Shown one piece after another: positions 1 to 64,000 of a DNA stretch of 64,000 nucleotides. Each line of letters begins with the position of its first letter. Position 1 is the first letter of the stretch. The notes under the pieces were generated by a model that ran no database searches, was not told where the DNA came from, and worked only from the letters and a program-made list of their open reading frames with translations. Both the position numbers and the translations under genes were made by a program. The stretch is from Oricola cellulosilytica (lineage in GTDB: Bacteria; Pseudomonadota; Alphaproteobacteria; Rhizobiales; Rhizobiaceae): contig NZ_JAINFK010000003.1 in NCBI RefSeq assembly GCF_019966575.1, forward strand, positions 260,001 to 324,000, given 5' to 3'.

Positions 1-317
1 CGCCATTCTGCGTTTTTTTTCATTTTTTTGCCAGTCGGCCCGGACGCCTTTCTGGCCCTTGCGTTAAGGGCGCGAAGCCGGCTGCGCAGACCACACTGCG
101 AGACCCGGACCACCGTAAGCGAGGACACCCAGAAGCGCGCCGTCGGCGCGGTCCGACGCGAGCGGGCCGAACTCGCCGTCCTCTATGTTGTCCACTCTCG
201 GCGGACTCCTTAAAATATGCCCCCCTATTGACGCTTCCTGTTCATAGGTCCGCGTTGACACATTACGGTCCAAAAGGCATGGAACAGGCGTAAGGGGAAG
301 CCAACATCAAAAGCATA
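1..317. other. Leading 317 bases without a recognisable gene
   Basis: No frame here looks coding. Two T-runs at about 13-28 could be the tail of a terminator for a gene left of the window on the + strand, but the stem, if any, lies outside. The rest is GC-rich leader of the M23 gene. TTGACA stands at 255-260, without a convincing -10 hexamer at the right distance. Confidence 0.5.
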
Positions 318-2291
318 ATGGCAATCACGCATTCCGCCGGACCGCAATCCCGGAGCATTGACGTCGGAAATGAGCCGCCGCTCCTCGGTGCGGGACGGAA
401 ACGCGTGCCGGATCGGCGAGAGGTTTCTCTCAGATGGTTGAGCGGCACCGCCCTCACCGGACTGACGTCCACGGTTCTGATGGGTGCCGCCTTGTTTGCC
501 GCCTTGGACGGCCGTGAACTTTTGGCCACGCCTGCAGAAGTGGCCAGCGCCGACGTTTTGGATGCTTTCGGCAACCGGGATTTGGGGGAAAAGGGCGCGC
601 GTGTATACAAGGCGGCCGCCTTCATTTCCGAACCCACAGACCGCCGGCGCATGAGCGTCTCGACGGTCACCCGACAGGGTGACGGCGACGTAATTCGCAC
701 CAAGCCGTTTGAACACGTGAAGATCGCACTTGCAGCAAATCACAAGACCGACCGAGCCTTTCCGCCATTCGATCCGCTCAACATCTTCTCCGATAATGAG
801 GAGGCCGGGGGCGTTGTCGACGATGTCGAGCAAAGTCTCATTTACGGCGCGACGGTCGAAACCGAGGTCAGCATCTGGACTGCGGATTTCGACTTCAGCA
901 AGGACATCCCCTCGAACGCCTTGGCGCTCAACGATCAGGAAGCCGAGGAAATCGTTCGGGAGACGGCGGCTATATTGACGGATGGCACGGTGCAGCTCGC
1001 ATCGCTGCACTATGTGGATCCCTTGCGTTTCGGGGTCGACGACATCGGACTGGCCGCTCTTGGACTGGCCGCCACAGCCCGTGTGATTCCCCAAAACATG
1101 ACCGTCGCACCGCGCCAGGACAACACGGTAGAATTCCCCGTTTTTGAGGAAGACCTGATCGAGATGACCTCCACGATGGAAATCGCCGCGGTCCTCGGGT
1201 CAACCGGATATGGCCGGGCTGCTTCCATGGCCGAAGCCTTGGAAACGCTGCTGAAGACCAAGTCGCTAAAGTCCGGCCACGCCATCCGGCTCGGGCTGCA
1301 GGATGGCCCGGCCGGTAAGGACATCGTGCGGGCATCGGTCTATTCCGGCCCGAACCACCAGCTGACGATCGCGCTGAATGACAGGATGCAGTATGTCCCG
1401 GCGCCCGAACCGGTTGGTTCGGGGATCATGAGCGACCGCGAAGGCGACGAGATGGCTCCGGTTCTGGCGAGCCGTGATCTGCCAAGCGCCTATAACGCGA
1501 TATACCGCGGCGTCCTCGCCTACGATCTGCCGGAGGAGATGGCGGCGCAGATCGTCCGCATGGTTGCCGCCGATGTCGACTTCCAGAGCGCGATTCGACC
1601 AACGGACCGGCTGGAGCTGTTTTTCTCACTGCCGGAAGAAGCGGTGGCGGAGGAAGAAGATCACGAGCTCCTTTTCGTGGAGGCCGACTTCGGCGGAACA
1701 ACCCGCACCTACTATCGCTACCGCTCATCCGATGGAACGGTCGACTATTACGATCCGGAGGGACGCAGCGCCCGCCAGTTCCTGCTCCGCAACCCTGTAC
1801 CGAACGGGAAATTCCGCTCGGCCTTCGGCATGAGGAAACATCCAATCCTCGGTTATTCGAAGATGCACTGGGGGGTCGATTGGTCGGCGCCGCGCGGCAC
1901 TCCGATAATCTCCCCGGGCGCCGGGGTTGTGAAGAAGGCGGGGTGGTCGAGCGGTTACGGCAAACAGACTCTGCTTAAGCATGCAAACGGCTACGAGACC
2001 TCGTTCTCGCATCAAACGGCGTTTGCGAAGGGCATACGTGAGGGTGCCCGCGTCCGCCAGGGACAGGTGATCGGTTATGTCGGCACCACCGGCCTTTCGA
2101 CCGGTCCGCACCTTCACTACGAGATGCGGGTGAACGGCAATCGCGTTGACCCGCTTCGAGTCCGACTTCCCAAGGGGCGGGTTCTTGCCGGCGATGATCT
2201 TCAGGCCTTCAGCCGCGAACGCGACCGCATCAATGCCTTGCTGCAGAAAGAGACGCCCGACGGGACGGTTGTCGCGCAAGTCGACGGCTAG
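318..2291 (+). CDS. M23 family murein endopeptidase, membrane anchored
   Basis: Predicted zinc endopeptidase that cuts peptide bonds in periplasmic peptidoglycan during wall remodelling. A single hydrophobic segment at about residues 42-66 should anchor it in the inner membrane. Residues of about 70-480 show no domain I can name. The M23 (LytM) domain lies at about 490-620, with zinc ligands H517 and D521 in HWGVD and H598/H600 in GPHLHYE. At 657 residues it is long for the family because of the N-terminal region. ATG is the only start after an in-frame TAA at 291-293, and AAGGGGAAG at 292-300 is a rather distant ribosome site. The 3' end overlaps the convergent MFS gene by 4 bases. The domain call is firm; the cleaved bond is inferred. 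Confidence 0.9.
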   Translation: MAITHSAGPQSRSIDVGNEPPLLGAGRKRVPDRREVSLRWLSGTALTGLTSTVLMGAALFAALDGRELLATPAEVASADVLDAFGNRDLGEKGARVYKAAAFISEPTDRRRMSVSTVTRQGDGDVIRTKPFEHVKIALAANHKTDRAFPPFDPLNIFSDNEEAGGVVDDVEQSLIYGATVETEVSIWTADFDFSKDIPSNALALNDQEAEEIVRETAAILTDGTVQLASLHYVDPLRFGVDDIGLAALGLAATARVIPQNMTVAPRQDNTVEFPVFEEDLIEMTSTMEIAAVLGSTGYGRAASMAEALETLLKTKSLKSGHAIRLGLQDGPAGKDIVRASVYSGPNHQLTIALNDRMQYVPAPEPVGSGIMSDREGDEMAPVLASRDLPSAYNAIYRGVLAYDLPEEMAAQIVRMVAADVDFQSAIRPTDRLELFFSLPEEAVAEEEDHELLFVEADFGGTTRTYYRYRSSDGTVDYYDPEGRSARQFLLRNPVPNGKFRSAFGMRKHPILGYSKMHWGVDWSAPRGTPIISPGAGVVKKAGWSSGYGKQTLLKHANGYETSFSHQTAFAKGIREGARVRQGQVIGYVGTTGLSTGPHLHYEMRVNGNRVDPLRVRLPKGRVLAGDDLQAFSRERDRINALLQKETPDGTVVAQVDG

Positions 2292-3835
2292 CCGGCCTCA
2301 GTTTGCCGCGCGGCCTCCCCTCTCGGTCCATGCCCGAGCGTGATCCAGGCGATGGCCGCCGACGCCAACGACATCGCCCCCACGATTGTCGCGATCAATG
2401 CGAAAGCGCGGTTGGTCGCAGCCTGATGGGCCGCTTCGGCGCCCGCATCGCCTAAGAAGAGTGAGCCAAAGGAGACACCTGACAACGCGGCTGCCTCACC
2501 GCTCGCTTCCACGCTCGAATCATAAGCGGTGGCGGCGACCAGACCCATCGACGCGACCGCGACCAATCCGGCGACACGCGAGATCGCGTTATTGACTCCC
2601 GAGGCCGTGCCGGTGTCGTCATCGGAGACCGACGTCATCACCGCAGCGGACAGAGGTGAAACGACGAGACCCATGCCGAGACCGCCCGCAAACATGAGCG
2701 GCAGCACCTGGAACCAGAGATCCTGAGACGAAGCGGACCATGCGAGGCCGAAATACGCCAAAGCGACAATCACCGATCCCGCTGTGATCATGGCCGCCGG
2801 TCCAAACCGGTCCGACTGTGCGCCCGCCCAACCCGAAAGCACGGCAATTGATGCTCCGAACGGCACGAATGCGATCGCGGCTTCCGACTCGCTGAAGCCC
2901 CAGACGCCGATCACCGTCATCGGCAGATAAAACAGAACCGCAGACAGGCCGAAATAGAGGAAGAAGGTCAGCACGTTCGCACCCGAAAAGGCAGTGATGC
3001 GAAACAGGTCGAGCGGCACCATCGGCACCTTGGCGCGCATTTCGGCATAGACGAACAGCGAAAGGAAAAGCGCTCCGGCGCCAACGAACAGGATCAGCCT
3101 CGGCGCACCCGGCACAGTGCTCTCGCCCTCCGTGCCCGTCAGCCCATAGGCGAGAAGAAACAGGGAAACCGTGACGAGCGACCCTCCGATCCAGTCGATT
3201 TCGCGTTTTGCTTCCGGCGCGTCGGGCGGCACCCGGAACCACAACATCGCCATCGCCGCCAGCCCGAGTGGCAAATTGATCGCGAAAATCAGCCGCCACG
3301 CCGGCTCGCCGCCCACCGACAGAACGAACCCGCCGAGGACCGGTCCGCCGATCGTCATGAAAGCTGACGCCGAAGCCCATATGCCGATCGCCTTCCCGCG
3401 CTTGTCGGGTGGATATGCCTTAGCGATGATCGCCAAGCTACCGGGAACCATGATCGCCGCGCCCACTCCTTGGATCGCACGGGCACCGATCAGCAAGGGG
3501 GCATTCGGCGCAAGCGCGCATACCAGCGACGCGGCAACGAAAATTGCGATTCCCGCGATGAATGTCCGCCGCAAACCATAGCTGTCGCCAGCCGCGCCAC
3601 CGATCAGGATCAGCGACGACAGGAAAAGCATGTAAGCGTTGGATATCCAGAGAGCTTCCGCCAGCGAAGCCGGCAGGTCCTGCCGGATGGACGGAATTGC
3701 GATCGCGACGACACTTCCGTCGATGAAGCCCATACTCGAAGCGAGAATCGCCGAAATCAGGACGAACCGTCTGCGTTCCCGCGGGCAGAACGTCCGGCTT
3801 CCCGCCGCCCGTACCGTCTGTGCATTCGCATCCAT
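2288..3835 (-). CDS. MFS drug:H+ antiporter, DHA2 (EmrB/QacA) type
   Basis: Inner-membrane secondary transporter, probably a proton-driven multidrug exporter. The 515-residue protein has the many evenly spaced hydrophobic helices of the 14-helix DHA2 group. It carries a first-loop motif GDSYGLRRT and the helix-5 signature GGPVLGG. The frame runs on to a TTG at 3877, but ATG at 3835 is preceded by GGAG and AGGTGG and gives the usual short N-terminus, so I chose it. No membrane-fusion or outer-membrane partner lies next to it. It converges on the M23 gene and stands downstream of the etfA terminator, so it should have its own promoter in 3836-3892. The substrate cannot be read from the sequence. 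Confidence 0.88.
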
Positions 3836-3861
3836 GGCCACCTGCCGATCTCCCGGGCATG

Positions 3862-3895
3862 GTCCAAGCGGTAACAAAGTCCAAGCGGTAACAAA
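3862..3895. repeat. 17-bp tandem duplication between MFS gene and etfA terminator
   Basis: GTCCAAGCGGTAACAAA occurs twice in perfect tandem, at 3862-3878 and 3879-3895. The second copy runs into the A-run that forms the U-tract of the etfA terminator. It looks like a recent slippage or duplication event in the leader of the MFS gene. Confidence 0.85.
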
Positions 3896-3924
3896 AAAGC
3901 CGCCGGCAAGCCAGCCGGCGGCTT
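3893..3924 (-). terminator. Rho-independent terminator of etfBA
   Basis: On the - strand an 11-base-pair perfect stem (arms 3914-3924 and 3897-3907, AAGCCGCCGGC) closes a 6-base loop and is followed by a run of T (complement of the A-run at 3893-3898). It starts 23 bases after the etfA stop codon. Confidence 0.92.
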
Positions 3925-3946
3925 TGGTTCGGTTGCCGTAAGCGGC

Positions 3947-4876
3947 TCAGAGCGCCTTCTCGAACTCCGGCAGAATGTCGAACAGGTCGCCCACCAGACC
4001 ATAGTCGGCGACCTGGAAGATCGGCGCCTCCTCGTCCTTGTTGATGGCCACGATGACCTTCGAGTCCTTCATGCCGGCAAGATGCTGGATCGCTCCTGAG
4101 ATGCCGCAGGCGATATAGAGTTCAGGCGCGACAACCTTGCCGGTCTGTCCGACCTGCCAGTCGTTCGGCGCGTAGCCGGCGTCGACCGCGGCGCGGCTCG
4201 CGCCGATCGCGGCCCCGAGCTTGTCGGCCACGGGCAGCATCACTTCCTCGAACTTCTCCTTCGATCCCAGCGCGCGTCCGCCCGAGATGATGATCTTGGC
4301 GCTCGTCAGTTCCGGCCGGTCGCTCTCCGCGATCCTGTTCTCGACGAAGGAGGAAAGCCCCGGATCGGCCGGCGCTGAGACAGTCGCCACCTCCGCCGAG
4401 CCGCCCTCGCCAGCGCTGTTGAAGGAGGCCGTGCGCACGGTAATGACCTTTTTGGCATCTGTTGCCTGAACGGTCTGGATCGCGTTGCCCGCATAGATTG
4501 GGCGCTTGAACGTGTCGGCGCTGACAACCTCGATAACATCCGAGATCTGCATCACGTCGAGCAGCGCCGCGACGCGCGGCATGATGTTTTTGCCGTTTGT
4601 GGTCGCGGCCGCGATCAGCGTGTCGTAATCGTCCGCCAGCGAGACGATCAGCGCCGCCATTGGTTCGGCGAGTTGCTGCTCCAGCGAAGCATCCTCGGCC
4701 AGTAGCACCTTGGACGCGCCGTCTAGCTTCGCGGCCGCCTCGGCCGCCGCCTTCGCATTGGAACCTGCGACCAGCACATGCACCTCGCCGCCGATGGCAG
4801 ACGCCGCGCTCAGCGCTTTCGCGGTCTGGTCGGAGAGGGTTTCGTTGTCGTGTTCGGCAACAAGAAGAATGGCCAT
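3947..4876 (-). CDS. etfA: Electron transfer flavoprotein subunit alpha
   Basis: FAD-binding large subunit of the EtfAB heterodimer. It collects electrons from acyl-CoA dehydrogenases and related flavoproteins and passes them to ETF:ubiquinone oxidoreductase. At 309 residues it matches the family length. The C-terminal half holds the FAD domain: [10 protein letters not shown], then [20 protein letters not shown] and [14 protein letters not shown] longer frame begins at 4909, but ATG at 4876 follows AAGGAA and gives the typical start [10 protein letters not shown]. It lies 22 bases after etfB in the same transcript and ends before a strong terminator. Likely electron donors in this window are the two acyl-CoA dehydrogenases near 61-63 kb. 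Confidence 0.96.
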
Positions 4877-4898
4877 TTTCGTGTTCCTTCCCGCGTCC

Positions 4899-5648
4899 CT
4901 AGAGGACACCCGCTTCGTTTTTCAGCTTGTCGACGAGTTCCGAGACGCTGCCCACCTTCACGCCTGCCTTGCGGCCTTCGGGCTCTTCCGTCTTCAGCAC
5001 CCTGAGACGCGGGCTCACATCGACGCCGTAATCGGAGGGCGTCTTTTCATCGAGTGGCTTCTTCTTTGCCTTCATGATGTTCGGGAGCGAAGCGTAACGC
5101 GGCTGGTTGAGGCGCAGGTCGGTCGTAACGATTGCCGGCATCGCGAGTGAAACCGTCTGCAGCCCGCCATCGATTTCGCGCGTCACTTTCGCATTCTCGC
5201 CTTCGATCTCGACCTTGGATGCGAAAGTTCCCTGACTCCAGCCGAGCAGCGCAGCCAGCATCTGGCCGGTCTGGTTTGCGTCATCGTCGATCGCCTGCTT
5301 GCCGAGAATTACGAGGCCCGGCTGCTCTTCGTCGACCACACCTTTCAGGATCTTGGCTACCGCCAGCGGCTCGGTCAGCTCGTCGGTCTTGACCAGAATG
5401 CCGCGGTCGGCGCCCATGGCCAGTGCGGTTCGAATGGTTTCCTGTGCCTGCTGCGGCCCGATCGAAACGGCGACGATCTCGGTTGCTTGGCCAGCCTCCT
5501 TCAGCCGGATCGCCTCTTCCACCGCGATTTCGTCAAATGGATTCATCGACATCTTCACATTGGCAAGCTCGACGCCCGAACCGTCTGCCTTCACGCGAAC
5601 CTTGACGTTGTAGTCAACGACCCGCTTGACCGGCACCAAAACCTTCAT
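4899..5648 (-). CDS. etfB: Electron transfer flavoprotein subunit beta
   Basis: Small subunit of the cytosolic electron transfer flavoprotein, carrying the AMP-binding fold and forming the docking surface for dehydrogenases. The 249-residue protein has the family N-terminus [20 protein letters not shown], the [11 protein letters not shown] motif near residue 36, and the recognition-loop region LGKQAIDDD at about 117-125. It is the first gene of the etfBA operon. Its upstream gap of 206 bases contains a perfect palindrome at 5808-5829 that looks like the operator of a MerR-family regulator of acyl-CoA catabolism. Confidence 0.96.
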
Positions 5649-5807
5649 TGCTCTTCACTCCCATGCTTTTCGCCGCAATCCATACGGACGCAGCGGCTGC
5701 GCGGCTTGCGCAAACTCGACATTTCCCGTCGGCACGGGAATGCCGTTTTCTTGCCCATGCGGCAAGTCCCTTTTCGGACAAGCCCTGAACCTCCGTACAC
5801 GAACTAA

Positions 5808-5829
5808 TTGACGTTTACGTGAACGTCAA
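5808..5829 (-). promoter_or_regulatory. Palindromic operator upstream of etfBA (LiuR-like)
   Basis: TTGACGTT and AACGTCAA form perfect 8-base arms around TACGTG, giving three ACGT units at even spacing. The site lies about 160 bases before etfB. The rhomboid gene on the other side only ends nearby, so etfBA is the natural target. On the - strand TTGACG at its edge can serve as a -35 with TAGTTC 17 bases on, so the palindrome fills the promoter spacer, as MerR-type operators do. It resembles, from memory, LiuR sites of branched-chain acyl-CoA catabolism. The regulator itself is not in this window. Confidence 0.6.
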
Positions 5830-5854
5830 CAACCTCTTCCTGCACGCGCCTGCC

Positions 5855-6628
5855 TTACCCGCGGCCCCATGGTCTGGGCGGCGCGGATCGAGGGTTCTCG
5901 CGCGCGGCGGTTGTCCCGACCGTGACCGCGCGCGGAGTGACTATCCTCCGGTCGAACAACGGCACACCGCGTCGTCGCATGACAAGAACCAGCGCCATCC
6001 CGGTGAGGACCCCGCCCACATGCGCCGCCCATGAGATTTCATCATCCGGATAGAGAACGATTGCGGCCATTTGGTATCCGACCCACAATACCAGCGGGAT
6101 GAATGCCGGCAGCCGCAGCGGGATACGCCCGAAAGCGAGCACCCAGATCAGCACCTTCGGATGCAGTAGCAGATAGGCGCCGATGACGCCCGAAATGGCA
6201 CCTGAGGCACCAATGAGCGGCGCCTCCGAAGTGGGAAGAAGCAGTCCGTGGGCCAGAGCGCCCGCCGCCGCGCAAAGCAGGTAAAAGGCAAGAAAGCGAA
6301 AGTGCCCGAGCGCATCCTCGACATTGTCGCCGAACACCCAGAGAAACAGCATATTGGTTCCAAGATGCATGAACCCGGAGTGCAGGAAGGCGTGCGACAC
6401 GAGTGACAGCTCTTCAGGGATCAGCACTGCCTCGGGCGGCAGTTCGGCGAAATCGTTCACCACGGCCGGGATGTAGCCAAGCGAGAAAACGGCAGCGTTG
6501 TGGAATCCCGGAACGAAATCGAGATTGAAGGCAAGATAGACAAGCACGTTTACCGCGATCAGCGCCAGCGTCACATACTGCAGCTTGATGTGCTTCAGCT
6601 GATTGGCGTCATGCAGCGGGATGAACAT
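5855..6628 (-). CDS. Rhomboid family intramembrane serine protease
   Basis: Polytopic inner-membrane protein that cleaves transmembrane helices of substrate proteins. Counting from ATG 6628 it has 257 residues, with six or so hydrophobic segments. The catalytic serine is S142 in GASG, and the partner histidine is H203 in SWAAHVGG, so the dyad is intact. Another family motif, HSGFMHLGTNMLFLWVFGDN, lies at about 83-102. The frame continues to 6748, but the extra 40 residues are arginine-rich and unlike the family. The start MFIPLHDANQ is typical of rhizobial homologues, though no strong ribosome site precedes it. It is divergent from the MarR-GNAT gene. Substrates are unknown. Confidence 0.9.
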   Translation of the reverse strand: MFIPLHDANQLKHIKLQYVTLALIAVNVLVYLAFNLDFVPGFHNAAVFSLGYIPAVVNDFAELPPEAVLIPEELSLVSHAFLHSGFMHLGTNMLFLWVFGDNVEDALGHFRFLAFYLLCAAAGALAHGLLLPTSEAPLIGASGAISGVIGAYLLLHPKVLIWVLAFGRIPLRLPAFIPLVLWVGYQMAAIVLYPDDEISWAAHVGGVLTGMALVLVMRRRGVPLFDRRIVTPRAVTVGTTAARENPRSAPPRPWGRG

Positions 6629-6741
6629 GGTGGGCGGCGACTCGATCGGAAAGCGATATCCGTTCCTAGCGGTTTTGGCACGTGGCCTACAAGGTGGCCC
6701 GCGACCTGCTCGAAACCGTGGGGACCGAAGCAATGTTTTTC

Positions 6742-6773
6742 TTGTCAACGCAATTTATCTGACTAAAGTCAGA
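6742..6773 (+). promoter_or_regulatory. Putative promoter with overlapping operator palindrome of the MarR-GNAT gene
   Basis: TCTGACT and AGTCAGA form a perfect inverted repeat with a 2-base centre at 6758-6773, four bases before the ATG at 6778. TTGTCA at 6742-6747 and TAAAGT at 6764-6769, 16 bases apart, could be the promoter, which would put the transcript start at or next to the ATG. The palindrome would cover the -10, so the MarR domain of the encoded protein is the obvious autorepressor. Confidence 0.5.
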
Positions 6774-6777
6774 GATC

Positions 6778-7662
6778 ATGACGACGATTGATCCCGTTGC
6801 CCGTTTCCGCCGCTTCAGCCGCGCCGTGACGATGGAGGTCGGCGCGCTCGACACCTCGTTTCTGGGCCGCGGACGGCCGCTCGGCGCCGCGCGGCTTTTG
6901 AATGCGGTGGGTCAGGGGCGATCCGACGTGTCTGACATTCGCGACTACCTCGGGCTGGATTCCGGATTGGCGAGTCGCCTCCTCCGCGGGCTGGAGGAGG
7001 ACGGGCTCGTGGTGACACTGCGGCATTCGCGAGATGCTCGCCGCCGCATCATTGAACTGACGGAGGCGGGCCGGCGGGAGTTTGCGGCCTATGAGAGGTT
7101 GTCCAATCAGCGCGCCGAACGTTTTCTCGGTAGTCACCCGAATCCGGATGCGCTGCTCGAGGCGATGGATCTTGTGGCATCAGCCATTGGCCGCGACAAC
7201 ATCTCCCTTGCGGAGACCAATCCGGAAAGTACGGACGCACGATACTGCTTGGAGGCGTATTATGCGGAGCTGGCGCGTCGTTTCGAGGAAGGCTTCGAGG
7301 TCGCACGATCTCGCGATCCCGAGGCCTCGGACATGGTCCGCCCGCGCGGAGCGTTTATCGTGGCGGAGTCCGACGGACTGCCAGTAGGGTGCGTCGGTCT
7401 GAAGGGCAGCGGCGGCCAGATCGCGGAAGTCAAGCGGCTCTGGGTCGCCCCTTGCGCGCGCGGCCTGGGACTGGCCAGGCACCTGATGGCCGCCGCGGAG
7501 GATGCCGCCTTGAGCCTTTCAATCACCACGTTGCGACTCGACACGAATAAGGCCCTTCCCGAGGCGATCCACCTCTATCGGAATACGGGCTGGACAGAGA
7601 TCGACCGCTTCAACGACGACCCCTATCCGGATTTCTTCTTCGAGAAGCGCTTAACGCCGTAG
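6778..7662 (+). CDS. MarR-type regulator fused to GNAT acetyltransferase
   Basis: Two-domain protein of 294 residues. Residues of about 1-145 are a winged-helix MarR DNA-binding module: a helix-turn-helix around DIRDYLGLDSGLASRLLRGL, then the wing with SRDARRRIIELTEAG. Residues of about 150-292 are a GNAT domain, with the acetyl-CoA loop at VKRLWVAPCARGLGLARHLM. Such fusions are known as bifunctional regulator/acetyltransferases, usually without a known substrate. The ATG directly follows a palindrome and has no good Shine-Dalgarno sequence, so translation may be leaderless. It converges with the cobalamin adenosyltransferase gene, 6 bases apart. Confidence 0.9.
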   Translation: MTTIDPVARFRRFSRAVTMEVGALDTSFLGRGRPLGAARLLNAVGQGRSDVSDIRDYLGLDSGLASRLLRGLEEDGLVVTLRHSRDARRRIIELTEAGRREFAAYERLSNQRAERFLGSHPNPDALLEAMDLVASAIGRDNISLAETNPESTDARYCLEAYYAELARRFEEGFEVARSRDPEASDMVRPRGAFIVAESDGLPVGCVGLKGSGGQIAEVKRLWVAPCARGLGLARHLMAAAEDAALSLSITTLRLDTNKALPEAIHLYRNTGWTEIDRFNDDPYPDFFFEKRLTP

Positions 7663-7668
7663 GAAGAG

Positions 7669-8250
7669 TTAGCGGTTTTCGCCCGGTACCCACAGCACAT
7701 CCCGGCCGCCCTTTTTGTTGACCGCGCGTGCCGCAACGAACAGGAAGTCGGACACCCGATTGATATATTTGAGCGCTTCTGCGTTGACTTGCTCGCCGGG
7801 CTTTTCCGCTAGTTCGACCATCACCCGCTCGGCGCGTCGTGCCACCGTGCGGGCCAAATGCAGCGCGGCGGCAGCCTCCGTCCCGCCGGGCAGAATAAAG
7901 GAACGCAGCGGGCTGAGATCGGCGTTCAGCGTATCGATGTCGTTCTCGATACGCGCAACTTGCGACTGGATGATGCGAAGCGGCTCGTAAGGCGGCTTTT
8001 CGCCCGTTTGGGGCGTCGCCAGGTCGGCGCCGAGATCGAACAAATCGTTCTGGATGCGCGACAGCATCGCGTCGATCTCCGCATGGCCCTTGGCCGTCTC
8101 AATGCGAGCGAGACCGATGCAGGCATTCGCCTCGTCGACAGTTCCGTAGGCTTCGACGCGGATATCGTGCTTCAGGCGCCGTTCCCCGGACCCGAGCCCG
8201 GTCGTGCCGTCATCGCCAGTCTTCGTGTAGATCTTGTTGAGCACGACCAT
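7669..8250 (-). CDS. ATP:cob(I)alamin adenosyltransferase, PduO type
   Basis: Transfers the adenosyl group of ATP to cob(I)alamin to form adenosylcobalamin, the cofactor of methylmalonyl-CoA mutase and related enzymes. The 193 residues show the PduO signature: the N-terminal ATP motif YTKTGDDGTTGL at 8-19, then RSFILPGG near 116-123, and the C-terminal RVSDFLFVAAR segment with the substrate arginines. It is cytosolic and trimeric in the family. The start MVVLNKIYTK is typical. It lies 9 bases after the small HIG1-type gene on the same strand, so they are probably co-transcribed. Confidence 0.95.
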   Translation of the reverse strand: MVVLNKIYTKTGDDGTTGLGSGERRLKHDIRVEAYGTVDEANACIGLARIETAKGHAEIDAMLSRIQNDLFDLGADLATPQTGEKPPYEPLRIIQSQVARIENDIDTLNADLSPLRSFILPGGTEAAAALHLARTVARRAERVMVELAEKPGEQVNAEALKYINRVSDFLFVAARAVNKKGGRDVLWVPGENR

Positions 8251-8259
8251 GAATCATTC

Positions 8260-8463
8260 CTATCCTGCACCGCCCGACCGGGCGATCCAGATACCGATCA
8301 CGATGACCACAACGGCAACGAACTGCAGAAATACGCGAAGCTGCATCATCTTGTTGGAAAAATTCCCGTCGCCGCTGCGCATCATGTTTCGCAGACCGAC
8401 CATCAGCGTGGCAGCAACAGCAAGCATGACCGCCAAAGCTAGATAAAAAAGCACATCAGACAT
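8260..8463 (-). CDS. Twin transmembrane protein, HIG1 domain
   Basis: Small membrane protein of 67 residues with two hydrophobic helices (about 4-24 and 45-62) joined by a basic loop, RNMMRSGDGNFSNKMMQLRV. This is the hypoxia-induced-protein (HIG1_N) pattern common in alphaproteobacteria. Mitochondrial relatives assist respiratory supercomplexes; the bacterial role is not established. It stands first in a two-gene unit with the cobalamin adenosyltransferase. Confidence 0.85.
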   Translation of the reverse strand: MSDVLFYLALAVMLAVAATLMVGLRNMMRSGDGNFSNKMMQLRVFLQFVAVVVIVIGIWIARSGGAG

Positions 8464-8509
8464 AGTGAACGTCCATGAGTTTCGTCAAACCGCTTCCGTG
8501 CACCCTTAC

Positions 8510-9343
8510 CTAGGCTCGTGCCGCGACGAGTCTATAGAAAAGGTCGGTGGGAAGCAGCCACTTTCCGAGCGCGGCGATGCGGGTTTGCGGCGTGACATGA
8601 TATCGAGATTGCGGCCTTGCAGCCGTCAGGGCGTGGCTCAGTGCGCGATAGACCGAGGCCAGCGCGCGCCCCTTGTCGTCGGGGGTGCCGCCGGCCTCGA
8701 GTTGCGCAATCCGCTTTCCGTAGGCAGCGGCATGCACGCTGCCCTCCAGGTCGATATACTTGCGGGCGTATCGCAGCGCATTGGCGGCGATCATGGATGG
8801 AACCGGTCCTGGCTCGATTAGCGAAACATGAAGGCCACTGCCCAGCAATTCCATGCGCTGCGTCAGCATGAGACCCTCGATCGCGTATTTCGAAGCGACA
8901 TAGGCGCCCCGGAGCGGCGCCGGTACAAATCCCAGTACCGAGGAACAATGGATGATCCGGCCGTGCCCTTGGCGGCGCATCACCGGAACGGCAAGCGACG
9001 TCAGTTCGTGCCAGCCGAAGAAATTCGCGTCGAATTGCTCACGAAGCGCCGCGATCGGCAGATCTTCCACTGCCCCCGGCTGGCTGTAGGCGCCGTTATT
9101 GTAAAGCGCGTCTAGCCTGCCGCCCGTCGCGTTCATCACCTTCTCGAAAGCCGCCGCAATCGAATCGGGTTCGCGGTAGTCGAGATAGACTGTCTCGAAT
9201 CCCTCTCCGGCAAGCCGCGCTAGATCGGCCTCCTTGCGCGCGGACGCGAACACGCGGTACCCGTCTTCACGAAGGCGGCGGGAACAGTAGCGTCCGATGC
9301 CCGTTGAACAACCGGTGATTAGAATTGCTGAACTGTGTGGCAT
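8510..9343 (-). CDS. Short-chain dehydrogenase/reductase (SDR)
   Basis: NAD(P)-dependent oxidoreductase of the classical SDR fold, 277 residues. The cofactor motif TGCSTGIG is at 10-17, the structural motif NNGA at 82-85, and the catalytic residues are S134/S135, Y148 and K152 (YVASK). A basic residue after the second strand (ASARK) suggests NADP(H). The C-terminal tail of about 40 residues is longer than in minimal SDRs. The substrate cannot be deduced. The gene starts almost head-to-head with the YihY gene, leaving only about 80 bases for both promoters. Confidence 0.9.
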   Translation of the reverse strand: MPHSSAILITGCSTGIGRYCSRRLREDGYRVFASARKEADLARLAGEGFETVYLDYREPDSIAAAFEKVMNATGGRLDALYNNGAYSQPGAVEDLPIAALREQFDANFFGWHELTSLAVPVMRRQGHGRIIHCSSVLGFVPAPLRGAYVASKYAIEGLMLTQRMELLGSGLHVSLIEPGPVPSMIAANALRYARKYIDLEGSVHAAAYGKRIAQLEAGGTPDDKGRALASVYRALSHALTAARPQSRYHVTPQTRIAALGKWLLPTDLFYRLVAARA

Positions 9344-9421
9344 CTTCGCGTTATGGAAATATCAACAGGATGGAGGGCTTTCCCATATTCGCATTGGCAT
9401 GGCAACGCGCTGGGGAATCCG

Positions 9422-10336
9422 ATGCTTAAGCGGATCGTCGCTGTAAAGCGTGTCACCTACGACGCGTTTGGCCATTTCAACGCGACGGACGGATGGGCCC
9501 TTGCCAGCCACGTTGCCCTGTCGACTCTGCTCGCCATTTTTCCCTTCCTCATTTTCGCCACCACGCTCGCCGGCTTTCTGGGCGCCGAACGGTTTACCGA
9601 GACGGCTGTCCACCTGGTTTTCGACACCTGGCCGGAGAGGATCGCCTCGCCGATCGCCCGCGAGGTGGAAAACGTTCTGACGGTGCAGCGCGGCGGGCTG
9701 ATGACGATCTCGGTTCTCGCGGCGGCATTCTTCGCCTCTAACGGCATCGAGGCCTTGCGCGTGGCGCTCAACCGCGCCTATCGCGTCGACGAATCCCGGC
9801 CGATCTGGGTAATCCGGCTGCAAAGCCTCGGTTTTGTCATCATCGCCACCTTCAGTTTCATGGCCATCAGCTTTCTCCTGGTCCTCGCGCCGCTGGCATT
9901 CCGGATCGCCCGGCAATGGGTGCCTGGAATCGAGGCGCTGTCGGTCTCCATCGGGGTATTGCGTTTCACCGTGGCGCTGGTGGTCCTGATTGGCGGTTTG
10001 TTCGTGGCGCACAAATGGCTGCCCGCTGGCAGACGCTCGTTCGGGTCGCTGGTTCCGGGGATCGCGCTGACAATGGTCGCCTGGGTACTCGGCGCCACCC
10101 TGTTCGCCACCTATCTCGAGAGCTTCGCCGTCTACGTGACCACCTATGCCGGCCTGGCGTCGATTATGATCGCGCTGGTTTTCCTCTACATAATCTCCGC
10201 CATCTTCATTCTCGGCGCTGAAATCAACGCTGCAATCATCCGTTACCGCGAGGCTCGCGCCTTGGTGACCAGCGCGCGTACCGAGTCGCTGACGAAGCGT
10301 CGTCGCCTCCGCCGGAGAAAAAGCCCGCGCCGTTAA
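9422..10336 (+). CDS. YihY/virulence factor BrkB family membrane protein
   Basis: Polytopic inner-membrane protein of 304 residues with about six hydrophobic helices and the conserved early motif DGWALASHVALSTLLAIFPF. The family was once annotated as RNase BN, which is wrong; its function is not settled. The C-terminus is strongly basic (about 280-304). The frame opens at GTG 9335 and has an ATG at 9353. I chose ATG 9422 because GGGGAA precedes it and the longer forms overlap the divergent SDR gene or its leader. Confidence 0.88.
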   Translation: MLKRIVAVKRVTYDAFGHFNATDGWALASHVALSTLLAIFPFLIFATTLAGFLGAERFTETAVHLVFDTWPERIASPIAREVENVLTVQRGGLMTISVLAAAFFASNGIEALRVALNRAYRVDESRPIWVIRLQSLGFVIIATFSFMAISFLLVLAPLAFRIARQWVPGIEALSVSIGVLRFTVALVVLIGGLFVAHKWLPAGRRSFGSLVPGIALTMVAWVLGATLFATYLESFAVYVTTYAGLASIMIALVFLYIISAIFILGAEINAAIIRYREARALVTSARTESLTKRRRLRRRKSPRR

Positions 10337-10418
10337 AATTGGACGCTTCCGGTCAACAACAAATAAAGACCGGCAGGTGATATTAACGACTGATGAACGA
10401 AAGCGTGGTGGGACAGCT

Positions 10419-10712
10419 ATGATAGCTGGCATGGACACGACGACGCTCCTGATGATCGGATTGATCGTCTGCGCGGGGGCATATTTTATCGCTTCGGCGA
10501 TGGATGGCGTGATGGGCGCTGACGGTTTCGGTACGGTACCCAACATGGTCATTCTGCTCGTAGGGGGATTTCTCGGCCTCTACCTGATGAACTGGATCCA
10601 CATTCCGTTGGGTGACCCGACAATGCAGGCTGTTGCAGGCATCACCGGCGCGTTTGTATCGCTTGCTTTCCTGGCAACTATCAAGGCGATCGCCAGCCGC
10701 CTCGGCTACTAA
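10419..10712 (+). CDS. Small integral membrane protein, conserved hypothetical
   Basis: Protein of 97 residues with about three hydrophobic helices (roughly 6-27, 38-56 and 66-90) and a glycine-rich loop, DGVMGADGFGT. I do not recognise a named family. ATG 10419 follows GGTGGG at a good distance; the frame could also open at GTG 10377 or ATG 10431. It lies between the YihY gene and an AEC transporter on the same strand, with short gaps. Codon use looks like its neighbours, which supports a real gene. Confidence 0.72.
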   Translation: MIAGMDTTTLLMIGLIVCAGAYFIASAMDGVMGADGFGTVPNMVILLVGGFLGLYLMNWIHIPLGDPTMQAVAGITGAFVSLAFLATIKAIASRLGY

Positions 10713-10752
10713 GGCCCTTTACCGCGCATCGGTTTCGTGAAATTGCGGACGG

Positions 10753-11706
10753 GTGGCGCACGTATTCGAGATCGTTCTCCCCGTCTTTGGCATCTGCCTT
10801 CTTGGCTATCTCGCTATATCGGTCAAACTCCTGACGATCGATACCGGTGATGCGCTCGCCCGTTATGTTTTTGTCATCGCGGTACCGGCCCTCCTGTTTT
10901 CCAGTCTCGCCACCGGAACCTTCGACGCCGCCAGCGCCGCGCAACTCTGGCTGGCCTATTTTGGCGGCGTGGCGGTCACTTGGATCGTCGCCTCGATCAT
11001 GATCCGGGTCGTGTTTAAGCGCGATTACAAGGCGAGCATCATCGCCGGCATAGCAGCATCCTTCGCAAACACGGTGTTGATCGGCATTCCTCTCGTGCAG
11101 CGCGCATATGGCGACGAACTGACCCAGGTCCTGTTCCTCATTGTCTCAATCCACCTGCCGATGATGCTGCTCGCCGCAAGTCTGCTGGTGGAGTATGCAG
11201 CCTATGCGGACGACCCGGGTTACGGGTTCCATCCATACGAGATCGCCCTGCGCGTGCTGAAAAACCTCGCCACCAATGCCATCGTCGTGGGAATTGTCGC
11301 CGGGGCGCTCTGGCGCCTGACGGGCCTGCCGCTTTCGGGACCGCCGGCCACTATCGTCGAATGGCTCGGACGCACCGCCGGACCGCTGGCTCTGTTTTCG
11401 CTCGGCATGAGCCTGCACAAATACGGGATCGCCTCCAACATAAAGCAGGCTTCGCTCATCACCGCCATGTCATTGGTGTTCATGCCCGCAGTCGTGCTCG
11501 CGATCGGCATTTCCCTTCCGGGGCTACCCATTGAATGGGTCCGGGTCGCGGTGATGACAGCGGCATGTCCCACGGGGGTAAATGCCTATCTGTTTGCCAC
11601 TCACTTCAGGACCGCCGAGGGGCTGTCAACGAATGTAATCATGATGAGCACCGCGTTCGGCGCGGTCACGATCGCATTCTGGCTGGCGGTTGCAGCGGCG
11701 CTATAG
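10753..11706 (+). CDS. AEC (auxin efflux carrier) family transporter
   Basis: Secondary transporter of 317 residues with about ten hydrophobic helices in two halves, the layout of bacterial AEC proteins that move organic acids such as malate or malonate. The family-type segment TACPTGVNAYLFA lies near 272-284, with a helix-breaking proline. The start is GTG with only a weak GGAC ahead. The 3' end overlaps the convergent gluQ gene by 6 bases. The substrate is not predictable from sequence alone. Confidence 0.9.
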   Translation: MAHVFEIVLPVFGICLLGYLAISVKLLTIDTGDALARYVFVIAVPALLFSSLATGTFDAASAAQLWLAYFGGVAVTWIVASIMIRVVFKRDYKASIIAGIAASFANTVLIGIPLVQRAYGDELTQVLFLIVSIHLPMMLLAASLLVEYAAYADDPGYGFHPYEIALRVLKNLATNAIVVGIVAGALWRLTGLPLSGPPATIVEWLGRTAGPLALFSLGMSLHKYGIASNIKQASLITAMSLVFMPAVVLAIGISLPGLPIEWVRVAVMTAACPTGVNAYLFATHFRTAEGLSTNVIMMSTAFGAVTIAFWLAVAAAL

Positions 11707-12558
11707 GCTGACCATCCGCCGGATATCGCCGGGTGTCGCCCCGGCCTCACGCAAGGCCGAGAGGCTCGTGTCCCGGTTGGTCTTCGACAGCTTGCGGCCG
11801 TCTGCTCCCAACACGAGGTCGTGGTGATGATACAACGGCCGCGTCAGCCCAAGGAGTTCCTGCAGCACCACATGCACGGCCGTCGCGTGAAAGAGATCGC
11901 GGCCGCGCACGATATCGGTAACCCCTTGCAAGGCGTCGTCAACCACGACGGACAGGTTGTAGCTCGTCGGCGTATCGCGCCGCGCGACCACCACATCGCC
12001 CCACGCTGCAGGATTGCCCTGCACGGTCCCGGTTTCTCCCTCCGGTCCCGCGCCGGTCTCCTCCCAGCGACAGTCAGATCCAATTCGTTCGAGCGCCGCT
12101 TTCATGTCCAGGCGAAGAACATGGGGTTGGTCCCCGCTCCCGGTTTCAAACCGCCCGCCCGGATAGAGTGGCGCGCCATCGGGATCGCGCGGCCATGGCC
12201 CGGCCTTGGACTCATGCGCCTCGACCAGACGACGCGCCTCGGAGCGGCTGAGGAACGACCGGTAGACGATTCCCTCGGCTTCCAGCAGATCGAGCGACTG
12301 CCGGTAATCGGCGAAATGTTCGGATTGGCGCCTTATGACGTCATCCCATTCGATGCCGAGCCACTGTAAATCCTCACAGATACCCTGCTCGAACGCTGGC
12401 GTGCAGCGTTCGACGTCGATATCCTCCATGCGCAGCAGGAAGGCACCGCCCGTTTGACGCGCCATCTCGAAATTGACCAGCGCCGAATAGGCATGCCCGA
12501 GATGGAGCCTGCCGTTCGGGCTCGGCGCAAATCGGAAAACGGCTCCGGATCGGTTCAT
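11701..12558 (-). CDS. gluQ: Glutamyl-Q tRNA(Asp) synthetase
   Basis: Truncated GluRS paralogue that charges glutamate onto the queuosine base at the wobble position of tRNA(Asp). The 285 residues cover only the catalytic domain; no anticodon-binding domain follows. The class-I signatures are HLGH at 19-22 and KLSKT at 256-260, with the GluRS-like RFAPSPNGRLHLG start. The cysteines that bind zinc in E. coli GluQ-RS (a CxC followed by Yx3C) are absent: the region reads YRSFLSRSE and later LYPGGR. It stands alone, convergent with the AEC gene. Confidence 0.93.
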   Translation of the reverse strand: MNRSGAVFRFAPSPNGRLHLGHAYSALVNFEMARQTGGAFLLRMEDIDVERCTPAFEQGICEDLQWLGIEWDDVIRRQSEHFADYRQSLDLLEAEGIVYRSFLSRSEARRLVEAHESKAGPWPRDPDGAPLYPGGRFETGSGDQPHVLRLDMKAALERIGSDCRWEETGAGPEGETGTVQGNPAAWGDVVVARRDTPTSYNLSVVVDDALQGVTDIVRGRDLFHATAVHVVLQELLGLTRPLYHHHDLVLGADGRKLSKTNRDTSLSALREAGATPGDIRRMVSL

Positions 12559-12635
12559 CGGGTTTCAGACAATCGATTCAAGGCAGTCGGTTAGGAGTGG
12601 TGTGACGAACGAAGACCGGGAAATGGCGCTCCGCA

Positions 12636-13277
12636 ATGCAGCCGATCAACAGTGAAAGCGATATCGCGCGCGGACTGCAAGCCCTTCGCCGATGCGATTC
12701 CCGTTTGGGGGCCGTCATTGACGAAAGCGGTCCCGTTCCCTTGCGGCGCTCAAGGCCGGGCTTTGAGAGTCTCGCATCCATCGTCGTCTCCCAGCAGGTT
12801 TCGAAGCAGAGCGCCGACGCGATCTGGGGTCGGTTGACCACGCTGATCGACCCGCTCCAACCCGAACCCTTCCTGGCCGGCGGCCCGGATATCTGGCGTA
12901 AGGCAGGACTGTCGCGTCCAAAACAGCGCACGCTTGTCGCCGTCAGCGAAGGGGTCCTCTCGGGCGATCTCGATCTCGATCAGCTGTGCCGGGTCGATGG
13001 CGAAGCGGCGATCGGAAGACTGACCGCGGTCAAGGGAATCGGCCCATGGACCGCCGAGATCTACCTCCTGTTCTCGGCTGGCCACCCCGACATCTTCCCC
13101 GGCGGCGACATTGCGCTTCAAAACGCCGTGGCCGACGCCTTCGGTATGGCGGAACGGCCAAGCGACGGCGAATTGCGGGTCATCGCCGAATCATGGTCGC
13201 CCTGGCGTGGCGTCGCTGCCAGGCTTTTCTGGGCATTCTACGCGGCCCGGCGGGGCCGCATGGTTGCCCCGCAATAG
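12636..13277 (+). CDS. DNA-3-methyladenine glycosylase II (AlkA-like)
   Basis: Base-excision repair glycosylase that removes alkylated purines. The 213-residue protein is the short AlkA/MAG form lacking the N-terminal domain of E. coli AlkA. The helix-hairpin-helix is LTAVKGIGPWTAEIYLLF at about 129-146. The catalytic aspartate is D158 in GGDIALQ, and the following SPWRGVAARLFW matches the conserved tryptophan helix. It is cytosolic and apparently monocistronic. Confidence 0.92.
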   Translation: MQPINSESDIARGLQALRRCDSRLGAVIDESGPVPLRRSRPGFESLASIVVSQQVSKQSADAIWGRLTTLIDPLQPEPFLAGGPDIWRKAGLSRPKQRTLVAVSEGVLSGDLDLDQLCRVDGEAAIGRLTAVKGIGPWTAEIYLLFSAGHPDIFPGGDIALQNAVADAFGMAERPSDGELRVIAESWSPWRGVAARLFWAFYAARRGRMVAPQ

Positions 13278-13330
13278 TATTCGCTTGACAACCTTCTGAA
13301 AAACAAGCGTAAATTTGTCCGGTGCTGTGA

Positions 13331-13346
13331 TGAAGCGAATGCTTCA
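13331..13346. repeat. Inverted repeat in the leader of the HNH gene
   Basis: TGAAGC and GCTTCA are perfect 6-base arms around GAAT, flanked by TGTGA on the left and CA on the right. TTGACA at 13285-13290 and a second possible promoter, TTCACA at 13343-13348 with TACTAT at 13367-13372, lie around it, so it could be an operator or a hairpin in the leader. Confidence 0.4.
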
Positions 13347-13410
13347 CAAGGGTGTCACAACGCGCATACTATAAGCGCGTCCAATCGATCGTGATGCGAA
13401 GAGGTGAGCC

Positions 13411-13968
13411 TTGACGATTGCGGTTTCGCCGGACAGCCTTCCGGCGCTCGTACTCAACGCGGATTACCGTCCGCTAAGTTACTATCCCTTGTCGCTGTGG
13501 TCCTGGCAGGACGCGATCAAGGCAGTCTTTCTCGACCGTGTGAATATCGTCGCCGAGTACGAACACGAAGTCTCTTCACCGTCCTTCGCCATGCGGGTTC
13601 CGAGTGTCGTCTGTCTCAAGAGCTATGTGAAACCCGGTACCAACCCTGCCTTTACCCGGTTCAACGTGTTTCTTCGCGACAAGTTCGAATGCCAGTATTG
13701 CGGCGCTCCGGACGACCTGACATTCGATCATCTCATCCCCCGCCGTTTCGGCGGTCAGACGACATGGGAGAACATCGTCACCGCCTGTTCGCCCTGCAAC
13801 CTGCGCAAGGGCGGCAAGATGCCCCGTGATTCGGGAATGCGGCCGCAGCAGATGCCGTATCATCCGACAGTGCACGACCTGCACAACAATGGCCGAAGCT
13901 TCCCACCCAATTTTCTTCACGAAAGCTGGATGGATTATCTGTATTGGGACGTCGAACTGGAGCCCTGA
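13411..13968 (+). CDS. HNH endonuclease domain protein
   Basis: Predicted metal-dependent nuclease of 185 residues. The HNH core is complete: a CxxC pair (CQYCG), then FDHLIPRRFGGQTTWENIV, and a second pair in CSPCNLRKGG, so a structural zinc and the ββα-metal site are both likely. The N-terminal region of about 85 residues (LVLNADYRPLSYYPLSLWSW) is typical of a widely conserved chromosomal HNH family in alphaproteobacteria. The start is TTG 13411 with GAGGTG just upstream; the ATG at 13393 is in another frame and stops at once. The role is unknown. Its housekeeping context argues against a restriction or homing system. Confidence 0.9.
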   Translation: MTIAVSPDSLPALVLNADYRPLSYYPLSLWSWQDAIKAVFLDRVNIVAEYEHEVSSPSFAMRVPSVVCLKSYVKPGTNPAFTRFNVFLRDKFECQYCGAPDDLTFDHLIPRRFGGQTTWENIVTACSPCNLRKGGKMPRDSGMRPQQMPYHPTVHDLHNNGRSFPPNFLHESWMDYLYWDVELEP

Positions 13969-13986
13969 GCGGCATCCTTTTTTTGA

Positions 13987-14496
13987 TCAGGCTGCCGGCT
14001 TCCTCAACGCGGCGTAGTACGCCCCCGCGGCGATCACGGCGCTTGCCAGCACGTTCCAGCCCGCAAACGACAGTCCGAGGAATCGTCCCGCTGCCTCGTC
14101 GCAGGAGGGCGGTGTGACGGTGTCGAGGGCGCCCAGCAAGCCTTCGGCCTCGGTCACCAGTCCGCTGGTCGCAGCCGCGCCGCAATCGGTCGGACCGGGC
14201 CACCAGCCCCACTCGACGCCGGAATGGAAGACCGCGAGATAGAACCCGTATGTCATCGCGAGCCCGACCACTCCCAAGGCCAGCCGGGCGATAATTGCTG
14301 GCCAGCGAAACGCCGCCGCGGCTGCCGCGATCAACGCCACGGGTATGGCCGCATAATATGGCTCGCGCTGTTCGAGGCACAGCTTGCACGGGATGAACCC
14401 GCCGATGTGCTCGAAGCCGAGCGCCGTTCCGACGACGGCGGTCATGGCTACAGCCAGGAAAAGTGCCGCGGTGAGATAAAAATTCTGGCGGGCCAT
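13987..14496 (-). CDS. DsbB-family disulfide bond formation protein
   Basis: Inner-membrane oxidoreductase that reoxidises a periplasmic thiol oxidase and passes electrons to quinone. The 169 residues form about four helices. The first loop has the redox pair C37/C40 (CKLC), and the second, long periplasmic loop has C105 and C132, the equivalent of the second DsbB pair. No dsbA lies next to it. It is convergent with the HNH gene, 18 bases apart. Confidence 0.9.
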   Translation of the reverse strand: MARQNFYLTAALFLAVAMTAVVGTALGFEHIGGFIPCKLCLEQREPYYAAIPVALIAAAAAAFRWPAIIARLALGVVGLAMTYGFYLAVFHSGVEWGWWPGPTDCGAAATSGLVTEAEGLLGALDTVTPPSCDEAAGRFLGLSFAGWNVLASAVIAAGAYYAALRKPAA

Positions 14497-14577
14497 GAGG
14501 GAAACTCCGAAGGATTGGTCCGGGCGGGTTAGCGCAAAATTTTCGGCACGACAAACCTCCCGTGAAAGCGGCGGGGG

Positions 14578-15231
14578 TCAGGCGGCCGTGCCGCGATTCG
14601 CTGCCCAGTCGATCAGAAAATAAAGAAGCGCCGGCCCGCCGATCGCCAGGATCGAAACCCAGACGAGGCCGATCAGGAGACCGAGCATGACGAAGATCCC
14701 GTCGCGCTCGATCAGTCCCGCCGCCGCGATTGCAACGCCTATTCCCGGCACCGTGTTGGTCAGCGGCAGCGGCACCAGAATCGACAGGCAAGGCACGATC
14801 AGCAGCGCGCCGAGAACGCGCATTCCCCTTCGCCCGGTCAGGCCCGCAAGACGCGGGTGGGCAAGGCGTTCGAGCCAGCCTGCATAGCGCTTTACCCGCG
14901 CCACCACTTCCATCAGGCCATCGACCGGCAATCGCCGCTTGCGCAGGGTTTCCGGCAGCCACGGCGCGCGCCGCCCGGCAGCCATTTGCCAGGCGAGAAC
15001 CATCATCGGCAGTGCCACCAGCTGCGGCAGCAGATAGACGAATGGAAGAGTGCAGGGAAGCGCCAGAATCAGCATGAGGAGGCCGAAGGCCCGCTCCTCC
15101 ATGGCGTCGCTCAGTGCGCCGAGGCTGATATGCCCTTCGCGGTCCCGCTCGGCATCGCGAAGGATCTGTTCAATCTTGGCGAGCGCGCCCCGTGGCTCCG
15201 CACGCGCGTCTTCTCCTGAGGGGGTGTCCAC
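14578..15231 (-). CDS. exoD: Exopolysaccharide synthesis protein ExoD family
   Basis: Integral membrane protein of 217 residues with the ExoD pattern: a soluble N-terminus of about 45 residues with HISLGALSDAM, then several helices including LPCTLPFVYLLPQLVALPMM and LPLTNTVPGIGVA. In Sinorhizobium, exoD affects exopolysaccharide production and alkali tolerance; the mechanism is unknown. It is monocistronic and divergent from tRNA-Leu. Confidence 0.9.
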   Translation of the reverse strand: MDTPSGEDARAEPRGALAKIEQILRDAERDREGHISLGALSDAMEERAFGLLMLILALPCTLPFVYLLPQLVALPMMVLAWQMAAGRRAPWLPETLRKRRLPVDGLMEVVARVKRYAGWLERLAHPRLAGLTGRRGMRVLGALLIVPCLSILVPLPLTNTVPGIGVAIAAAGLIERDGIFVMLGLLIGLVWVSILAIGGPALLYFLIDWAANRGTAA

Positions 15232-15393
15232 GATCGCTGCATCTTTCTATTGGGTCCAGATCACCGCATAACCCGGAAATCGAAATCAATGCTAAACATT
15301 TCCGCGTTCCGGGATCATTGCGGCGGCGCGGTGGGAAATCGGCTTGACGCATCTGCACGGCGCCAATAATGCTCCCGCCGTTGCCGAACGTCG

Positions 15394-15478
15394 GCCCCTC
15401 TGGCGGAACTGGTAGACGCGCGGGATTCAAAATCCCGTTCCTTCGGGAGTGCCGGTTCGATCCCGGCGGGGGGCACCA
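15394..15478 (+). tRNA. tRNA-Leu (anticodon CAA)
   Basis: An 85-base cloverleaf with acceptor arms GCCCCTC and GGGGGGC, discriminator A and encoded CCA at 15476-15478. The anticodon arm is CGGGA-TTCAAAA-TCCCG, giving anticodon CAA (reads UUG). A long variable arm (GTTCCTTCGGGAGT) and the T arm GCCGGTTCGATCCCGGC fit a class-II leucine tRNA. Confidence 0.97.
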
Positions 15479-15551
15479 TCAATTCACGCGCGACCTCACC
15501 GGCTGGTGCATCCTTCTTGACTGCCGCATGGAACAGTGCATTGCGTTAGCG

Positions 15552-17180
15552 ATGCTTCCTGCCGACGCAAAGTCCTACGACGATCTCATCAACCGCTTCC
15601 GCTGGGACGTTCCGGAGACGTTCAATATCGGCGTTGCCTGCGCGGACGCGCCGGCCGGTCGCAACCCCGACGGCCCGGCGATCATCGACTGGTCGGCCGA
15701 GGAGCCCGTCACGCTCACCTTCGGCGAACTCGCCGACAGATCCTCACGCCTCGCTGGAGCGCTAAGGGCGCGCGGCATCGCTCGCGGTGACCGCGTCGCA
15801 ATCCTCCTTCCCCAGTGCTTCGAGGCAGTCATCGCCCACATCGCTGTGTACAAGCTAGGAGCGATCGCGGTGCCGATGGCGATGCAGTTCGGACCCGACG
15901 CCATCGCCTACAGGCTGACGCTCTCTGGTGCGCGGGCGATCCTGCTGGACCAATCCGGCCTTGAAAAGCTGAAGACTGCCGGGGCGGGCTTTGAGGCGCT
16001 GCAACTCGTAATCTCGGTCGGCGGCGGTGACGGCACGGAAGCCTTCGATGCGCTTGTCGCCGCCGCGCCTTCGGGCTTCACGCCGGTCGATACGCAGGCC
16101 GGCGATCCCGCGCTGATGATCTTCACCTCCGGAACGACCGGACAGCCTAAGGGCGCCCTGCACGCCCACCGTGTCCTGCTCGGCCACCTGCCCGGTGTGC
16201 AAATGCACCACGAGTTCCTGCCGCAGCCCGGCGATCTCCTGTGGACGCCGGCCGACTGGGCCTGGGCGGGCGGACTCCTGAACGTACTCCTGCCCGGCCT
16301 GTTCTTCGGCGTCCCGGTCGTCGCCGCACGAGCGCCGCGTTTCGAGGCCGAATGGGCCTTGGCACTGATGGAGCGCGCGGGCATACGCAACACCTTCCTG
16401 CCCCCGACGGCGCTGCGCATGCTTTCAACGGTCGAGGACGTCGCCGGGCGCTACGGCCTGAAGCTTCGCACCATCGGCTCAGGCGGCGAGGCGCTAGGGA
16501 AGAAGACGCTGGAATGGTGCCGCGAGACGCTGGGGCTCACCGTCAACGAGTTCTACGGCCAGACGGAGTGCAATCTCGTGCTTTCCGCCTGCCGACAGAT
16601 TGATGTCCTGCGGCCGGGATCGATGGGCAAGCCTGTTCCGGGCCATCATGTGGCAATCATCAACGACGATGGGTCAGTGCTCCCGCCCGGTGCACAAGGC
16701 CAGATCGCTGTGCGCAGGCCGGACCCGGTCATGTTTCTACGTTACTGGAGCGACAATGCAGCGACGGAGAAAAAATTCATCGGCGACTGGATGACGACCG
16801 GCGACCGGGGCGTGATGGACGCAGACGGCTTTTTCCACTTCGTTGGCCGCGACGACGACGTGATCACTTCCGCCGGATACCGCATCGGCCCGGCGGAAAT
16901 CGAGGACTGCCTCGTTGGCCACCCCGCTGTTGCACTGGCCGCCGTGATCGGCAAGCCCGATCCGATGCGCACGCAACTGGTAAAGGCCTACATCGTTCTC
17001 CGGAAGGCATACGCTCCGGGCGACAACCTGAAGCGCGAAATTCAATCCTATGTTAAGGCCCGCCTTTCGGCCCACGAATACCCGCGGGAGATCGAATTCA
17101 TTGACGAGATGCCGCTGACGACGACCGGCAAGGTCATCCGCCGCCTCTTCCGCGAGCGCGCCGTCGCGGAAAGCGGCTAG
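15552..17180 (+). CDS. Acyl-CoA synthetase (AMP-forming), medium-chain/acetyl type
   Basis: Activates a carboxylic acid to its CoA thioester through an acyl-AMP. The 542-residue protein has the ANL signatures: the P-loop-like IFTSGTTGQPKGALHAH, then NEFYGQTE, TTGDRGVMDADGFFHFVGR, the hinge ending in SAGYRIGPAEIE, and the C-terminal catalytic lysine in TTTGKVIRR. The frame is open back through tRNA-Leu to 15369, which cannot be right. I start at ATG 15552 (MLPADAKSYDDLINRFRW), which matches the family, though no clear ribosome site precedes it; ATG 15528 is the alternative. The substrate could be acetate, propionate or a medium-chain acid. Confidence 0.92.
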   Translation: MLPADAKSYDDLINRFRWDVPETFNIGVACADAPAGRNPDGPAIIDWSAEEPVTLTFGELADRSSRLAGALRARGIARGDRVAILLPQCFEAVIAHIAVYKLGAIAVPMAMQFGPDAIAYRLTLSGARAILLDQSGLEKLKTAGAGFEALQLVISVGGGDGTEAFDALVAAAPSGFTPVDTQAGDPALMIFTSGTTGQPKGALHAHRVLLGHLPGVQMHHEFLPQPGDLLWTPADWAWAGGLLNVLLPGLFFGVPVVAARAPRFEAEWALALMERAGIRNTFLPPTALRMLSTVEDVAGRYGLKLRTIGSGGEALGKKTLEWCRETLGLTVNEFYGQTECNLVLSACRQIDVLRPGSMGKPVPGHHVAIINDDGSVLPPGAQGQIAVRRPDPVMFLRYWSDNAATEKKFIGDWMTTGDRGVMDADGFFHFVGRDDDVITSAGYRIGPAEIEDCLVGHPAVALAAVIGKPDPMRTQLVKAYIVLRKAYAPGDNLKREIQSYVKARLSAHEYPREIEFIDEMPLTTTGKVIRRLFRERAVAESG

Positions 17181-17199
17181 ATACACTGAGGCTGCACAT

Positions 17200-18474
17200 C
17201 TAGCGCTTTCTGACGAATCCCTTGAGCCGGTCTCTCACCGATTTCGCGACATTGCGCGTCGAGCGATAGAGTTCGATCTGCGACGTTACCTGTCTGGTCT
17301 CGCGGTCGAGATCGGGCCTCAAACCGACCACCATTGTCGCGAATTCCCGGGTATCGGACCATATCCGCGTCATCACCGGGTGATCCTCTGCAGCACAACT
17401 GTCAGTCGTCTGAATATTCGGATCGTCGAGATGCGTCTCGGTCACCTGCAGGATCAGCAGCGTGCCAGGCGAATGGTTGGCGAGCGCCTCGTCATAGGTG
17501 GTCTTCCAAGTCCAGGCGTGACCGGCCTGTACGAAGACGATTAGCGAGGCGATTACCCTGCCGTCGAGCTTGAAGCTGTGAATACGGCAGAGGTCCCGTT
17601 CCGCCAGATTGTTGATCGCCTCGCGCGCAAAAGCGGCACGGAACCGGTCTGCCGCAAGCGAGGTTCGTTGACGTCCCTTCCAGCCGGCGTTCTCGAGCAG
17701 CAGAAATTCTTCCATCGCCACCCGTACGTCTTTCGGGCTGCGGGCGATCTCGTACTCGAACGCGCCGAGCGCCTCGAGTTGGCGGCGATGTCGCCCCAGA
17801 TTTCGTCGCCCCTGCCCGCTGACGCCATCCTTGAAATACGCGACGCTATCCAAACCGCTCTCTAGAAACGGACGCCGGACCGCGCCGGTCGTCGTCACCG
17901 GAAGCCCCCGTCCGATGGCAACGCCGCGAAGCGCCGCGATGGCAGGGCTGCTCATCATGACGTCGGGCAGCACGAGTACTTTGGGAAGCGGAAGGTCCGG
18001 GTCGCCGAGCGTGGCGACGAGATCCTCGAGCGTTCGGGTCGCTTCCCGCCGCTCAACCAGAGGAGCGCCGTAAGGGCCGAACGGGTTGGCCCAGGCGCGG
18101 ATCACGTCTGGCCCGATCGCGAAGCCGGGCTTCTCGATGGAGAACGGCATCAGGAAACGTGTCTCCGGGCTCTCGCCGGAACCGTCTTGCAACAACATGA
18201 GATGCACTTGCCGCTCATCCAGCCGGGACATCGCCGGAACGAGGAACCGCGGGGCGAAGAAAATGTTGGGCTCCAGCGCAAAATCGGTCACGCGGTCGAT
18301 GTCTTCCAGGATATCGAACCCACTGTTTGCCGCATGGACGACGAAACGCCGCTCGTCATTGGCCAGACGGCTGACCTCGGGAAGCCCTTCGCGGGGCGGA
18401 TCGCCGACGATTCCCGACAGCAAGAACGAGCCAGCGTGCAACACATTCTGTTCGATGACCGGCGAGTGAATCAT
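17200..18474 (-). CDS. GNAT-like acetyltransferase (BioF2/CelD type) of a polysaccharide locus
   Basis: Cytosolic protein of 424 residues whose second half (about 215-370) looks like the GNAT_6/BioF2 acyltransferase domain: RRNLGRHRRQLEALG, then WKGRQRTSLA and the segment DGRVIASLIVFVQAGHAWTWK. Such domains act in cellulose and exopolysaccharide synthesis and in peptidoglycan interpeptide transfer. The start codon overlaps the stop of the flippase gene (ATGA), so the two are translationally coupled and probably work on the same glycan. The acceptor is unknown. Confidence 0.82.
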   Translation of the reverse strand: MIHSPVIEQNVLHAGSFLLSGIVGDPPREGLPEVSRLANDERRFVVHAANSGFDILEDIDRVTDFALEPNIFFAPRFLVPAMSRLDERQVHLMLLQDGSGESPETRFLMPFSIEKPGFAIGPDVIRAWANPFGPYGAPLVERREATRTLEDLVATLGDPDLPLPKVLVLPDVMMSSPAIAALRGVAIGRGLPVTTTGAVRRPFLESGLDSVAYFKDGVSGQGRRNLGRHRRQLEALGAFEYEIARSPKDVRVAMEEFLLLENAGWKGRQRTSLAADRFRAAFAREAINNLAERDLCRIHSFKLDGRVIASLIVFVQAGHAWTWKTTYDEALANHSPGTLLILQVTETHLDDPNIQTTDSCAAEDHPVMTRIWSDTREFATMVVGLRPDLDRETRQVTSQIELYRSTRNVAKSVRDRLKGFVRKR

Positions 18475-19883
18475 ACCGTCGCCTCGCCGGGTTTGCTCGG
18501 CGCGAATACGAACATCAGGACGCCGACCCGCCGGTGAACGACGAACATCAGCAGCCCGGCTTCAACGAGCGTCGCCGCCGCCGTGGCCGTGGCCGCCCCA
18601 AATAGTCCGTATCGGGGGATCAGTATCATGTTCAGGACCACGTTGAGCGCCAGTACCGCGGCAAAGATCACAGCGCAGATGTTCTGGTTACCCGTCATGT
18701 TGAGAAGGCTCTCGGCGGGGCCGATGCTGGCGCGTAGCACGACGCCCGCGACCAGGATGAACAGGAACGGGTAGCCGGCTGCGAACTCCGCGCCAAAGAG
18801 CCCCAGAAGGAACTTGCCGAGCAGCAGCACAGCGGCGCCCATCAGCAGGGATGGCCAGAACGTCCAGCGGACCGTTTGGCGCGCGAACGTCTGGAGGGAG
18901 TCCCGTTCGCCAGCGCCGCTGCGCGCGGCGAACTCCTGCGCGACGCCCGCCTTCACCGCGAAGAAAACGAAGTGCACCAGCGCCAGTGTCTTTACCGTGG
19001 CGTAATAGACGGCCACATCATCGGGCCGCATGTAAAGGCCGACCATCAGTACGTCGGCATTGGTGAGAAGGAAGAAGAAGCCCTCGACGAGGAAGATCGG
19101 CACGGCCACTTTCATCCAGGGCGCCATATCGGTCTTGCGCGGTCCTGGCGGATAGAGCGCGTCCAGATTTCGGGTAACGATCACCAGTTGCAGGAGCGCG
19201 GTCGAAAAGGTTGCCAGTACTGCCGCGATTACCGCCGTCGCTGCGGATGCGGCAAAGCCCGCGATATGCGCCGCTGCCATGAAGCACAGCAGGAGCAGCG
19301 GCCGCAGAATGTAGGTCGGTGTGAGGGCGCGCACCGGCCAGGAGTTGGCGCGTGCCGTGCCGTCCAGCACGTCGCCCAGCGACAGCATCGGCAGGCAGGT
19401 GAACGCCAGGATGAAAGGCACAACATAGTAGGACTCGATCCGTTCACCGAGCAGCAGAACCAGACCGATTCCGGCCGCGGCCACGATCGAGGCGGAAATG
19501 AAAACAAAGAGGCGGCTCGCAAGCAACAGACCGCGCAGCCGATCGAAATCCTCCTGCCTGCGGTACATCGGAAGGAACCTGATCACGGCCGTTTGAAACC
19601 CGAAGCAGGAAAGGCTTCCAAGGATGATCATCGTCGTCCAGACGAAGACGTAGATCCCGTAATCGAAGGTTCCCGTCCAGCGGGCAAGCACGACCTGGGA
19701 GAAGAACGCAATTGCCGCGCTGACGATGCGGATGGCAAAGGCTATCAGCGACATGCGGCGGGCGACCGCGGCTTCGTCGCTCCCCTGCCACGCCGCGTCG
19801 ACCATTTGCGTGAGCGGCCGCATCCGCCGGTAAACCGGTGGTGCGAGAAGCTGTTCGGCTGTTTGGGTTGCAGAGAAGCGCAA
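18471..19883 (-). CDS. Polysaccharide flippase (Wzx/MATE-like)
   Basis: Integral membrane protein of 470 residues with 12-14 predicted helices and the pattern of oligosaccharide flippases: ARWTGTFDYGIYVFVWT early, and LNMILIPRYGLFGAATATA near the C-terminus. It should move lipid-linked sugar units across the inner membrane. It is the first gene of a coupled pair with the BioF2-like acetyltransferase. No glycosyltransferases or polymerase are adjacent, so it may serve a surface glycan encoded elsewhere. Confidence 0.87.
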   Translation of the reverse strand: MRFSATQTAEQLLAPPVYRRMRPLTQMVDAAWQGSDEAAVARRMSLIAFAIRIVSAAIAFFSQVVLARWTGTFDYGIYVFVWTTMIILGSLSCFGFQTAVIRFLPMYRRQEDFDRLRGLLLASRLFVFISASIVAAAGIGLVLLLGERIESYYVVPFILAFTCLPMLSLGDVLDGTARANSWPVRALTPTYILRPLLLLCFMAAAHIAGFAASAATAVIAAVLATFSTALLQLVIVTRNLDALYPPGPRKTDMAPWMKVAVPIFLVEGFFFLLTNADVLMVGLYMRPDDVAVYYATVKTLALVHFVFFAVKAGVAQEFAARSGAGERDSLQTFARQTVRWTFWPSLLMGAAVLLLGKFLLGLFGAEFAAGYPFLFILVAGVVLRASIGPAESLLNMTGNQNICAVIFAAVLALNVVLNMILIPRYGLFGAATATAAATLVEAGLLMFVVHRRVGVLMFVFAPSKPGEATV

Positions 19884-19980
19884 GACGGAAAGTCCGCTGT
19901 GTTTCCGGTATCTTCACCAGATCTACACGCACGGATTTAAGAAACCGTTCGCCTGCCCCGTAACTGGCAAACCCGAACCG

Positions 19981-20823
<843 letters not shown>

Positions 20824-20903
20824 GTGGTGTTCCCCGGGTGCGGTTTCAACCGGGTTCTAGGGAGGCAATACCCCACCGGCAAGGTTACCACAGCGGTTCG
20901 CAG

Positions 20904-20919
20904 TGTGACCGAAATCACA
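20904..20919 (-). promoter_or_regulatory. CRP/FNR-type palindrome upstream of moxR gene
   Basis: TGTGACCGAAATCACA is a perfect TGTGA-N6-TCACA palindrome centred about 88 bases before the MoxR ATG on the - strand. The only gene reading away from it is moxR, because the 3-hydroxyacyl-CoA dehydrogenase gene ends just beyond. A Crp/Fnr regulator is encoded at 63.1 kb, but nothing links the two directly. Confidence 0.45.
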
Positions 20920-21048
20920 TTACCGTGAGGAACGCCGCGCTATGTCGGACCAGCCGGGCCGGGACGCAGCCGCTTACCCGGCGGCAGGGTTCCGCGCAGG
21001 CCTCGATTGCCCCATGGTCTGCGCGGAATCTCCCGCCCCGGTCACCGT

Positions 21049-21930
21049 TCAGCGCGTGGGAACGGGAGTTTCTCCCCGATAGTCGTAGAAGCCGCGACCC
21101 GACTTTTTGCCCAGCCAGCCGGCCTCGACATATTTCACCAGCAGTGGACACGGTCGGTATTTCGTGTCGGCAAGACCGTCGTGCAGCACTTGCATGATGG
21201 CGAGACAAGTGTCGAGGCCGATGAAATCGGCAAGCTCCAGCGGCCCCATCGGATGGTTGGCTCCGAGCTTCATGGCCGTGTCGATCGCTTCGACCGAGCC
21301 CACACCCTCATAAAGCGTGTAGATCGCCTCGTTGATCATCGGCAGCAAAATGCGGTTGACGATGAAAGCCGGGAAATCCTCCGAGACGGTGATTTTCTTG
21401 CCGAGCGAGCGGACGAAGCCCTTTGACGCCTCGAAGGTTACATCCTCCGTGGCTATGCCGCGCACCAGTTCGACCAGCTTCATGCGCGGGACGGGGTTCA
21501 TGAAATGGATGCCCATGAAGCGTTCGGGACGATCGGTAGCCGACGCTAGGCGGGTGATGGAAATCGAGGAAGTGTTGCTGGCAAGGATCGCCTCCGGTTT
21601 CAGCACCGGACACAGCTTCGCGAATATCGACCGCTTGACCTCTTCGCTCTCGCTGGCCGCCTCGATCACCAGATCGCACTCGGCTAGATCCGCAAGACTG
21701 CCCACGGGCAGAATGCGGGCTGCGGCCTCGGCGGCCCCCGATTTGTCAATGCGTCCGGCCTCGACGGCCGACTCGAGAGCCTCCGCCACTTTCGCCTTGC
21801 CACTCGCGGCGGCCTCCGCCGAAACGTCCACCAGCCGCACGTCGTATCCGGCGACCGTGCAGACCTGCGCAATGCCGCAACCCATCTGCCCGGCGCCAAC
21901 CACGCCGACCGATTTGATATTTCCCGTCAT
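21049..21930 (-). CDS. 3-hydroxybutyryl-CoA dehydrogenase
   Basis: NAD(P)-dependent oxidation of 3-hydroxyacyl-CoA in butanoate/fatty-acid metabolism or PHB turnover. The 293-residue protein starts at ATG 21930, with ACAGGA just upstream. It has the Rossmann motif GAGQMG at 12-17, SNTSSISIT near 118-126 and the catalytic histidine H142 in GIHFMNPVPRM. The C-terminal dimerisation domain is complete and ends in the family motif GRGFYDY. The frame continues to 21993, but the extra residues are unlike the family. It is monocistronic. Confidence 0.94.
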   Translation of the reverse strand: MTGNIKSVGVVGAGQMGCGIAQVCTVAGYDVRLVDVSAEAAASGKAKVAEALESAVEAGRIDKSGAAEAAARILPVGSLADLAECDLVIEAASESEEVKRSIFAKLCPVLKPEAILASNTSSISITRLASATDRPERFMGIHFMNPVPRMKLVELVRGIATEDVTFEASKGFVRSLGKKITVSEDFPAFIVNRILLPMINEAIYTLYEGVGSVEAIDTAMKLGANHPMGPLELADFIGLDTCLAIMQVLHDGLADTKYRPCPLLVKYVEAGWLGKKSGRGFYDYRGETPVPTR

Positions 21931-22048
21931 TTTCCTGTTATCCCGCAGCGCCTTGCCCAATTCCCGGGGCATTCTGCGATTGCTGCGCTGCAATGTAAAC
22001 CTAACTCTTTCATCGCGCCGATCGCGACGGGTGGGCCGGACTGTCGGT

Positions 22049-22411
22049 TTAGTCCTTGATCCCGATCTCGCGCCGCCCCTTGCGGGTCAGGTTAAGCGTG
22101 ACCAGGCGGTGGCTCTCGGTCAGATAATCCCGCAGGGCGGCATCATCCATCGCCTCTTTCGCGGTCCGCTGGATCCATTTCATTCCCCGCGAGGCGAGAT
22201 AGGGGGCGGGGCGCAGTCCCGGCTGCTCACGCAGAACGTCAAAGGCGAGTTCGGAAACCTTGAAGGTCACGGCAAGTTCTGTTCCCTTGCTCCAGCCAGC
22301 AATGGCGAAGATCTTGCCGCCCACCTTCCAAACATGCGCGCCGCCCCACTGGATCACGCGGAATGCGCCGGGAAGGCCGGCGCAGAACGTGTCGTATTCG
22401 TCGAGGGTCAC
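22049..22411 (-). CDS. MmcQ/YjbR family DNA-binding-like protein
   Basis: Protein of 120 residues of the YjbR/MmcQ fold, recognised by WGGAHVWKVGGKIFAI near 22-37 and the C-terminal LTESHRLVTLNLTRKGRRE. The fold resembles DNA-binding CyaY-like proteins; no biochemical role is established. It follows the L,D-transpeptidase gene by 22 bases and is probably co-transcribed. Confidence 0.88.
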   Translation of the reverse strand: MTLDEYDTFCAGLPGAFRVIQWGGAHVWKVGGKIFAIAGWSKGTELAVTFKVSELAFDVLREQPGLRPAPYLASRGMKWIQRTAKEAMDDAALRDYLTESHRLVTLNLTRKGRREIGIKD

Positions 22412-22433
22412 CGCAGGCCGTCCGCGACCTGCC

Positions 22434-23795
22434 TCAATCCAGAAATTCCACCGTGACGCCCTGGCTCACCATGTCGGCGAGTTCGGCCGCATCCCAGTTG
22501 GTCAGCCGGACGCAGCCGTTGGAGTTGGTTTTGCCGATCCGGCTCGGCTCCGGCGTTCCGTGGATGCCGTAAGTCGGCTTGGACAACGCGATCCAGATCG
22601 AACCGACCGGCCCGTTGGGACCCGGCGCGATCGTCAGAATGTCGCGGTTGTCGCCCTGCACGAAGTTGATCTTCGGATTGTAGGTGTAGTTCGGATTGAC
22701 GGCGATCCGTTCGACCGTGTGCGTGCCGGATGGCGACGGGGTGGCCGAGGACCCGATCGTGGCCGGATAGGCGGCGATCAGTGCGCCGGTCTCGTCATAG
22801 GCGCGGACCTGCTCTCTCGTCTTGTCAGCCTCGATGCGGACCACGGTGCCGGCCAGTTCCTCGCCGGTCGCGGCGACACGTATGGTCGTTCCCGGCTGGT
22901 TGAAATCGGCGCCGGGATTGAGCTTCACGAGATAATCCTGGTCCATATGAAATTTCTCGGCCAGCAGTTCGAGGGGCGAGGTGAAGGAGAGCGCCTCCAG
23001 CTTCGCCTTCTCGGCATAATCCTCGGGCACCGATGGAATGAACGGGCCGGCGACATCCTCGGGGGTGATCGTGTAGTCGGTAAAGGCGTCGCCGCCGGAC
23101 AGTTCGAGCTCGGCGTCGATCTCGATCTCGTTTGCCGGGTCGACCACGCGCCCGGTAATCGTCCGGTAGCTGTCCAGCGCCTTCTGCACGTTGCTGCCCA
23201 TGCGGCCGTCGATCACGCCGGGCGAAACACCCTTGCGGTCGAGTAGCACCTGCAGCTTGGCGACGATGTCGGCGTCAACCTTCGGGAGGGGATCGGTGCG
23301 CGGTATCGCTGCGGTCCGGGTCTCGGGAAGCGGTTCGGCCTGTGGCGCGGGCGCCGGCACGGGGTCAGGCTCTGGGGAGGTGGCAACGCCGCGGTCCTCG
23401 AGCAGTTCCTCCAGACTGCGGAACCGCCGGCCTCCAGGTTCGGACGGGGCCTGCAGGGGCGCGCGCTCCACGCGCCGCGGCACCGGAGCGATTTCCTCCG
23501 CCGGGGGAGGAGGGGGCGGAAAATAGTCCGGATCAATCTCACCCAGAGCGGCTGCCGGCTGGCGGTCGCCGGGAAACAGCGCACGCCGCCCGTCTGGCTC
23601 CTCGATCGCGACGATGCGATCCGTTCTGCGGTCGTAATAGACGCGCCGGCCGCGCCGGTCCACGAACATGCCAATATCGGCCTGGGCGACTTCGACGGCT
23701 TCGGCCGCCGTGGCCGGGATCACAGACATGCTGCCTGACACGAATATCATGCCCGCCAGAAGCGCGGAAAGTTTCAGTGAGCGGAAGTGAAGCAT
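22434..23795 (-). CDS. L,D-transpeptidase (YkuD) with peptidoglycan-binding region
   Basis: Periplasmic enzyme making 3-3 cross-links in murein or linking proteins to it. A signal peptide of about 32 residues ends near PATAAEA. A proline-rich linker follows, then a peptidoglycan-binding-like helix bundle (about 184-220), a LysM-like stretch (LAEKFHMDQDYLVKLNPG), and a C-terminal YkuD domain from about residue 320. The active site is H412 (IHGT) and C428 (SNGCVRL). At 453 residues it is a typical large rhizobial member. I start at ATG 23795 because seven residues upstream precede a clean signal sequence. Confidence 0.93.
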   Translation of the reverse strand: MLHFRSLKLSALLAGMIFVSGSMSVIPATAAEAVEVAQADIGMFVDRRGRRVYYDRRTDRIVAIEEPDGRRALFPGDRQPAAALGEIDPDYFPPPPPPAEEIAPVPRRVERAPLQAPSEPGGRRFRSLEELLEDRGVATSPEPDPVPAPAPQAEPLPETRTAAIPRTDPLPKVDADIVAKLQVLLDRKGVSPGVIDGRMGSNVQKALDSYRTITGRVVDPANEIEIDAELELSGGDAFTDYTITPEDVAGPFIPSVPEDYAEKAKLEALSFTSPLELLAEKFHMDQDYLVKLNPGADFNQPGTTIRVAATGEELAGTVVRIEADKTREQVRAYDETGALIAAYPATIGSSATPSPSGTHTVERIAVNPNYTYNPKINFVQGDNRDILTIAPGPNGPVGSIWIALSKPTYGIHGTPEPSRIGKTNSNGCVRLTNWDAAELADMVSQGVTVEFLD

Positions 23796-23917
23796 CTCGA
23801 ACGGATCCCGGGTCAAACGTTTAGGGCCGCAAGAGCCAAGCCATGCAGCCTCCAGGCCGTTGCAACCCGGATCAATTGAGTCCCATCGGGGTTAATGGAA
23901 GGATAAGAATGGGGCGT

Positions 23918-23952
23918 GAAAATGGCTGTCCCGGCCGCGAGCCGGAACAGCC
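23918..23952 (-). terminator. Rho-independent terminator of clpB
   Basis: Arms at 23941-23952 and 23924-23935 give a 12-pair stem with one G-U pair and a 5-base loop. On the - strand it is followed by ATTTTC. It lies 20 bases after the clpB stop codon. The T-tract is short, so efficiency may be moderate. Confidence 0.75.
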
Positions 23953-23972
23953 TCGATACCGAAACGCCGCCG

Positions 23973-26585
23973 TCAGGCCGCGTGCTCCTGCAATTCCTCG
24001 CCGGAAACCGGCTTGAAATTGAGCCGGTCCGAACCGCTCAACACCTTGACGGTCGAGCCGTCGAGGATCTCCCCTCCGAGGATACGCTCCGCGAGCGGGT
24101 CCTGAAGCTCGCGCTGTATGACGCGCTTCAGGGGGCGGGCGCCGTAGGCCGGGTCGTAACCCTTGTTTGCCAGCCACTCCAGCGCATCGCCGTCCAGGTC
24201 GAGCGTGATCTTGCGGTCGGCAAGCAGCGCCTCGAGATGGCGCAGCTGAATTTCGACGATCCGGCCCATCTCGGCCCGTTTCAACCTGTGGAACAGGATG
24301 ATCTCGTCAACCCGGTTCAGGAATTCGGGCCTGAACGACGCACGCACCACGTTCATCACGTCGTCGCGGACGCTGTCGGTATCCTGATCCTCCTTGAGAT
24401 TCACGAGGTACTCAGCGCCCAGATTCGACGTCATCACGATCAGCGTGTTCTTGAAGTCGACCGTCCGGCCCTGACCGTCGGTGAGACGGCCGTCGTCCAG
24501 CACCTGCAGCAGAACGTTGAACACGTCCGGATGCGCTTTCTCGATCTCGTCGAACAGGATCACCTGATAGGGCCGCCGGCGGACCGCCTCGGTCAGCGCG
24601 CCGCCCTCCTCGTAACCGACATATCCGGGCGGAGCGCCGATCAGGCGGGCAACGGAGTGCTTCTCCATGAACTCGCTCATGTCGATGCGCACCATCGCGT
24701 GCTCGTCGTCGAACAGGAAGTCGGCCAGCGCCTTCGTCAGTTCGGTCTTGCCGACGCCGGTGGGGCCGAGGAAGATGAACGATCCGATCGGCCGATTCGG
24801 ATCTTGCAAGCCGGCACGCGCGCGACGCACGGCCTTGGAAACCGCTTGGACGGCTTCGCCCTGACCGACCACCCGCTCGGCGAGTTCGTCTTCCATGCGC
24901 AAAAGCTTGTCCCGCTCGCCTTCCAGCATCTTGTCGACGGGGACACCGGTCCACCGCGAGACGATATGAGCGATGTGGTCGGGCGTTACCGTCTCCTCGA
25001 CCATTGAAGCCGCGGCGCCGTCTTCCGATTTCTCGGCCTCAACGAGGCGTTTCTCGAGATCCGGAATCGTGCCGTAGGCAAGCTCACCGGCACGCTGGAA
25101 CTCGCCGTTGCGCTGCGCGATCGCGAGTTCGTTGCGCATCTCGTCAAGCTCGCGCTTGAGGTCGGCGGCGGTGCCAAGCTTCTCCTTCTCGGACTGCCAC
25201 GTCGCCGTCAGGCGGTTCGACTCTTCCTCAAGATCGGCGAGTTCCTTTTCGAGCTTCGAAAGACGATCGCGCGAGGCTTCGTCCTTCTCGACCTTCAGCG
25301 CCTCGCGCTCGATCTTGAGCTGGATCACGCGACGGTCGATCTCGTCGAGCGCTTCGGGCTTCGAATCGACCTGCATGCGCAGCCGCGATGCCGCCTCGTC
25401 TACCAGATCGATCGCCTTGTCGGGCAGAAAGCGGTCAGTGATGTAACGGTTGGAGAGCGTGGCAGCGGACACCAGCGCCGAATCCGAGACCCGGATCTTG
25501 TGATGCTGCTCGTACTTCTCCTTGAGTCCGCGCAGGATCGAAACCGTATCCTCGACCGACGGCTCGTCGACGAATACCGGCTGGAACCGGCGGGCCAGCG
25601 CCGCATCTTTTTCGACGTGCTTGCGGTATTCGTCGAGTGTGGTCGCTCCGACGCAGTGCAGTTCGCCACGCGCCAATGCGGGCTTGAGGAGGTTCGACGC
25701 GTCCATCGCGCCGTCCGCCTTGCCGGCGCCGACCAGCGTGTGCATCTCGTCGATAAACATGATGATGCCGCCGGCAGCGCCCTGAACCTCGTTCAGCACC
25801 GCCTTCAGACGTTCCTCGAACTCTCCGCGATATTTCGCGCCGGCGATCAGCGCCCCCATGTCGAGCGCCATCAACTGCTTGTCGCGAAGGCTTTCGGGCA
25901 CGTCGCCATTGACGATGCGCAGGGCCAGGCCCTCGGCGATCGCGGTCTTGCCGACGCCGGGTTCGCCGATCAGTACGGGATTATTCTTGGTGCGGCGCGA
26001 CAGGACCTGGATGGTCCGGCGAATCTCGTCATCGCGCCCGATCACCGGATCGAGCTTGCCCTCGCGGGCGTCCGCCGTCAGATCGCGGGCGTATTTCTTT
26101 AGAGCGTCGTAGCCCTGTTCCGCATTCGCGCTATCGGCGGTGCGGCCTTTGCGGATGTCGTTGATCACCTGATTGATGCTCGCCGGCGTCACTCCCGCCT
26201 TCGACAGGATGTCCGCGGTCTTCGCCGATTTCTCCATCACGAGCGCGAGCAGAAGGCGCTCGACGGTGACGTAGGAATCACCGGCCTTCCTGGCGATTTC
26301 CTCGGCCGTGGTGAACACCTTCGCCAATGGCTGGGCGAGGTAAAGCTGGCCATTGCCGCCCTCCACCTTCGGCAGCGCGTTCAGGGCCGTCTCGACCGCC
26401 GTGCGAACGTCACGCACGTTGCCGCCCGCCCGTTCGATGAGGGACGAGGCGAGGCCCTCACTGTCGTCGACCAACACCTTCAACAGATGCTCGGGCGTGA
26501 ATTGCTGGTGGCTGGAACCCAGAGCGAAGGTCTGGGCCGATTGTATGAAACCGCGAACGCGGTCGGAATATTTCTCAAGATTCAT
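23973..26585 (-). CDS. clpB: ATP-dependent chaperone ClpB
   Basis: Hexameric cytosolic disaggregase working with DnaK. The 870 residues show the full architecture: an N-domain (1-145), AAA+ domain 1 with Walker A GEPGVGKT near 206, a long coiled-coil middle domain (about 410-530, rich in E, K and R) and AAA+ domain 2 with GPTGVGKT near 606. It lacks the ClpP-binding IGF loop, as expected for ClpB. ATG 26585 ([18 protein letters not shown]) follows GGAG and fits the family; the open frame to 26663 adds 26 unrelated residues. It lies behind two terminators, so it must have its own promoter in 26586-26700. I could not find a clear heat-shock sigma sequence there. Confidence 0.97.
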
Positions 26586-26701
26586 CCTGGTCTCCAATCG
26601 TCCTGAAGGCCTTAATCGAAGCGCCCTCGGGTTCGTCGATGACAGGCTCCCGCATTGCGGCAAGCCCTTTGCTCCACGGGATATGGTAACTGGAAAAGGA
26701 G

Positions 26702-26725
26702 AAAAAAAGGGGCTTCAAAACCCCT
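26702..26725 (-). terminator. Second rho-independent terminator after DUF4167 gene
   Basis: Arms AGGGG and CCCCT with further weak pairs, followed on the - strand by seven T (complement of the A-run at 26702-26708). It backs up the stronger hairpin just upstream and insulates clpB. Confidence 0.75.
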
Positions 26726-26734
26726 GCGGCCATG

Positions 26735-26763
26735 AAAAATCCGCACCGGTCACCCGGTGCGGA
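26735..26763 (-). terminator. Rho-independent terminator of DUF4167 gene
   Basis: A perfect 10-base-pair stem, TCCGCACCGG with CCGGTGCGGA, around a 4-base loop, followed by five T on the - strand. It starts 36 bases after the stop codon of the DUF4167 gene. Confidence 0.9.
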
Positions 26764-26798
26764 CAAATTTCCGAACGTAAGAAGTAGCCTCGGAGACG

Positions 26799-27503
26799 TC
26801 AGACTTCCGCGGCAACCGGCTTGGTATCGGAGCCGCCGCTATCATCCGTCCTGCCGCCATCCGTCTTGGCATCGTCCGTCTTCACACCGTTCGTTCCGGC
26901 TCCGCCGGCATCCTCGCCGGAGCCGTCGCTGCGGGGCTTGCGAGGACGGCGGGTCGTCGCGCGGCGCGGTTTCTCGGACGCGCCCTGCTCCTCCTGCTCA
27001 AGCGATACCTCGACGGGCGTCTCGCCGATCACCGGCTGCGGCTCATCGGAGGCGTCGCGCCCGTTCTGCTGGCGGTCGTCGCTGGCGCCCGGCCGACGAT
27101 CCCTGTCGCGGTCCCGGCCACTGTCATGGCCACGATCGCGGCGGCGCCCTGAGCCGCCGGATGCTTCCGGCTGATTGCCGCCGTCGCTGTCGTCACTGTC
27201 CCGATCTTCGGCCTGTTCGCGCTCCTCGCGTTGTGCCTGGGCTTGGGCCTGGGCTGCCAGAATGATGCGGTTGTAGTGCTCAGCGTGCTGCAGATAGTTC
27301 TCGGCCATCACGTTGTCGCCGGACGAAAGCGCGTCGCGCGCGAGCGTCGCATACTTGTCGGCGATGACCTGCGCGTTGCCCCGGATCTTAACGTCCGGGC
27401 CATTGCTCTCGTAGTTGCGCGAAAGCGGGTTCTGGTTGCGCCTATTGCCGCCCCCGCCGCTATTGCGGTTGCGCTGGCGGCGACCTTGCTGTTGTGGTCT
27501 CAT
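26799..27503 (-). CDS. DUF4167 domain protein
   Basis: Protein of 234 residues. The N-terminal 95 residues form the DUF4167 domain: a basic, asparagine/arginine-rich start (RRQRNRNSGGGG) and a helical part with VIADKYATLARDALSSGDNV and LQHAEHYNRI. The remaining 140 residues are low-complexity and highly charged, with R/D repeats and short TDD/KTD repeats near 207-226, probably disordered. The basic N-terminus suggests nucleic-acid or ribosome contact, which is inference only. It lies between prmC and clpB, a common alphaproteobacterial order, and ends before two terminators. Its leader, 27504-27788, has no clear promoter. Confidence 0.9.
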   Translation of the reverse strand: MRPQQQGRRQRNRNSGGGGNRRNQNPLSRNYESNGPDVKIRGNAQVIADKYATLARDALSSGDNVMAENYLQHAEHYNRIILAAQAQAQAQREEREQAEDRDSDDSDGGNQPEASGGSGRRRDRGHDSGRDRDRDRRPGASDDRQQNGRDASDEPQPVIGETPVEVSLEQEEQGASEKPRRATTRRPRKPRSDGSGEDAGGAGTNGVKTDDAKTDGGRTDDSGGSDTKPVAAEV

Positions 27504-27788
27504 CAGACTCTCATATTGTCGTTAACATGCTGTAGGGTGCATATTTCGCCCGATATTGCCGCGACGGGGTCTTCCCCGGTTCCTCGTCAGGGCAAACAAA
27601 AATATCTGTGCGTGCCTGGCAAACGGTATCGCACGATTAGCGGCGGAAGGCGGGGGTCCGCACGGGAATGATCTAGATTTCCGTTGGGTGCCGGACTGGC
27701 GGTATTTCTGCGCATTCCGCCCTTACACAGGTAGCGACCGATTCGCTTCTTCACAAGTCATTTTTTCGATTTGATGCGCAAGTTACAG

Positions 27789-28661
27789 CTATTTCACAAA
27801 AATCAGTGCCCGATCATGCCCCGAAAAGTCGCATTTCTCTCCTGACTTCCGCATTCCTGCCGCTTCGAACAGGGTCAACACGTCGCGCTTCTGGTCATGG
27901 CCAATCTCGACGGCGACGGCGCCATTGTCCGTGAGGTGCGCGGCGGCGCGCGCCGCAAGGACACCGTAGGCGTTCAGCCCGTCGCCGCCGCCGTCAAGCG
28001 CGGCAAGGGGATCATAATCGCGCACATCCGGGTCTAACGCGGCTATCTCGCCGCTGCGGATATAGGGCGGGTTGGAGACGATCAGATCGAATGTTCCGCT
28101 GATGTTCTCGAACCAGTTCGACACGACAGCCTCGAACCGGTCGCCGAGACCCAGCTGCGCCGCGTTCCGTTCCGCGATCGTCAGCGCGCCGCGCGAGATG
28201 TCGGAGCCGACCGCAACCGCGCCTTGAACGTTGGCGAGGAGCGCCAGCGCGATGGCCCCCGAACCCGTGCCGATGTCGAGAATGCGGCAGACAGCATTCC
28301 CGGCGACCGTGCTTTCGACCAGCGGCATTACCAGGTCGACGAGGGTCTCGGTATCGGGCCGGGGTACCAGCGTCTCTTTATTCAGCCCGAGCGGTAACCC
28401 GTAGAACTCGCGCTGACCGATGATGCGGTGCACGGGTTCGCGGCGCAATCGGCGCGCGACGCACACCTCGAAGCCCATGGCGGCCTTCGAACCGACCGGC
28501 AAGTCCGGCTCGCGCATGCGCGACAGGACAGTGATTCCGGCCGCGAACTCCAGAAGCAGGCTGGCGTCGAGATCCGGGGTCGGCAATCCGGCCTCGGCAA
28601 AGCGCATTCTCGCTGACCGGTGGAGCGCCTCGGCAGTTCCGGAATACGTTGCGGGGGTCAC
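27789..28661 (-). CDS. prmC: Release factor glutamine methyltransferase PrmC
   Basis: Methylates the glutamine of the GGQ motif in release factors RF1/RF2, using SAM. The 290 residues contain an N-terminal helical domain (1-80) and the Rossmann methyltransferase domain with GTGSG at 131-135 and the catalytic NPPY at 197-200. The start is GTG overlapping the TGA of prfA by 4 bases, so synthesis is coupled to that of its substrate RF1. Confidence 0.96.
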
Positions 28662-29731
28662 GCGGATTCCGCCGTCAGGAGCTTCGTCTGATAATCGGCG
28701 ATCAGCGGGTCGATTACATCGTCCAGCTCGCCCTCGATCACACGGTCGAGCTTGTAGAGAGTGAGATTGATCCGGTGGTCGGTCAGGCGGCCCTGCGGGA
28801 AATTATAGGTCCGGATGCGTTCGGAACGATCGCCAGAGCCGACCTGGACGCGGCGTGCCTCGGCACGTTCGTCGGCAGCTTTCTGGCGCTCGGCGTCATA
28901 CAGGCGCGCCCTCAGGATCTCCATCGCCCGCGCACGGTTTTGGTGCTGGGACTTCTCCGACTGCAGGACGACGATGCCGGAGGGGATGTGTGTGATCCGA
29001 ACCGCCGAATCGGTGGTGTTGACGTGCTGGCCGCCGGCGCCGGACGACCGCATTGTATCGATGCGCAAATCCTGGTCGCGGATCTCGATGTCCACATCCT
29101 CAGCCTGCGGCAGGACAGCGACCGTGGCAGCGGAGGTGTGGATGCGCCCGCCGGCCTCGGTTTCGGGTACCCGCTGCACACGATGAACACCGGATTCGAA
29201 TTTCAAGCGCGAGAAGACCCCCTTGCCGGACACCATCGCGATGATCTCCTTGAAGCCGCCGGCGTCGCCTTCCGATGCCGAAATGACGTCCATCTTCCAG
29301 CCGCGGCTCGCGGCATAGCGCTCATACATGCGGAAAAGATCGCCGGCGAAGAGGGCGGCTTCGAGGCCGCCGGTCCCGGCGCGGATTTCGAGAATGGCAT
29401 TTCTGGCGTCGGCGGCGTCCCGTGGAAGAAGGAGGATCCGGATGTCCTTGCGCAGCGCCTCGAGCTTGTCGTCGGTCTGGTCGAGTTCCGCCTGCGCCAG
29501 CTCGCGCATTTCCCTTTCGGTGGCGGGGTCGTCGAGAAGCGCTCGCAGATCGCCCCTTTCCGCCATCGCCGACTGATATGCGCGGATCTTCGCGACAATG
29601 TCCTCGAGTTCCGAATATTCAGAAGCGAGACGAACATAGGTCTCGCTGTCCGGCCCCGACGCCATCTCGCTTTCGAGCAGGGCGAACCGCTTGACCAGCT
29701 GGTCCATCTTGTCGGTCGGAAGTTCAATCAT
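28658..29731 (-). CDS. prfA: Peptide chain release factor 1
   Basis: Recognises UAA/UAG stop codons and triggers peptide release. The 357 residues include the GGQ loop ([18 protein letters not shown], roughly 228-245), whose glutamine is the target of PrmC, and the PxT-type recognition region before it. I start at ATG 29731 ([16 protein letters not shown]), which aligns with rhizobial RF1; the open frame reaches 29842 but would overlap ptsP. It lies 22 bases after ptsP and overlaps prmC, forming a ptsP-prfA-prmC unit. Confidence 0.96.
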
Positions 29732-29753
29732 GCGGGGCGCGGTTGCTGCTCGA

Positions 29754-32030
29754 TCAGTTGTAGGGAATGGAGTGCTCGTCGGCGTAGGCGCGGACGATGG
29801 CTTGCATATCGGTGGGATCGCGATCGTTTTCAATCGCCGCAATCAGCACCTCGGAGAGCCCCTTGAGATCGGTCGCGACGAGCGCCGCCTTTACCGGCCC
29901 GATCGAAGCGGCGGACATCGAGAGATGACGGACGCCAAGCGCCGCAAGCGCGAGCGCGCTTAGCGGCTTGCCGGCAAGCTCGCCGCACAAGGTGAGCGGC
30001 GTGCGGTGTTTTTCTGCGTGATCCGCGACACTTTTGAGCGCCTTCAGGAAGGGCCGGCAGATCGGCTCGAAGCGATTCGCGATCTGCGAGTTACCGCGGT
30101 CTGTGGCGGTCAGGAACTGAAACAGGTCGTTCGACCCGATGGAGACAAAATCCACCGACCTCATCAGCGCGTCGAGATCGAACAGCAGTGCCGGCACCTC
30201 GAGCATCGCCCCGAGTTGCAGGCGCGTCGGCAACCCGTGACCAAACCGCGAAAGATGATGCACCTCCCGGTTGATGATGGTGCGCGCCTGCTGGATTTCG
30301 GCTACGTCGGTGACCATCGGCAGCATAACCCGCAGGACACGGTCGTTCGACGCCTTCAGAAGCGCGCGGATCTGGGTTCGGAAAAGCCCCGGGCGATCGA
30401 GCGAGAGGCGAATCGCCCGCCAACCGAGCGCCGGGTTCTCCTCGTGCGGCGTATTGCGGAAATAGGGGAGTACCTTGTCGCCGCCAATGTCGAGGGACCG
30501 GAAGGTCACGGGCTTCCTGCCGGCAGCTTCGAGAATGCTGCGATAAAGCGTTTCCTGTGCCTCGGCGCGCGGAAACGTCTCGGCGACCATGAACTGCAGT
30601 TCGGTGCGGAAGAGGCCAATCCCCTCCGCGCCGGATTCGTCGAGTTGCGGCAGGTCGACCAGAAGACCGGCATTCATCTGCAGGCTGAATTCCTGGCCGT
30701 CCTTTGAGACCGACGGCTTGTCGCGAAGAACACGGTATTCCTGCTGGCGCCGGGCGCGAAACTTGACCTTCTCGGCGAATGCCGCCTCCACGTCTGGCTG
30801 CGGCCGCAGATGCACGTCGCCGGCGAGCCCGTCGACGATCATCGGATCGCCGTTTTCGGAAAGCGCCACGATGCCCTTCGCCTGGCCAACCACGGGTATG
30901 CCCATGGCGCGAGCGACGATGACAACGTGGCTAGTCGCCGCGCCGTCCTCCAGCACAAGACCGCGCAGGTTCTTGCGCGGATAATCCAGCAGTTCGGCCG
31001 CGCCCATCGACCGGGCCACGAGGATCGTGTCGGACGGCAGTTTCGCCTCTCGCGTGGCAGCGTCCTCGCCCATAAGCTCGCGCAGAAGCCGGTTGGCCAA
31101 GTCGTCGAAATCGTTCATCCGCTCGCGCAAATAGGGATCGCTGACCGCGGTAAGGCGTGCGCGCATGTCGCTCTGCACCTTCTCGACGCTGGCTTCGGCG
31201 GTCAGCCCGTTGGCGATCGCTTCCTCCAGGCGGCGCACCCAGCCCTTGTCATGGGCGAACATGCGGTAACTTTCCAGGACGTCGCGGTGCTCGCCCTCAA
31301 AGGCCACCTCGCGGCGCGCGAGCATGTCGTCAATGGTCAGCCGCAGCGAGCCGAGGGCGGTGGCGAGGCGCTCGATCTCCGCGTCGCTGTCCTCGTTGAA
31401 CAGGTTGGTCACGACGATGCGCGGTTCGTGCAGGACGACGTGGCCAAGGCCAATGCCGTCGGCAAGGGCACGGCCCTTGCTGGTCACCGGCCGTGACAGA
31501 TCCAGCTCTATGCCCGCCGTCGAGAGCCGCTTCAGGTCGCCCGCAGCAATGATCTCGCCAAGCACCATGGCGACCGTCTCGAGGGCCTCCGTCTCGTCGT
31601 CGCCGTAAAGACGGTGCGCCTCGTTCTGGACGACCAGCACACCGAGCGTCCGGCCGGCGCGCAGGATCGGCACGCCGAGGAAGGAGTTGTAGATCTCCTC
31701 GCCGGTTTCCGGCAGATATTCGAAGGCGGGATGTTTCTGGGCCTCGGCAAGGTTGAGCGGCCGTGCCGATGACGCGATGGTGCCGACCAGACCCTGTCCG
31801 AGACGAAGGGCGGAGTGGTGGACCGCCGAGGGATTGAGACCGACGGTGGCGTAAAGTTCGAGCACGCCGTCGGCTCGCAGCACATAGGCGGAGCATACCT
31901 CGGCGACCATGTTCTGGGCGATCTGGCGCACGATCCGGTCGAGCCGCTCCTGCGGCTCCATCGGCTCCGCCATTATCTCGCGGAGGCGTTTCAGGAGGAC
32001 TCTCGGTCCGGCATCCGCCTCACGTAACAA
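29754..32030 (-). CDS. ptsP: Phosphoenolpyruvate-protein phosphotransferase EI-Ntr
   Basis: First enzyme of the nitrogen-related PTS; it moves phosphate from PEP to NPr, feeding regulation rather than sugar uptake. An N-terminal GAF sensor domain (about 20-165) precedes the EI part: the phosphohistidine domain with [17 protein letters not shown] and the C-terminal PEP barrel with GIGLFRTE and [11 protein letters not shown]. The frame opens at ATG 32093 without a ribosome site. TTG 32030 has AAGGGAG six bases upstream, gives 758 residues and matches rhizobial N-termini ([18 protein letters not shown]), so I chose it. Confidence 0.93.
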
Positions 32031-32115
32031 AGACTGCTCCCTTACTGGTTGAATACATGGCCGCGTTGCGGACCATACGTCCGCTGCCGCCATTTATATG
32101 GCATAGACTTGCTGC

Positions 32116-33369
32116 TCAGACTTTGTCGAGACCGTAGACGCTGTGCAAGGTGCGTACGGCGAGTTCCCAATAGGCGTCGTCGATCAGGATCGAGATCTTG
32201 ATCTCCGATGTGGTAATCGCCCGGATATTGATGCCGCGGTCGGCGAGCGCGCGGAATGCCGTGGCGGCAACGCCGGCATGACTGCGCATGCCGATGCCGA
32301 TGACCGAAACCTTCACCAGTCCGGCCTCGGATTGCACGGCCTCGTAGCCGACCTCCTCCTTGACCGTCTCCAGCGCTCCCAAGGCCTTGTCGATATCGGC
32401 ATTCGGCACCGTGAAGGTCATATCGGTGTATTGGCCGTCCGCCGAGACGTTCTGGACGATCATGTCGACATTGATCCCGGCCTCGGCCAGCGGGCCGAAG
32501 ATCGCCGCGGACACGCCAGGCCTGTCGCGGACCCGGCGGAGGGAAATCTGCGCCTCGTCGCGGGCATAGGCGATGCCGGTCACGTTCTGTTGTTCCACGA
32601 TCTCATCCTCACTGCAAATCAGGGTCCCGGGCGGGTTGTCGAAATCATCCATGCCCGGCGCGTCCGGCGCCTGGAAACTGGACCGCACGAAGGTTCGCAC
32701 ATTGTGCACCATGGCGAGTTCAACCGAACGCACCTGGAGAACCTTCGCCCCAAGCGAGGCCATCTCCAGCATTTCCTCGAACGACACCCGGGAAAGCCGC
32801 CTGGCCTTGGGCTCGATGCGGGGATCGGTCGTGTAGACGCCGTCGACGTCGGTGTAGATGTCGCATCGGTCGGCCGCAATCGCGGCTGCGATGGCGACCG
32901 CGCTGGTGTCCGACCCGCCGCGGCCAAGAGTAGCGACGCGGTTGTCGGGGCCGATGCCCTGAAAACCGGCGATAACGGCAACCTGTCTGATCGCGAGGCG
33001 TTCAAGCAGGCGCTCTCCCTCGATCTCCTTGATCCGCGCCGCGCCGTGGGAACCATCCGTCTTGATCGGAATCTGCCAGCCTTGCCAGGACCGGGCGTCG
33101 ACCCCCATCGATTGCAGGATGATCGCGAGCAGGCCGGAGGTCACCAGTTCGCCGCTTGCGACGATGGCGTCGTACTCGCGCGCGTCGTGCATCGGCGAAG
33201 CGGCGCGGGTCAGTTCCACAAGCTCGTTCGTGCGGCCGGCCATCGCCGAGACGACGACGGCGACCTCATGACCGGCGTCCGTCTCGCGCTTGACGTGCTG
33301 CGCTACATTTCGGATGCGGTCGATATCGGCGACGGACGTGCCGCCAAATTTCATCACGATGCGGGCCAT
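32116..33369 (-). CDS. lysC: Aspartate kinase
   Basis: First step of the aspartate pathway to lysine, threonine and methionine. The 417 residues comprise the kinase domain with KFGGTSV at 7-13 and GRGGSDTSAVA near 150-160, and two C-terminal ACT domains (about 265-410) for feedback by lysine/threonine. It sits upstream of ptsP on the same strand with an 85-base gap to the TTG start. It is divergent from ubiG. Confidence 0.97.
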   Translation of the reverse strand: MARIVMKFGGTSVADIDRIRNVAQHVKRETDAGHEVAVVVSAMAGRTNELVELTRAASPMHDAREYDAIVASGELVTSGLLAIILQSMGVDARSWQGWQIPIKTDGSHGAARIKEIEGERLLERLAIRQVAVIAGFQGIGPDNRVATLGRGGSDTSAVAIAAAIAADRCDIYTDVDGVYTTDPRIEPKARRLSRVSFEEMLEMASLGAKVLQVRSVELAMVHNVRTFVRSSFQAPDAPGMDDFDNPPGTLICSEDEIVEQQNVTGIAYARDEAQISLRRVRDRPGVSAAIFGPLAEAGINVDMIVQNVSADGQYTDMTFTVPNADIDKALGALETVKEEVGYEAVQSEAGLVKVSVIGIGMRSHAGVAATAFRALADRGINIRAITTSEIKISILIDDAYWELAVRTLHSVYGLDKV

Positions 33370-33531
33370 TACGGGTAATCTTGCTCGGCGTTCGGTTTCG
33401 CCGGCCCGCCTCCGGCGTCCGACAAGTCGGTGCGGTCCATATCGAATTGCAATCGGGGCCGCAAGATTGCCGTCTTGACATCGCGGCGCGTCCGCCCGAC
33501 TTCACAGGCGTCGGAAAAAGGAAACGAGCAC

Positions 33532-34287
33532 ATGGCCGCGGGCAGGACAACCATCGACGCCGACGAGATCGAACGCTTCTCCCGGCTTGCCGCCGAGTGG
33601 TGGGACCCGACCGGCAAGTTCAAGCCGCTGCACAAGTTCAATCCGGTCCGGCTCCGCTATATCCGCGAGACGCTGATCGAGCATTTCAGACTCGACGCCC
33701 ATTCGCCGAAACCCCTCGCCGGGCTGCGCGTCCTCGATATCGGATGCGGCGGCGGCCTCCTTTGTGAACCGATGGCGCGGCTCGGCGCGGAGGTCGTGGG
33801 CGCGGACGCATCAGCGACGAATATCGAGGTGGCGAAGATTCACGCCGAACAGGCCGGCATTGCGGTGGACTACCGCGCCACGACCTCCGAGGACCTCGAG
33901 GCCGCGGGCGAGACCTTCGACGTGATCCTCAATATGGAGGTCGTCGAGCATGTCGCCGACGTCGACTTGTTCCTGAAATCATGTGCGGCGATGGTCAGGC
34001 CGGGCGGCCTGATGTTTGTCGCCACCATCAACCGGACGCTGAAGGCCTATGGGCTGGCTATCGTCGGCGCCGAATACCTGCTGCGGTGGCTGCCGCGCGG
34101 TACACATCAATACGAGAAGCTGGTGAAGCCGGACCAGATCGATGCGGGCCTGGCGGGCACAGGACTGACCACGGTCAAGCGCAGCGGCGTGGTCTACAAC
34201 CCGCTCGCGGACGAGTGGAACCTCTCGCGAGACATGGACGTCAATTACATGGTTGTCGCCGCGCGCAGCAGCGGGAAGGTCAGTTGA
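33532..34287 (+). CDS. ubiG: Ubiquinone biosynthesis O-methyltransferase UbiG
   Basis: SAM-dependent enzyme performing both O-methylations in ubiquinone synthesis. From ATG 33532, after AAGGAAA, it has 251 residues, the family length. It starts with [20 protein letters not shown]. The SAM motif LDIGCGGG is at 69-75, then [24 protein letters not shown] and the family stretch [15 protein letters not shown]. The open frame back to 33430 is basic and unlike the family. The 3' end overlaps the convergent DUF1178 gene by 8 bases. Confidence 0.95.
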
Positions 34288-34708
34288 GGTCCTCGGGCAG
34301 ATCGGGAAGCGGCATGACATCGACGCCGTCGTCGAGCAGCCCAGACACCTCTTCCGCCGTCGCCTTGCCGTAAATTCCGCGCGCTTCCGTCTCGCCGAAG
34401 TGGATCTTGCGCGCCTCCTCGGCAAAGCGGCTGCCGACATTCTCGCCCTGTTCGCGCACGAGGCGGGCCAGATCGCGCATCTTCGCGATAATTTCGGGCT
34501 GGGCGGGGCTGGCGGTCACTACGTTCATCTGGTCGCGGTGCCGCGTCCCCGCGACATTCGGGGCCATCAGCGCCTTGGACACGCGCGAGGAGCCGCACGC
34601 CGGACATTCGAGAAAGCCGCGTTTGCTCTGCGTGTCGAAATCGGCGCTGTTCTTGAACCAGCCTTCGAATTCATGGCCGCCGTCACATACAAGCGAGAAT
34701 TTGATCAC
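34280..34708 (-). CDS. DUF1178 family protein
   Basis: Protein of 142 residues with the DUF1178 pattern. An N-terminal zinc-ribbon-like part (C8, H12, then CPAC at 35-38) is followed by [16 protein letters not shown] and a helical C-terminal half. Function unknown. It is the last gene of a comF-grxC-nitrilase-DUF1178 run on the - strand, 24 bases after the nitrilase gene. Confidence 0.92.
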
Positions 34709-34732
34709 GATCTAAACTCCTGCCGAATCGCC

Positions 34733-35569
34733 TTATTGTCCGGCCCTCAGATTAAACGGGCGTGAATTTTTCAAATTCGGTATCTTTGCGCGCGCCGATT
34801 CGACGTCGTCGAGGTCCAATTCGGCAAAGATCGCCCCGGGTTTGTCATCAGCCTTCTCGGCGACCACGCGCCCCCACGGATCGACAATCAGCGTGTGTCC
34901 ATATGTTTCGCGGCCGTCCGCATGGCGGCCTCCCTGTGCCGCAGCGATCACGAAAGCACCGTTTTCGATAGCCCGGGCGCGTAGCAGGACATGCCAGTGG
35001 GCTTCGCCGGTCTGACGCGTGAACGCAGCAGGCGCCGTCAGGATCTGCGCCCCGGAAAGCGCCTGCTCGCGAAACAGGGCCGGGAAACGTACGTCGTAAC
35101 AAATCGCAAGACCGAGCCGGGCAGATCCAGCCCGGATGACCCACGCCTTATCGCCGGCTTCATAAATCGCCGATTCCCGCCAGCGTTCACCGCTGTCGAG
35201 ATCGACATCGAACATGTGGATCTTGTCGTAGCAGCCCTTTTTTTCGCCGTCTGGACCGAAGAGAAACGCGCGATTGGCGACCTTACCGTCGCCTCGGTCG
35301 ATTGGGGTCGAGCCGACATGAAGCCAGATCCCGTGCCGCGCCGCGAGATCGGCGGCGGCTGCGACGATCGGGTCTTCGTCTTCCGGAAAGATTGCTTCGA
35401 GGAGCGCCGCCCCGTCCTTCTGGACGAGCCCGGTCATTTCCGGCGTCTGCACGTAGGAAGCGCCCTGCGCCGCCGCTGCTTCGACGGCAGCCGCGAAATC
35501 ATCGCGGTTTGCGGCGAGGTCAATGCCCGACCGCATCTGGATCGCCGCGACTTTCAACGACCGGCCCAT
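34733..35569 (-). CDS. Carbon-nitrogen hydrolase (nitrilase family, Nit1/NIT2-like)
   Basis: Cytosolic amidase of 278 residues with the catalytic triad E44 (PEMTG), K116 (YDKIHMFD) and C157 (AICYDVRFP). The motifs match the Nit1/NIT2 branch, which hydrolyses ω-amidic acids or deaminated glutathione and so repairs metabolites. Sitting next to a glutaredoxin gene fits the deaminated-glutathione role, but this is inference. It starts 8 bases after the grxC stop, clearly in one transcript. Confidence 0.93.
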   Translation of the reverse strand: MGRSLKVAAIQMRSGIDLAANRDDFAAAVEAAAAQGASYVQTPEMTGLVQKDGAALLEAIFPEDEDPIVAAAADLAARHGIWLHVGSTPIDRGDGKVANRAFLFGPDGEKKGCYDKIHMFDVDLDSGERWRESAIYEAGDKAWVIRAGSARLGLAICYDVRFPALFREQALSGAQILTAPAAFTRQTGEAHWHVLLRARAIENGAFVIAAAQGGRHADGRETYGHTLIVDPWGRVVAEKADDKPGAIFAELDLDDVESARAKIPNLKNSRPFNLRAGQ

Positions 35570-35577
35570 GGCGATGC

Positions 35578-35835
35578 TCAGGCCATCAGCAAGGCGTCGA
35601 GCTTCCCCGCACGCTCAAGCGCGTGAAGTTCGTCGGAGCCACCCACATGGGTTTCGCCGACAAATATCTGAGGGAAGGTCGAGACGCCCTTGGCGCGCTG
35701 GATCATCTCGCGCTTCAGGCCGGGGTCGAACGTCGCATCGTGCTCGACATAGGACACCCCCTTCTTGTCGAGCAGGCGCTTTGCCGCCGAGCAGAATCCG
35801 CACAACTGACGGGTGTATATGGTGACGTTTGGCAT
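35578..35835 (-). CDS. grxC: Glutaredoxin 3
   Basis: Glutathione-dependent dithiol oxidoreductase of 85 residues. The active site is C12-G-F-C15, and the glutathione-binding TFPQIFVGETHVGGSDEL segment is complete. ATG 35835 is preceded by a strong AAGGAG; the frame stays open far upstream into the comF gene but without family similarity. It belongs to the comF-grxC-nitrilase-DUF1178 operon. Confidence 0.95.
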   Translation of the reverse strand: MPNVTIYTRQLCGFCSAAKRLLDKKGVSYVEHDATFDPGLKREMIQRAKGVSTFPQIFVGETHVGGSDELHALERAGKLDALLMA

Positions 35836-35920
35836 CGAGGCTCCTTTCGCGCGGGTATATATGGTCGGTCCCGGGTGCTGAAAAGGCCGAAAACTTCCAT
35901 CTCGAATCGATGGCGAACGA

Positions 35921-36682
35921 TTACCGCCGGGCGACGAAATGCGGCACGACCCGCGAGAAGGCGAGAATGTCGATGGAGGAGGCTCCGGCGCGCAGCAACG
36001 CCTTCGCCGCGGCATCGATGGTTGAGCCCGTCGTCAGAACGTCATCGACGACGAGCACCCGACGCCCGCGGACTGCGATCTCCTTTTCGGGCGGGACCCT
36101 GAAGGCGCCGCGGACGTTGCGGCGCCTTTCCGCCGCCGACAGCCCGACTTGCCGCCGGGTCGGCTTGACGCGCAGGAGCGCTTCAGGCGCGAAGTCGAGT
36201 CCCGCCTGCTGCGCAACCGCCCGGCCCAACTCCGCAGACTGATTGTAACGTCGCAGAAGATATCTTCGCCAGTGCAGGGGGACCGGAACAACGACGTCGC
36301 TCTCGGACATCATTGCGCCGGCGGCCCGAACCATCCAGCGGGCCATCCACGGGGCGAGTTCGCCCTGGTCGCCATATTTCAGGCGTTGCGCAAGCTGCCG
36401 GGCGACGCCCGTGTGCAGCACGGCCGCCCTGGCGCGTCGATAGGCGGGCGGGTTTGCGATCGCCGCCGCGCTCACCATGTTTCCGCCGAAGTCATGCTGA
36501 AAGGGCTCGCCGGTTATCGCGCAGAGCGGTTCGGCGACGAAATGCATGCCGTTCCAGCATTCCGCGCACAGCACGCCGCGCTCGCTCACGTGCCTTCGAC
36601 ATCCGAGACAAGTGTCCGGGAACAGCGCCAACGCGATCAGGCGGCTTGCCTTTTGGGTCAGGGTCTGCATGTGACTGGCCAT
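35921..36682 (-). CDS. ComF family phosphoribosyltransferase-like protein
   Basis: Protein of 253 residues related to the competence protein ComF/GntX. A zinc-finger-like N-terminus has C25/C28 and C39/C42. The C-terminal type-I phosphoribosyltransferase fold carries the PRPP motif VLVVDDVLTTGST. In naturally competent species ComF helps DNA uptake; here its role is open. ATG 36682 is chosen over upstream positions because the longer forms overlap the divergent methyltransferase gene; ATG 36670 is also possible. First gene of the four-gene operon. Confidence 0.9.
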   Translation of the reverse strand: MASHMQTLTQKASRLIALALFPDTCLGCRRHVSERGVLCAECWNGMHFVAEPLCAITGEPFQHDFGGNMVSAAAIANPPAYRRARAAVLHTGVARQLAQRLKYGDQGELAPWMARWMVRAAGAMMSESDVVVPVPLHWRRYLLRRYNQSAELGRAVAQQAGLDFAPEALLRVKPTRRQVGLSAAERRRNVRGAFRVPPEKEIAVRGRRVLVVDDVLTTGSTIDAAAKALLRAGASSIDILAFSRVVPHFVARR

Positions 36683-36721
36683 CGCCGCGATTTTCAGGGC
36701 GACAGGCTCGCAGAAAGCGTC

Positions 36722-37585
36722 ATGAGCGTCAAAGTCATTATCGACCGCACCCATGTCTCGTTCGCACGACGACGCGCGTCACGGCTCGGCGACCGGGGGG
36801 CGGCTTTTCTGCACGCGGCGATGGTCGACGATCTGCACCTGAGGCTATCGGCCGTCGACCGGGTGTTCCAGAACGCTCTGTTGATGGCGCCGGAGCATGC
36901 CCCCGAGATAACGCCGCCGCTGGACACGCACAAGGTCAAGAAGCTGAGCGCCGTACCCGCAGGGGAAGCGGCCGGGCCAGGTGCGGATGAGGTTCCGGTT
37001 CTGGAGGCGGAGAGCCACGATCTGGCAATCAGCCTCGCAACATTGCACGAAACCAACGATGTACCGGGGATGCTGGCGCAGATCCGACGCGCACTCAGAC
37101 CCGACGGTCTGTTTCTGGCTTGCCTGCCGGGTGGCGACACCTTGCACGAATTGCGCGATAGCCTGCTTGCCGCCGAAGCCGAACTGACCGGTGCTGCCCA
37201 CGCCCGCGTGTTGCCTTTTCTCGATGTGCGGGATGCGGGCGCATTGCTGCAGCGGGCCGGATTCGCGCTACCGGTCGCCGACCGCGAGACACTGACCGTC
37301 CGTTACGACACAATGTTCGATCTGATGCGCGATCTCCGCGCCATGGGCGCGACCAACAGCCTCGTGACACGCAAAAAGACCTTCACCCCCAGGCAGATTT
37401 TCCTACGGGCAGCCCGGCACTACCAGGAAAACCATGCCGATGCCGACGGGCGGATACGCGCGACGTTCACGCTCATATGGCTGTCCGGATGGGTGCCGCA
37501 CGATTCGCAGCAGAAGCCACTGACGCCGGGCACCGCAACGGTGCGGCTCACGGACGTCCTGAAGGACCGGTCAGGCGGTACCTAG
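36722..37585 (+). CDS. Methyltransferase-fold protein, NDUFAF5/BioC-like, degenerate SAM site
   Basis: Protein of 287 residues that matches the alphaproteobacterial relatives of NDUFAF5 (a complex I assembly factor) over its second half: ALRPDGLFLACLPGGDTLHE, ALLQRAGFALPVADRETLTV, LMRDLRAMGATNSL and WLSGWVPHDSQQKPL. The region where motif I (DLGxP/GxGxG) should lie, about residues 45-60, reads LMAPEHAPEITPP and lacks the glycines. The early part keeps a degenerate FxRRRASRLGDRG pattern. It may have lost SAM binding or act as a scaffold. ATG 36722 leaves 39 bases to the divergent comF gene. Confidence 0.8.
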   Translation: MSVKVIIDRTHVSFARRRASRLGDRGAAFLHAAMVDDLHLRLSAVDRVFQNALLMAPEHAPEITPPLDTHKVKKLSAVPAGEAAGPGADEVPVLEAESHDLAISLATLHETNDVPGMLAQIRRALRPDGLFLACLPGGDTLHELRDSLLAAEAELTGAAHARVLPFLDVRDAGALLQRAGFALPVADRETLTVRYDTMFDLMRDLRAMGATNSLVTRKKTFTPRQIFLRAARHYQENHADADGRIRATFTLIWLSGWVPHDSQQKPLTPGTATVRLTDVLKDRSGGT

Positions 37586-37606
37586 ATTCGCCCCCCGGGG
37601 GGCCGT

Positions 37607-37936
37607 TCAGCAATCGCCGGACCGCGTGCCGTTCGAGTGAACGATGCACATGGCTCCCGGAGATGTCTGCAGAACACTGCGTCGAATAGTGTATTGCGTG
37701 GAGCCCTGGTGGATCGTGCCGGCCGAGCCGGTCGCCGTACGGTCGAGACCGCTATAAAAAGGACTGCCGGCCAACCGCGTCGTACCCCCACGGTCCAGAA
37801 CCGGCGCCACGAACAGTGCGATTGCTATCGCCAGTGAACCGAAAAGCAGGGTGATACGCAACACGCCGAGGCCCGCTTCCCCGATTGCGGAGCTCCTTGG
37901 CGGCCGGATATCGGCCCAGTCCCGTTCGTCGTGCAT
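37607..37936 (-). CDS. Conserved hypothetical protein with one transmembrane segment
   Basis: 109 residues from ATG 37936, which follows AGGGGAAAC at a normal distance. The cytosolic start is acidic (MHDERDWADIRPP), a hydrophobic helix covers about 23-46, and the C-terminal 60 residues would be periplasmic, with two cysteines near the end (MCIVHS and the last residue). I do not recognise a named family. It converges on the methyltransferase gene. Confidence 0.68.
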   Translation of the reverse strand: MHDERDWADIRPPRSSAIGEAGLGVLRITLLFGSLAIAIALFVAPVLDRGGTTRLAGSPFYSGLDRTATGSAGTIHQGSTQYTIRRSVLQTSPGAMCIVHSNGTRSGDC

Positions 37937-38147
37937 GAATGTTTCCCCTCGAACCGGAACCAACTCGGATTCGCACCGCGTGTAAACAAGGCGATCTTCA
38001 TAAAACATCGCACGCTGTAATAAATGATTGATTAACGACGTTTTTTAAGTGCGGACAGGGATTGACGCCTGGCCTTGCCGTAAGCCGCGCAAAACAGTCA
38101 GGAGCGGGAAAAGGAAGTTCGGTCGTTCCAGTTAGGGATGAACGGCT

Positions 38148-38564
38148 CTAGAGCAGGTCCTGCAGAATCGGGACGAGCGGAATATCGGCTGGCGGCATGG
38201 GAAAGTCGCGCAGGGAGCGGGCCTTCACCCATTTGAGCCGCTGTCCCTCGCGGGCGACGGGAATGCCCGTGTATTTTCGGCAGACGTAAAGGGGCATCAG
38301 CAAATGGAAGCTCTCGTAAGCATGGCTTGCGAACGTCAGGGGAGACAGGCAGGCAATCTCGGTTCTGATTCCCAGTTCTTCGCGCAATTCGCGCACGAGC
38401 GCATGCTCCGGCGTTTCGCCGTGCTCCATCTTTCCGCCGGGAAATTCCCACAGGCCCGCCATCGCCTTGCCGTCGGGTCGCTGCGCGAGAAGAATACGGT
38501 TGTCCGCGTCGAGCAGGGCGCAGGCCGCGACGAGAACGATCGGGAGACCGGTCGAATTAGTCAT
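38148..38564 (-). CDS. mutT: (Deoxy)nucleoside triphosphate pyrophosphohydrolase MutT
   Basis: Sanitises 8-oxo-dGTP from the nucleotide pool. From ATG 38564 it has 138 residues. The Nudix box is complete at 44-66: G44, E50, then REL-REELGI with the metal-binding glutamates. The start overlaps the stop of the preceding GNAT gene by 8 bases, so the argJ-GNAT-mutT genes form a coupled unit, an order common in Rhizobiales. The open frame upstream of 38564 lies inside the GNAT gene. Confidence 0.94.
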   Translation of the reverse strand: MTNSTGLPIVLVAACALLDADNRILLAQRPDGKAMAGLWEFPGGKMEHGETPEHALVRELREELGIRTEIACLSPLTFASHAYESFHLLMPLYVCRKYTGIPVAREGQRLKWVKARSLRDFPMPPADIPLVPILQDLL

Positions 38565-39324
38565 GATCGGGGCGTTCGCCCTTCTGACGGTAGGCGTAGG
38601 TATAGACGGTCTCGAAACCAAGCCGGGAATAAAGGCCGACTGCGGGCTTGTTCGAGGACGTGACCTGAAGCCACGCGCGCTGTGCACCCTGCGATGCCGC
38701 CCACCGCAAGGAGGCGCGAACGATGGATCGCGCGTATCCCTTGCCTTGCTGGTCTGGGCGCACGGCGACATCCAGAAGCCCCGCAAGGTCATTGTCGTGG
38801 ACGCACAGAGCCGAGGCCACGGGGCCGTCCTTGTCCTCGATAACGAACATTCCGCTTGGCGGGCGGATCGATTCCATGACCTCCGACAATCCGGCCTTGC
38901 GCTCCGTCCCCTCGCCCCGGATTCTTAGGGAAGCGTCGACGTATCGCCCGATATCCCTTAGCGGGATCTGGTCGATGCCGCTGTCGAGATCGATATCCTG
39001 CAATTGCGCAACCATCACCTTGGTCTCGTCGAAGCGGCGCCAGCCATGAGCGTCGAAATGCGCACTCAGCTGCAACGGTGCGAGCGGCGAGAGCCGGAAC
39101 ACCAGCGGCCGTCCATATGCCCCGAAGCGCTTCGCGGCGCGGTCGATCCGGCTGCCGATGTCACGGTGGTCCGCGGGGTCGAGCGGATTGACCGAGTTGA
39201 GGCGCTTCGACGGGTGCCCGGCGGTCAGCCTGACAGCCCAGCTTCCATCATAGTGGACCGATGCGGCAGGCCAGGCGCGGAACCCGACAGCTTCCAATCG
39301 CCTCACAAGCGCAAGCCCGGCCAC
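38557..39324 (-). CDS. GNAT family N-acetyltransferase
   Basis: 255 residues. The N-terminal half is unassigned. The C-terminal half (about 125-250) is a GNAT domain with DVAVRPDQQGKGYARSIVRA as acetyl-CoA loop and NKPAVGLYSRLGFETVYTYAYR as its end. GTG 39324 sits 4 bases after the argJ stop and has AGGAG within the end of argJ; an ATG at 39348 would overlap argJ by 20 bases. It lies between argJ and mutT in one transcript. The substrate is unknown. Confidence 0.87.
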   Translation of the reverse strand: MAGLALVRRLEAVGFRAWPAASVHYDGSWAVRLTAGHPSKRLNSVNPLDPADHRDIGSRIDRAAKRFGAYGRPLVFRLSPLAPLQLSAHFDAHGWRRFDETKVMVAQLQDIDLDSGIDQIPLRDIGRYVDASLRIRGEGTERKAGLSEVMESIRPPSGMFVIEDKDGPVASALCVHDNDLAGLLDVAVRPDQQGKGYARSIVRASLRWAASQGAQRAWLQVTSSNKPAVGLYSRLGFETVYTYAYRQKGERPDHD

Positions 39325-39328
39325 GTCC

Positions 39329-40573
39329 TCAACTCCTGTAGTCGCCATTGATCGCGACATACTCCTTTGTGAGATCGCACGTCCAGGCGGTGAAACGACC
39401 TTCGCCGAGGCCGATATCGACGCCAATGACGATCTCGTCGCGTTTCATGTAGGCACTCGTTTCCGCCTCCGAATAACCTTCCGAGCGCTCGCCTTCCGAT
39501 GCGACCAAGATGTCGCCGAACCGGATCGCAAGGAGGTCGCGATCAGCCGGTTCGCCGGCCTTGCCGACGGCCATCACAACGCGGCCCCAATTTGCATCCT
39601 CCCCGGCAACAGCCGTCTTGACCAGCGGGGAATTGGCGATCGACATCGCGATCCTGCGCGCCGAGGCGTCGCTCACTGCCCCGGTGACCTCGACGCGAAC
39701 GAGCTTTCTTGCGCCTTCGCCGTCCCGGGCGATCATGATCGCGAGGTCGCGCAGGCACTCGGCGAAGACCGCCGAAAACGCTTCGAGCCGGGGGTCGTCC
39801 GGGCTGTCGATCGGCGGTGCGCCGCGCGCGCGCGCCGTGCCGGTCGCAAAGGCCAGCAGCGTATCGGACGTGGAGGTGTCGCTGTCTACGGTCACCGCGT
39901 TGAAGGTTTCCCCCACATGCATCGAAAGCAGTGCCTGCAGCACCTCGGCGGAAAGGGGTGCATCGGTGGCGACGTAGGCCAGCATCGTGGCCATGTCGGG
40001 CGCGATCATGCCGGCACCCTTAGCGATGCCGTTGATCGTGACAGTGGCATCGCCGAGCGCAACCGACTTGGTGAACATCTTCGGAAAGGTGTCCGTCGTC
40101 ATGATGGCGTGCGCGGCGTCGTTCCAGCGATCGCCGGCCGCGGATTCGACCATGCCGGAAAGATGCCGCTCGAAATGGGAGGGGTCCAGCGGCTCGCCGA
40201 TGACGCCCGTGGATGACAGGAAGACCTCGGACTGCGCGCAGCCCAGGGCATCAGCGGCGGACCTGGTCGCGACGGAAGTGGTGTGGCGGCCCTTCTTGCC
40301 GGTGAAGGCATTGGCGTTGCCGGCGTTCACCACCAGAATCCGCGCGCGGCCGCCGGGCAGGTTCTCGCGGCAAAGCTCGACCGGCGCCGACGGACATTTC
40401 GATGTGGTCAGGACGCCAGCGACGGTGGTTCCCGCGGCAAACATCACCGCCAGAAGGTCGGTCCGGTCCCGGTACTTGATGCCGGCCTTCGCCGTGGCGA
40501 TGCGCACGCCGTCAAGGGCGGGCATGGCCGGGAAGGACTTCGGCGCGAGCGGAGAGATGGTTGCGGGTGTCAT
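39329..40573 (-). CDS. argJ: Bifunctional glutamate N-acetyltransferase / N-acetylglutamate synthase
   Basis: Arginine biosynthesis enzyme that recycles the acetyl group from N-acetylornithine to glutamate and can also use acetyl-CoA. From ATG 40573 it has 414 residues. The self-cleavage site is A195/T196 in DMATML, where T196 becomes the nucleophile of the β-chain; the preceding [10 protein letters not shown] is invariant in the family. A GTG at 40582 is an alternative start. It is followed by GNAT and mutT, and follows the parvulin gene by 16 bases, so one four-gene transcript is likely. Confidence 0.96.
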
Positions 40574-40589
40574 TGCCAACACGGTCCTG

Positions 40590-41486
40590 CTATTCGGCGG
40601 ACGTTTCCCGGCTCTTCATCGCCGCATCCAGGTCGGGATCCCGTATTTCGAGATCGGCTTCGGCGCGCATCGCGCTCAACAGCTCGAAATAGCGTTCCCG
40701 CAGGAGCACCGAGCGGATCTGCGGCTCGACCTCCGCGTAGGAGGGGGGCTGGACCTGACGCTTGTCCTCGACCTTGATCACATGCCAGCCGAAGTCGGTT
40801 TTGACCGGCTCCTTCGTATACGCCCCGGCATCCAGCGCGAAGGCGGCTTCCTCGAATTCCGGGACCATGCGGCCCTTGGTGAAATACCCGAGATCGCCGC
40901 CGGCGGGTCCCGACGGCCCGGTCGATTTTTCTTTCGCGAGCGCCTCGAAATCGGCTCCCCCGTCCAGTTCGGCGATCAGGGCCTTCGCCTCTTCCTCGGT
41001 TTCGACGAGGATATGCCGCGCCCGAACCTCATTCTCGGGCGGAGTGGCGGCAACTTCGCGGTCGTAGCGCGCCCGCACATCGGCGTCGGTGACCTTGTCG
41101 ACGACTTCCTGCTTGAAATAGGCGTTGTGCAGGGCCCGCTGACGGAGAAACTCCAGGCGGTCGAGAAATTCCTCGTCCTCACCCAACCCTTCGGCGGCCG
41201 CCTTGTCAGCAAGCATGCGAATGTCGACCAGTGCGGTCAGGGCGGCTGCGCGCCGCCCTTCCTCCGGGACCTGGCCGAGTTGATCCTGGAGATCGGACAA
41301 TGTCATTTCCAGGTCGCGCTCGGTAATGTCTTCGCCGTTCAGGGTTGCGACAACCTTCGATCCATCCGTCTGCTGGGCACGGGCGTCGTGCGGCGCCGAC
41401 AACGCCGCAAGCGCGGCCAGCGCAAAAGCCGCCGTAATGCCACGCGCGATTGACGCGGTCGCAGAATTCAAAAGGGAAAATAGCAT
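40590..41486 (-). CDS. Periplasmic peptidyl-prolyl isomerase, parvulin/SurA type
   Basis: Folding helper for exported proteins. 298 residues from ATG 41486. The signal peptide of about 37 residues ends in ARAQ. An N-terminal SurA-like helical region carries [17 protein letters not shown]. The rotamase domain (about 150-245) has [13 protein letters not shown], the [21 protein letters not shown] core and [12 protein letters not shown]. Divergent from secA, which fits a shared role in protein export; argJ follows on the same strand. Confidence 0.93.
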
Positions 41487-41575
41487 CAAGAACTCGCTTT
41501 TATCCTGAGAGGGGGTGCACGAAGTCGTGACCGGAAAACCCTGGAAAACGCCGAACAGCGGCGTTCCCGGCGACG

Positions 41576-41604
41576 TTGACATCACTATTTCGCCCTCTTA
41601 TCTG
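41576..41604 (+). promoter_or_regulatory. Putative sigma-70 promoter of secA
   Basis: TTGACA at 41576-41581 and TATCTG at 41599-41604 are 17 bases apart, about 120 bases before the secA ATG. The -35 is perfect, the -10 only half matches. Confidence 0.4.
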
Positions 41605-41720
41605 TCCTTTGCTATCGCGTCCACCTTCAACCTGGGCGGTTGGCTCACGAGAGATCGACACCCACAAGAATCGATGGTCGCCTGACAGAGCGCGGCCGGT
41701 CCACGGAGAGGACCATTTTC

Positions 41721-44588
<2,868 letters not shown>

Positions 44589-44708
44589 AGCCATTCACCT
44601 TGAACGGATCTCTGGTCCGGCGAGGAGAATACCGCACCGCGTCGCACCACTCTTCTTGGTGGTTCCCGGGAGACCGGTGTCGGACGAGTCCAGTTCGAAT
44701 GAACGGTT

Positions 44709-45173
44709 CTAATGGCTGATGTGCCCGTGCGGCACGCCGTACATCAGCCGCCCGAATTCGTCGCCGGGCAGATGCACCAGGCTCGTGTGGTCGCCGCCCT
44801 CGAAATAGATGTCGCTGCGTCCTTCCAGTTCTTCGTCGACCATGCATGTGACCCGGTACGGCACTCCGAGGGCCGGCACGGCGCCGGTGTCGCAGTCGGG
44901 GAACAGCATGCTTGCCTCCGCCTCCGATGCCAGTTCGACGTTTTCACCGATGATCGCGCGAACCTTCGCCATGTCGATCTGGCGCGATGCCGGCACAACG
45001 GCGAGGATGTAGCCGTCGTCCCATTTCAGCACCACGCCCTTTGCCATGCAGCCACCGGGAATGTGGCTCGCCTCTGCCGTGCGAGACGCGGAGTGCGTGC
45101 GCGGATGTTTCATCACCTCGAACGGGATGTGGTTGTCGTCGAGATACTCGTGCAATGTCAGTGCTATGCCCAT
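44709..45173 (-). CDS. YbaK/EbsC family aminoacyl-tRNA deacylase
   Basis: Predicted editing enzyme that hydrolyses mischarged tRNA, such as Cys- or Ala-tRNA(Pro). 154 residues from ATG 45173, after GAGAGG. The fold signatures are CMAKGVVLKWDDGYILAVVP, holding the lysine equivalent to YbaK K45, then GAVPALGVPYRVTCMVDEEL and EGGDHTSLVHLPGDEF. Fused or free relatives differ in tRNA preference, so the substrate is uncertain. It converges on secA. Confidence 0.87.
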   Translation of the reverse strand: MGIALTLHEYLDDNHIPFEVMKHPRTHSASRTAEASHIPGGCMAKGVVLKWDDGYILAVVPASRQIDMAKVRAIIGENVELASEAEASMLFPDCDTGAVPALGVPYRVTCMVDEELEGRSDIYFEGGDHTSLVHLPGDEFGRLMYGVPHGHISH

Positions 45174-45643
45174 GGCGGTCGTCCTCTCTGGCGGCCCGCC
45201 ATGCGTCACGGCGGCCGGATCAGCAGGTGTCGGCCCGAGTTCTTACATGCTTCCGGCCGTTACACCCGCCGGGTTCATGCGCTGCCCCGTGCGGGGCAAC
45301 TGAAAGCTCCAGAATACACCCGCCGCGCCCACCCAACAAGCTGATCCCACCGTCGACGTCCGGCGCTCGCGAAAGCCGGCCAATTGCATGTTTTGCCACC
45401 TGCGCGCCCTCCCCGGGCTTGTCCAGAGGCGATCGCCAAGCGGCTCGGTCATTCAACACGAAAAAACCGATCCAGTCGGCTGCTGCACGTTCAGACGCCA
45501 GCCTGACGTGGATAAGTTTTTCTCCCCTTTCCGCACAACGTGTTGTTTTCACACGGTATTGGCATTTTTTCGCGCGATTTTTATCCACACCCCCGAAACC
45601 TCCCGGATAATCCGTCCCGTGTTTGTTGCCGAAGGAGGCGGGA
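45174..45643. other. 470-base divergent gap with DnaA-box-like sites
   Basis: No frame here looks coding on either strand. It holds one perfect DnaA box, TTATCCACA at 45581-45589, and a one-mismatch copy in inverse orientation, CGTGGATAA at 45507-45515, with T-rich runs between them. The last bases give a strong AAGGAGG ribosome site for the gene at 45644. Confidence 0.5.
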
Positions 45644-46645
45644 ATGGGTTTCGACTGGGAAGGGTCGGTGGAACATTACGGCGATGCGCTCGACGCGCTT
45701 GCCGCGCGGCTCGTCACCATGGCCGGAATCCTGTGGGGCCGGCCGGTCGAAATGCTGCCGCGCCGGCTCTATCTGGAGATCCTCGCGATCCTTCGCCCCG
45801 CCGAATTCGCGCTGCGCCGCCTGATCGTCATGGCCGCCTGGAAGGTGGTCCCGGAGATCGGCCTGCCGCCTGCGACAGAAGAAGGCGAGGAGCCGCCGCG
45901 CACCACTCTCCCCCCTTGTGGGGGAGAAAGCGATTTCGACGGCTTGGCCGAGCAAACGGCGAAGGCCAAACGTCAGAAATCGCAAGAGAGGGGGTTTGCC
46001 CCCTCATTCGGCCCTTCGGGCCACCTTCTCCCACGAGGGGAGAAGGAAGGCGCCAGCCGGCGACGAGCAACGGCTAGCGGCTTGCCGCTTACGACAGAAA
46101 CCACCGAGGAGCTTAAGGGCGGGACTTCAGGGGCCCATCAGCAAGGGCAAAGCCCGCAGCTTAAGGATGGGACACCAGGGGCCCGCCAGCGAGCGACAGC
46201 GAAGCTTAAGGGCGGGACAAGGAAGGGCGGGACAAAGACCCCCCGCGTCCCCTATTTCCCGATCTTCGATCCGTGGAAGCGCTACGGCCCGCCATTTCTG
46301 ACCGAGGAGCAGATCGCGGCGCTGAACGATCCGAACCGCGTGCCCCTGCCGCCCCGGCCGGTGCTCGACCCGGATGAGATGGTCCCCGCCAAAACCCTCT
46401 GCCGGCGGGTGCGCGCTTTTGCCAACGCGCTGCTCAACCTCGACCACCACATTCATCGCATGGCCCGCTGGCGGGCGCAGCGCGCCGCCCAGTCCAAACT
46501 GCCCTGGAAGGAGCGCACGCTGCGGCGGCTGTCGCCGATCCGGCCCGGGGTGCCGCCCGGCTACCGCGAGCGGCCGAAGACCCTTGTCGGCGAGACGCTG
46601 AAGGACTGCCACATCCTCGCCCTCGACGCCCTCAACAGTTCGTGA
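45644..46645 (+). CDS. Hypothetical protein carrying in-frame repeat insertions
   Basis: 333 residues from ATG 45644 after AAGGAGG. Two parts look like a normal conserved protein: the N-terminus (about 1-80, MGFDWEGSVEHYGDALDALA, LWGRPVEMLPRRLYLEIL) and the C-terminus (about 203-333, VPYFPIFDPWKRYGPPF, AFANALLNLDHHIHRMARWR). Between them about 120 residues come from DNA repeats: a palindromic element at 45908-46046 and tandem units at 46110-46240, all read through in frame. No named domain is visible. The terminal parts contain few hydrophobic stretches, so it is probably soluble. It precedes the metA riboswitch. Confidence 0.75.
   Translation: MGFDWEGSVEHYGDALDALAARLVTMAGILWGRPVEMLPRRLYLEILAILRPAEFALRRLIVMAAWKVVPEIGLPPATEEGEEPPRTTLPPCGGESDFDGLAEQTAKAKRQKSQERGFAPSFGPSGHLLPRGEKEGASRRRATASGLPLTTETTEELKGGTSGAHQQGQSPQLKDGTPGARQRATAKLKGGTRKGGTKTPRVPYFPIFDPWKRYGPPFLTEEQIAALNDPNRVPLPPRPVLDPDEMVPAKTLCRRVRAFANALLNLDHHIHRMARWRAQRAAQSKLPWKERTLRRLSPIRPGVPPGYRERPKTLVGETLKDCHILALDALNSS
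45908..46046. repeat. Palindromic repeat element inside a coding gene
   Basis: Five stem-loops in 139 bases: CTCCCCC/GGGGGAG at 45908-45926; GCGATTTCGACG with CGTC-A-GAAATCGC at 45930-45983, enclosing TTGGCC/GGCCAA; GAGGGGG/CCCCCTC at 45988-46005; GGCCC/GGGCC at 46010-46022; CCTTCTCCC/GGGAGAAGG at 46024-46046. The make-up (strings of C and G, a central conserved hairpin) is that of rhizobial intergenic palindromes, yet the stretch is translated without a stop. Confidence 0.85.
46110..46240 (+). repeat. In-frame tandem repeat of 48/45 bp
   Basis: Units start with AGCTTAAGG at 46110, 46158 and 46203. The first is 48, the second 45 bases, both multiples of three, and the third is partial. Each carries a GGGAC core, and the first two carry CAGGGGCCC. 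The protein shows LKGGT/LKDGT/LKGGT at the same spacing. Confidence 0.85.
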
Positions 46646-46764
46646 GGCTTCAGGGGCCCGCCAGCGACGAATGCAATTGAGGAGCTTAATGGCGGGACAA
46701 GGAATCCGCGCGCCTATCTCCCCCTTGCGGGGAGATGACGCCGGAGGCGACTGAGGGGGGAGGG
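46646..46764. repeat. Intergenic copies of the same repeat families
   Basis: Directly after the stop codon come CAGGGGCCCGCCAGCGA and GAGCTTAATGGCGGGACAAG, the two halves of the tandem unit found inside the gene. They are followed by ATCTCCCC/GGGGAGAT at 46716-46736 and a G-rich tail to about 46764, a typical rhizobial palindrome. This is the same repeat mixture as in the gene, here in its usual intergenic place. Confidence 0.75.
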
Positions 46765-46786
46765 AGAGCGACGGTCCGCCCGCACA

Positions 46787-46815
46787 TTGACGCCCGCGCG
46801 GCCCGCCACTACATT
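46787..46815 (+). promoter_or_regulatory. metA: Sigma-70 promoter of metA
   Basis: TTGACG at 46787-46792 and TACATT at 46810-46815, 17 bases apart. The expected start at about 46822 is the first base of the SAM-II aptamer, which supports both calls. Confidence 0.65.
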
Positions 46816-46819
46816 CGCG

Positions 46820-46875
46820 CCCTGTGGTGATTTGGCCGGCCGGCTTGCAGCCACTTGAAAAAACTCGCTAAAGGG
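46820..46875 (+). ncRNA. SAM-II riboswitch (metA leader)
   Basis: The aptamer that senses S-adenosylmethionine before metA in many alphaproteobacteria. Signs are GTGG (46824-46827) pairing with CCAC (46851-46854), the conserved TGATTTG directly after the 5' strand, TTGCAGCCAC, the A-rich spacer, and the pseudoknot strand GCTAAAGGG at 46867-46875. It lies 76 bases before the metA ATG with a terminator in between. Confidence 0.9.
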
Positions 46876-46902
46876 CCGAGACGACAAACGAGCGAATGTC
46901 CG

Positions 46903-46934
46903 ACCGGCAGCGAGAGATCGCCGCCGGTTTTTTT
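46903..46934 (+). terminator. Attenuator terminator between SAM-II aptamer and metA
   Basis: ACCGGC and GCCGGT (6 pairs), an A-C mismatch, then GCGA/TCGC closing a GAGA loop, followed by seven T ending at 46934. It stands 17 bases before the metA ATG, so it can only act on metA leader RNA. With the aptamer upstream it makes a transcription-termination switch likely. Confidence 0.9.
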
Positions 46935-46951
46935 GTATTTGGGGTAGTGCC

Positions 46952-47875
46952 ATGCCGATCCGTATTCCCGACCAGCTTCCCGCACGCGACGTGCTTGCGC
47001 GCGAAGGCGTGATGGTCATGGACGAAGGGACTGCGCTGCGCCAGGACATCAGGCCGATGCAGATCGGCCTGCTCAACCTGATGCCCAACAAGATCAAGAC
47101 CGAGACCCAGATCGCCAGGCTCGTCGGCTCGACGCCGCTGCAGGTGGAACTGACGCTCGTGCGCATTGGCGGACACAAGGCGAAGAACACCTCGGAGGAT
47201 CACCTTATCTCGTTCTACCAGACATGGGAGGAAATCAGGCACCGCAAGTTCGACGGCTTCATCATCACCGGTGCGCCGATCGAGACCCTGCCCTTCGAGG
47301 AGGTCACCTACTGGGATGAACTGAGGGAGATACTCGACTGGACCGAAACCCATGTCCACTCGACCTTCAACATCTGCTGGGGCGCGATGGCTGCAATCAA
47401 CCACTTCCACGGCGTGCCGAAATACACGCTGCCGAAGAAGGCGTTCGGCGTCTACCGACACCGCAATCTCAACCCCGCCTCCCCCTATCTTGCCGGTTTT
47501 TCCGACGACTTCTCGATTTCCGTGTCGCGCTGGACCGAGGTGCGCAAGCAGGACATCGAGCCCGAGACGGGATTGGAAATCCTGATGGAATCGGACGAAA
47601 CCGGTCTGTGCCTGGTGTCGGAGAAGAAGTGCAACCGGCTCTACATCTTCAACCACGTCGAATACGATTCCACGACACTGGCCGAGGAGTATTTTCGCGA
47701 CGTCGAGGCCGGAACGCCGATCGAGGTTCCGGCGAACTATTTCCCCGGCGACGATCCGCAGAAAAAGCCGCTCAACCGGTGGCGCAGCCACGCCTTCCTG
47801 CTGTTCGGCAACTGGATCAACCAAGTCTACCAGACCACCGATTTCGATCTTGAAAAAATCGGACTGGACCGCTGA
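46952..47875 (+). CDS. metA: Homoserine O-acyltransferase MetA (predicted acetyl-CoA specific)
   Basis: First committed step of methionine synthesis from homoserine. 307 residues with the catalytic C142 (NICWGAMA) and the H235/E237 pair (NHVEYD). Residue 111, which sets acyl-CoA choice in this family, is glutamate ([10 protein letters not shown]) rather than the glycine of E. coli, so the product is predicted to be O-acetylhomoserine. GGGGTAG precedes the ATG. It is controlled by its own promoter, SAM-II aptamer and terminator. It converges with the lipase gene, 6 bases apart. Confidence 0.95.
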
Positions 47876-47881
47876 CGCGGC

Positions 47882-48823
47882 CTATGTCGCGAGGCATTGC
47901 GCGCGCGAACCGCCAAGCTCGGCCCGGCAGATCAGGTCGCAGGCCAGCTGCGCGATGCTGTGCTGCCCGATCGGTCCGCCGCCCTTGCTGCCGCGCTTGA
48001 AGGTCGTGCGGAAGTTGAAGCGCAGTTCCTTGACCTGCGGATCGGCGGTCGAAAGCGAGATGAGCTGCCGGCTGCCCCACCGGAGCGTCGAAAGCACCTC
48101 ACCCGCCTCATACACACGAAAGATCCGGACTCCCTTGCGGTTCGCCCCGTTAAGGCGGGGATCGCTGATGGTGTAGCCCGTCACCGGCGACGTCGCGAAT
48201 GCGTAGACCAGCGAGATGTCCTTCGAGCTGTACGCGGCATGCTGAGCCAGCCCGCCGCCGAGCGAATGGCCCGTCGCGATGATTTCGACATTATCGCCGA
48301 AGCGCCTCTTCAAATCCGGAACCAGCTTGTCGACGAGATCCCGGGTCTGTTGATACTGGCCATAGGTCACGGGACTGAACCGCGTAAGCCAGCCCGCATT
48401 GGCATGCCAGTCGCCCAACTCGGTGAAATTCGTGCCTCGAAACGCCAGCGCCACGCGCGCATGCGGACCGGACCCGCGGTCTTCCCACACCTGGTAGGCG
48501 AAACCGGGAATCGTTACTTTGCCGGCAGGCTTTGCGGGGAGATAGTCCTGCGAATACTCGCTCAGGCGTTTCCAGCGTTGAGCATGGCGGCTCGGCGCCT
48601 CGCAGCGCGGCGCAAGCCGGGCAACGTCGTCGTCGTAGGCGGCCGCTGACAACAACGCGTATTGAGAGAGACCGGTGAGAAGCGGATCGATCTGACCGTT
48701 CTCCAGATGCTCCAGCGGATGCCAGCTTCGCGCCGGATCACGCACGAGGAACTTGCTGTCGGGTGGTGACAGCCAGCAGCCTGAAACCAGAAAGAAGCTG
48801 CACAGAGCAGCGAGAATGCGCAT
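47882..48823 (-). CDS. Class 3 lipase-like lipoprotein
   Basis: Predicted α/β-hydrolase (triacylglycerol lipase class 3) of 313 residues from ATG 48823, after GGGGGA. The signal peptide ends in a lipobox, LVSGC, making C16 the lipidated residue. The nucleophile is S187 in GHSLGG, and ALAFRGTNF at about 126-134 is the usual oxyanion-side strand. The catalytic aspartate and histidine are likely D/H further on (YEAGEV region and GQHSI), not certain. Natural substrate unknown. Confidence 0.85.
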   Translation of the reverse strand: MRILAALCSFFLVSGCWLSPPDSKFLVRDPARSWHPLEHLENGQIDPLLTGLSQYALLSAAAYDDDVARLAPRCEAPSRHAQRWKRLSEYSQDYLPAKPAGKVTIPGFAYQVWEDRGSGPHARVALAFRGTNFTELGDWHANAGWLTRFSPVTYGQYQQTRDLVDKLVPDLKRRFGDNVEIIATGHSLGGGLAQHAAYSSKDISLVYAFATSPVTGYTISDPRLNGANRKGVRIFRVYEAGEVLSTLRWGSRQLISLSTADPQVKELRFNFRTTFKRGSKGGGPIGQHSIAQLACDLICRAELGGSRAQCLAT

Positions 48824-48929
48824 GGTATCCCCCGACCAATGCCCAATGCCGTTTCGCAAGTTGCGGCATCGGTCGGGATGTTGGACAAACTCTCAGACAA
48901 AATCAAACTCGCCACCCCGGGACCGTTCG

Positions 48930-49391
48930 ATGCCCACAGAAGAGAAAATCGTGATACGGCTCCTCGAGCGCAGGGATGAGCCGGATTGGCGGCGTCTCTG
49001 GACCGCCTATCTCGAATTCTACGAAGCGAGCGTTTCCGAAGAAGTCTTTCGCGGCAGCTTCGAGCGGATGCTTGCCGGAAACGCCGGCGCGCCGAACGAG
49101 TTCAGGGGGCTGCTGGCCACGCTTGCCGGAAAACCGGTCGGTCTGGTCCATTATCTCTTTCACCGCCACGGCTGGCGGATCGAGAATGTCTGCTACCTGC
49201 AGGATCTTTACGCCGATCCGCACGTGCGGGGCCGGGGCATCGGCCGCAAGCTTATCGAAGCCGTCTATGCGGACGCGGACCGGGAAGGTTGTCCGTCGGT
49301 CTACTGGCTGACGCAGGAGTTCAACACTGACGCAAGGAAGCTCTACGACCGGATTGCAACCCTCACCCCGTTCATCAAGTATCAGAGATAG
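48930..49391 (+). CDS. GNAT family N-acetyltransferase
   Basis: 153 residues from ATG 48930. It is a single GNAT domain with VIRLLERRDEPDWRRLWTAY at the start, YLQDLYADPHVRGRGIGRKL as the acetyl-CoA loop, and an end LYDRIATLTPFIKYQR typical of small free GNATs. It starts divergently from the lipase gene. The FAD monooxygenase gene follows 21 bases later, probably in the same transcript. Substrate unknown. Confidence 0.88.
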   Translation: MPTEEKIVIRLLERRDEPDWRRLWTAYLEFYEASVSEEVFRGSFERMLAGNAGAPNEFRGLLATLAGKPVGLVHYLFHRHGWRIENVCYLQDLYADPHVRGRGIGRKLIEAVYADADREGCPSVYWLTQEFNTDARKLYDRIATLTPFIKYQR

Positions 49392-49412
49392 GATCGCGAG
49401 CGGAGGACGGAC

Positions 49413-50675
49413 ATGACCATTCTCATCGCCGGCGCGGGGATTGCCGGCCTGACCCTTGCGCTGTCGTGTCATCAGGTCGGGCTGTCGTGCCGGCTCTTCG
49501 AACAGGTCGATGCGATCAGGCCGCTCGGCGTCGGGATCAACCTGCAGCCCCACGCGGTCCGCGAGCTGTTCGAGCTCGGACTGGAAGAAGAGCTTGACGC
49601 CATCGGCGTCAGGACCCGCGAAGTCGCCTATTTCTCCAGCACCGGACGCCCCATCTGGTCCGAGCCACGCGGCCGCTTCGCCGGCTATGACTGGCCGCAA
49701 TTCTCGGTGCACCGGGGCCAGCTCCAGATGATGCTGGTCGACGCGGTGCGCGAGCGCCTCGGGCCGAACGCAATCGAGACGGGCATGAAGCTCACGGGGT
49801 TCGCGGACCATGCCGGCGGGGTAACGGCTGCTTTCCGCGACGCCTCGGGTTACGGGGTCGCCGTCGAAGGAGACATTCTCGTCGGCGCTGATGGTATCCA
49901 TTCGACTGTGCGGGAGCGTCTTCACCCGGACGAGGGGCCGCCTGTCTGGGGCGGCGCGATCCTTTGGCGCGGGACGGCCTGGGCCGAACTGTTTCTCTCC
50001 GGGGCGACCATGGCAATGGCCGGTCACGAGCGTCAGAAATTCGTCACCTATCCGATTTCCCGGCCCGACTCGGAAACCGGACGGGCCCTGATCAATTTTA
50101 TCGCCGAACTGAAGACCGATCCGTCCCGGGGCTGGCGACGTGAGGACTACAACCGCACCGCCGATCTCGAAGAATTTCTGCCGCAGTTCGAGCACTGGCG
50201 GTTTGATTGGCTCGACGTGCCGGCGCTGATCCGCTCCGCCGAGAGGATCTACGAATACCCGATGATCGACCGCGATCCGCTCGACGCCTGGACGAAGGGC
50301 CACGTCACTCTGACCGGCGACGCTGCGCACCCGATGTATCCGATCGGCTCCAACGGCGCGTCACAGGCCATCCTTGACGCCCGTGTCATGGTGCGCGAAC
50401 TGCTTGTCCACGGACCGCACCGCGACGCGCTGACAGCCTACGAGAATGACCGGCGCCCGGCGACGACCGGGATTGTGCTTGCCAATCGCGGCAACGGCCC
50501 CGACGCCGTGATGCAAATCGTCGAGGAGCGCTGCGGCGGAGTGTTCGACCATATCGACGACGTGCTGACGCCGGAGGAACGCGCGACCATCGCGACCGAC
50601 TACAAGAAGCTCGCCGGCTTCGATGTGGACGGGCTGAACGCGCGCCCGCCCATCGTTCCTGCCCGAGGGGGCTGA
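49413..50675 (+). CDS. FAD-dependent monooxygenase (flavin-dependent oxidoreductase)
   Basis: 420 residues of the p-hydroxybenzoate-hydroxylase/UbiH class. The dinucleotide motif GAGIAG is at 7-12, the DG motif in VGADGIHSTVRERL, and the second FAD motif in LTGDAAHPMYPIGSNGASQA. These enzymes use NAD(P)H and O2 to hydroxylate aromatic or similar rings. The N-terminus is cytosolic without signal. It is probably co-transcribed with the GNAT gene upstream. The substrate cannot be read from the sequence. Confidence 0.92.
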   Translation: MTILIAGAGIAGLTLALSCHQVGLSCRLFEQVDAIRPLGVGINLQPHAVRELFELGLEEELDAIGVRTREVAYFSSTGRPIWSEPRGRFAGYDWPQFSVHRGQLQMMLVDAVRERLGPNAIETGMKLTGFADHAGGVTAAFRDASGYGVAVEGDILVGADGIHSTVRERLHPDEGPPVWGGAILWRGTAWAELFLSGATMAMAGHERQKFVTYPISRPDSETGRALINFIAELKTDPSRGWRREDYNRTADLEEFLPQFEHWRFDWLDVPALIRSAERIYEYPMIDRDPLDAWTKGHVTLTGDAAHPMYPIGSNGASQAILDARVMVRELLVHGPHRDALTAYENDRRPATTGIVLANRGNGPDAVMQIVEERCGGVFDHIDDVLTPEERATIATDYKKLAGFDVDGLNARPPIVPARGG

Positions 50676-50716
50676 CGCGCCGCGGCACGTGAGCGCCGCG
50701 GCGGATCAGGACCGTC

Positions 50717-51196
50717 TCACATCCTGTGCTCCCGGTAGCCGATTCCGTTTTCCGCCTGGAGTTCGCGCACATAGGCGATGATCTTGGCGACCTGCTGTTC
50801 CGAGACCTGGGGCTGTCTCGGCATGTTGCCGAACGGCCAGTGATGCGCCGGCACGCCGTTGGCGACGGCCGAGTAGAACGACTCGTCCGAGTGGTGTCCG
50901 GGATTGTAGATGTCGTTGACGAGGGGCGGTGCGCTTTCGGTGCCTGCGGCGTTGACCCCGTGACACGTGGCGCAATTGCTGTTGAACAGATATTCGCCTG
51001 CCTGCGCGGTTTCGGTCAGTTTTGGCACCTTTACCTCGGCAAGCGTCGCGGCGGTGGCGCCGGTGGTGGTAGCGCTGCGGTCTTCGCCGGGAATAAACGC
51101 ATTCACGACGATCCCGACGACACCGGCGGCAAAGACGCCGATGACAAAATATTTGGGCAGATTGGACCAGATGTCGTGCTTCTTCGCTTTGGCCAT
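50717..51196 (-). CDS. Membrane-anchored c-type cytochrome
   Basis: 159 residues: a basic start, one hydrophobic helix at about 16-34, and a single periplasmic heme c domain with C75-A-T-C-H79 and a likely axial methionine in FGNMPRQP. The C-terminal helix QVAKIIAYVRELQ is typical of class I cytochromes. Last gene of a three-gene unit with DUF2933 and a β-propeller protein. The electron partner is unknown. Confidence 0.92.
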   Translation of the reverse strand: MAKAKKHDIWSNLPKYFVIGVFAAGVVGIVVNAFIPGEDRSATTTGATAATLAEVKVPKLTETAQAGEYLFNSNCATCHGVNAAGTESAPPLVNDIYNPGHHSDESFYSAVANGVPAHHWPFGNMPRQPQVSEQQVAKIIAYVRELQAENGIGYREHRM

Positions 51197-51260
51197 TTTT
51201 GTTGTCTTTTCGATTCAGGAAGTGTGAAGCCGGCGTCCCGGCGCTTGAGCGGAAGGCCGG

Positions 51261-51536
51261 CTATTTGGTCTGTGGAAGCGCCGGCGCTGCGTCGCCCCCA
51301 AGATCGGCCACCGGTTCGGACTTGACTGTTTCGACCTCGTCCGGCTTGCCGTGACACGACTTGCCCAGCATCCTGTGCATCACAAGGTGCAGGCCCACAC
51401 ATGCCAGCAAAGGTGCGACAAGCCCGGCCTTGCTCAAGATGCCGGAAGCGGTGCCTCCGGCGAGGAGATAAAATCCGATCGGCGCGGCCATGACCGCACA
51501 ACAGGCCCACATTCCGTATCGGGAGATAAGTCCCAT
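51261..51536 (-). CDS. DUF2933-like small membrane protein
   Basis: 91 residues from ATG 51536 (CGAGGT upstream), or longer from GTG 51605. Two hydrophobic helices (about 8-28 and 33-50) lead to HLVMHRMLGKSCHG, a His/Cys-containing tail like that of DUF2933 proteins, which often lie near metal-handling genes. The end is acidic. It lies between the cytochrome and β-propeller genes. Confidence 0.75.
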   Translation of the reverse strand: MGLISRYGMWACCAVMAAPIGFYLLAGGTASGILSKAGLVAPLLACVGLHLVMHRMLGKSCHGKPDEVETVKSEPVADLGGDAAPALPQTK

Positions 51537-51621
51537 GCCGGACCTCGCCTCAATCGGCTCGTCCGTTTTGCATCCGTTCTGGCGCGAAAAATTCTCTTGG
51601 TTCACTTCTGTGTTTCCCGAA

Positions 51622-52644
51622 CTAGTTGCTTACCACCATCTGGTGGCCAATGCCTTGAGTGGGTATTGTGGACCGCACCGACAGATCGCGCGGGTCCAGC
51701 ACCCAGACCAGGGCTTCCGCAGCACTGCTCACCAGCAGCCCCTCATCCGAAAGCGTCATGTGATAGGGTTGAGGTCCCACCGAGACCTCCGACGATTTTC
51801 CTGTGGCGACGTCGACCTTGACGATCTTTCCCGTCTCTCGGGCGCTGACATAGACGACGTTTTCGCCTTCCGCGATGCCGTGCAATTCTCCGCCGATCTC
51901 GAACCGCTGCAAGGTGTCGCCGCTATCGGCATCGATGACCGACACGGTACCGTTATCGGCTTCGGCGGCGAATATTCTTCTCGCCTCGCTGTCGAAGGCG
52001 AGATGTTTCGGTCCGTTGTCGAGCACCAGGTTACGGACCACGTAACCCTTTTCCGGATCGACATCGCTCACCGTGCCATTCCCCGCGTTGCTGACGAAGA
52101 AGCGCCCGGTCACAGGATCGTATACGGAATATTCTGGCTCGGGCCCGGTGGCGACCGTCGCGGCAACGGAAAAATCGCCGAGATCGATGATGGATACACT
52201 CGCAAGTCCGGGATGAGTGACGACGGCCCATTTGCCGTCGGTGCTGGTTTCGACGTGATGGACCGACCCGGGCACCTCGATCTTCTTGATAATCTCACCG
52301 GTTTCCGCCTCGACTGCGCTGACGATGCTGACGGTGCCGTCCATCGGCTCTTGGCCGCCGCCGTGATGGGCATCGTGCTCGTCTTCGCTTGCTGCGGCTG
52401 GTTTTTGAACGTTTCCGCGTTCAATTGTCGCCAAACTGCCTGCCAGAAGAATATCTCGCCCCGGAATGGCCGCAAGCCCGTGAACGGCCTCGAGCCCCTC
52501 TATTCGCCTCAAGACCTCAAACTTGTCGGAGAGGACCAAAGTGGTGTTGGCGTCTCCTTCGGGAATATAGATATCGGCTAACGCGCCGCTCCCACCGGCG
52601 ATCAGGGATGTGACGAGTGTCAGTGTCTGTCCGACCATGCGCAT
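51622..52644 (-). CDS. YncE-like periplasmic β-propeller protein
   Basis: 340 residues from ATG 52644, which follows a perfect AGGAGG; the frame extends to 52719 without a ribosome site. A signal peptide of about 23 residues ends near GALA. The remainder is a repeat of 40-45-residue blades such as GTVSVIDADSGDTLQRFEIG and GSVHHVETSTDGKWAVVTH. An inserted loop is histidine-rich (EDEHDAHHGG at about 87-96) and may bind a metal. It is the first gene of the operon with DUF2933 and cytochrome c. Confidence 0.85.
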   Translation of the reverse strand: MRMVGQTLTLVTSLIAGGSGALADIYIPEGDANTTLVLSDKFEVLRRIEGLEAVHGLAAIPGRDILLAGSLATIERGNVQKPAAASEDEHDAHHGGGQEPMDGTVSIVSAVEAETGEIIKKIEVPGSVHHVETSTDGKWAVVTHPGLASVSIIDLGDFSVAATVATGPEPEYSVYDPVTGRFFVSNAGNGTVSDVDPEKGYVVRNLVLDNGPKHLAFDSEARRIFAAEADNGTVSVIDADSGDTLQRFEIGGELHGIAEGENVVYVSARETGKIVKVDVATGKSSEVSVGPQPYHMTLSDEGLLVSSAAEALVWVLDPRDLSVRSTIPTQGIGHQMVVSN

Positions 52645-52818
52645 GGCAACCTCCTGCGTGGTGTATCCGCCCCATACGACCTCCCCCAACTGGAAGGTCA
52701 AGCGGACTCGGCACGTCACTTTCCGGGCGGATTTCGACGAGATTGCCCCGATTCAGCGGTTCTTAGGAGTTTCTTGCTAGCGGTTCGTTCCAGGAAACGC
52801 GACGAAAAGGCGCATCTC

Positions 52819-54063
52819 ATGCCGGAACACGCCAGAAGGATAATGGAGGCGCTGGCGGCAGGCAGCGCGAGTGGCGATCTGGTGCAGGACGCGCTGGAGG
52901 CGATTCGCAAGCACCTCGGCATGGAGGTCGCTTACCTCTCGGAATTCGTGGATGGTCGTTCAGTGTTTCGCCGGGTCGACGCGCCCGGGCTGGAACACCT
53001 GATCAAGCCTGGCGACTCGCAGTCTCTGGAAGATGTCTACTGCAATCACATTCTTGAGGGTCGCCTGCCCGAGCTGATCCCGAACACGGCGAAGGAACCG
53101 CTCGCCAGGGCTATGCCCATCACCGATGCGGTTCCCATCGGGTCGCATGTCAGCATTCCCATACGCCTCGCCGATGGCACGCCCTACGGCATGTTCTGCT
53201 GCCTCAGTCCCGCTCCCAACGAAACGCTGAACGACCGGGATCTGCAAACGATGAAGATGTTTGCCGACCTTGCCGCCCGTCATGTCAGCGAAGAGCAGGC
53301 GGCGAAAACGGCGAAGCAACGAACCGCCGAGCGCATTCGCCGGGCGATCGACACGCAGGCTTTCCGCATCGCGTATCAGCCGATATGGAATCTCAATCCG
53401 CTCCGGCCCGTCGGCATGGAGGCGCTTTGCCGCTTTGACGAGAACTCCGGACAGACACCGGACATCTGGTTCAGGGAGGCTGACGAGGCCGGACTGGGCG
53501 CCGAACTCGAAATGGCCGTGATCCGTAAGGCGTTGGAGAGTCTCCCGTCCTTGCCTGAGGATGTCTATCTCTCGGTCAATGCATCGCCCGGCATGGTCGC
53601 CGGAGACACATTTGCCGGTATGCTGGAATCACTCCCGCTGAAACGGGTCGTCCTGGAAATCACGGAACATGCGAGGGTGGAGGACTATCGCGCGCTCGAT
53701 AGGGTCCTCGCCCCTCTCCGTGCTTCCGGTCTGCGTGTGGCCGTCGACGACGCGGGCGCCGGATATGCCAGCTTGCAGCACATTGTGCAGTTGCGGCCCA
53801 ACCTCATCAAGCTCGACATGACGCTCACACGCGACATCGACAAGGACCGGGCGCGCCGCTCGCTGGCGGCGGCGCTGATCTTCTTTGCCGCCGAAACCGG
53901 CACGCGGATCGTCGCCGAAGGCATCGAGACGGAGGGCGAACTGAATTCCCTGATGGCGCTCGGCGTGGCCAGCGGCCAGGGCTATCTGCTGGGCAGGCCG
54001 GTTCCATTGGCCGATGCGATCGAATTGTGCGCGAAGAGGACGGACCGGCAAGCGCAAGGGTGA
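52819..54063 (+). CDS. GAF-EAL domain cyclic-di-GMP phosphodiesterase
   Basis: 414 residues from ATG 52819. An N-terminal GAF sensor domain (about 5-155) is followed by an EAL domain (about 172-410). The catalytic set looks complete: E201-A-L, the SVNASP asparagine, EITEH, DDAGAGYASL in place of the usual DDFGTGYSSL, IKLD, AEGIETE and GQGYLLGRP. No GGDEF domain and no membrane segment, so it is a cytosolic enzyme that degrades c-di-GMP under a small-molecule signal. The frame opens at TTG 52774. Confidence 0.92.
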   Translation: MPEHARRIMEALAAGSASGDLVQDALEAIRKHLGMEVAYLSEFVDGRSVFRRVDAPGLEHLIKPGDSQSLEDVYCNHILEGRLPELIPNTAKEPLARAMPITDAVPIGSHVSIPIRLADGTPYGMFCCLSPAPNETLNDRDLQTMKMFADLAARHVSEEQAAKTAKQRTAERIRRAIDTQAFRIAYQPIWNLNPLRPVGMEALCRFDENSGQTPDIWFREADEAGLGAELEMAVIRKALESLPSLPEDVYLSVNASPGMVAGDTFAGMLESLPLKRVVLEITEHARVEDYRALDRVLAPLRASGLRVAVDDAGAGYASLQHIVQLRPNLIKLDMTLTRDIDKDRARRSLAAALIFFAAETGTRIVAEGIETEGELNSLMALGVASGQGYLLGRPVPLADAIELCAKRTDRQAQG

Positions 54064-54131
54064 CGCAAATCGTGTCGGATTATGTCCGCCGATGACATGA
54101 CAAGGAGCACTGCGGGCGTTACCTTCGCCTC

Positions 54132-55316
54132 ATGTTCATCCCGTTCTTCCTCGAACTCAAGGCCGCCAGGGTTCCAGTGTCGCTGCGCGAGTATCTCTCC
54201 CTGCTCGAAGGCATGGAGGCACGGATCGTGGATTTCGATGTCGACGGGTTCTACTTTCTGGCGCGCGCCTCGCTCGTCAAAGACGAGCGGCATATCGACC
54301 GGTTCGACCGGGTCTTTTCGCACGTTTTCAAAGGGCTTGAGGCCATCTCCGGCGAAGCGGGTATCGGTCCGAGGGCCCTGCCTGCCGACTGGCTGCGCAG
54401 GCTCTCTGAAAAATACCTGACAGAAGACGAAAAAAGGCTGGTCGAGTCGCTCGGCGGGTTCGAGAAGCTTATGGAAACGCTGAACGACCGGTTGAAGGAA
54501 CAGCAGGGCCGCCATCAGGGGGGCGCGAAGTGGATCGGCACGTCCGGAACCTCACCCTTCGGCGCTTACGGCTACAATCCCGAGGGCGTGCGCATCGGCC
54601 AGAAGGAAAGCCGCCACCGGCGCGCGGTCAAGGTGTGGGACAAGCGTGAATTCCGCAATTTTGACGACACGGTCGAGCTCGGCACTCGCAATATCAAGGT
54701 GGCCCTCAAGAGGCTGCGCCGCTGGGCCCGCAGCGGGGCCCCGGACGAACTCGATCTCTCCGGAACGATCAGAGCAACCGCAGAGCACGGCTATCTGGAT
54801 GTTCAGATGCGTCCGGAGCGGCGCAATGCGGTGAAGCTGCTGATGTTTTTCGATGTAGGCGGTTCAATGGACGACCACGTCCGCGTCGTGGAGGAACTGT
54901 TTTCGGCGGCACGCACAGAGTTCAAGCACATGGAGTATTATTACTTCCACAACTGCCTCTACGAAACCGTGTGGAAGGACAACCGCCGCCGTCAGGCCGA
55001 GCGCATTCCGACCTGGGACGTGCTCCATACGTACGGTCCCGACTACCGGGTAATATTTGTCGGCGACGCGGCCATGAGCCCGTACGAGATTGCCTATTCC
55101 GGCGGTTCGGTGGAGCACTGGAACGAGGAACCCGGCGCGCTTTGGATGCAGCGCGTGCTGGACAAATATTCGCATACCGTGTGGATCAATCCGGAGCACC
55201 AGGACAAGTGGGGCTTCGCCCAGTCCACCCGGATGCTGCGCGAGATCATGGGCGGACGGATGTTCCCGCTGACGCTCGAAGGGCTCGACGGCGCGACGCG
55301 CGATCTATCCAAGTAG
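54132..55316 (+). CDS. VWA (CoxE-like) domain protein, likely MoxR partner
   Basis: 394 residues. The N-terminal helical part starts MFIPFFLELKAARVPVSLRE. The C-terminal VWA domain begins near residue 235, with a MIDAS-like D241-V-G-G-S245 where the usual second residue pair is serine-x-serine. The motifs match the CoxE-type partner of MoxR ATPases, which together mature metalloenzymes. In this window the MoxR gene is at 20-21 kb, 33 kb away. It converges with and overlaps the glycerate kinase gene by 12 bases. Confidence 0.88.
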   Translation: MFIPFFLELKAARVPVSLREYLSLLEGMEARIVDFDVDGFYFLARASLVKDERHIDRFDRVFSHVFKGLEAISGEAGIGPRALPADWLRRLSEKYLTEDEKRLVESLGGFEKLMETLNDRLKEQQGRHQGGAKWIGTSGTSPFGAYGYNPEGVRIGQKESRHRRAVKVWDKREFRNFDDTVELGTRNIKVALKRLRRWARSGAPDELDLSGTIRATAEHGYLDVQMRPERRNAVKLLMFFDVGGSMDDHVRVVEELFSAARTEFKHMEYYYFHNCLYETVWKDNRRRQAERIPTWDVLHTYGPDYRVIFVGDAAMSPYEIAYSGGSVEHWNEEPGALWMQRVLDKYSHTVWINPEHQDKWGFAQSTRMLREIMGGRMFPLTLEGLDGATRDLSK

Positions 55317-56579
55317 GAGTACCTGCAGATCCGCCACGTTCGTTCCCGTGGCGCCGGTCATCAGCAACGCGTCGGCCACGTTCAGCGCATGGTATGCGTC
55401 GTTGTTTGCAAGGTAAGCATCGACTGACTCACCGGAAGCGCTGATCCTCTGGATTGTCTTGGGCGTCACGATGCCACCGGCGGCATCGGTCGGACCGTCG
55501 CGCCCGTCCGTTCCACCGGAAAGAAACACCCATTCACGTGGCAGGGGACTGCTTTCGCACAGCGCCGCCAAACGCAGCGCGAGTTCTTGGTTTCGCCCGC
55601 CCTTCCCCGTGCCGGTGACATGCACGCTCGTCTCGCCGCCGGAAAGGATCGCGACCGGTTTGTCCGGCTCGGCTGCACGCGCAGCCTCCCGGAAAGCCTC
55701 CGCCGCAGCCTGGACGTCCCCTGCCAGCCACTCTGCGAGAACGTCTGTCCGGTAACCCTTCCGGGCTGCAAAGGTCATCATGGCCTCGAGACTGATGCGG
55801 TTGGAGCCGACGAGAAGATTCTCCGTCGTGTGCGCTTCGCTGTCCGGCTTGGCGGCAGCACGCGCCTCTAGATGTCTCATGACGCTTTCCGGCATGTCGT
55901 TTTCCAGACCCAGCGACCGTACGATCTCAAGCGCACGTACCGGTGGCGCGGTGTCAGAGACTGTTGGGCCGGAAGCGATAATGGAGAGGTCGTCTCCCGG
56001 CACATCCGACAGGATCAGCGCGACGCCCTGCGCGGGCGCGATCAGGCGGGCGAGACCGCCCCCCTTCAGGCGCGAGAGCGCCTTGCGGACGGTGTTCATG
56101 GCGACGATGTCGGCGCCCGACTTCAGCAGCAGGTCGTTTGCCCGCATCTTTTCCTCCAGCGTGATGCCGTCGACCGGAGCCGGCAGCAGCGCGGACGCGC
56201 CGCCGGAAATCAGGCAAAGCACCAGTTCGCTGGCCCGCGCCTTTCCTGCGACCGTCTCGACCGCTCTTGCCGCCTCCGCGCCTGCGGCATCCGGCAGCGG
56301 GTGCGATGCACCGTGAACGACCGCTCCAGCGATCTCTCGCACGTTCTCGTAGTTCGTTACCACGACCACGTTGCCGAGCTTGCCGGCCGGCACCCGCGAA
56401 AGGGCAGCCTCGGTCATCGGGCAGGCGCCCTTCCCGGCGGCAATGATGTGGACGCGCGTCACTTCGTGCAGCATGTCATTGTGCACGCGCAGGGCGCTAA
56501 GCACCGCGTCGTGAGGATCGGCTGCGGCCACTCCATGCCTGAAGATTTCGCGAGCATCGGCTGCGAGGTCGTCGATCAT
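55305..56579 (-). CDS. Glycerate 2-kinase (DUF4147/MOFRL family)
   Basis: Phosphorylates D-glycerate to 2-phosphoglycerate; older names are TtuD or hydroxypyruvate reductase. 424 residues from ATG 56579, which leaves off 23 residues unlike the family. The DUF4147 signatures are HIIAAGKGACPM, LISGGASALLPAP, NTVRKALSRLKGGGLA and DVPGDDLSIIASGPT; the MOFRL part has SGGETSVHVTGTGKGGRNQE and FLSGGTDGRDGPTDAAGG. It stands alone on the - strand. Confidence 0.93.
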   Translation of the reverse strand: MIDDLAADAREIFRHGVAAADPHDAVLSALRVHNDMLHEVTRVHIIAAGKGACPMTEAALSRVPAGKLGNVVVVTNYENVREIAGAVVHGASHPLPDAAGAEAARAVETVAGKARASELVLCLISGGASALLPAPVDGITLEEKMRANDLLLKSGADIVAMNTVRKALSRLKGGGLARLIAPAQGVALILSDVPGDDLSIIASGPTVSDTAPPVRALEIVRSLGLENDMPESVMRHLEARAAAKPDSEAHTTENLLVGSNRISLEAMMTFAARKGYRTDVLAEWLAGDVQAAAEAFREAARAAEPDKPVAILSGGETSVHVTGTGKGGRNQELALRLAALCESSPLPREWVFLSGGTDGRDGPTDAAGGIVTPKTIQRISASGESVDAYLANNDAYHALNVADALLMTGATGTNVADLQVLLLG

Positions 56580-56714
56580 TTGTGTCGGGCTTTCATGCGA
56601 GGGACATCGGTGTAGGTGCATTGTGCAGCGCGGAAGGCGATCTGTCACGATACGATGTAGGTTTTCATCCGTCGGGTTCGTCGTACAATCGCGACATGCC
56701 CATGGGAGGAAACC

Positions 56715-57095
56715 ATGCTCTACGCAATCCTGATCTACGGTGCGGATGGTGTTTTCGACCGCCTATCGGAGAAACAACAGGAGGCAATTCTCGCGAAGCA
56801 CGGGAAATTGCAGGAAACGATGAAGAAACGAAATGCCCTAGGGGCGGTCGCCCGGCTGATGGAAAGCAATACGGCCGTGTCTCTGCGGCCTCATGGCGGC
56901 TCCGTCGTTGTGACCGATGGGCCGTTCGCTGAGTCCAAGGAGCATCTTCTGGGCTTTTATCTGATCGAATGCGCCACCATGGATGAAGCGATCGAGGCCG
57001 CCAGGCTCCTGCCGATGGACACCGCATCCTACGAGATCCGTCCGGTTCACTGGTCCAACCAGCAAGCCTCCGATGGCCCTGACCCACACGCTTGA
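56715..57095 (+). CDS. YCII (DGPF) family protein
   Basis: 126 residues of the YCII-related fold, with the diagnostic TDGPFAESKEHLLGF at about 67-81. ATG 56715 follows GGGAGGAAACC. The next gene, an ECF sigma factor, starts 23 bases before this gene ends, so the two are translated together. This pairing is the hallmark of the ECF42 group, in which DGPF genes form the regulon. Biochemical role unknown. Confidence 0.93.
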   Translation: MLYAILIYGADGVFDRLSEKQQEAILAKHGKLQETMKKRNALGAVARLMESNTAVSLRPHGGSVVVTDGPFAESKEHLLGFYLIECATMDEAIEAARLLPMDTASYEIRPVHWSNQQASDGPDPHA

Positions 57096-58341
57096 GGCGC
57101 ATCTCGCCAATGCCAGGCCGCGAGCGCTGGCCGCGCTGCTGCGCCGGTTTCGCGATCTCGACGTCGCCGAGGACGCCCTGCAGGAAGCGATGCTGCGCGC
57201 GCTCAAGAAATGGCCGGCGACGCGGATTCCGTCGGATCCGGCCGCATGGCTGATCCGCACCGGCTCGAACGCCATGATCGACCGGATCCGCCGCGACAGA
57301 AGGTTTGCCGAACTCGCCTCTGACGAGATCGCATTAATGGGCGGGCCGCGGGACCACACCGAGGTCGAATTGGAGCGTGCCGAGGTAATCGACAGTGCCG
57401 ACATGCGCGATGATGTGCTGCGGCTGATGTTCATGTGCTGCCATCCCGATCTCGGTGTGCACGATCAACTGGCGCTGGCGCTCAAGGTCATTGCGGGATT
57501 TTCGGTGGAGCAGATCGCCGCTGCGTTCGTCATCAAGCCGAAGGCGATGGAACAGCGTATCACCCGCGCCAAGAAGAAGGCGTCTGCGGTTGCCGGTAGG
57601 CTCGAGACACCCACCGCATTCGAGCGTACGCGCCGCCTCGAGGCGGTGTGTCTGATGATCTATCTTCTGTTCAACGAGGGCTACGCCTCGAGCCATGGCA
57701 AGAGCCATATCAACCCGGAGATCTGTTCCGAGGCGATCCGGCTTGCGCGGCTCTTGCTGTCGCTGTTCCCGGCGCAGGCCGAGGTCATGGGGTTGCTCGC
57801 GCTTTGCCTTCTGCAGCATGCGCGGCATCGCGCGCGGATCGGCGCCGGAGGCGAACTCATCACGCTCGACGCCCAGGACCGGACGCTTTGGGACAGGGAG
57901 GCGATCGCCGAAGCGACTGTCATGATCGAAAAGGCGCTTCGAAAGGGTCGCCCTGGCCCTTACCAGATCCAGGCGGCGATTGCCGCAGTGCATTGCCGGG
58001 CAGCGACCGCCGCAGATGCCGACTGGGCCGAGATCGAACTGCTTTACGGCGCGCTGGAACGCGAGATGCCCACTCCGGTCGTCGCCCTCAACCATGCGGT
58101 AGCGATTTCCATGACGAAGGGTCACGCCGCCGCGCTCGCCGCACTCGCCCCGTTGGAGGACGATCTGGGAAGCTACCTGCCCTATCATGTCGCGAGAGCG
58201 GATTTCCTTGCCGCGCTCGGACGCAAGGAAGAAGCCCTCCACGCATTCCGAGCGGCGCTTTCACTCTGTCCCAATAAGGGTCAGGAGGCACATATTACCC
58301 AGCGAATTGCGGCATTGCAGAGGTGCTTGGCACCCGATTGA
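57073..58341 (+). CDS. ECF sigma factor with C-terminal extension (ECF42-like, DUF6596)
   Basis: RNA polymerase sigma factor of 422 residues from ATG 57073. Sigma region 2 lies at about 15-80 (DVAEDALQEAMLRALKKWP) and region 4 at about 120-175 (LALALKVIAGFSVEQIAAAF, then EQRITRAKKK). The remaining 240 residues form a helical, TPR-like extension (LMIYLLFNEGYASSHG, the PYQIQAAIAAVH stretch), which in ECF42 is needed for activity and replaces an anti-sigma factor. It overlaps the YCII gene upstream. Confidence 0.93.
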   Translation: MALTHTLEAHLANARPRALAALLRRFRDLDVAEDALQEAMLRALKKWPATRIPSDPAAWLIRTGSNAMIDRIRRDRRFAELASDEIALMGGPRDHTEVELERAEVIDSADMRDDVLRLMFMCCHPDLGVHDQLALALKVIAGFSVEQIAAAFVIKPKAMEQRITRAKKKASAVAGRLETPTAFERTRRLEAVCLMIYLLFNEGYASSHGKSHINPEICSEAIRLARLLLSLFPAQAEVMGLLALCLLQHARHRARIGAGGELITLDAQDRTLWDREAIAEATVMIEKALRKGRPGPYQIQAAIAAVHCRAATAADADWAEIELLYGALEREMPTPVVALNHAVAISMTKGHAAALAALAPLEDDLGSYLPYHVARADFLAALGRKEEALHAFRAALSLCPNKGQEAHITQRIAALQRCLAPD

Positions 58342-58400
58342 TTGGCGCTGCCAATTCCCGGTTTCCGCAAGAAAAATGGACGAACATGATGGAGATTGAC

Positions 58401-58535
58401 ATGCTGGGATCGCTCGGTTTGTTTTTTGCCGGTCTCGGAGTTTTCTTCATGGGCGGAGGTACGATCTACTGGGTCTCCGTTCAGGACCGCGAAGCACAGC
58501 GGCGCGCCCGTTCGGGAAGCTACCACACCTCCTGA
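58401..58535 (+). CDS. Very small membrane protein, hypothetical
   Basis: 44 residues from ATG 58401, with GGAG seven bases upstream; ATG 58386 would add five. It starts MLGSLGLFFAGLGVFFMGGG, one hydrophobic helix at about 3-25, and ends in a basic tail (DREAQRRARSG). A cytochrome bd-subunit-like small-protein shape, but no family is recognised. It stands between the sigma factor and the VOC gene. Confidence 0.45.
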   Translation: MLGSLGLFFAGLGVFFMGGGTIYWVSVQDREAQRRARSGSYHTS

Positions 58536-58617
58536 TCGCAAAAACTTTCCGGGCTGTCGGATTTCGGGTTTTCCCTTCGTCGTATCGCCGTTGATGCAAA
58601 GCGAAGGGAGATTCGAT

Positions 58618-58998
58618 ATGAGCAATCCGATGCAGACGCATGGCGCGCCGAGCTGGATTCAGCATCAGGGCAGCGACCCGGCCGCCGCGCGCAAATTCTA
58701 CGAGACAGTGCTCGATTGGCATGTCAACGATATGCCCATGGGTGACGGGTCGTCCTATCCCGCGATCGTCGTCGGTGACACGCCGGTCGGCGGCTTTTAT
58801 CCCCAGCCTGCGGAAGAAGGTGCTTGGACCGTCTACATCACCGTTGATAATGTAGACGTGCGGTTCAAGAAGGCCGTCGACGCCGGCGCCACCCCGGTTA
58901 CGGAACCGACCAGTATGCCGGGCGTAGGTCGGATGGCGACCATCCGCGATCCGCAAGGCGGTTCGCTCGCGCTCATAACCTACGAGAGCCAGCAATAG
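58618..58998 (+). CDS. VOC family (glyoxalase/bleomycin resistance-like) protein
   Basis: 126 residues from ATG 58618, after AAGGGAG. One and a half βαβββ modules: HQGSDPAAARKFYETVLDWH, then VYITVDNVDVRFKKAVDAGA and RMATIRDPQGGSLALI. Proteins of this type bind metals or small hydrophobic ligands; the substrate is unknown. The hairpin at 59008-59041 should end its transcript. Confidence 0.9.
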   Translation: MSNPMQTHGAPSWIQHQGSDPAAARKFYETVLDWHVNDMPMGDGSSYPAIVVGDTPVGGFYPQPAEEGAWTVYITVDNVDVRFKKAVDAGATPVTEPTSMPGVGRMATIRDPQGGSLALITYESQQ

Positions 58999-59007
58999 TC
59001 GATTAGG

Positions 59008-59041
59008 AAGCGGTCGGGATATCCTGATCCGGGCCGCTTTT
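59008..59041 (+). terminator. Rho-independent terminator after the VOC gene
   Basis: Arms 59008-59020 and 59027-59039 pair in 12 of 13 positions (one G-G mismatch, one G-U) around ATCCTG and end in four T. It stands 10 bases after the VOC stop codon and before the TfoX gene. Confidence 0.7.
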
Positions 59042-59070
59042 CGCCGCATGAAATTCGGATAAGATGACAT

Positions 59071-59412
59071 ATGGCCTACGATGAGAAGCTCGCCGAAAGA
59101 ATGCGCGACATGCTCGCCGGCCTGCAGGGCCTGTCGGAAAAGAGAATGATGGGCGGGGTCTGCTTCCTGCTCGACGGCAACATGGTTGGTGGCGCGCACC
59201 GGGAGAAAAAAAGCGGCGAGGGCCGACTGATGCTGCGTGTGGGCAAGGAGCAACAGGAGGAGGCGCTGAAACGTCCGGGCGTGACGCCGATGATCCATGG
59301 CGGACGCGCGATGGGCGGCTTTGTTCATGCGGGCGAGGATACCGATCTGGCCGTGCTGCGTGACCTCGTCTCGATGGCTGTCGCATTCACCGGTTCGTTG
59401 CCGCCGAAATAG
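59071..59412 (+). CDS. TfoX N-terminal domain protein
   Basis: 113 residues covering only the TfoX_N domain: RMMGGVCFLLDGNMVGG, LMLRVGKEQQEEAL and a final segment RAMGGFVHAGE. Full-length TfoX/Sxy is a competence regulator; single-domain members are common and uncharacterised. It is followed 13 bases later by the DUF2461 gene on the same strand. Confidence 0.9.
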   Translation: MAYDEKLAERMRDMLAGLQGLSEKRMMGGVCFLLDGNMVGGAHREKKSGEGRLMLRVGKEQQEEALKRPGVTPMIHGGRAMGGFVHAGEDTDLAVLRDLVSMAVAFTGSLPPK

Positions 59413-59425
59413 TCAGGAGCCAACG

Positions 59426-60091
59426 ATGCCCACCGGCGAATTTACAGGCTTTCCTCGCGAGACCCTCGATTTTCTTGAGCAACTGAAAGCCAACAATGAC
59501 CGGGAATGGTTCTCCGGTCACAAGAACGCTTACGCCAGTGCGGTTAAAAAGCCCGCCACGGCCCTGGCAGAAATCGTCGCCGGTGAACTCGAGCGCCTTA
59601 CCGGCCAGCCGCACAGGCCTAAGCTTTTCCGGATAAACCGCGATCTCCGTTTCTCGAAGGACAAGACGCCCTACCACACTCACATCCACATCTCGTGGTT
59701 ACCGGTTGAAGAGGGTGACGGCTTCCCGGTGTGGATGTTCGGCCTTTCACCGGAATATTGTACGGTTGGTTGCGGCGTATTCGAGTTTCCGAGAAATGTC
59801 CTCGATATCTACCGAAAGAAGATCGCTGCGGAATTGGGCGACGATCTAGGCCGTATGCTCGACAGGTTGAGGCACGACGGCTTTCGGATCGGCGAGCCCG
59901 CACTGAAGCGCGTGCCGGCCGGCTTCCCGGATGATCACCCTTACGTGGAACTAGCGCTACACAAGGGCATTGTTGCTTGGCGGGATTTGGAGGGCCCTGA
60001 AGCGGCGACGCAGCCGGACTTAGTGTCCCGCTGCGTCACAGAATTCGCGAAATTGGTCCCGTTGTGGCGGTTTCTGCGCGAACTACGCTGA
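59426..60091 (+). CDS. DUF2461 family protein
   Basis: 221 residues from ATG 59426, after AGGAG. The family motifs are FLEQLKANNDREWF near the start, FRINRDLRFSKDKTPYHTH and a C-terminal VELALHKGIVAWRDL. Function unknown. Probably co-transcribed with the TfoX gene. It converges with the short gene at 60113. Confidence 0.9.
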   Translation: MPTGEFTGFPRETLDFLEQLKANNDREWFSGHKNAYASAVKKPATALAEIVAGELERLTGQPHRPKLFRINRDLRFSKDKTPYHTHIHISWLPVEEGDGFPVWMFGLSPEYCTVGCGVFEFPRNVLDIYRKKIAAELGDDLGRMLDRLRHDGFRIGEPALKRVPAGFPDDHPYVELALHKGIVAWRDLEGPEAATQPDLVSRCVTEFAKLVPLWRFLRELR

Positions 60092-60112
60092 AACCGCGTA
60101 CACGGAAAGCGT

Positions 60113-60385
60113 TTAGTTTTCCGGTGCAGGCTCGACGTCGACCGTCGGCACGGTAACCTTTTCCTCTTCCATGACGACTTTCGGTACAAGGACGGTTTTT
60201 TCCTCGCTGCCGACGTCTACCGAACCGGCTTGGACGTCAAACTTTGGTGCCTGGCCGCCTTCGACCTTCACATCCACATCCGGAAGCTTAGCTTCCTGCG
60301 TCTGATCGACGTCAAAGAAATAGAATGCAGCTGCGATGATCACGGCGATGGCTACCGCACTGGCGATGATTGTGGAGGTCTTCAT
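60113..60385 (-). CDS. Membrane-anchored periplasmic protein, hypothetical
   Basis: 90 residues from ATG 60385, after AAGGA. One helix at about 6-24 (a signal anchor) is followed by a low-complexity acidic tail built of V, D, E and P, with repeated PDVDVKV / KFDVQAG / PTVDVEP motifs. It is likely extended in the periplasm. No family recognised; rapid-evolving tails like this are common in small rhizobial anchored proteins. Confidence 0.65.
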   Translation of the reverse strand: MKTSTIIASAVAIAVIIAAAFYFFDVDQTQEAKLPDVDVKVEGGQAPKFDVQAGSVDVGSEEKTVLVPKVVMEEEKVTVPTVDVEPAPEN

Positions 60386-60519
60386 TTTCTCGTCCTTGAA
60401 TGATGTTGCCTGCCACAACAACTCACGATCCATTTTTTGGTTCCGGACCCTAGGGAAAAAAATCCGTTAACCATTTGACATCGATGATAATTTTCAACCG
60501 AATCAGGGGAGAGGCGTGG

Positions 60520-61659
60520 TCAGACGCCGGCCACAGCTGCAATCTCCGCATATCGCGCGGTGTGGAAATCCACGTCACCGAACTGATGATCGATCATCAC
60601 GAGGCGCTTGGCGTAATGTCCGAGGGAATATTCCCATGTCATAGCGATGCCGCCATGCATCTGGATGGCTTCTTCGGCAACCATCCGGCCAATGCGCCCG
60701 GTCATGGCCTTGGCCGCTGAGACCGCCAGTTCGCGTTCCTCACGCGATCTGTTCAAACATCCGGCGGCATTAATCACCGACGATCGCGCCTGCTCGATTT
60801 CCATCAGCAACGTTGCCATTCGGTGCTGCAGCGCCTGGAATTTCCCGATCGGCACGCCGAATTGCCTGCGCGTCTTCAGATATTCGATCGTGATGTCGCG
60901 GCAGACCTCCATCGCGCCGATTGCTTCGGCCGACAGCGCGAGCGCGCCGCGCGCCAATGTTTCCTCCAGGGCAGGGAATGCACCGCCCTCCCTGCCGAGC
61001 AGCGCGCCCCCATCGAGCGTAACCGCCTCGAAGGCAATCTCGGCAGCGTGCAGACCGTCGATCGTTGGATAACCCCGGGCCGTGACGCCTTCGGCATTCG
61101 CCGGAACGAGAAATAAGGAGATACCCTCCTCGTCCCACACCTCGCCGCCGGTGCGTGCCGACACGACCAGCGTTCCGGCGCTGTCCCCGTTCAGAACCAC
61201 CGCCTTTTCGCCGTTCAGGCGCCAACCATCACCATCGCGCTCCGCCCTGGTTTCGACGTGAACGTGGTCGTAACGGCTTTGGGGTTCGCCATGGGCCAAG
61301 GCCACGATTGTTTCACCGGCGATGACCCCTTCGAGCCTCGCCTTCTGAGCCTCATCGCCGAGCGACGCGATGGCGTTTCCGCCGAGGACAGAGGCAAGCA
61401 GCGGCTCGACCACCAGACCCCGTCCGATCTCCTCGAACACAGTGGAGAGATCGAAGCCCCCGCCGCCGAAACCACCATCGGCCTCCGCAAACAGCGCGCC
61501 GATAATCCCCAGCTCGGCGAACTGGCTCCAGATGTCGCGCGAAAATCCTTCCGGCGAAGCCGCAATCTCGTGCCGCACTTCGATGCCGTAATTGTCGGCG
61601 ACGAAACGGGCAAGCGTATCCTTTAGCATACGCTGTTCGTCGGTCAGGGAAAAATCCAT
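60520..61659 (-). CDS. Acyl-CoA dehydrogenase family protein, subunit 2
   Basis: 379 residues from ATG 61659, one base after the stop of the first acyl-CoA dehydrogenase gene. FAD-dependent α,β-desaturase of acyl-CoA. It starts MDFSLTDEQRMLKDTLARFV and ends in the TWEY/GHYAKRL region. The middle segment lacks the usual YSEPGAGSD flavin motif and reads ALAHGEPQSRYDH instead, and the IYGG-type end is missing. It is thus the diverged member of the pair, probably the partner of the upstream one. Electrons should go to EtfAB at 4-5.6 kb. Confidence 0.88.
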   Translation of the reverse strand: MDFSLTDEQRMLKDTLARFVADNYGIEVRHEIAASPEGFSRDIWSQFAELGIIGALFAEADGGFGGGGFDLSTVFEEIGRGLVVEPLLASVLGGNAIASLGDEAQKARLEGVIAGETIVALAHGEPQSRYDHVHVETRAERDGDGWRLNGEKAVVLNGDSAGTLVVSARTGGEVWDEEGISLFLVPANAEGVTARGYPTIDGLHAAEIAFEAVTLDGGALLGREGGAFPALEETLARGALALSAEAIGAMEVCRDITIEYLKTRRQFGVPIGKFQALQHRMATLLMEIEQARSSVINAAGCLNRSREERELAVSAAKAMTGRIGRMVAEEAIQMHGGIAMTWEYSLGHYAKRLVMIDHQFGDVDFHTARYAEIAAVAGV

Positions 61660-61660
61660 G

Positions 61661-62857
61661 TCAGAGCCCCATGACCATCTTTGAAATGATGTTGCGCTGA
61701 ACCTCGTTCGATCCGCCGTAGATCGAGATCTTGCGGTTGTTGAAATAGTCGGCGGCGACACCGGCAGCGTCTTCGGGTCCTATCGGCTCGCCGTTCCAGC
61801 CGGGCTCCAGCGCCTCCGAGACGAAAGGCAGCGCGTAGGGACCCAGCGCGCGCCGTGCCAGATCGTTCAACTCCTGCCGGATCTCAGTGCCCTTAATCTT
61901 CAGCATCGAGGATATCGGACCGGCATTTGCGGCTGCATCTGGCGCGGAAAGGACACGGAGATTCGTCGTCGCCAGCGCAGCGAGCTCCATTTCAACCTTG
62001 GCGATTCTCGCCGCGAAGAGTGGATCGTTGATCAGCGGCCTGCCACGAACCTTTTGATCGCGGGCAATCGCCTTGACATGCGCCAGCGCCGCTCGCGAGA
62101 AGCCAACACCGGCGATGTTGGTTCGCTCATGTGTCAGCAGGTATTTGGCGTAGGTCCATCCCTTGTTCTCCTCGCCAACGAGATTTTCGATTGGAACCCG
62201 CACGTCGTCGAAGAACACTTCGTTCACCTCATGCGTGCCTTCGAGCAGGATGATTGGCCGGATCGTGATGCCCGGCGTGTCCATGTCGATCAGTAGGAAC
62301 GAGATACCTTCCTGGGGTTTTCCCTCAGTCGAGGTGCGTACGAGACAGAATATCTTGTTGGCGTGCTGGCCAAGCGTGGTCCACGTCTTCTGGCCATTGA
62401 CGACGTAATGGTCGCCGTCGCGCACGGCACGGGTCTTCAGCGACGCCAGGTCGGACCCTGCGCCCGGCTCCGAATAGCCCTGACACCACCAGTCCGAACC
62501 GTTAAGAATACGCGGGAGGTAACGATCCTTCTGCTCCGGCGAGCCGAACTTCATCAGCACAGGCGCGAGCATCTTCAGGCCGAACGGCACGATGCGCGGC
62601 GCGTTTGCCGCAGCCGCCTCGTCCTCGAATATTTGCTGCTGAACTGTCGTCCAACCCGCGCCTCCATGTTCCTTCGGCCAATCTTGGGCAAGCCAGCCCT
62701 TATCGTTGAGGATGCCATGCCATTGTTCCATGTCGTCGCGGGAAAGATGCTGATTGCGGCGCACCTTTTCCGACAGGGTCCGCGGCAGTCTCTCTTGCAG
62801 AAACGCCCGAACTTTTTCGCGAAACGCCAGATCCTCCGCCGAATACGAGATGTCCAT
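61661..62857 (-). CDS. Acyl-CoA dehydrogenase family protein, subunit 1
   Basis: 398 residues from ATG 62857, which follows GGAGGAG. It has the canonical flavin and substrate motifs CQGYSEPGAGSDLASL, VNGQKTWTTLGQHA and the C-terminal IYGGSNEVQRNIISKMVMG. The longer frame to 62977 adds basic residues unlike the family. It forms a tightly coupled operon with the second dehydrogenase and is divergent from the Crp/Fnr-type regulator at 63.1 kb. Substrate chain length is unknown. Confidence 0.92.
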   Translation of the reverse strand: MDISYSAEDLAFREKVRAFLQERLPRTLSEKVRRNQHLSRDDMEQWHGILNDKGWLAQDWPKEHGGAGWTTVQQQIFEDEAAAANAPRIVPFGLKMLAPVLMKFGSPEQKDRYLPRILNGSDWWCQGYSEPGAGSDLASLKTRAVRDGDHYVVNGQKTWTTLGQHANKIFCLVRTSTEGKPQEGISFLLIDMDTPGITIRPIILLEGTHEVNEVFFDDVRVPIENLVGEENKGWTYAKYLLTHERTNIAGVGFSRAALAHVKAIARDQKVRGRPLINDPLFAARIAKVEMELAALATTNLRVLSAPDAAANAGPISSMLKIKGTEIRQELNDLARRALGPYALPFVSEALEPGWNGEPIGPEDAAGVAADYFNNRKISIYGGSNEVQRNIISKMVMGL

Positions 62858-63067
62858 GCCGATACTCCTCCGGAACCGTCGGCAGGCACGCTGCCACGGG
62901 GTCACGTCGAAAGCCATACGGATTTCGCGAAGGGCCATCAACCGGGGGATGGCATAATCACGTCGCCCCGGAGACATTCCGCTGTAGCGATACGTGGTCT
63001 ATAGACGATGCAGGGACGCAAACCGGAAGATCAGATGGAAATGCGAATGATGACTGAAGGCGAGGCC

Positions 63068-63820
63068 ATGCACAGCGCCGCCGTCCGTCGACTCAGTTCA
63101 ACTGTCCTGCTCACGACTGAGGAAATCGAGTTCTTCGAGGGACTTCAAAATAACCGCGCCCAACTGAAACCAGACGAAAAGATCATCGCCGATGGCGAGG
63201 AATTCACTGCCAGCTTTCTGATTCGCAAGGGCTGGGCGATGCGCTGGCACGTGACGCCCCTCGGGCGGCGACAGATCATCAAGATCTATCTGCCAGGAGA
63301 CTTCATCGGTCTGCACGTAAACTTCCGGCGCTCCGCAGTCCACAATGTCTCGGCGCTGACCAATGTTGAACTGGCGGCGATCGAGCCAACCCGCATCCTC
63401 GACATCTACCGTAACTATCCGATACTCGCCGCGGGTCTCGACTGGAGCGCTGTGCGCAGTTTCAACATCATTAGTGAGCACAATATCAGCCTCGGTGCTC
63501 GACCTGCGCGACAGCGAATTCTCCACCTGTTCCTCGAGCTTTGGTGCCGAATGCTTTTGATCGAGGAGGCGGACGACGACAGTTTCGACTTTCCGCTTAC
63601 ACAATCGCAGATCGCCGATATCTGCGGACTGTCCCTCGTTCACACAAACAAGTCGATTCAGCATTTGCGGCGCTCGGGCCTGATCGTCTTCGGCAAGGGC
63701 AGACTCCAGTTTCCGGATATCGACGCGGCGGTCGAATTCTGCGATTTCGATGCCAGGTTCTTGGGAGAGTTCCGCACGAAGCGGCCGCCGCACGCTGTGC
63801 TCGCCAGCGGAACCGACTGA
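63068..63820 (+). CDS. Crp/Fnr family transcriptional regulator
   Basis: 250 residues from ATG 63068, after GAAGGCGAGG, where the family alignment begins (MHSAAVRRLSS). The frame opens earlier at ATG 63008. A cyclic-nucleotide-type β-barrel (about 20-130, IKIYLPGDFIGLHVNF) is joined by a helix to a C-terminal winged helix with TQSQIADICGLSLVHTNKSI. No FNR cysteine cluster is visible. Divergent from the acyl-CoA dehydrogenase pair, which it probably controls. Effector unknown. Confidence 0.9.
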   Translation: MHSAAVRRLSSTVLLTTEEIEFFEGLQNNRAQLKPDEKIIADGEEFTASFLIRKGWAMRWHVTPLGRRQIIKIYLPGDFIGLHVNFRRSAVHNVSALTNVELAAIEPTRILDIYRNYPILAAGLDWSAVRSFNIISEHNISLGARPARQRILHLFLELWCRMLLIEEADDDSFDFPLTQSQIADICGLSLVHTNKSIQHLRRSGLIVFGKGRLQFPDIDAAVEFCDFDARFLGEFRTKRPPHAVLASGTD

Positions 63821-63842
63821 CTGGACAAGGAAAGGGAGCAAA

Positions 63843-63919
63843 TGGTGATCCCGACAGGATTCGAACCTGTGACCCTCAGATTAGGAATCTGATGCTCTAT
63901 CCTGCTGAGCTACGGGACC
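63843..63919 (-). tRNA. tRNA-Arg (anticodon CCT)
   Basis: A 77-base cloverleaf on the - strand with acceptor arms GGTCCCG and CGGGATC (one G-U pair), discriminator A and encoded CCA (complement of 63843-63845). The anticodon arm is TCAGA-TTCCTAA-TCTGA, giving CCT (reads AGG). The T arm ACAGGTTCGAATCCTGT is complete. Confidence 0.97.
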
Positions 63920-64000
63920 ACGCGTTCGCCTGATATCAAGAACGGCCGGATTTTAAAACCGAAATCGGACCGTCAGGCGGGAGCATTAGCCTCGGCAAGC
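63920..64000. other. Terminal stretch without a recognisable gene
   Basis: Nothing beyond tRNA leader sequence is visible in the last 81 bases. Confidence 0.5.

Follow-up and report, generated by a model that had tools for sequence, protein, structure and literature searches.

We propose that short palindromic repeats, which lie mostly in the spacers of this genome, have repeatedly been inserted in frame at tolerant sites of proteins, where they survive and are putatively translated, and that several of them have piled up in the linker of a single gene in the window (the 64,000-nucleotide stretch of DNA analyzed here). Amplification of the family to which this gene belongs, together with exchange between its copies, would spread such linkers further. 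Given the copies found elsewhere in the genome and in unrelated genes, we regard this reading as quite probable.

The palindromic stretch and the linker around it

The host gene (45644-46645, forward strand) is an open frame from the ATG at 45644 to the TGA at 46643-46645, and its 333-residue product belongs to an unnamed multi-copy family with two domains. Alignment delimits a conserved N-terminal domain of 80 residues (45644-45883) and a conserved basic C-terminal domain of 130 residues (46253-46642), separated by a variable, largely repeat-derived linker of about 123 residues (45884-46252). The preliminary description had reported a 139-base palindromic stretch with five stem-loops at 45908-46046 (forward strand, residues about 89-135), built like a rhizobial intergenic palindrome and lying within the gene without a stop codon, and all of this was borne out. 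The stretch has a predicted folding energy of -84.4 kcal/mol versus -53.3 on average for shuffled sequence (z -7.8; 0 of 200 shuffles equally low), and the five stem-loops are its minimum-energy structure; in the centroid structure the outer arms also pair mutually (45907-45918 with 46032-46043), these 12-nt candidate terminal inverted repeats standing at 83%. The stop-free gene frame says little by itself, because three of the five remaining frames are equally open (four of six in total, among them all three forward frames).

The first part of the stretch, 45908-46001 (forward strand), is 74-80% identical over 87-103 aligned bases to repeats of Mesorhizobium sp. 1M-11, Phyllobacterium sophorae and Phyllobacterium sp. 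628 (L038, L039 and L040), all three of which lie outside genes according to a home-made codon score. Its second part, 45999-46054 (forward strand), is 83% identical to a palindrome within this genome's own uvrD-type gene. What had been taken for one element is itself a composite of two repeats, and the insert of about 46 residues originally envisaged has to be replaced by a non-conserved one of about 123 residues (45884-46252) that consists of several different repeats. An Rfam search of the whole window returned three matches at gathering scores, namely a SAM riboswitch (46814-46891) and two tRNAs, and no match at 45908-46046, i.e., no known structured RNA there.

Most of the linker looks repeat-built, well beyond those 46 residues. 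Its first 300 nt fold with a z of -6.8, as against -0.4 and 1.5 for the domains of the same gene. Repeat matches in the genome place an array of a second repeat, Rep2 (read as ELKGGT..GARQ), at 46085-46245 on the forward strand, and a portion of the linker is a tandem array of a 48-base unit in 2.4 copies. Another copy of Rep2, recognized by repeat matches, lies directly 3' of the stop codon (46646-46710, forward strand) and is followed by a third palindrome (46711-46780, core at 46717-46735), which is recognized by its core pattern and by the repeat queries. When the whole window was searched at E<=1e-3 with eight repeat queries, four taken from its own sequence, all matches fell between 45907 and 46780.

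A known fold or family for the host gene was considered and rejected. The window protein had no match at E<=1 in Pfam, NCBIfam or PHROGs; the 43 family members gave no NCBIfam match and one Pfam match (E 0.098), which we take as chance; and a PDB profile search yielded nothing credible (best E 0.24). The structure predicted for the window protein on its own was of poor quality (mean pLDDT 45.5), with helices at residues 5-32, at 40-68 and from 210 on, and none at 69-209. A phage or plasmid origin was likewise rejected, since there was no match in the phage and plasmid collections searched and the 1 and 130 pattern stretches obtained from viral contigs were in no case confirmed.

Repeats elsewhere in the genome and in uvrB and uvrD-type genes

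Further copies of the stretch were to be expected in the genome if it were a dispersed repeat. They exist, three of them in genes, in partial form only: besides the query, six copies of 39-75 bases apiece were found in the 3.70 Mb genome at E<=0.001, two belonging to the linkers of the paralogues L065 and L066, a third to the uvrD-type gene and the remaining three lying outside genes, the in- and out-of-gene calls for repeats being made with the codon score, which was trained on the window. A genome scan for the hairpin core TCTCCC-N4-10-GGGAGA gave 23 sites, versus none for the reversed control pattern. Six of these sites lie within four genes (two in the window gene, one in the paralogue L067, where a different hairpin core is in frame, two in the uvrD-type gene and one in uvrB), and a seventh coincides with the start of a predicted protein's frame, where placement in a gene is doubtful. 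All three codon positions are used by the in-gene hairpin cores. Rep2 has 24 matches in the genome including itself, 18 of them outside genes (15 by codon score and three by their placement in the flank 3' of a family copy) and six in genes (the window gene, L065, L066, L069 and, twice, uvrB); the in-gene copies are all read in the LKGGT frame, as printed. Genes of this genome hold at least two types of in-frame repeat, the hairpin-core repeats and Rep2, and further types occur in relatives.

The same kind of insert is found in two unrelated conserved proteins, the genes of which are each the sole match in the genome at E<=1e-100. One of them, L161, scores above the NCBIfam cut-off for UvrB; the other, L075, is a UvrD/PcrA-type helicase, with pcrA as the best model (760 bits, below the cut-off of 911) and Pfam UvrD domains above their cut-offs. 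A uvrD search matched 40 of 41 genomes, and 30 loci were read. The stretch between WLRLLAQ and CVGDDD is 13 residues long in seven of the 30 loci and at most 25 residues long in 18, and reaches 68-105 residues in all six genomes of the genus, with 105 in the genome studied here. This uvrD insert folds with a z of -5.95 and has terminal arms of 13 nt at 92%, which are candidate inverted repeats. A uvrB search matched 39 of 41 genomes, and again 30 loci were read. In the UvrB of this genome (L161:392-3511), Rep2 occurs both near the N terminus and in the tail, where a palindrome (z -4.4) is found as well; the protein further has an 18-column insert a little ahead of GVTGSGKT, which 12 of 12 other aligned UvrB proteins lack.

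Inserts at the same places of UvrB and UvrD also occur in relatives. A third repeat, GPQGRPAVAPDGAPSRSEPRSGDSVSEN, is common to the UvrD of three genera (G005, G012 and G013) and the UvrB of one (G012; DNA local scores 57-82), with further UvrB candidates in G048 and G016 (scores 15-37). Four further genomes among the 30 (G002, G008, G016 and G022) have UvrB tails with peptides like SPLxGEMSxRTEGG, which, judged by eye from the peptides only, may be translations of similar palindromes.

Based on these findings, we envisage that palindromic repeats spread through the genome, chiefly into spacers, and that most insertions into genes are presumably lost. Those that strike flexible loops, linkers or tails, with the frame kept and no stop codon introduced, would be harmless enough to persist and to be translated. 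In the window gene, several repeats would have accumulated in the linker between the two conserved domains, and exchange among the amplified copies of the family may disseminate such linkers within it. That the repeats, frames and sites are so varied speaks more for tolerated insertion than for any one specific function.

The host family and competing readings

The window protein had been described as otherwise conserved and divided by the palindromic stretch, with orthologues lacking the latter as the proposed check. Related proteins without it do exist, linkers of only 11-31 residues being present in seven sampled copies of G033, G036, G026 and G004 (123 residues in the window copy). The picture of a single conserved gene with one insert had to be abandoned, however, as the gene is one of a multi-copy, lineage-amplified family, in which linker length ranges from 11 to 149 residues over 43 aligned copies. 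Since the linker of this family differs among most of the sampled copies, the site would be tolerant by nature. An exact empty site for 45908-46046 was not found; in L068, the copy with the most similar N domain, the contig ends immediately ahead of the element.

Relatives of the host protein are present in at least 13 of the 61 genomes searched, including all six of the genus. In G003, which is a single contig, a two-domain copy was found in 23 of 24 regions examined (L057, listed as a match but without a domain-search match, was left out of the 23), and all 23 are stop-free from domain to domain. The genome studied here has at least six two-domain copies (the window gene, L065, L066, L067, L069, which contains a run of N, and L070); this number is a lower bound, because the assembly breaks at family copies, the contig ends C1, C5, C8 and C12 all falling inside copies that are thereby fragments. 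Four copies with contig ends or a run of N (L068, L069, L071 and L072) were excluded from alignment, tree and dN/dS, and five that lack a clear start (L014, L018, L024, L029 and L030) from the alignment A1. L070, which is 38-40% identical to the other four own copies, represents a separate subfamily and is outside the own-copy figures.

In the tree of 43 copies, a sample in which those of G001, G002, G004 and G005 are only partly included, copies group by genome: 14 from G003 (support 1.000), nine from G003 (0.999) and the four own copies (1.000). Identity within a genome is 87-94% for the four own copies and averages 85% and 81% in the two G003 groups. One copy lies tail to tail with a heme A synthase gene in six of six genomes of the genus (the neighbor of L066 is COX15/CtaA heme A synthase), yet over the two domains the identity among the copies at this position is only 41-63%. 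Within our genome, L065 and L066 have one difference over 318 linker bases, as against 16 over 441 bases of the domain stretches compared (N domain 7 of 210, first part of the C domain 9 of 231; Fisher P 0.002). This points to exchange between the copies, stronger selection on the linker being the less likely cause. One flank of the G003 copy L047 is also present in four relatives, where no family copy adjoins it among the matches listed. Judged from these comparisons, the family shows what appears to be genome-specific amplification and exchange between copies, a pattern that could stem from recurrent amplification of a resident copy or, alternatively, from homogenization.

Possibly, although we consider it rather doubtful, the host family is an undescribed self-spreading chromosomal gene, with a copy at a locus shared by the genus (six sampled genomes), a dispersed set arising in each genome from or alongside it and homogenized by exchange, and a linker that would serve as a landing pad for palindromes and as a swap zone. 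The 5' module of the family, about 90 bases long, may be a shared end, for in G003 it also heads five near-identical elements of about 0.5 kb that have another, apparently non-coding body. These elements are L211-L215 (e.g., L211:1044-1565), L211 being 96-98% identical to the other four. Their body contains no obvious gene and has no Rfam match (one sub-threshold CRISPR-repeat match lies elsewhere in L212), its fold is not clearly better than that of shuffles (z -1.3), and weaker pieces of it occur in repeat regions of our own genome such as L074.

Mean dN/dS values of the N and C domains are 0.25/0.31 among the four own copies and 0.30/0.19 and 0.40/0.34 in two other paralogue groups and, by this measure, both domains evolve under constraint. 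Linkers fold strongly more often than domains do, as a z below -2 (16 shuffles, first 300 bases per segment) was obtained for nine of 42 linkers (one was too short) versus one of 43 N domains and two of 43 C domains (9/42 versus 3/86, Fisher P 0.002). The most extreme value, -9.2, belongs to a linker of G001 that contains another dispersed palindrome, read as VILGPDPRTHS..GMGPRVKPEDD, which, with the strands counted separately, gave 23-39 matches per genome in five genomes of the genus and two in G003. Many inserts are not strongly palindromic, since 33 of the 42 linkers have a z above -2, the Rep2 in the uvrB tail has a z of +0.8 and the linker region of L067 one of -0.6.

Alternatively, the linker repeats might be retained for a function, for instance because their RNA hairpins adjust translation or the stability of the mRNA, or because recombination at them reshuffles linkers. 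Of the 23 palindrome cores, seven fall no more than 1 kb from family copies, which with these flanks make up 0.6% of the genome, although three copies supply all seven, so that the sites are not independent; together with the nearly identical linkers of L065 and L066, this clustering would suit such a role. Yet the repeats differ between copies and between species and many linkers have no strong fold, and we think retention for function improbable. We see still less reason to regard the window copy as a decaying, untranslated member of the family, in which repeats landed in non-coding DNA that stays open by virtue of its GC-rich composition. The linkers are indeed hypervariable and composition alone leaves four of the six frames of the element open, but all 333 codons stay open across no fewer than three repeat units and both domains are intact, the own copies have the low dN/dS values given above, no G003 copy has a stop between the domains, and inserts of the same kind occur in uvrB and uvrD-type genes that have no second copy in the genome. 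Finally, chance palindromes in a low-complexity linker grown by slippage, without any insertion of repeats, would account for the 48-base tandem array but are contradicted by the recurrence of the same sequences elsewhere in the genome and outside genes in other genera, which makes this explanation very improbable.

Relation to known repeats and the window locus

Tolerated in-frame insertion into flexible protein regions, followed by putative translation, would make the repeats described here work like the Rickettsia palindromic elements (RPEs), a parallel that the preliminary description had drawn and that is strengthened by the separate uvrB and uvrD cases in this genome. The likeness is one of description: in both systems palindromic repeats with further copies in the genome, partial ones in our case, occupy spacers and also lie in frame within genes, including unrelated conserved ones. 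Protein-coding palindromes have reportedly been found in Wolbachia as well. RPEs are palindromic repeats of about 100-150 bases that are also found in frame in unrelated, often conserved genes, 19 reading frames being given (PMC2229807), and nearly half of the 44 RPEs of R. conorii lie in ORFs (PMC10969869). Unlike RPEs, our system comprises at least two types of in-frame repeat, a hairpin core that uses all three codon positions, and one gene family that acts as a hub.

By their description, the repeats also resemble the intergenic palindromes of rhizobia and Brucella (RIME, Bru-RS, AB and C), hairpin-rich spacer repeats of the same order, and the first part of the stretch has spacer homologues in other Hyphomicrobiales genera. 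Bru-RS is classed as intergenic (PMC2267715), with copies beside genes in Brucella (PMC10800456), and RIME and related rhizobial repeats are treated as intergenic elements (PMC2573895). The CIR repeats of Caulobacter and Brucella are likewise alphaproteobacterial intergenic hairpin repeats; they were reportedly absent from genes and have stops in all six frames (PMC2229807), being strictly intergenic (PMC10969869). Small repeats with open frames that are fused in frame to genes are known from the enterobacterial ERIC/RU and the Neisseria Correia elements, as summarized in PMC2759123 and PMC2229807. Those belong to other lineages and are described as MITE-like with terminal repeats, several of them with target-site duplications. 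The suggestion that in-gene insertions are little described in Hyphomicrobiales agrees with our literature search, in which no report of translated palindromes in this order was found; its coverage consisted mostly of journals other than subscription ones.

The spread of in-frame palindromes into conserved proteins is best documented for Rickettsia in the reviews consulted; here it would concern the rhizobial order. In several genera, inserts occupy the same loop or tail of core repair proteins, and the many natural pairs with and without an insert occur in organisms related to growable, engineerable ones, so that it is directly testable whether the inserts are neutral or change function. The host family, unnamed and amplified by lineage, poses a second question, distinct from this one, that merits attention.

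The window copy sits between a ybaK-like gene, which encodes a tRNA-editing-domain protein, and metA. In G001 these two genes are adjacent, 353 bases apart, with no copy between them, and the alignment of the ybaK-metA region is too distant to fix the ends of the insertion. The metA stretches of the other four genomes of the genus and of G012 were uninformative on the locus, as no ybaK-like gene was found in them. Family copies lie on the other side of metA in G001 and G003. The metA leader of G012 (L111) has, by eye, an apparently duplicated SAM riboswitch-like sequence with N between the copies, which may be an assembly fault.

Upstream of the window gene, an inverted pair, GTGGATAA (45508-45515) and TTATCCAC (45581-45588), was recognized by eye at 45508-45588 on the forward strand. 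Variants of it, also seen by eye, are GTTGATAA/TTATCAAC in L067, GTCGATAA/TTATCGAC in L069 and GTTGGACAA/TTATCCAAC in L053 of G003. The left arm appears to be missing in several copies, and the right arm could, we presume, belong to a promoter or a DnaA box. A CGCGCGCC-like sequence, often in a hairpin, was noticed by eye about 60-75 bases after the stop codon in many copies of both subfamilies and lies at 46705-46712 in the window.
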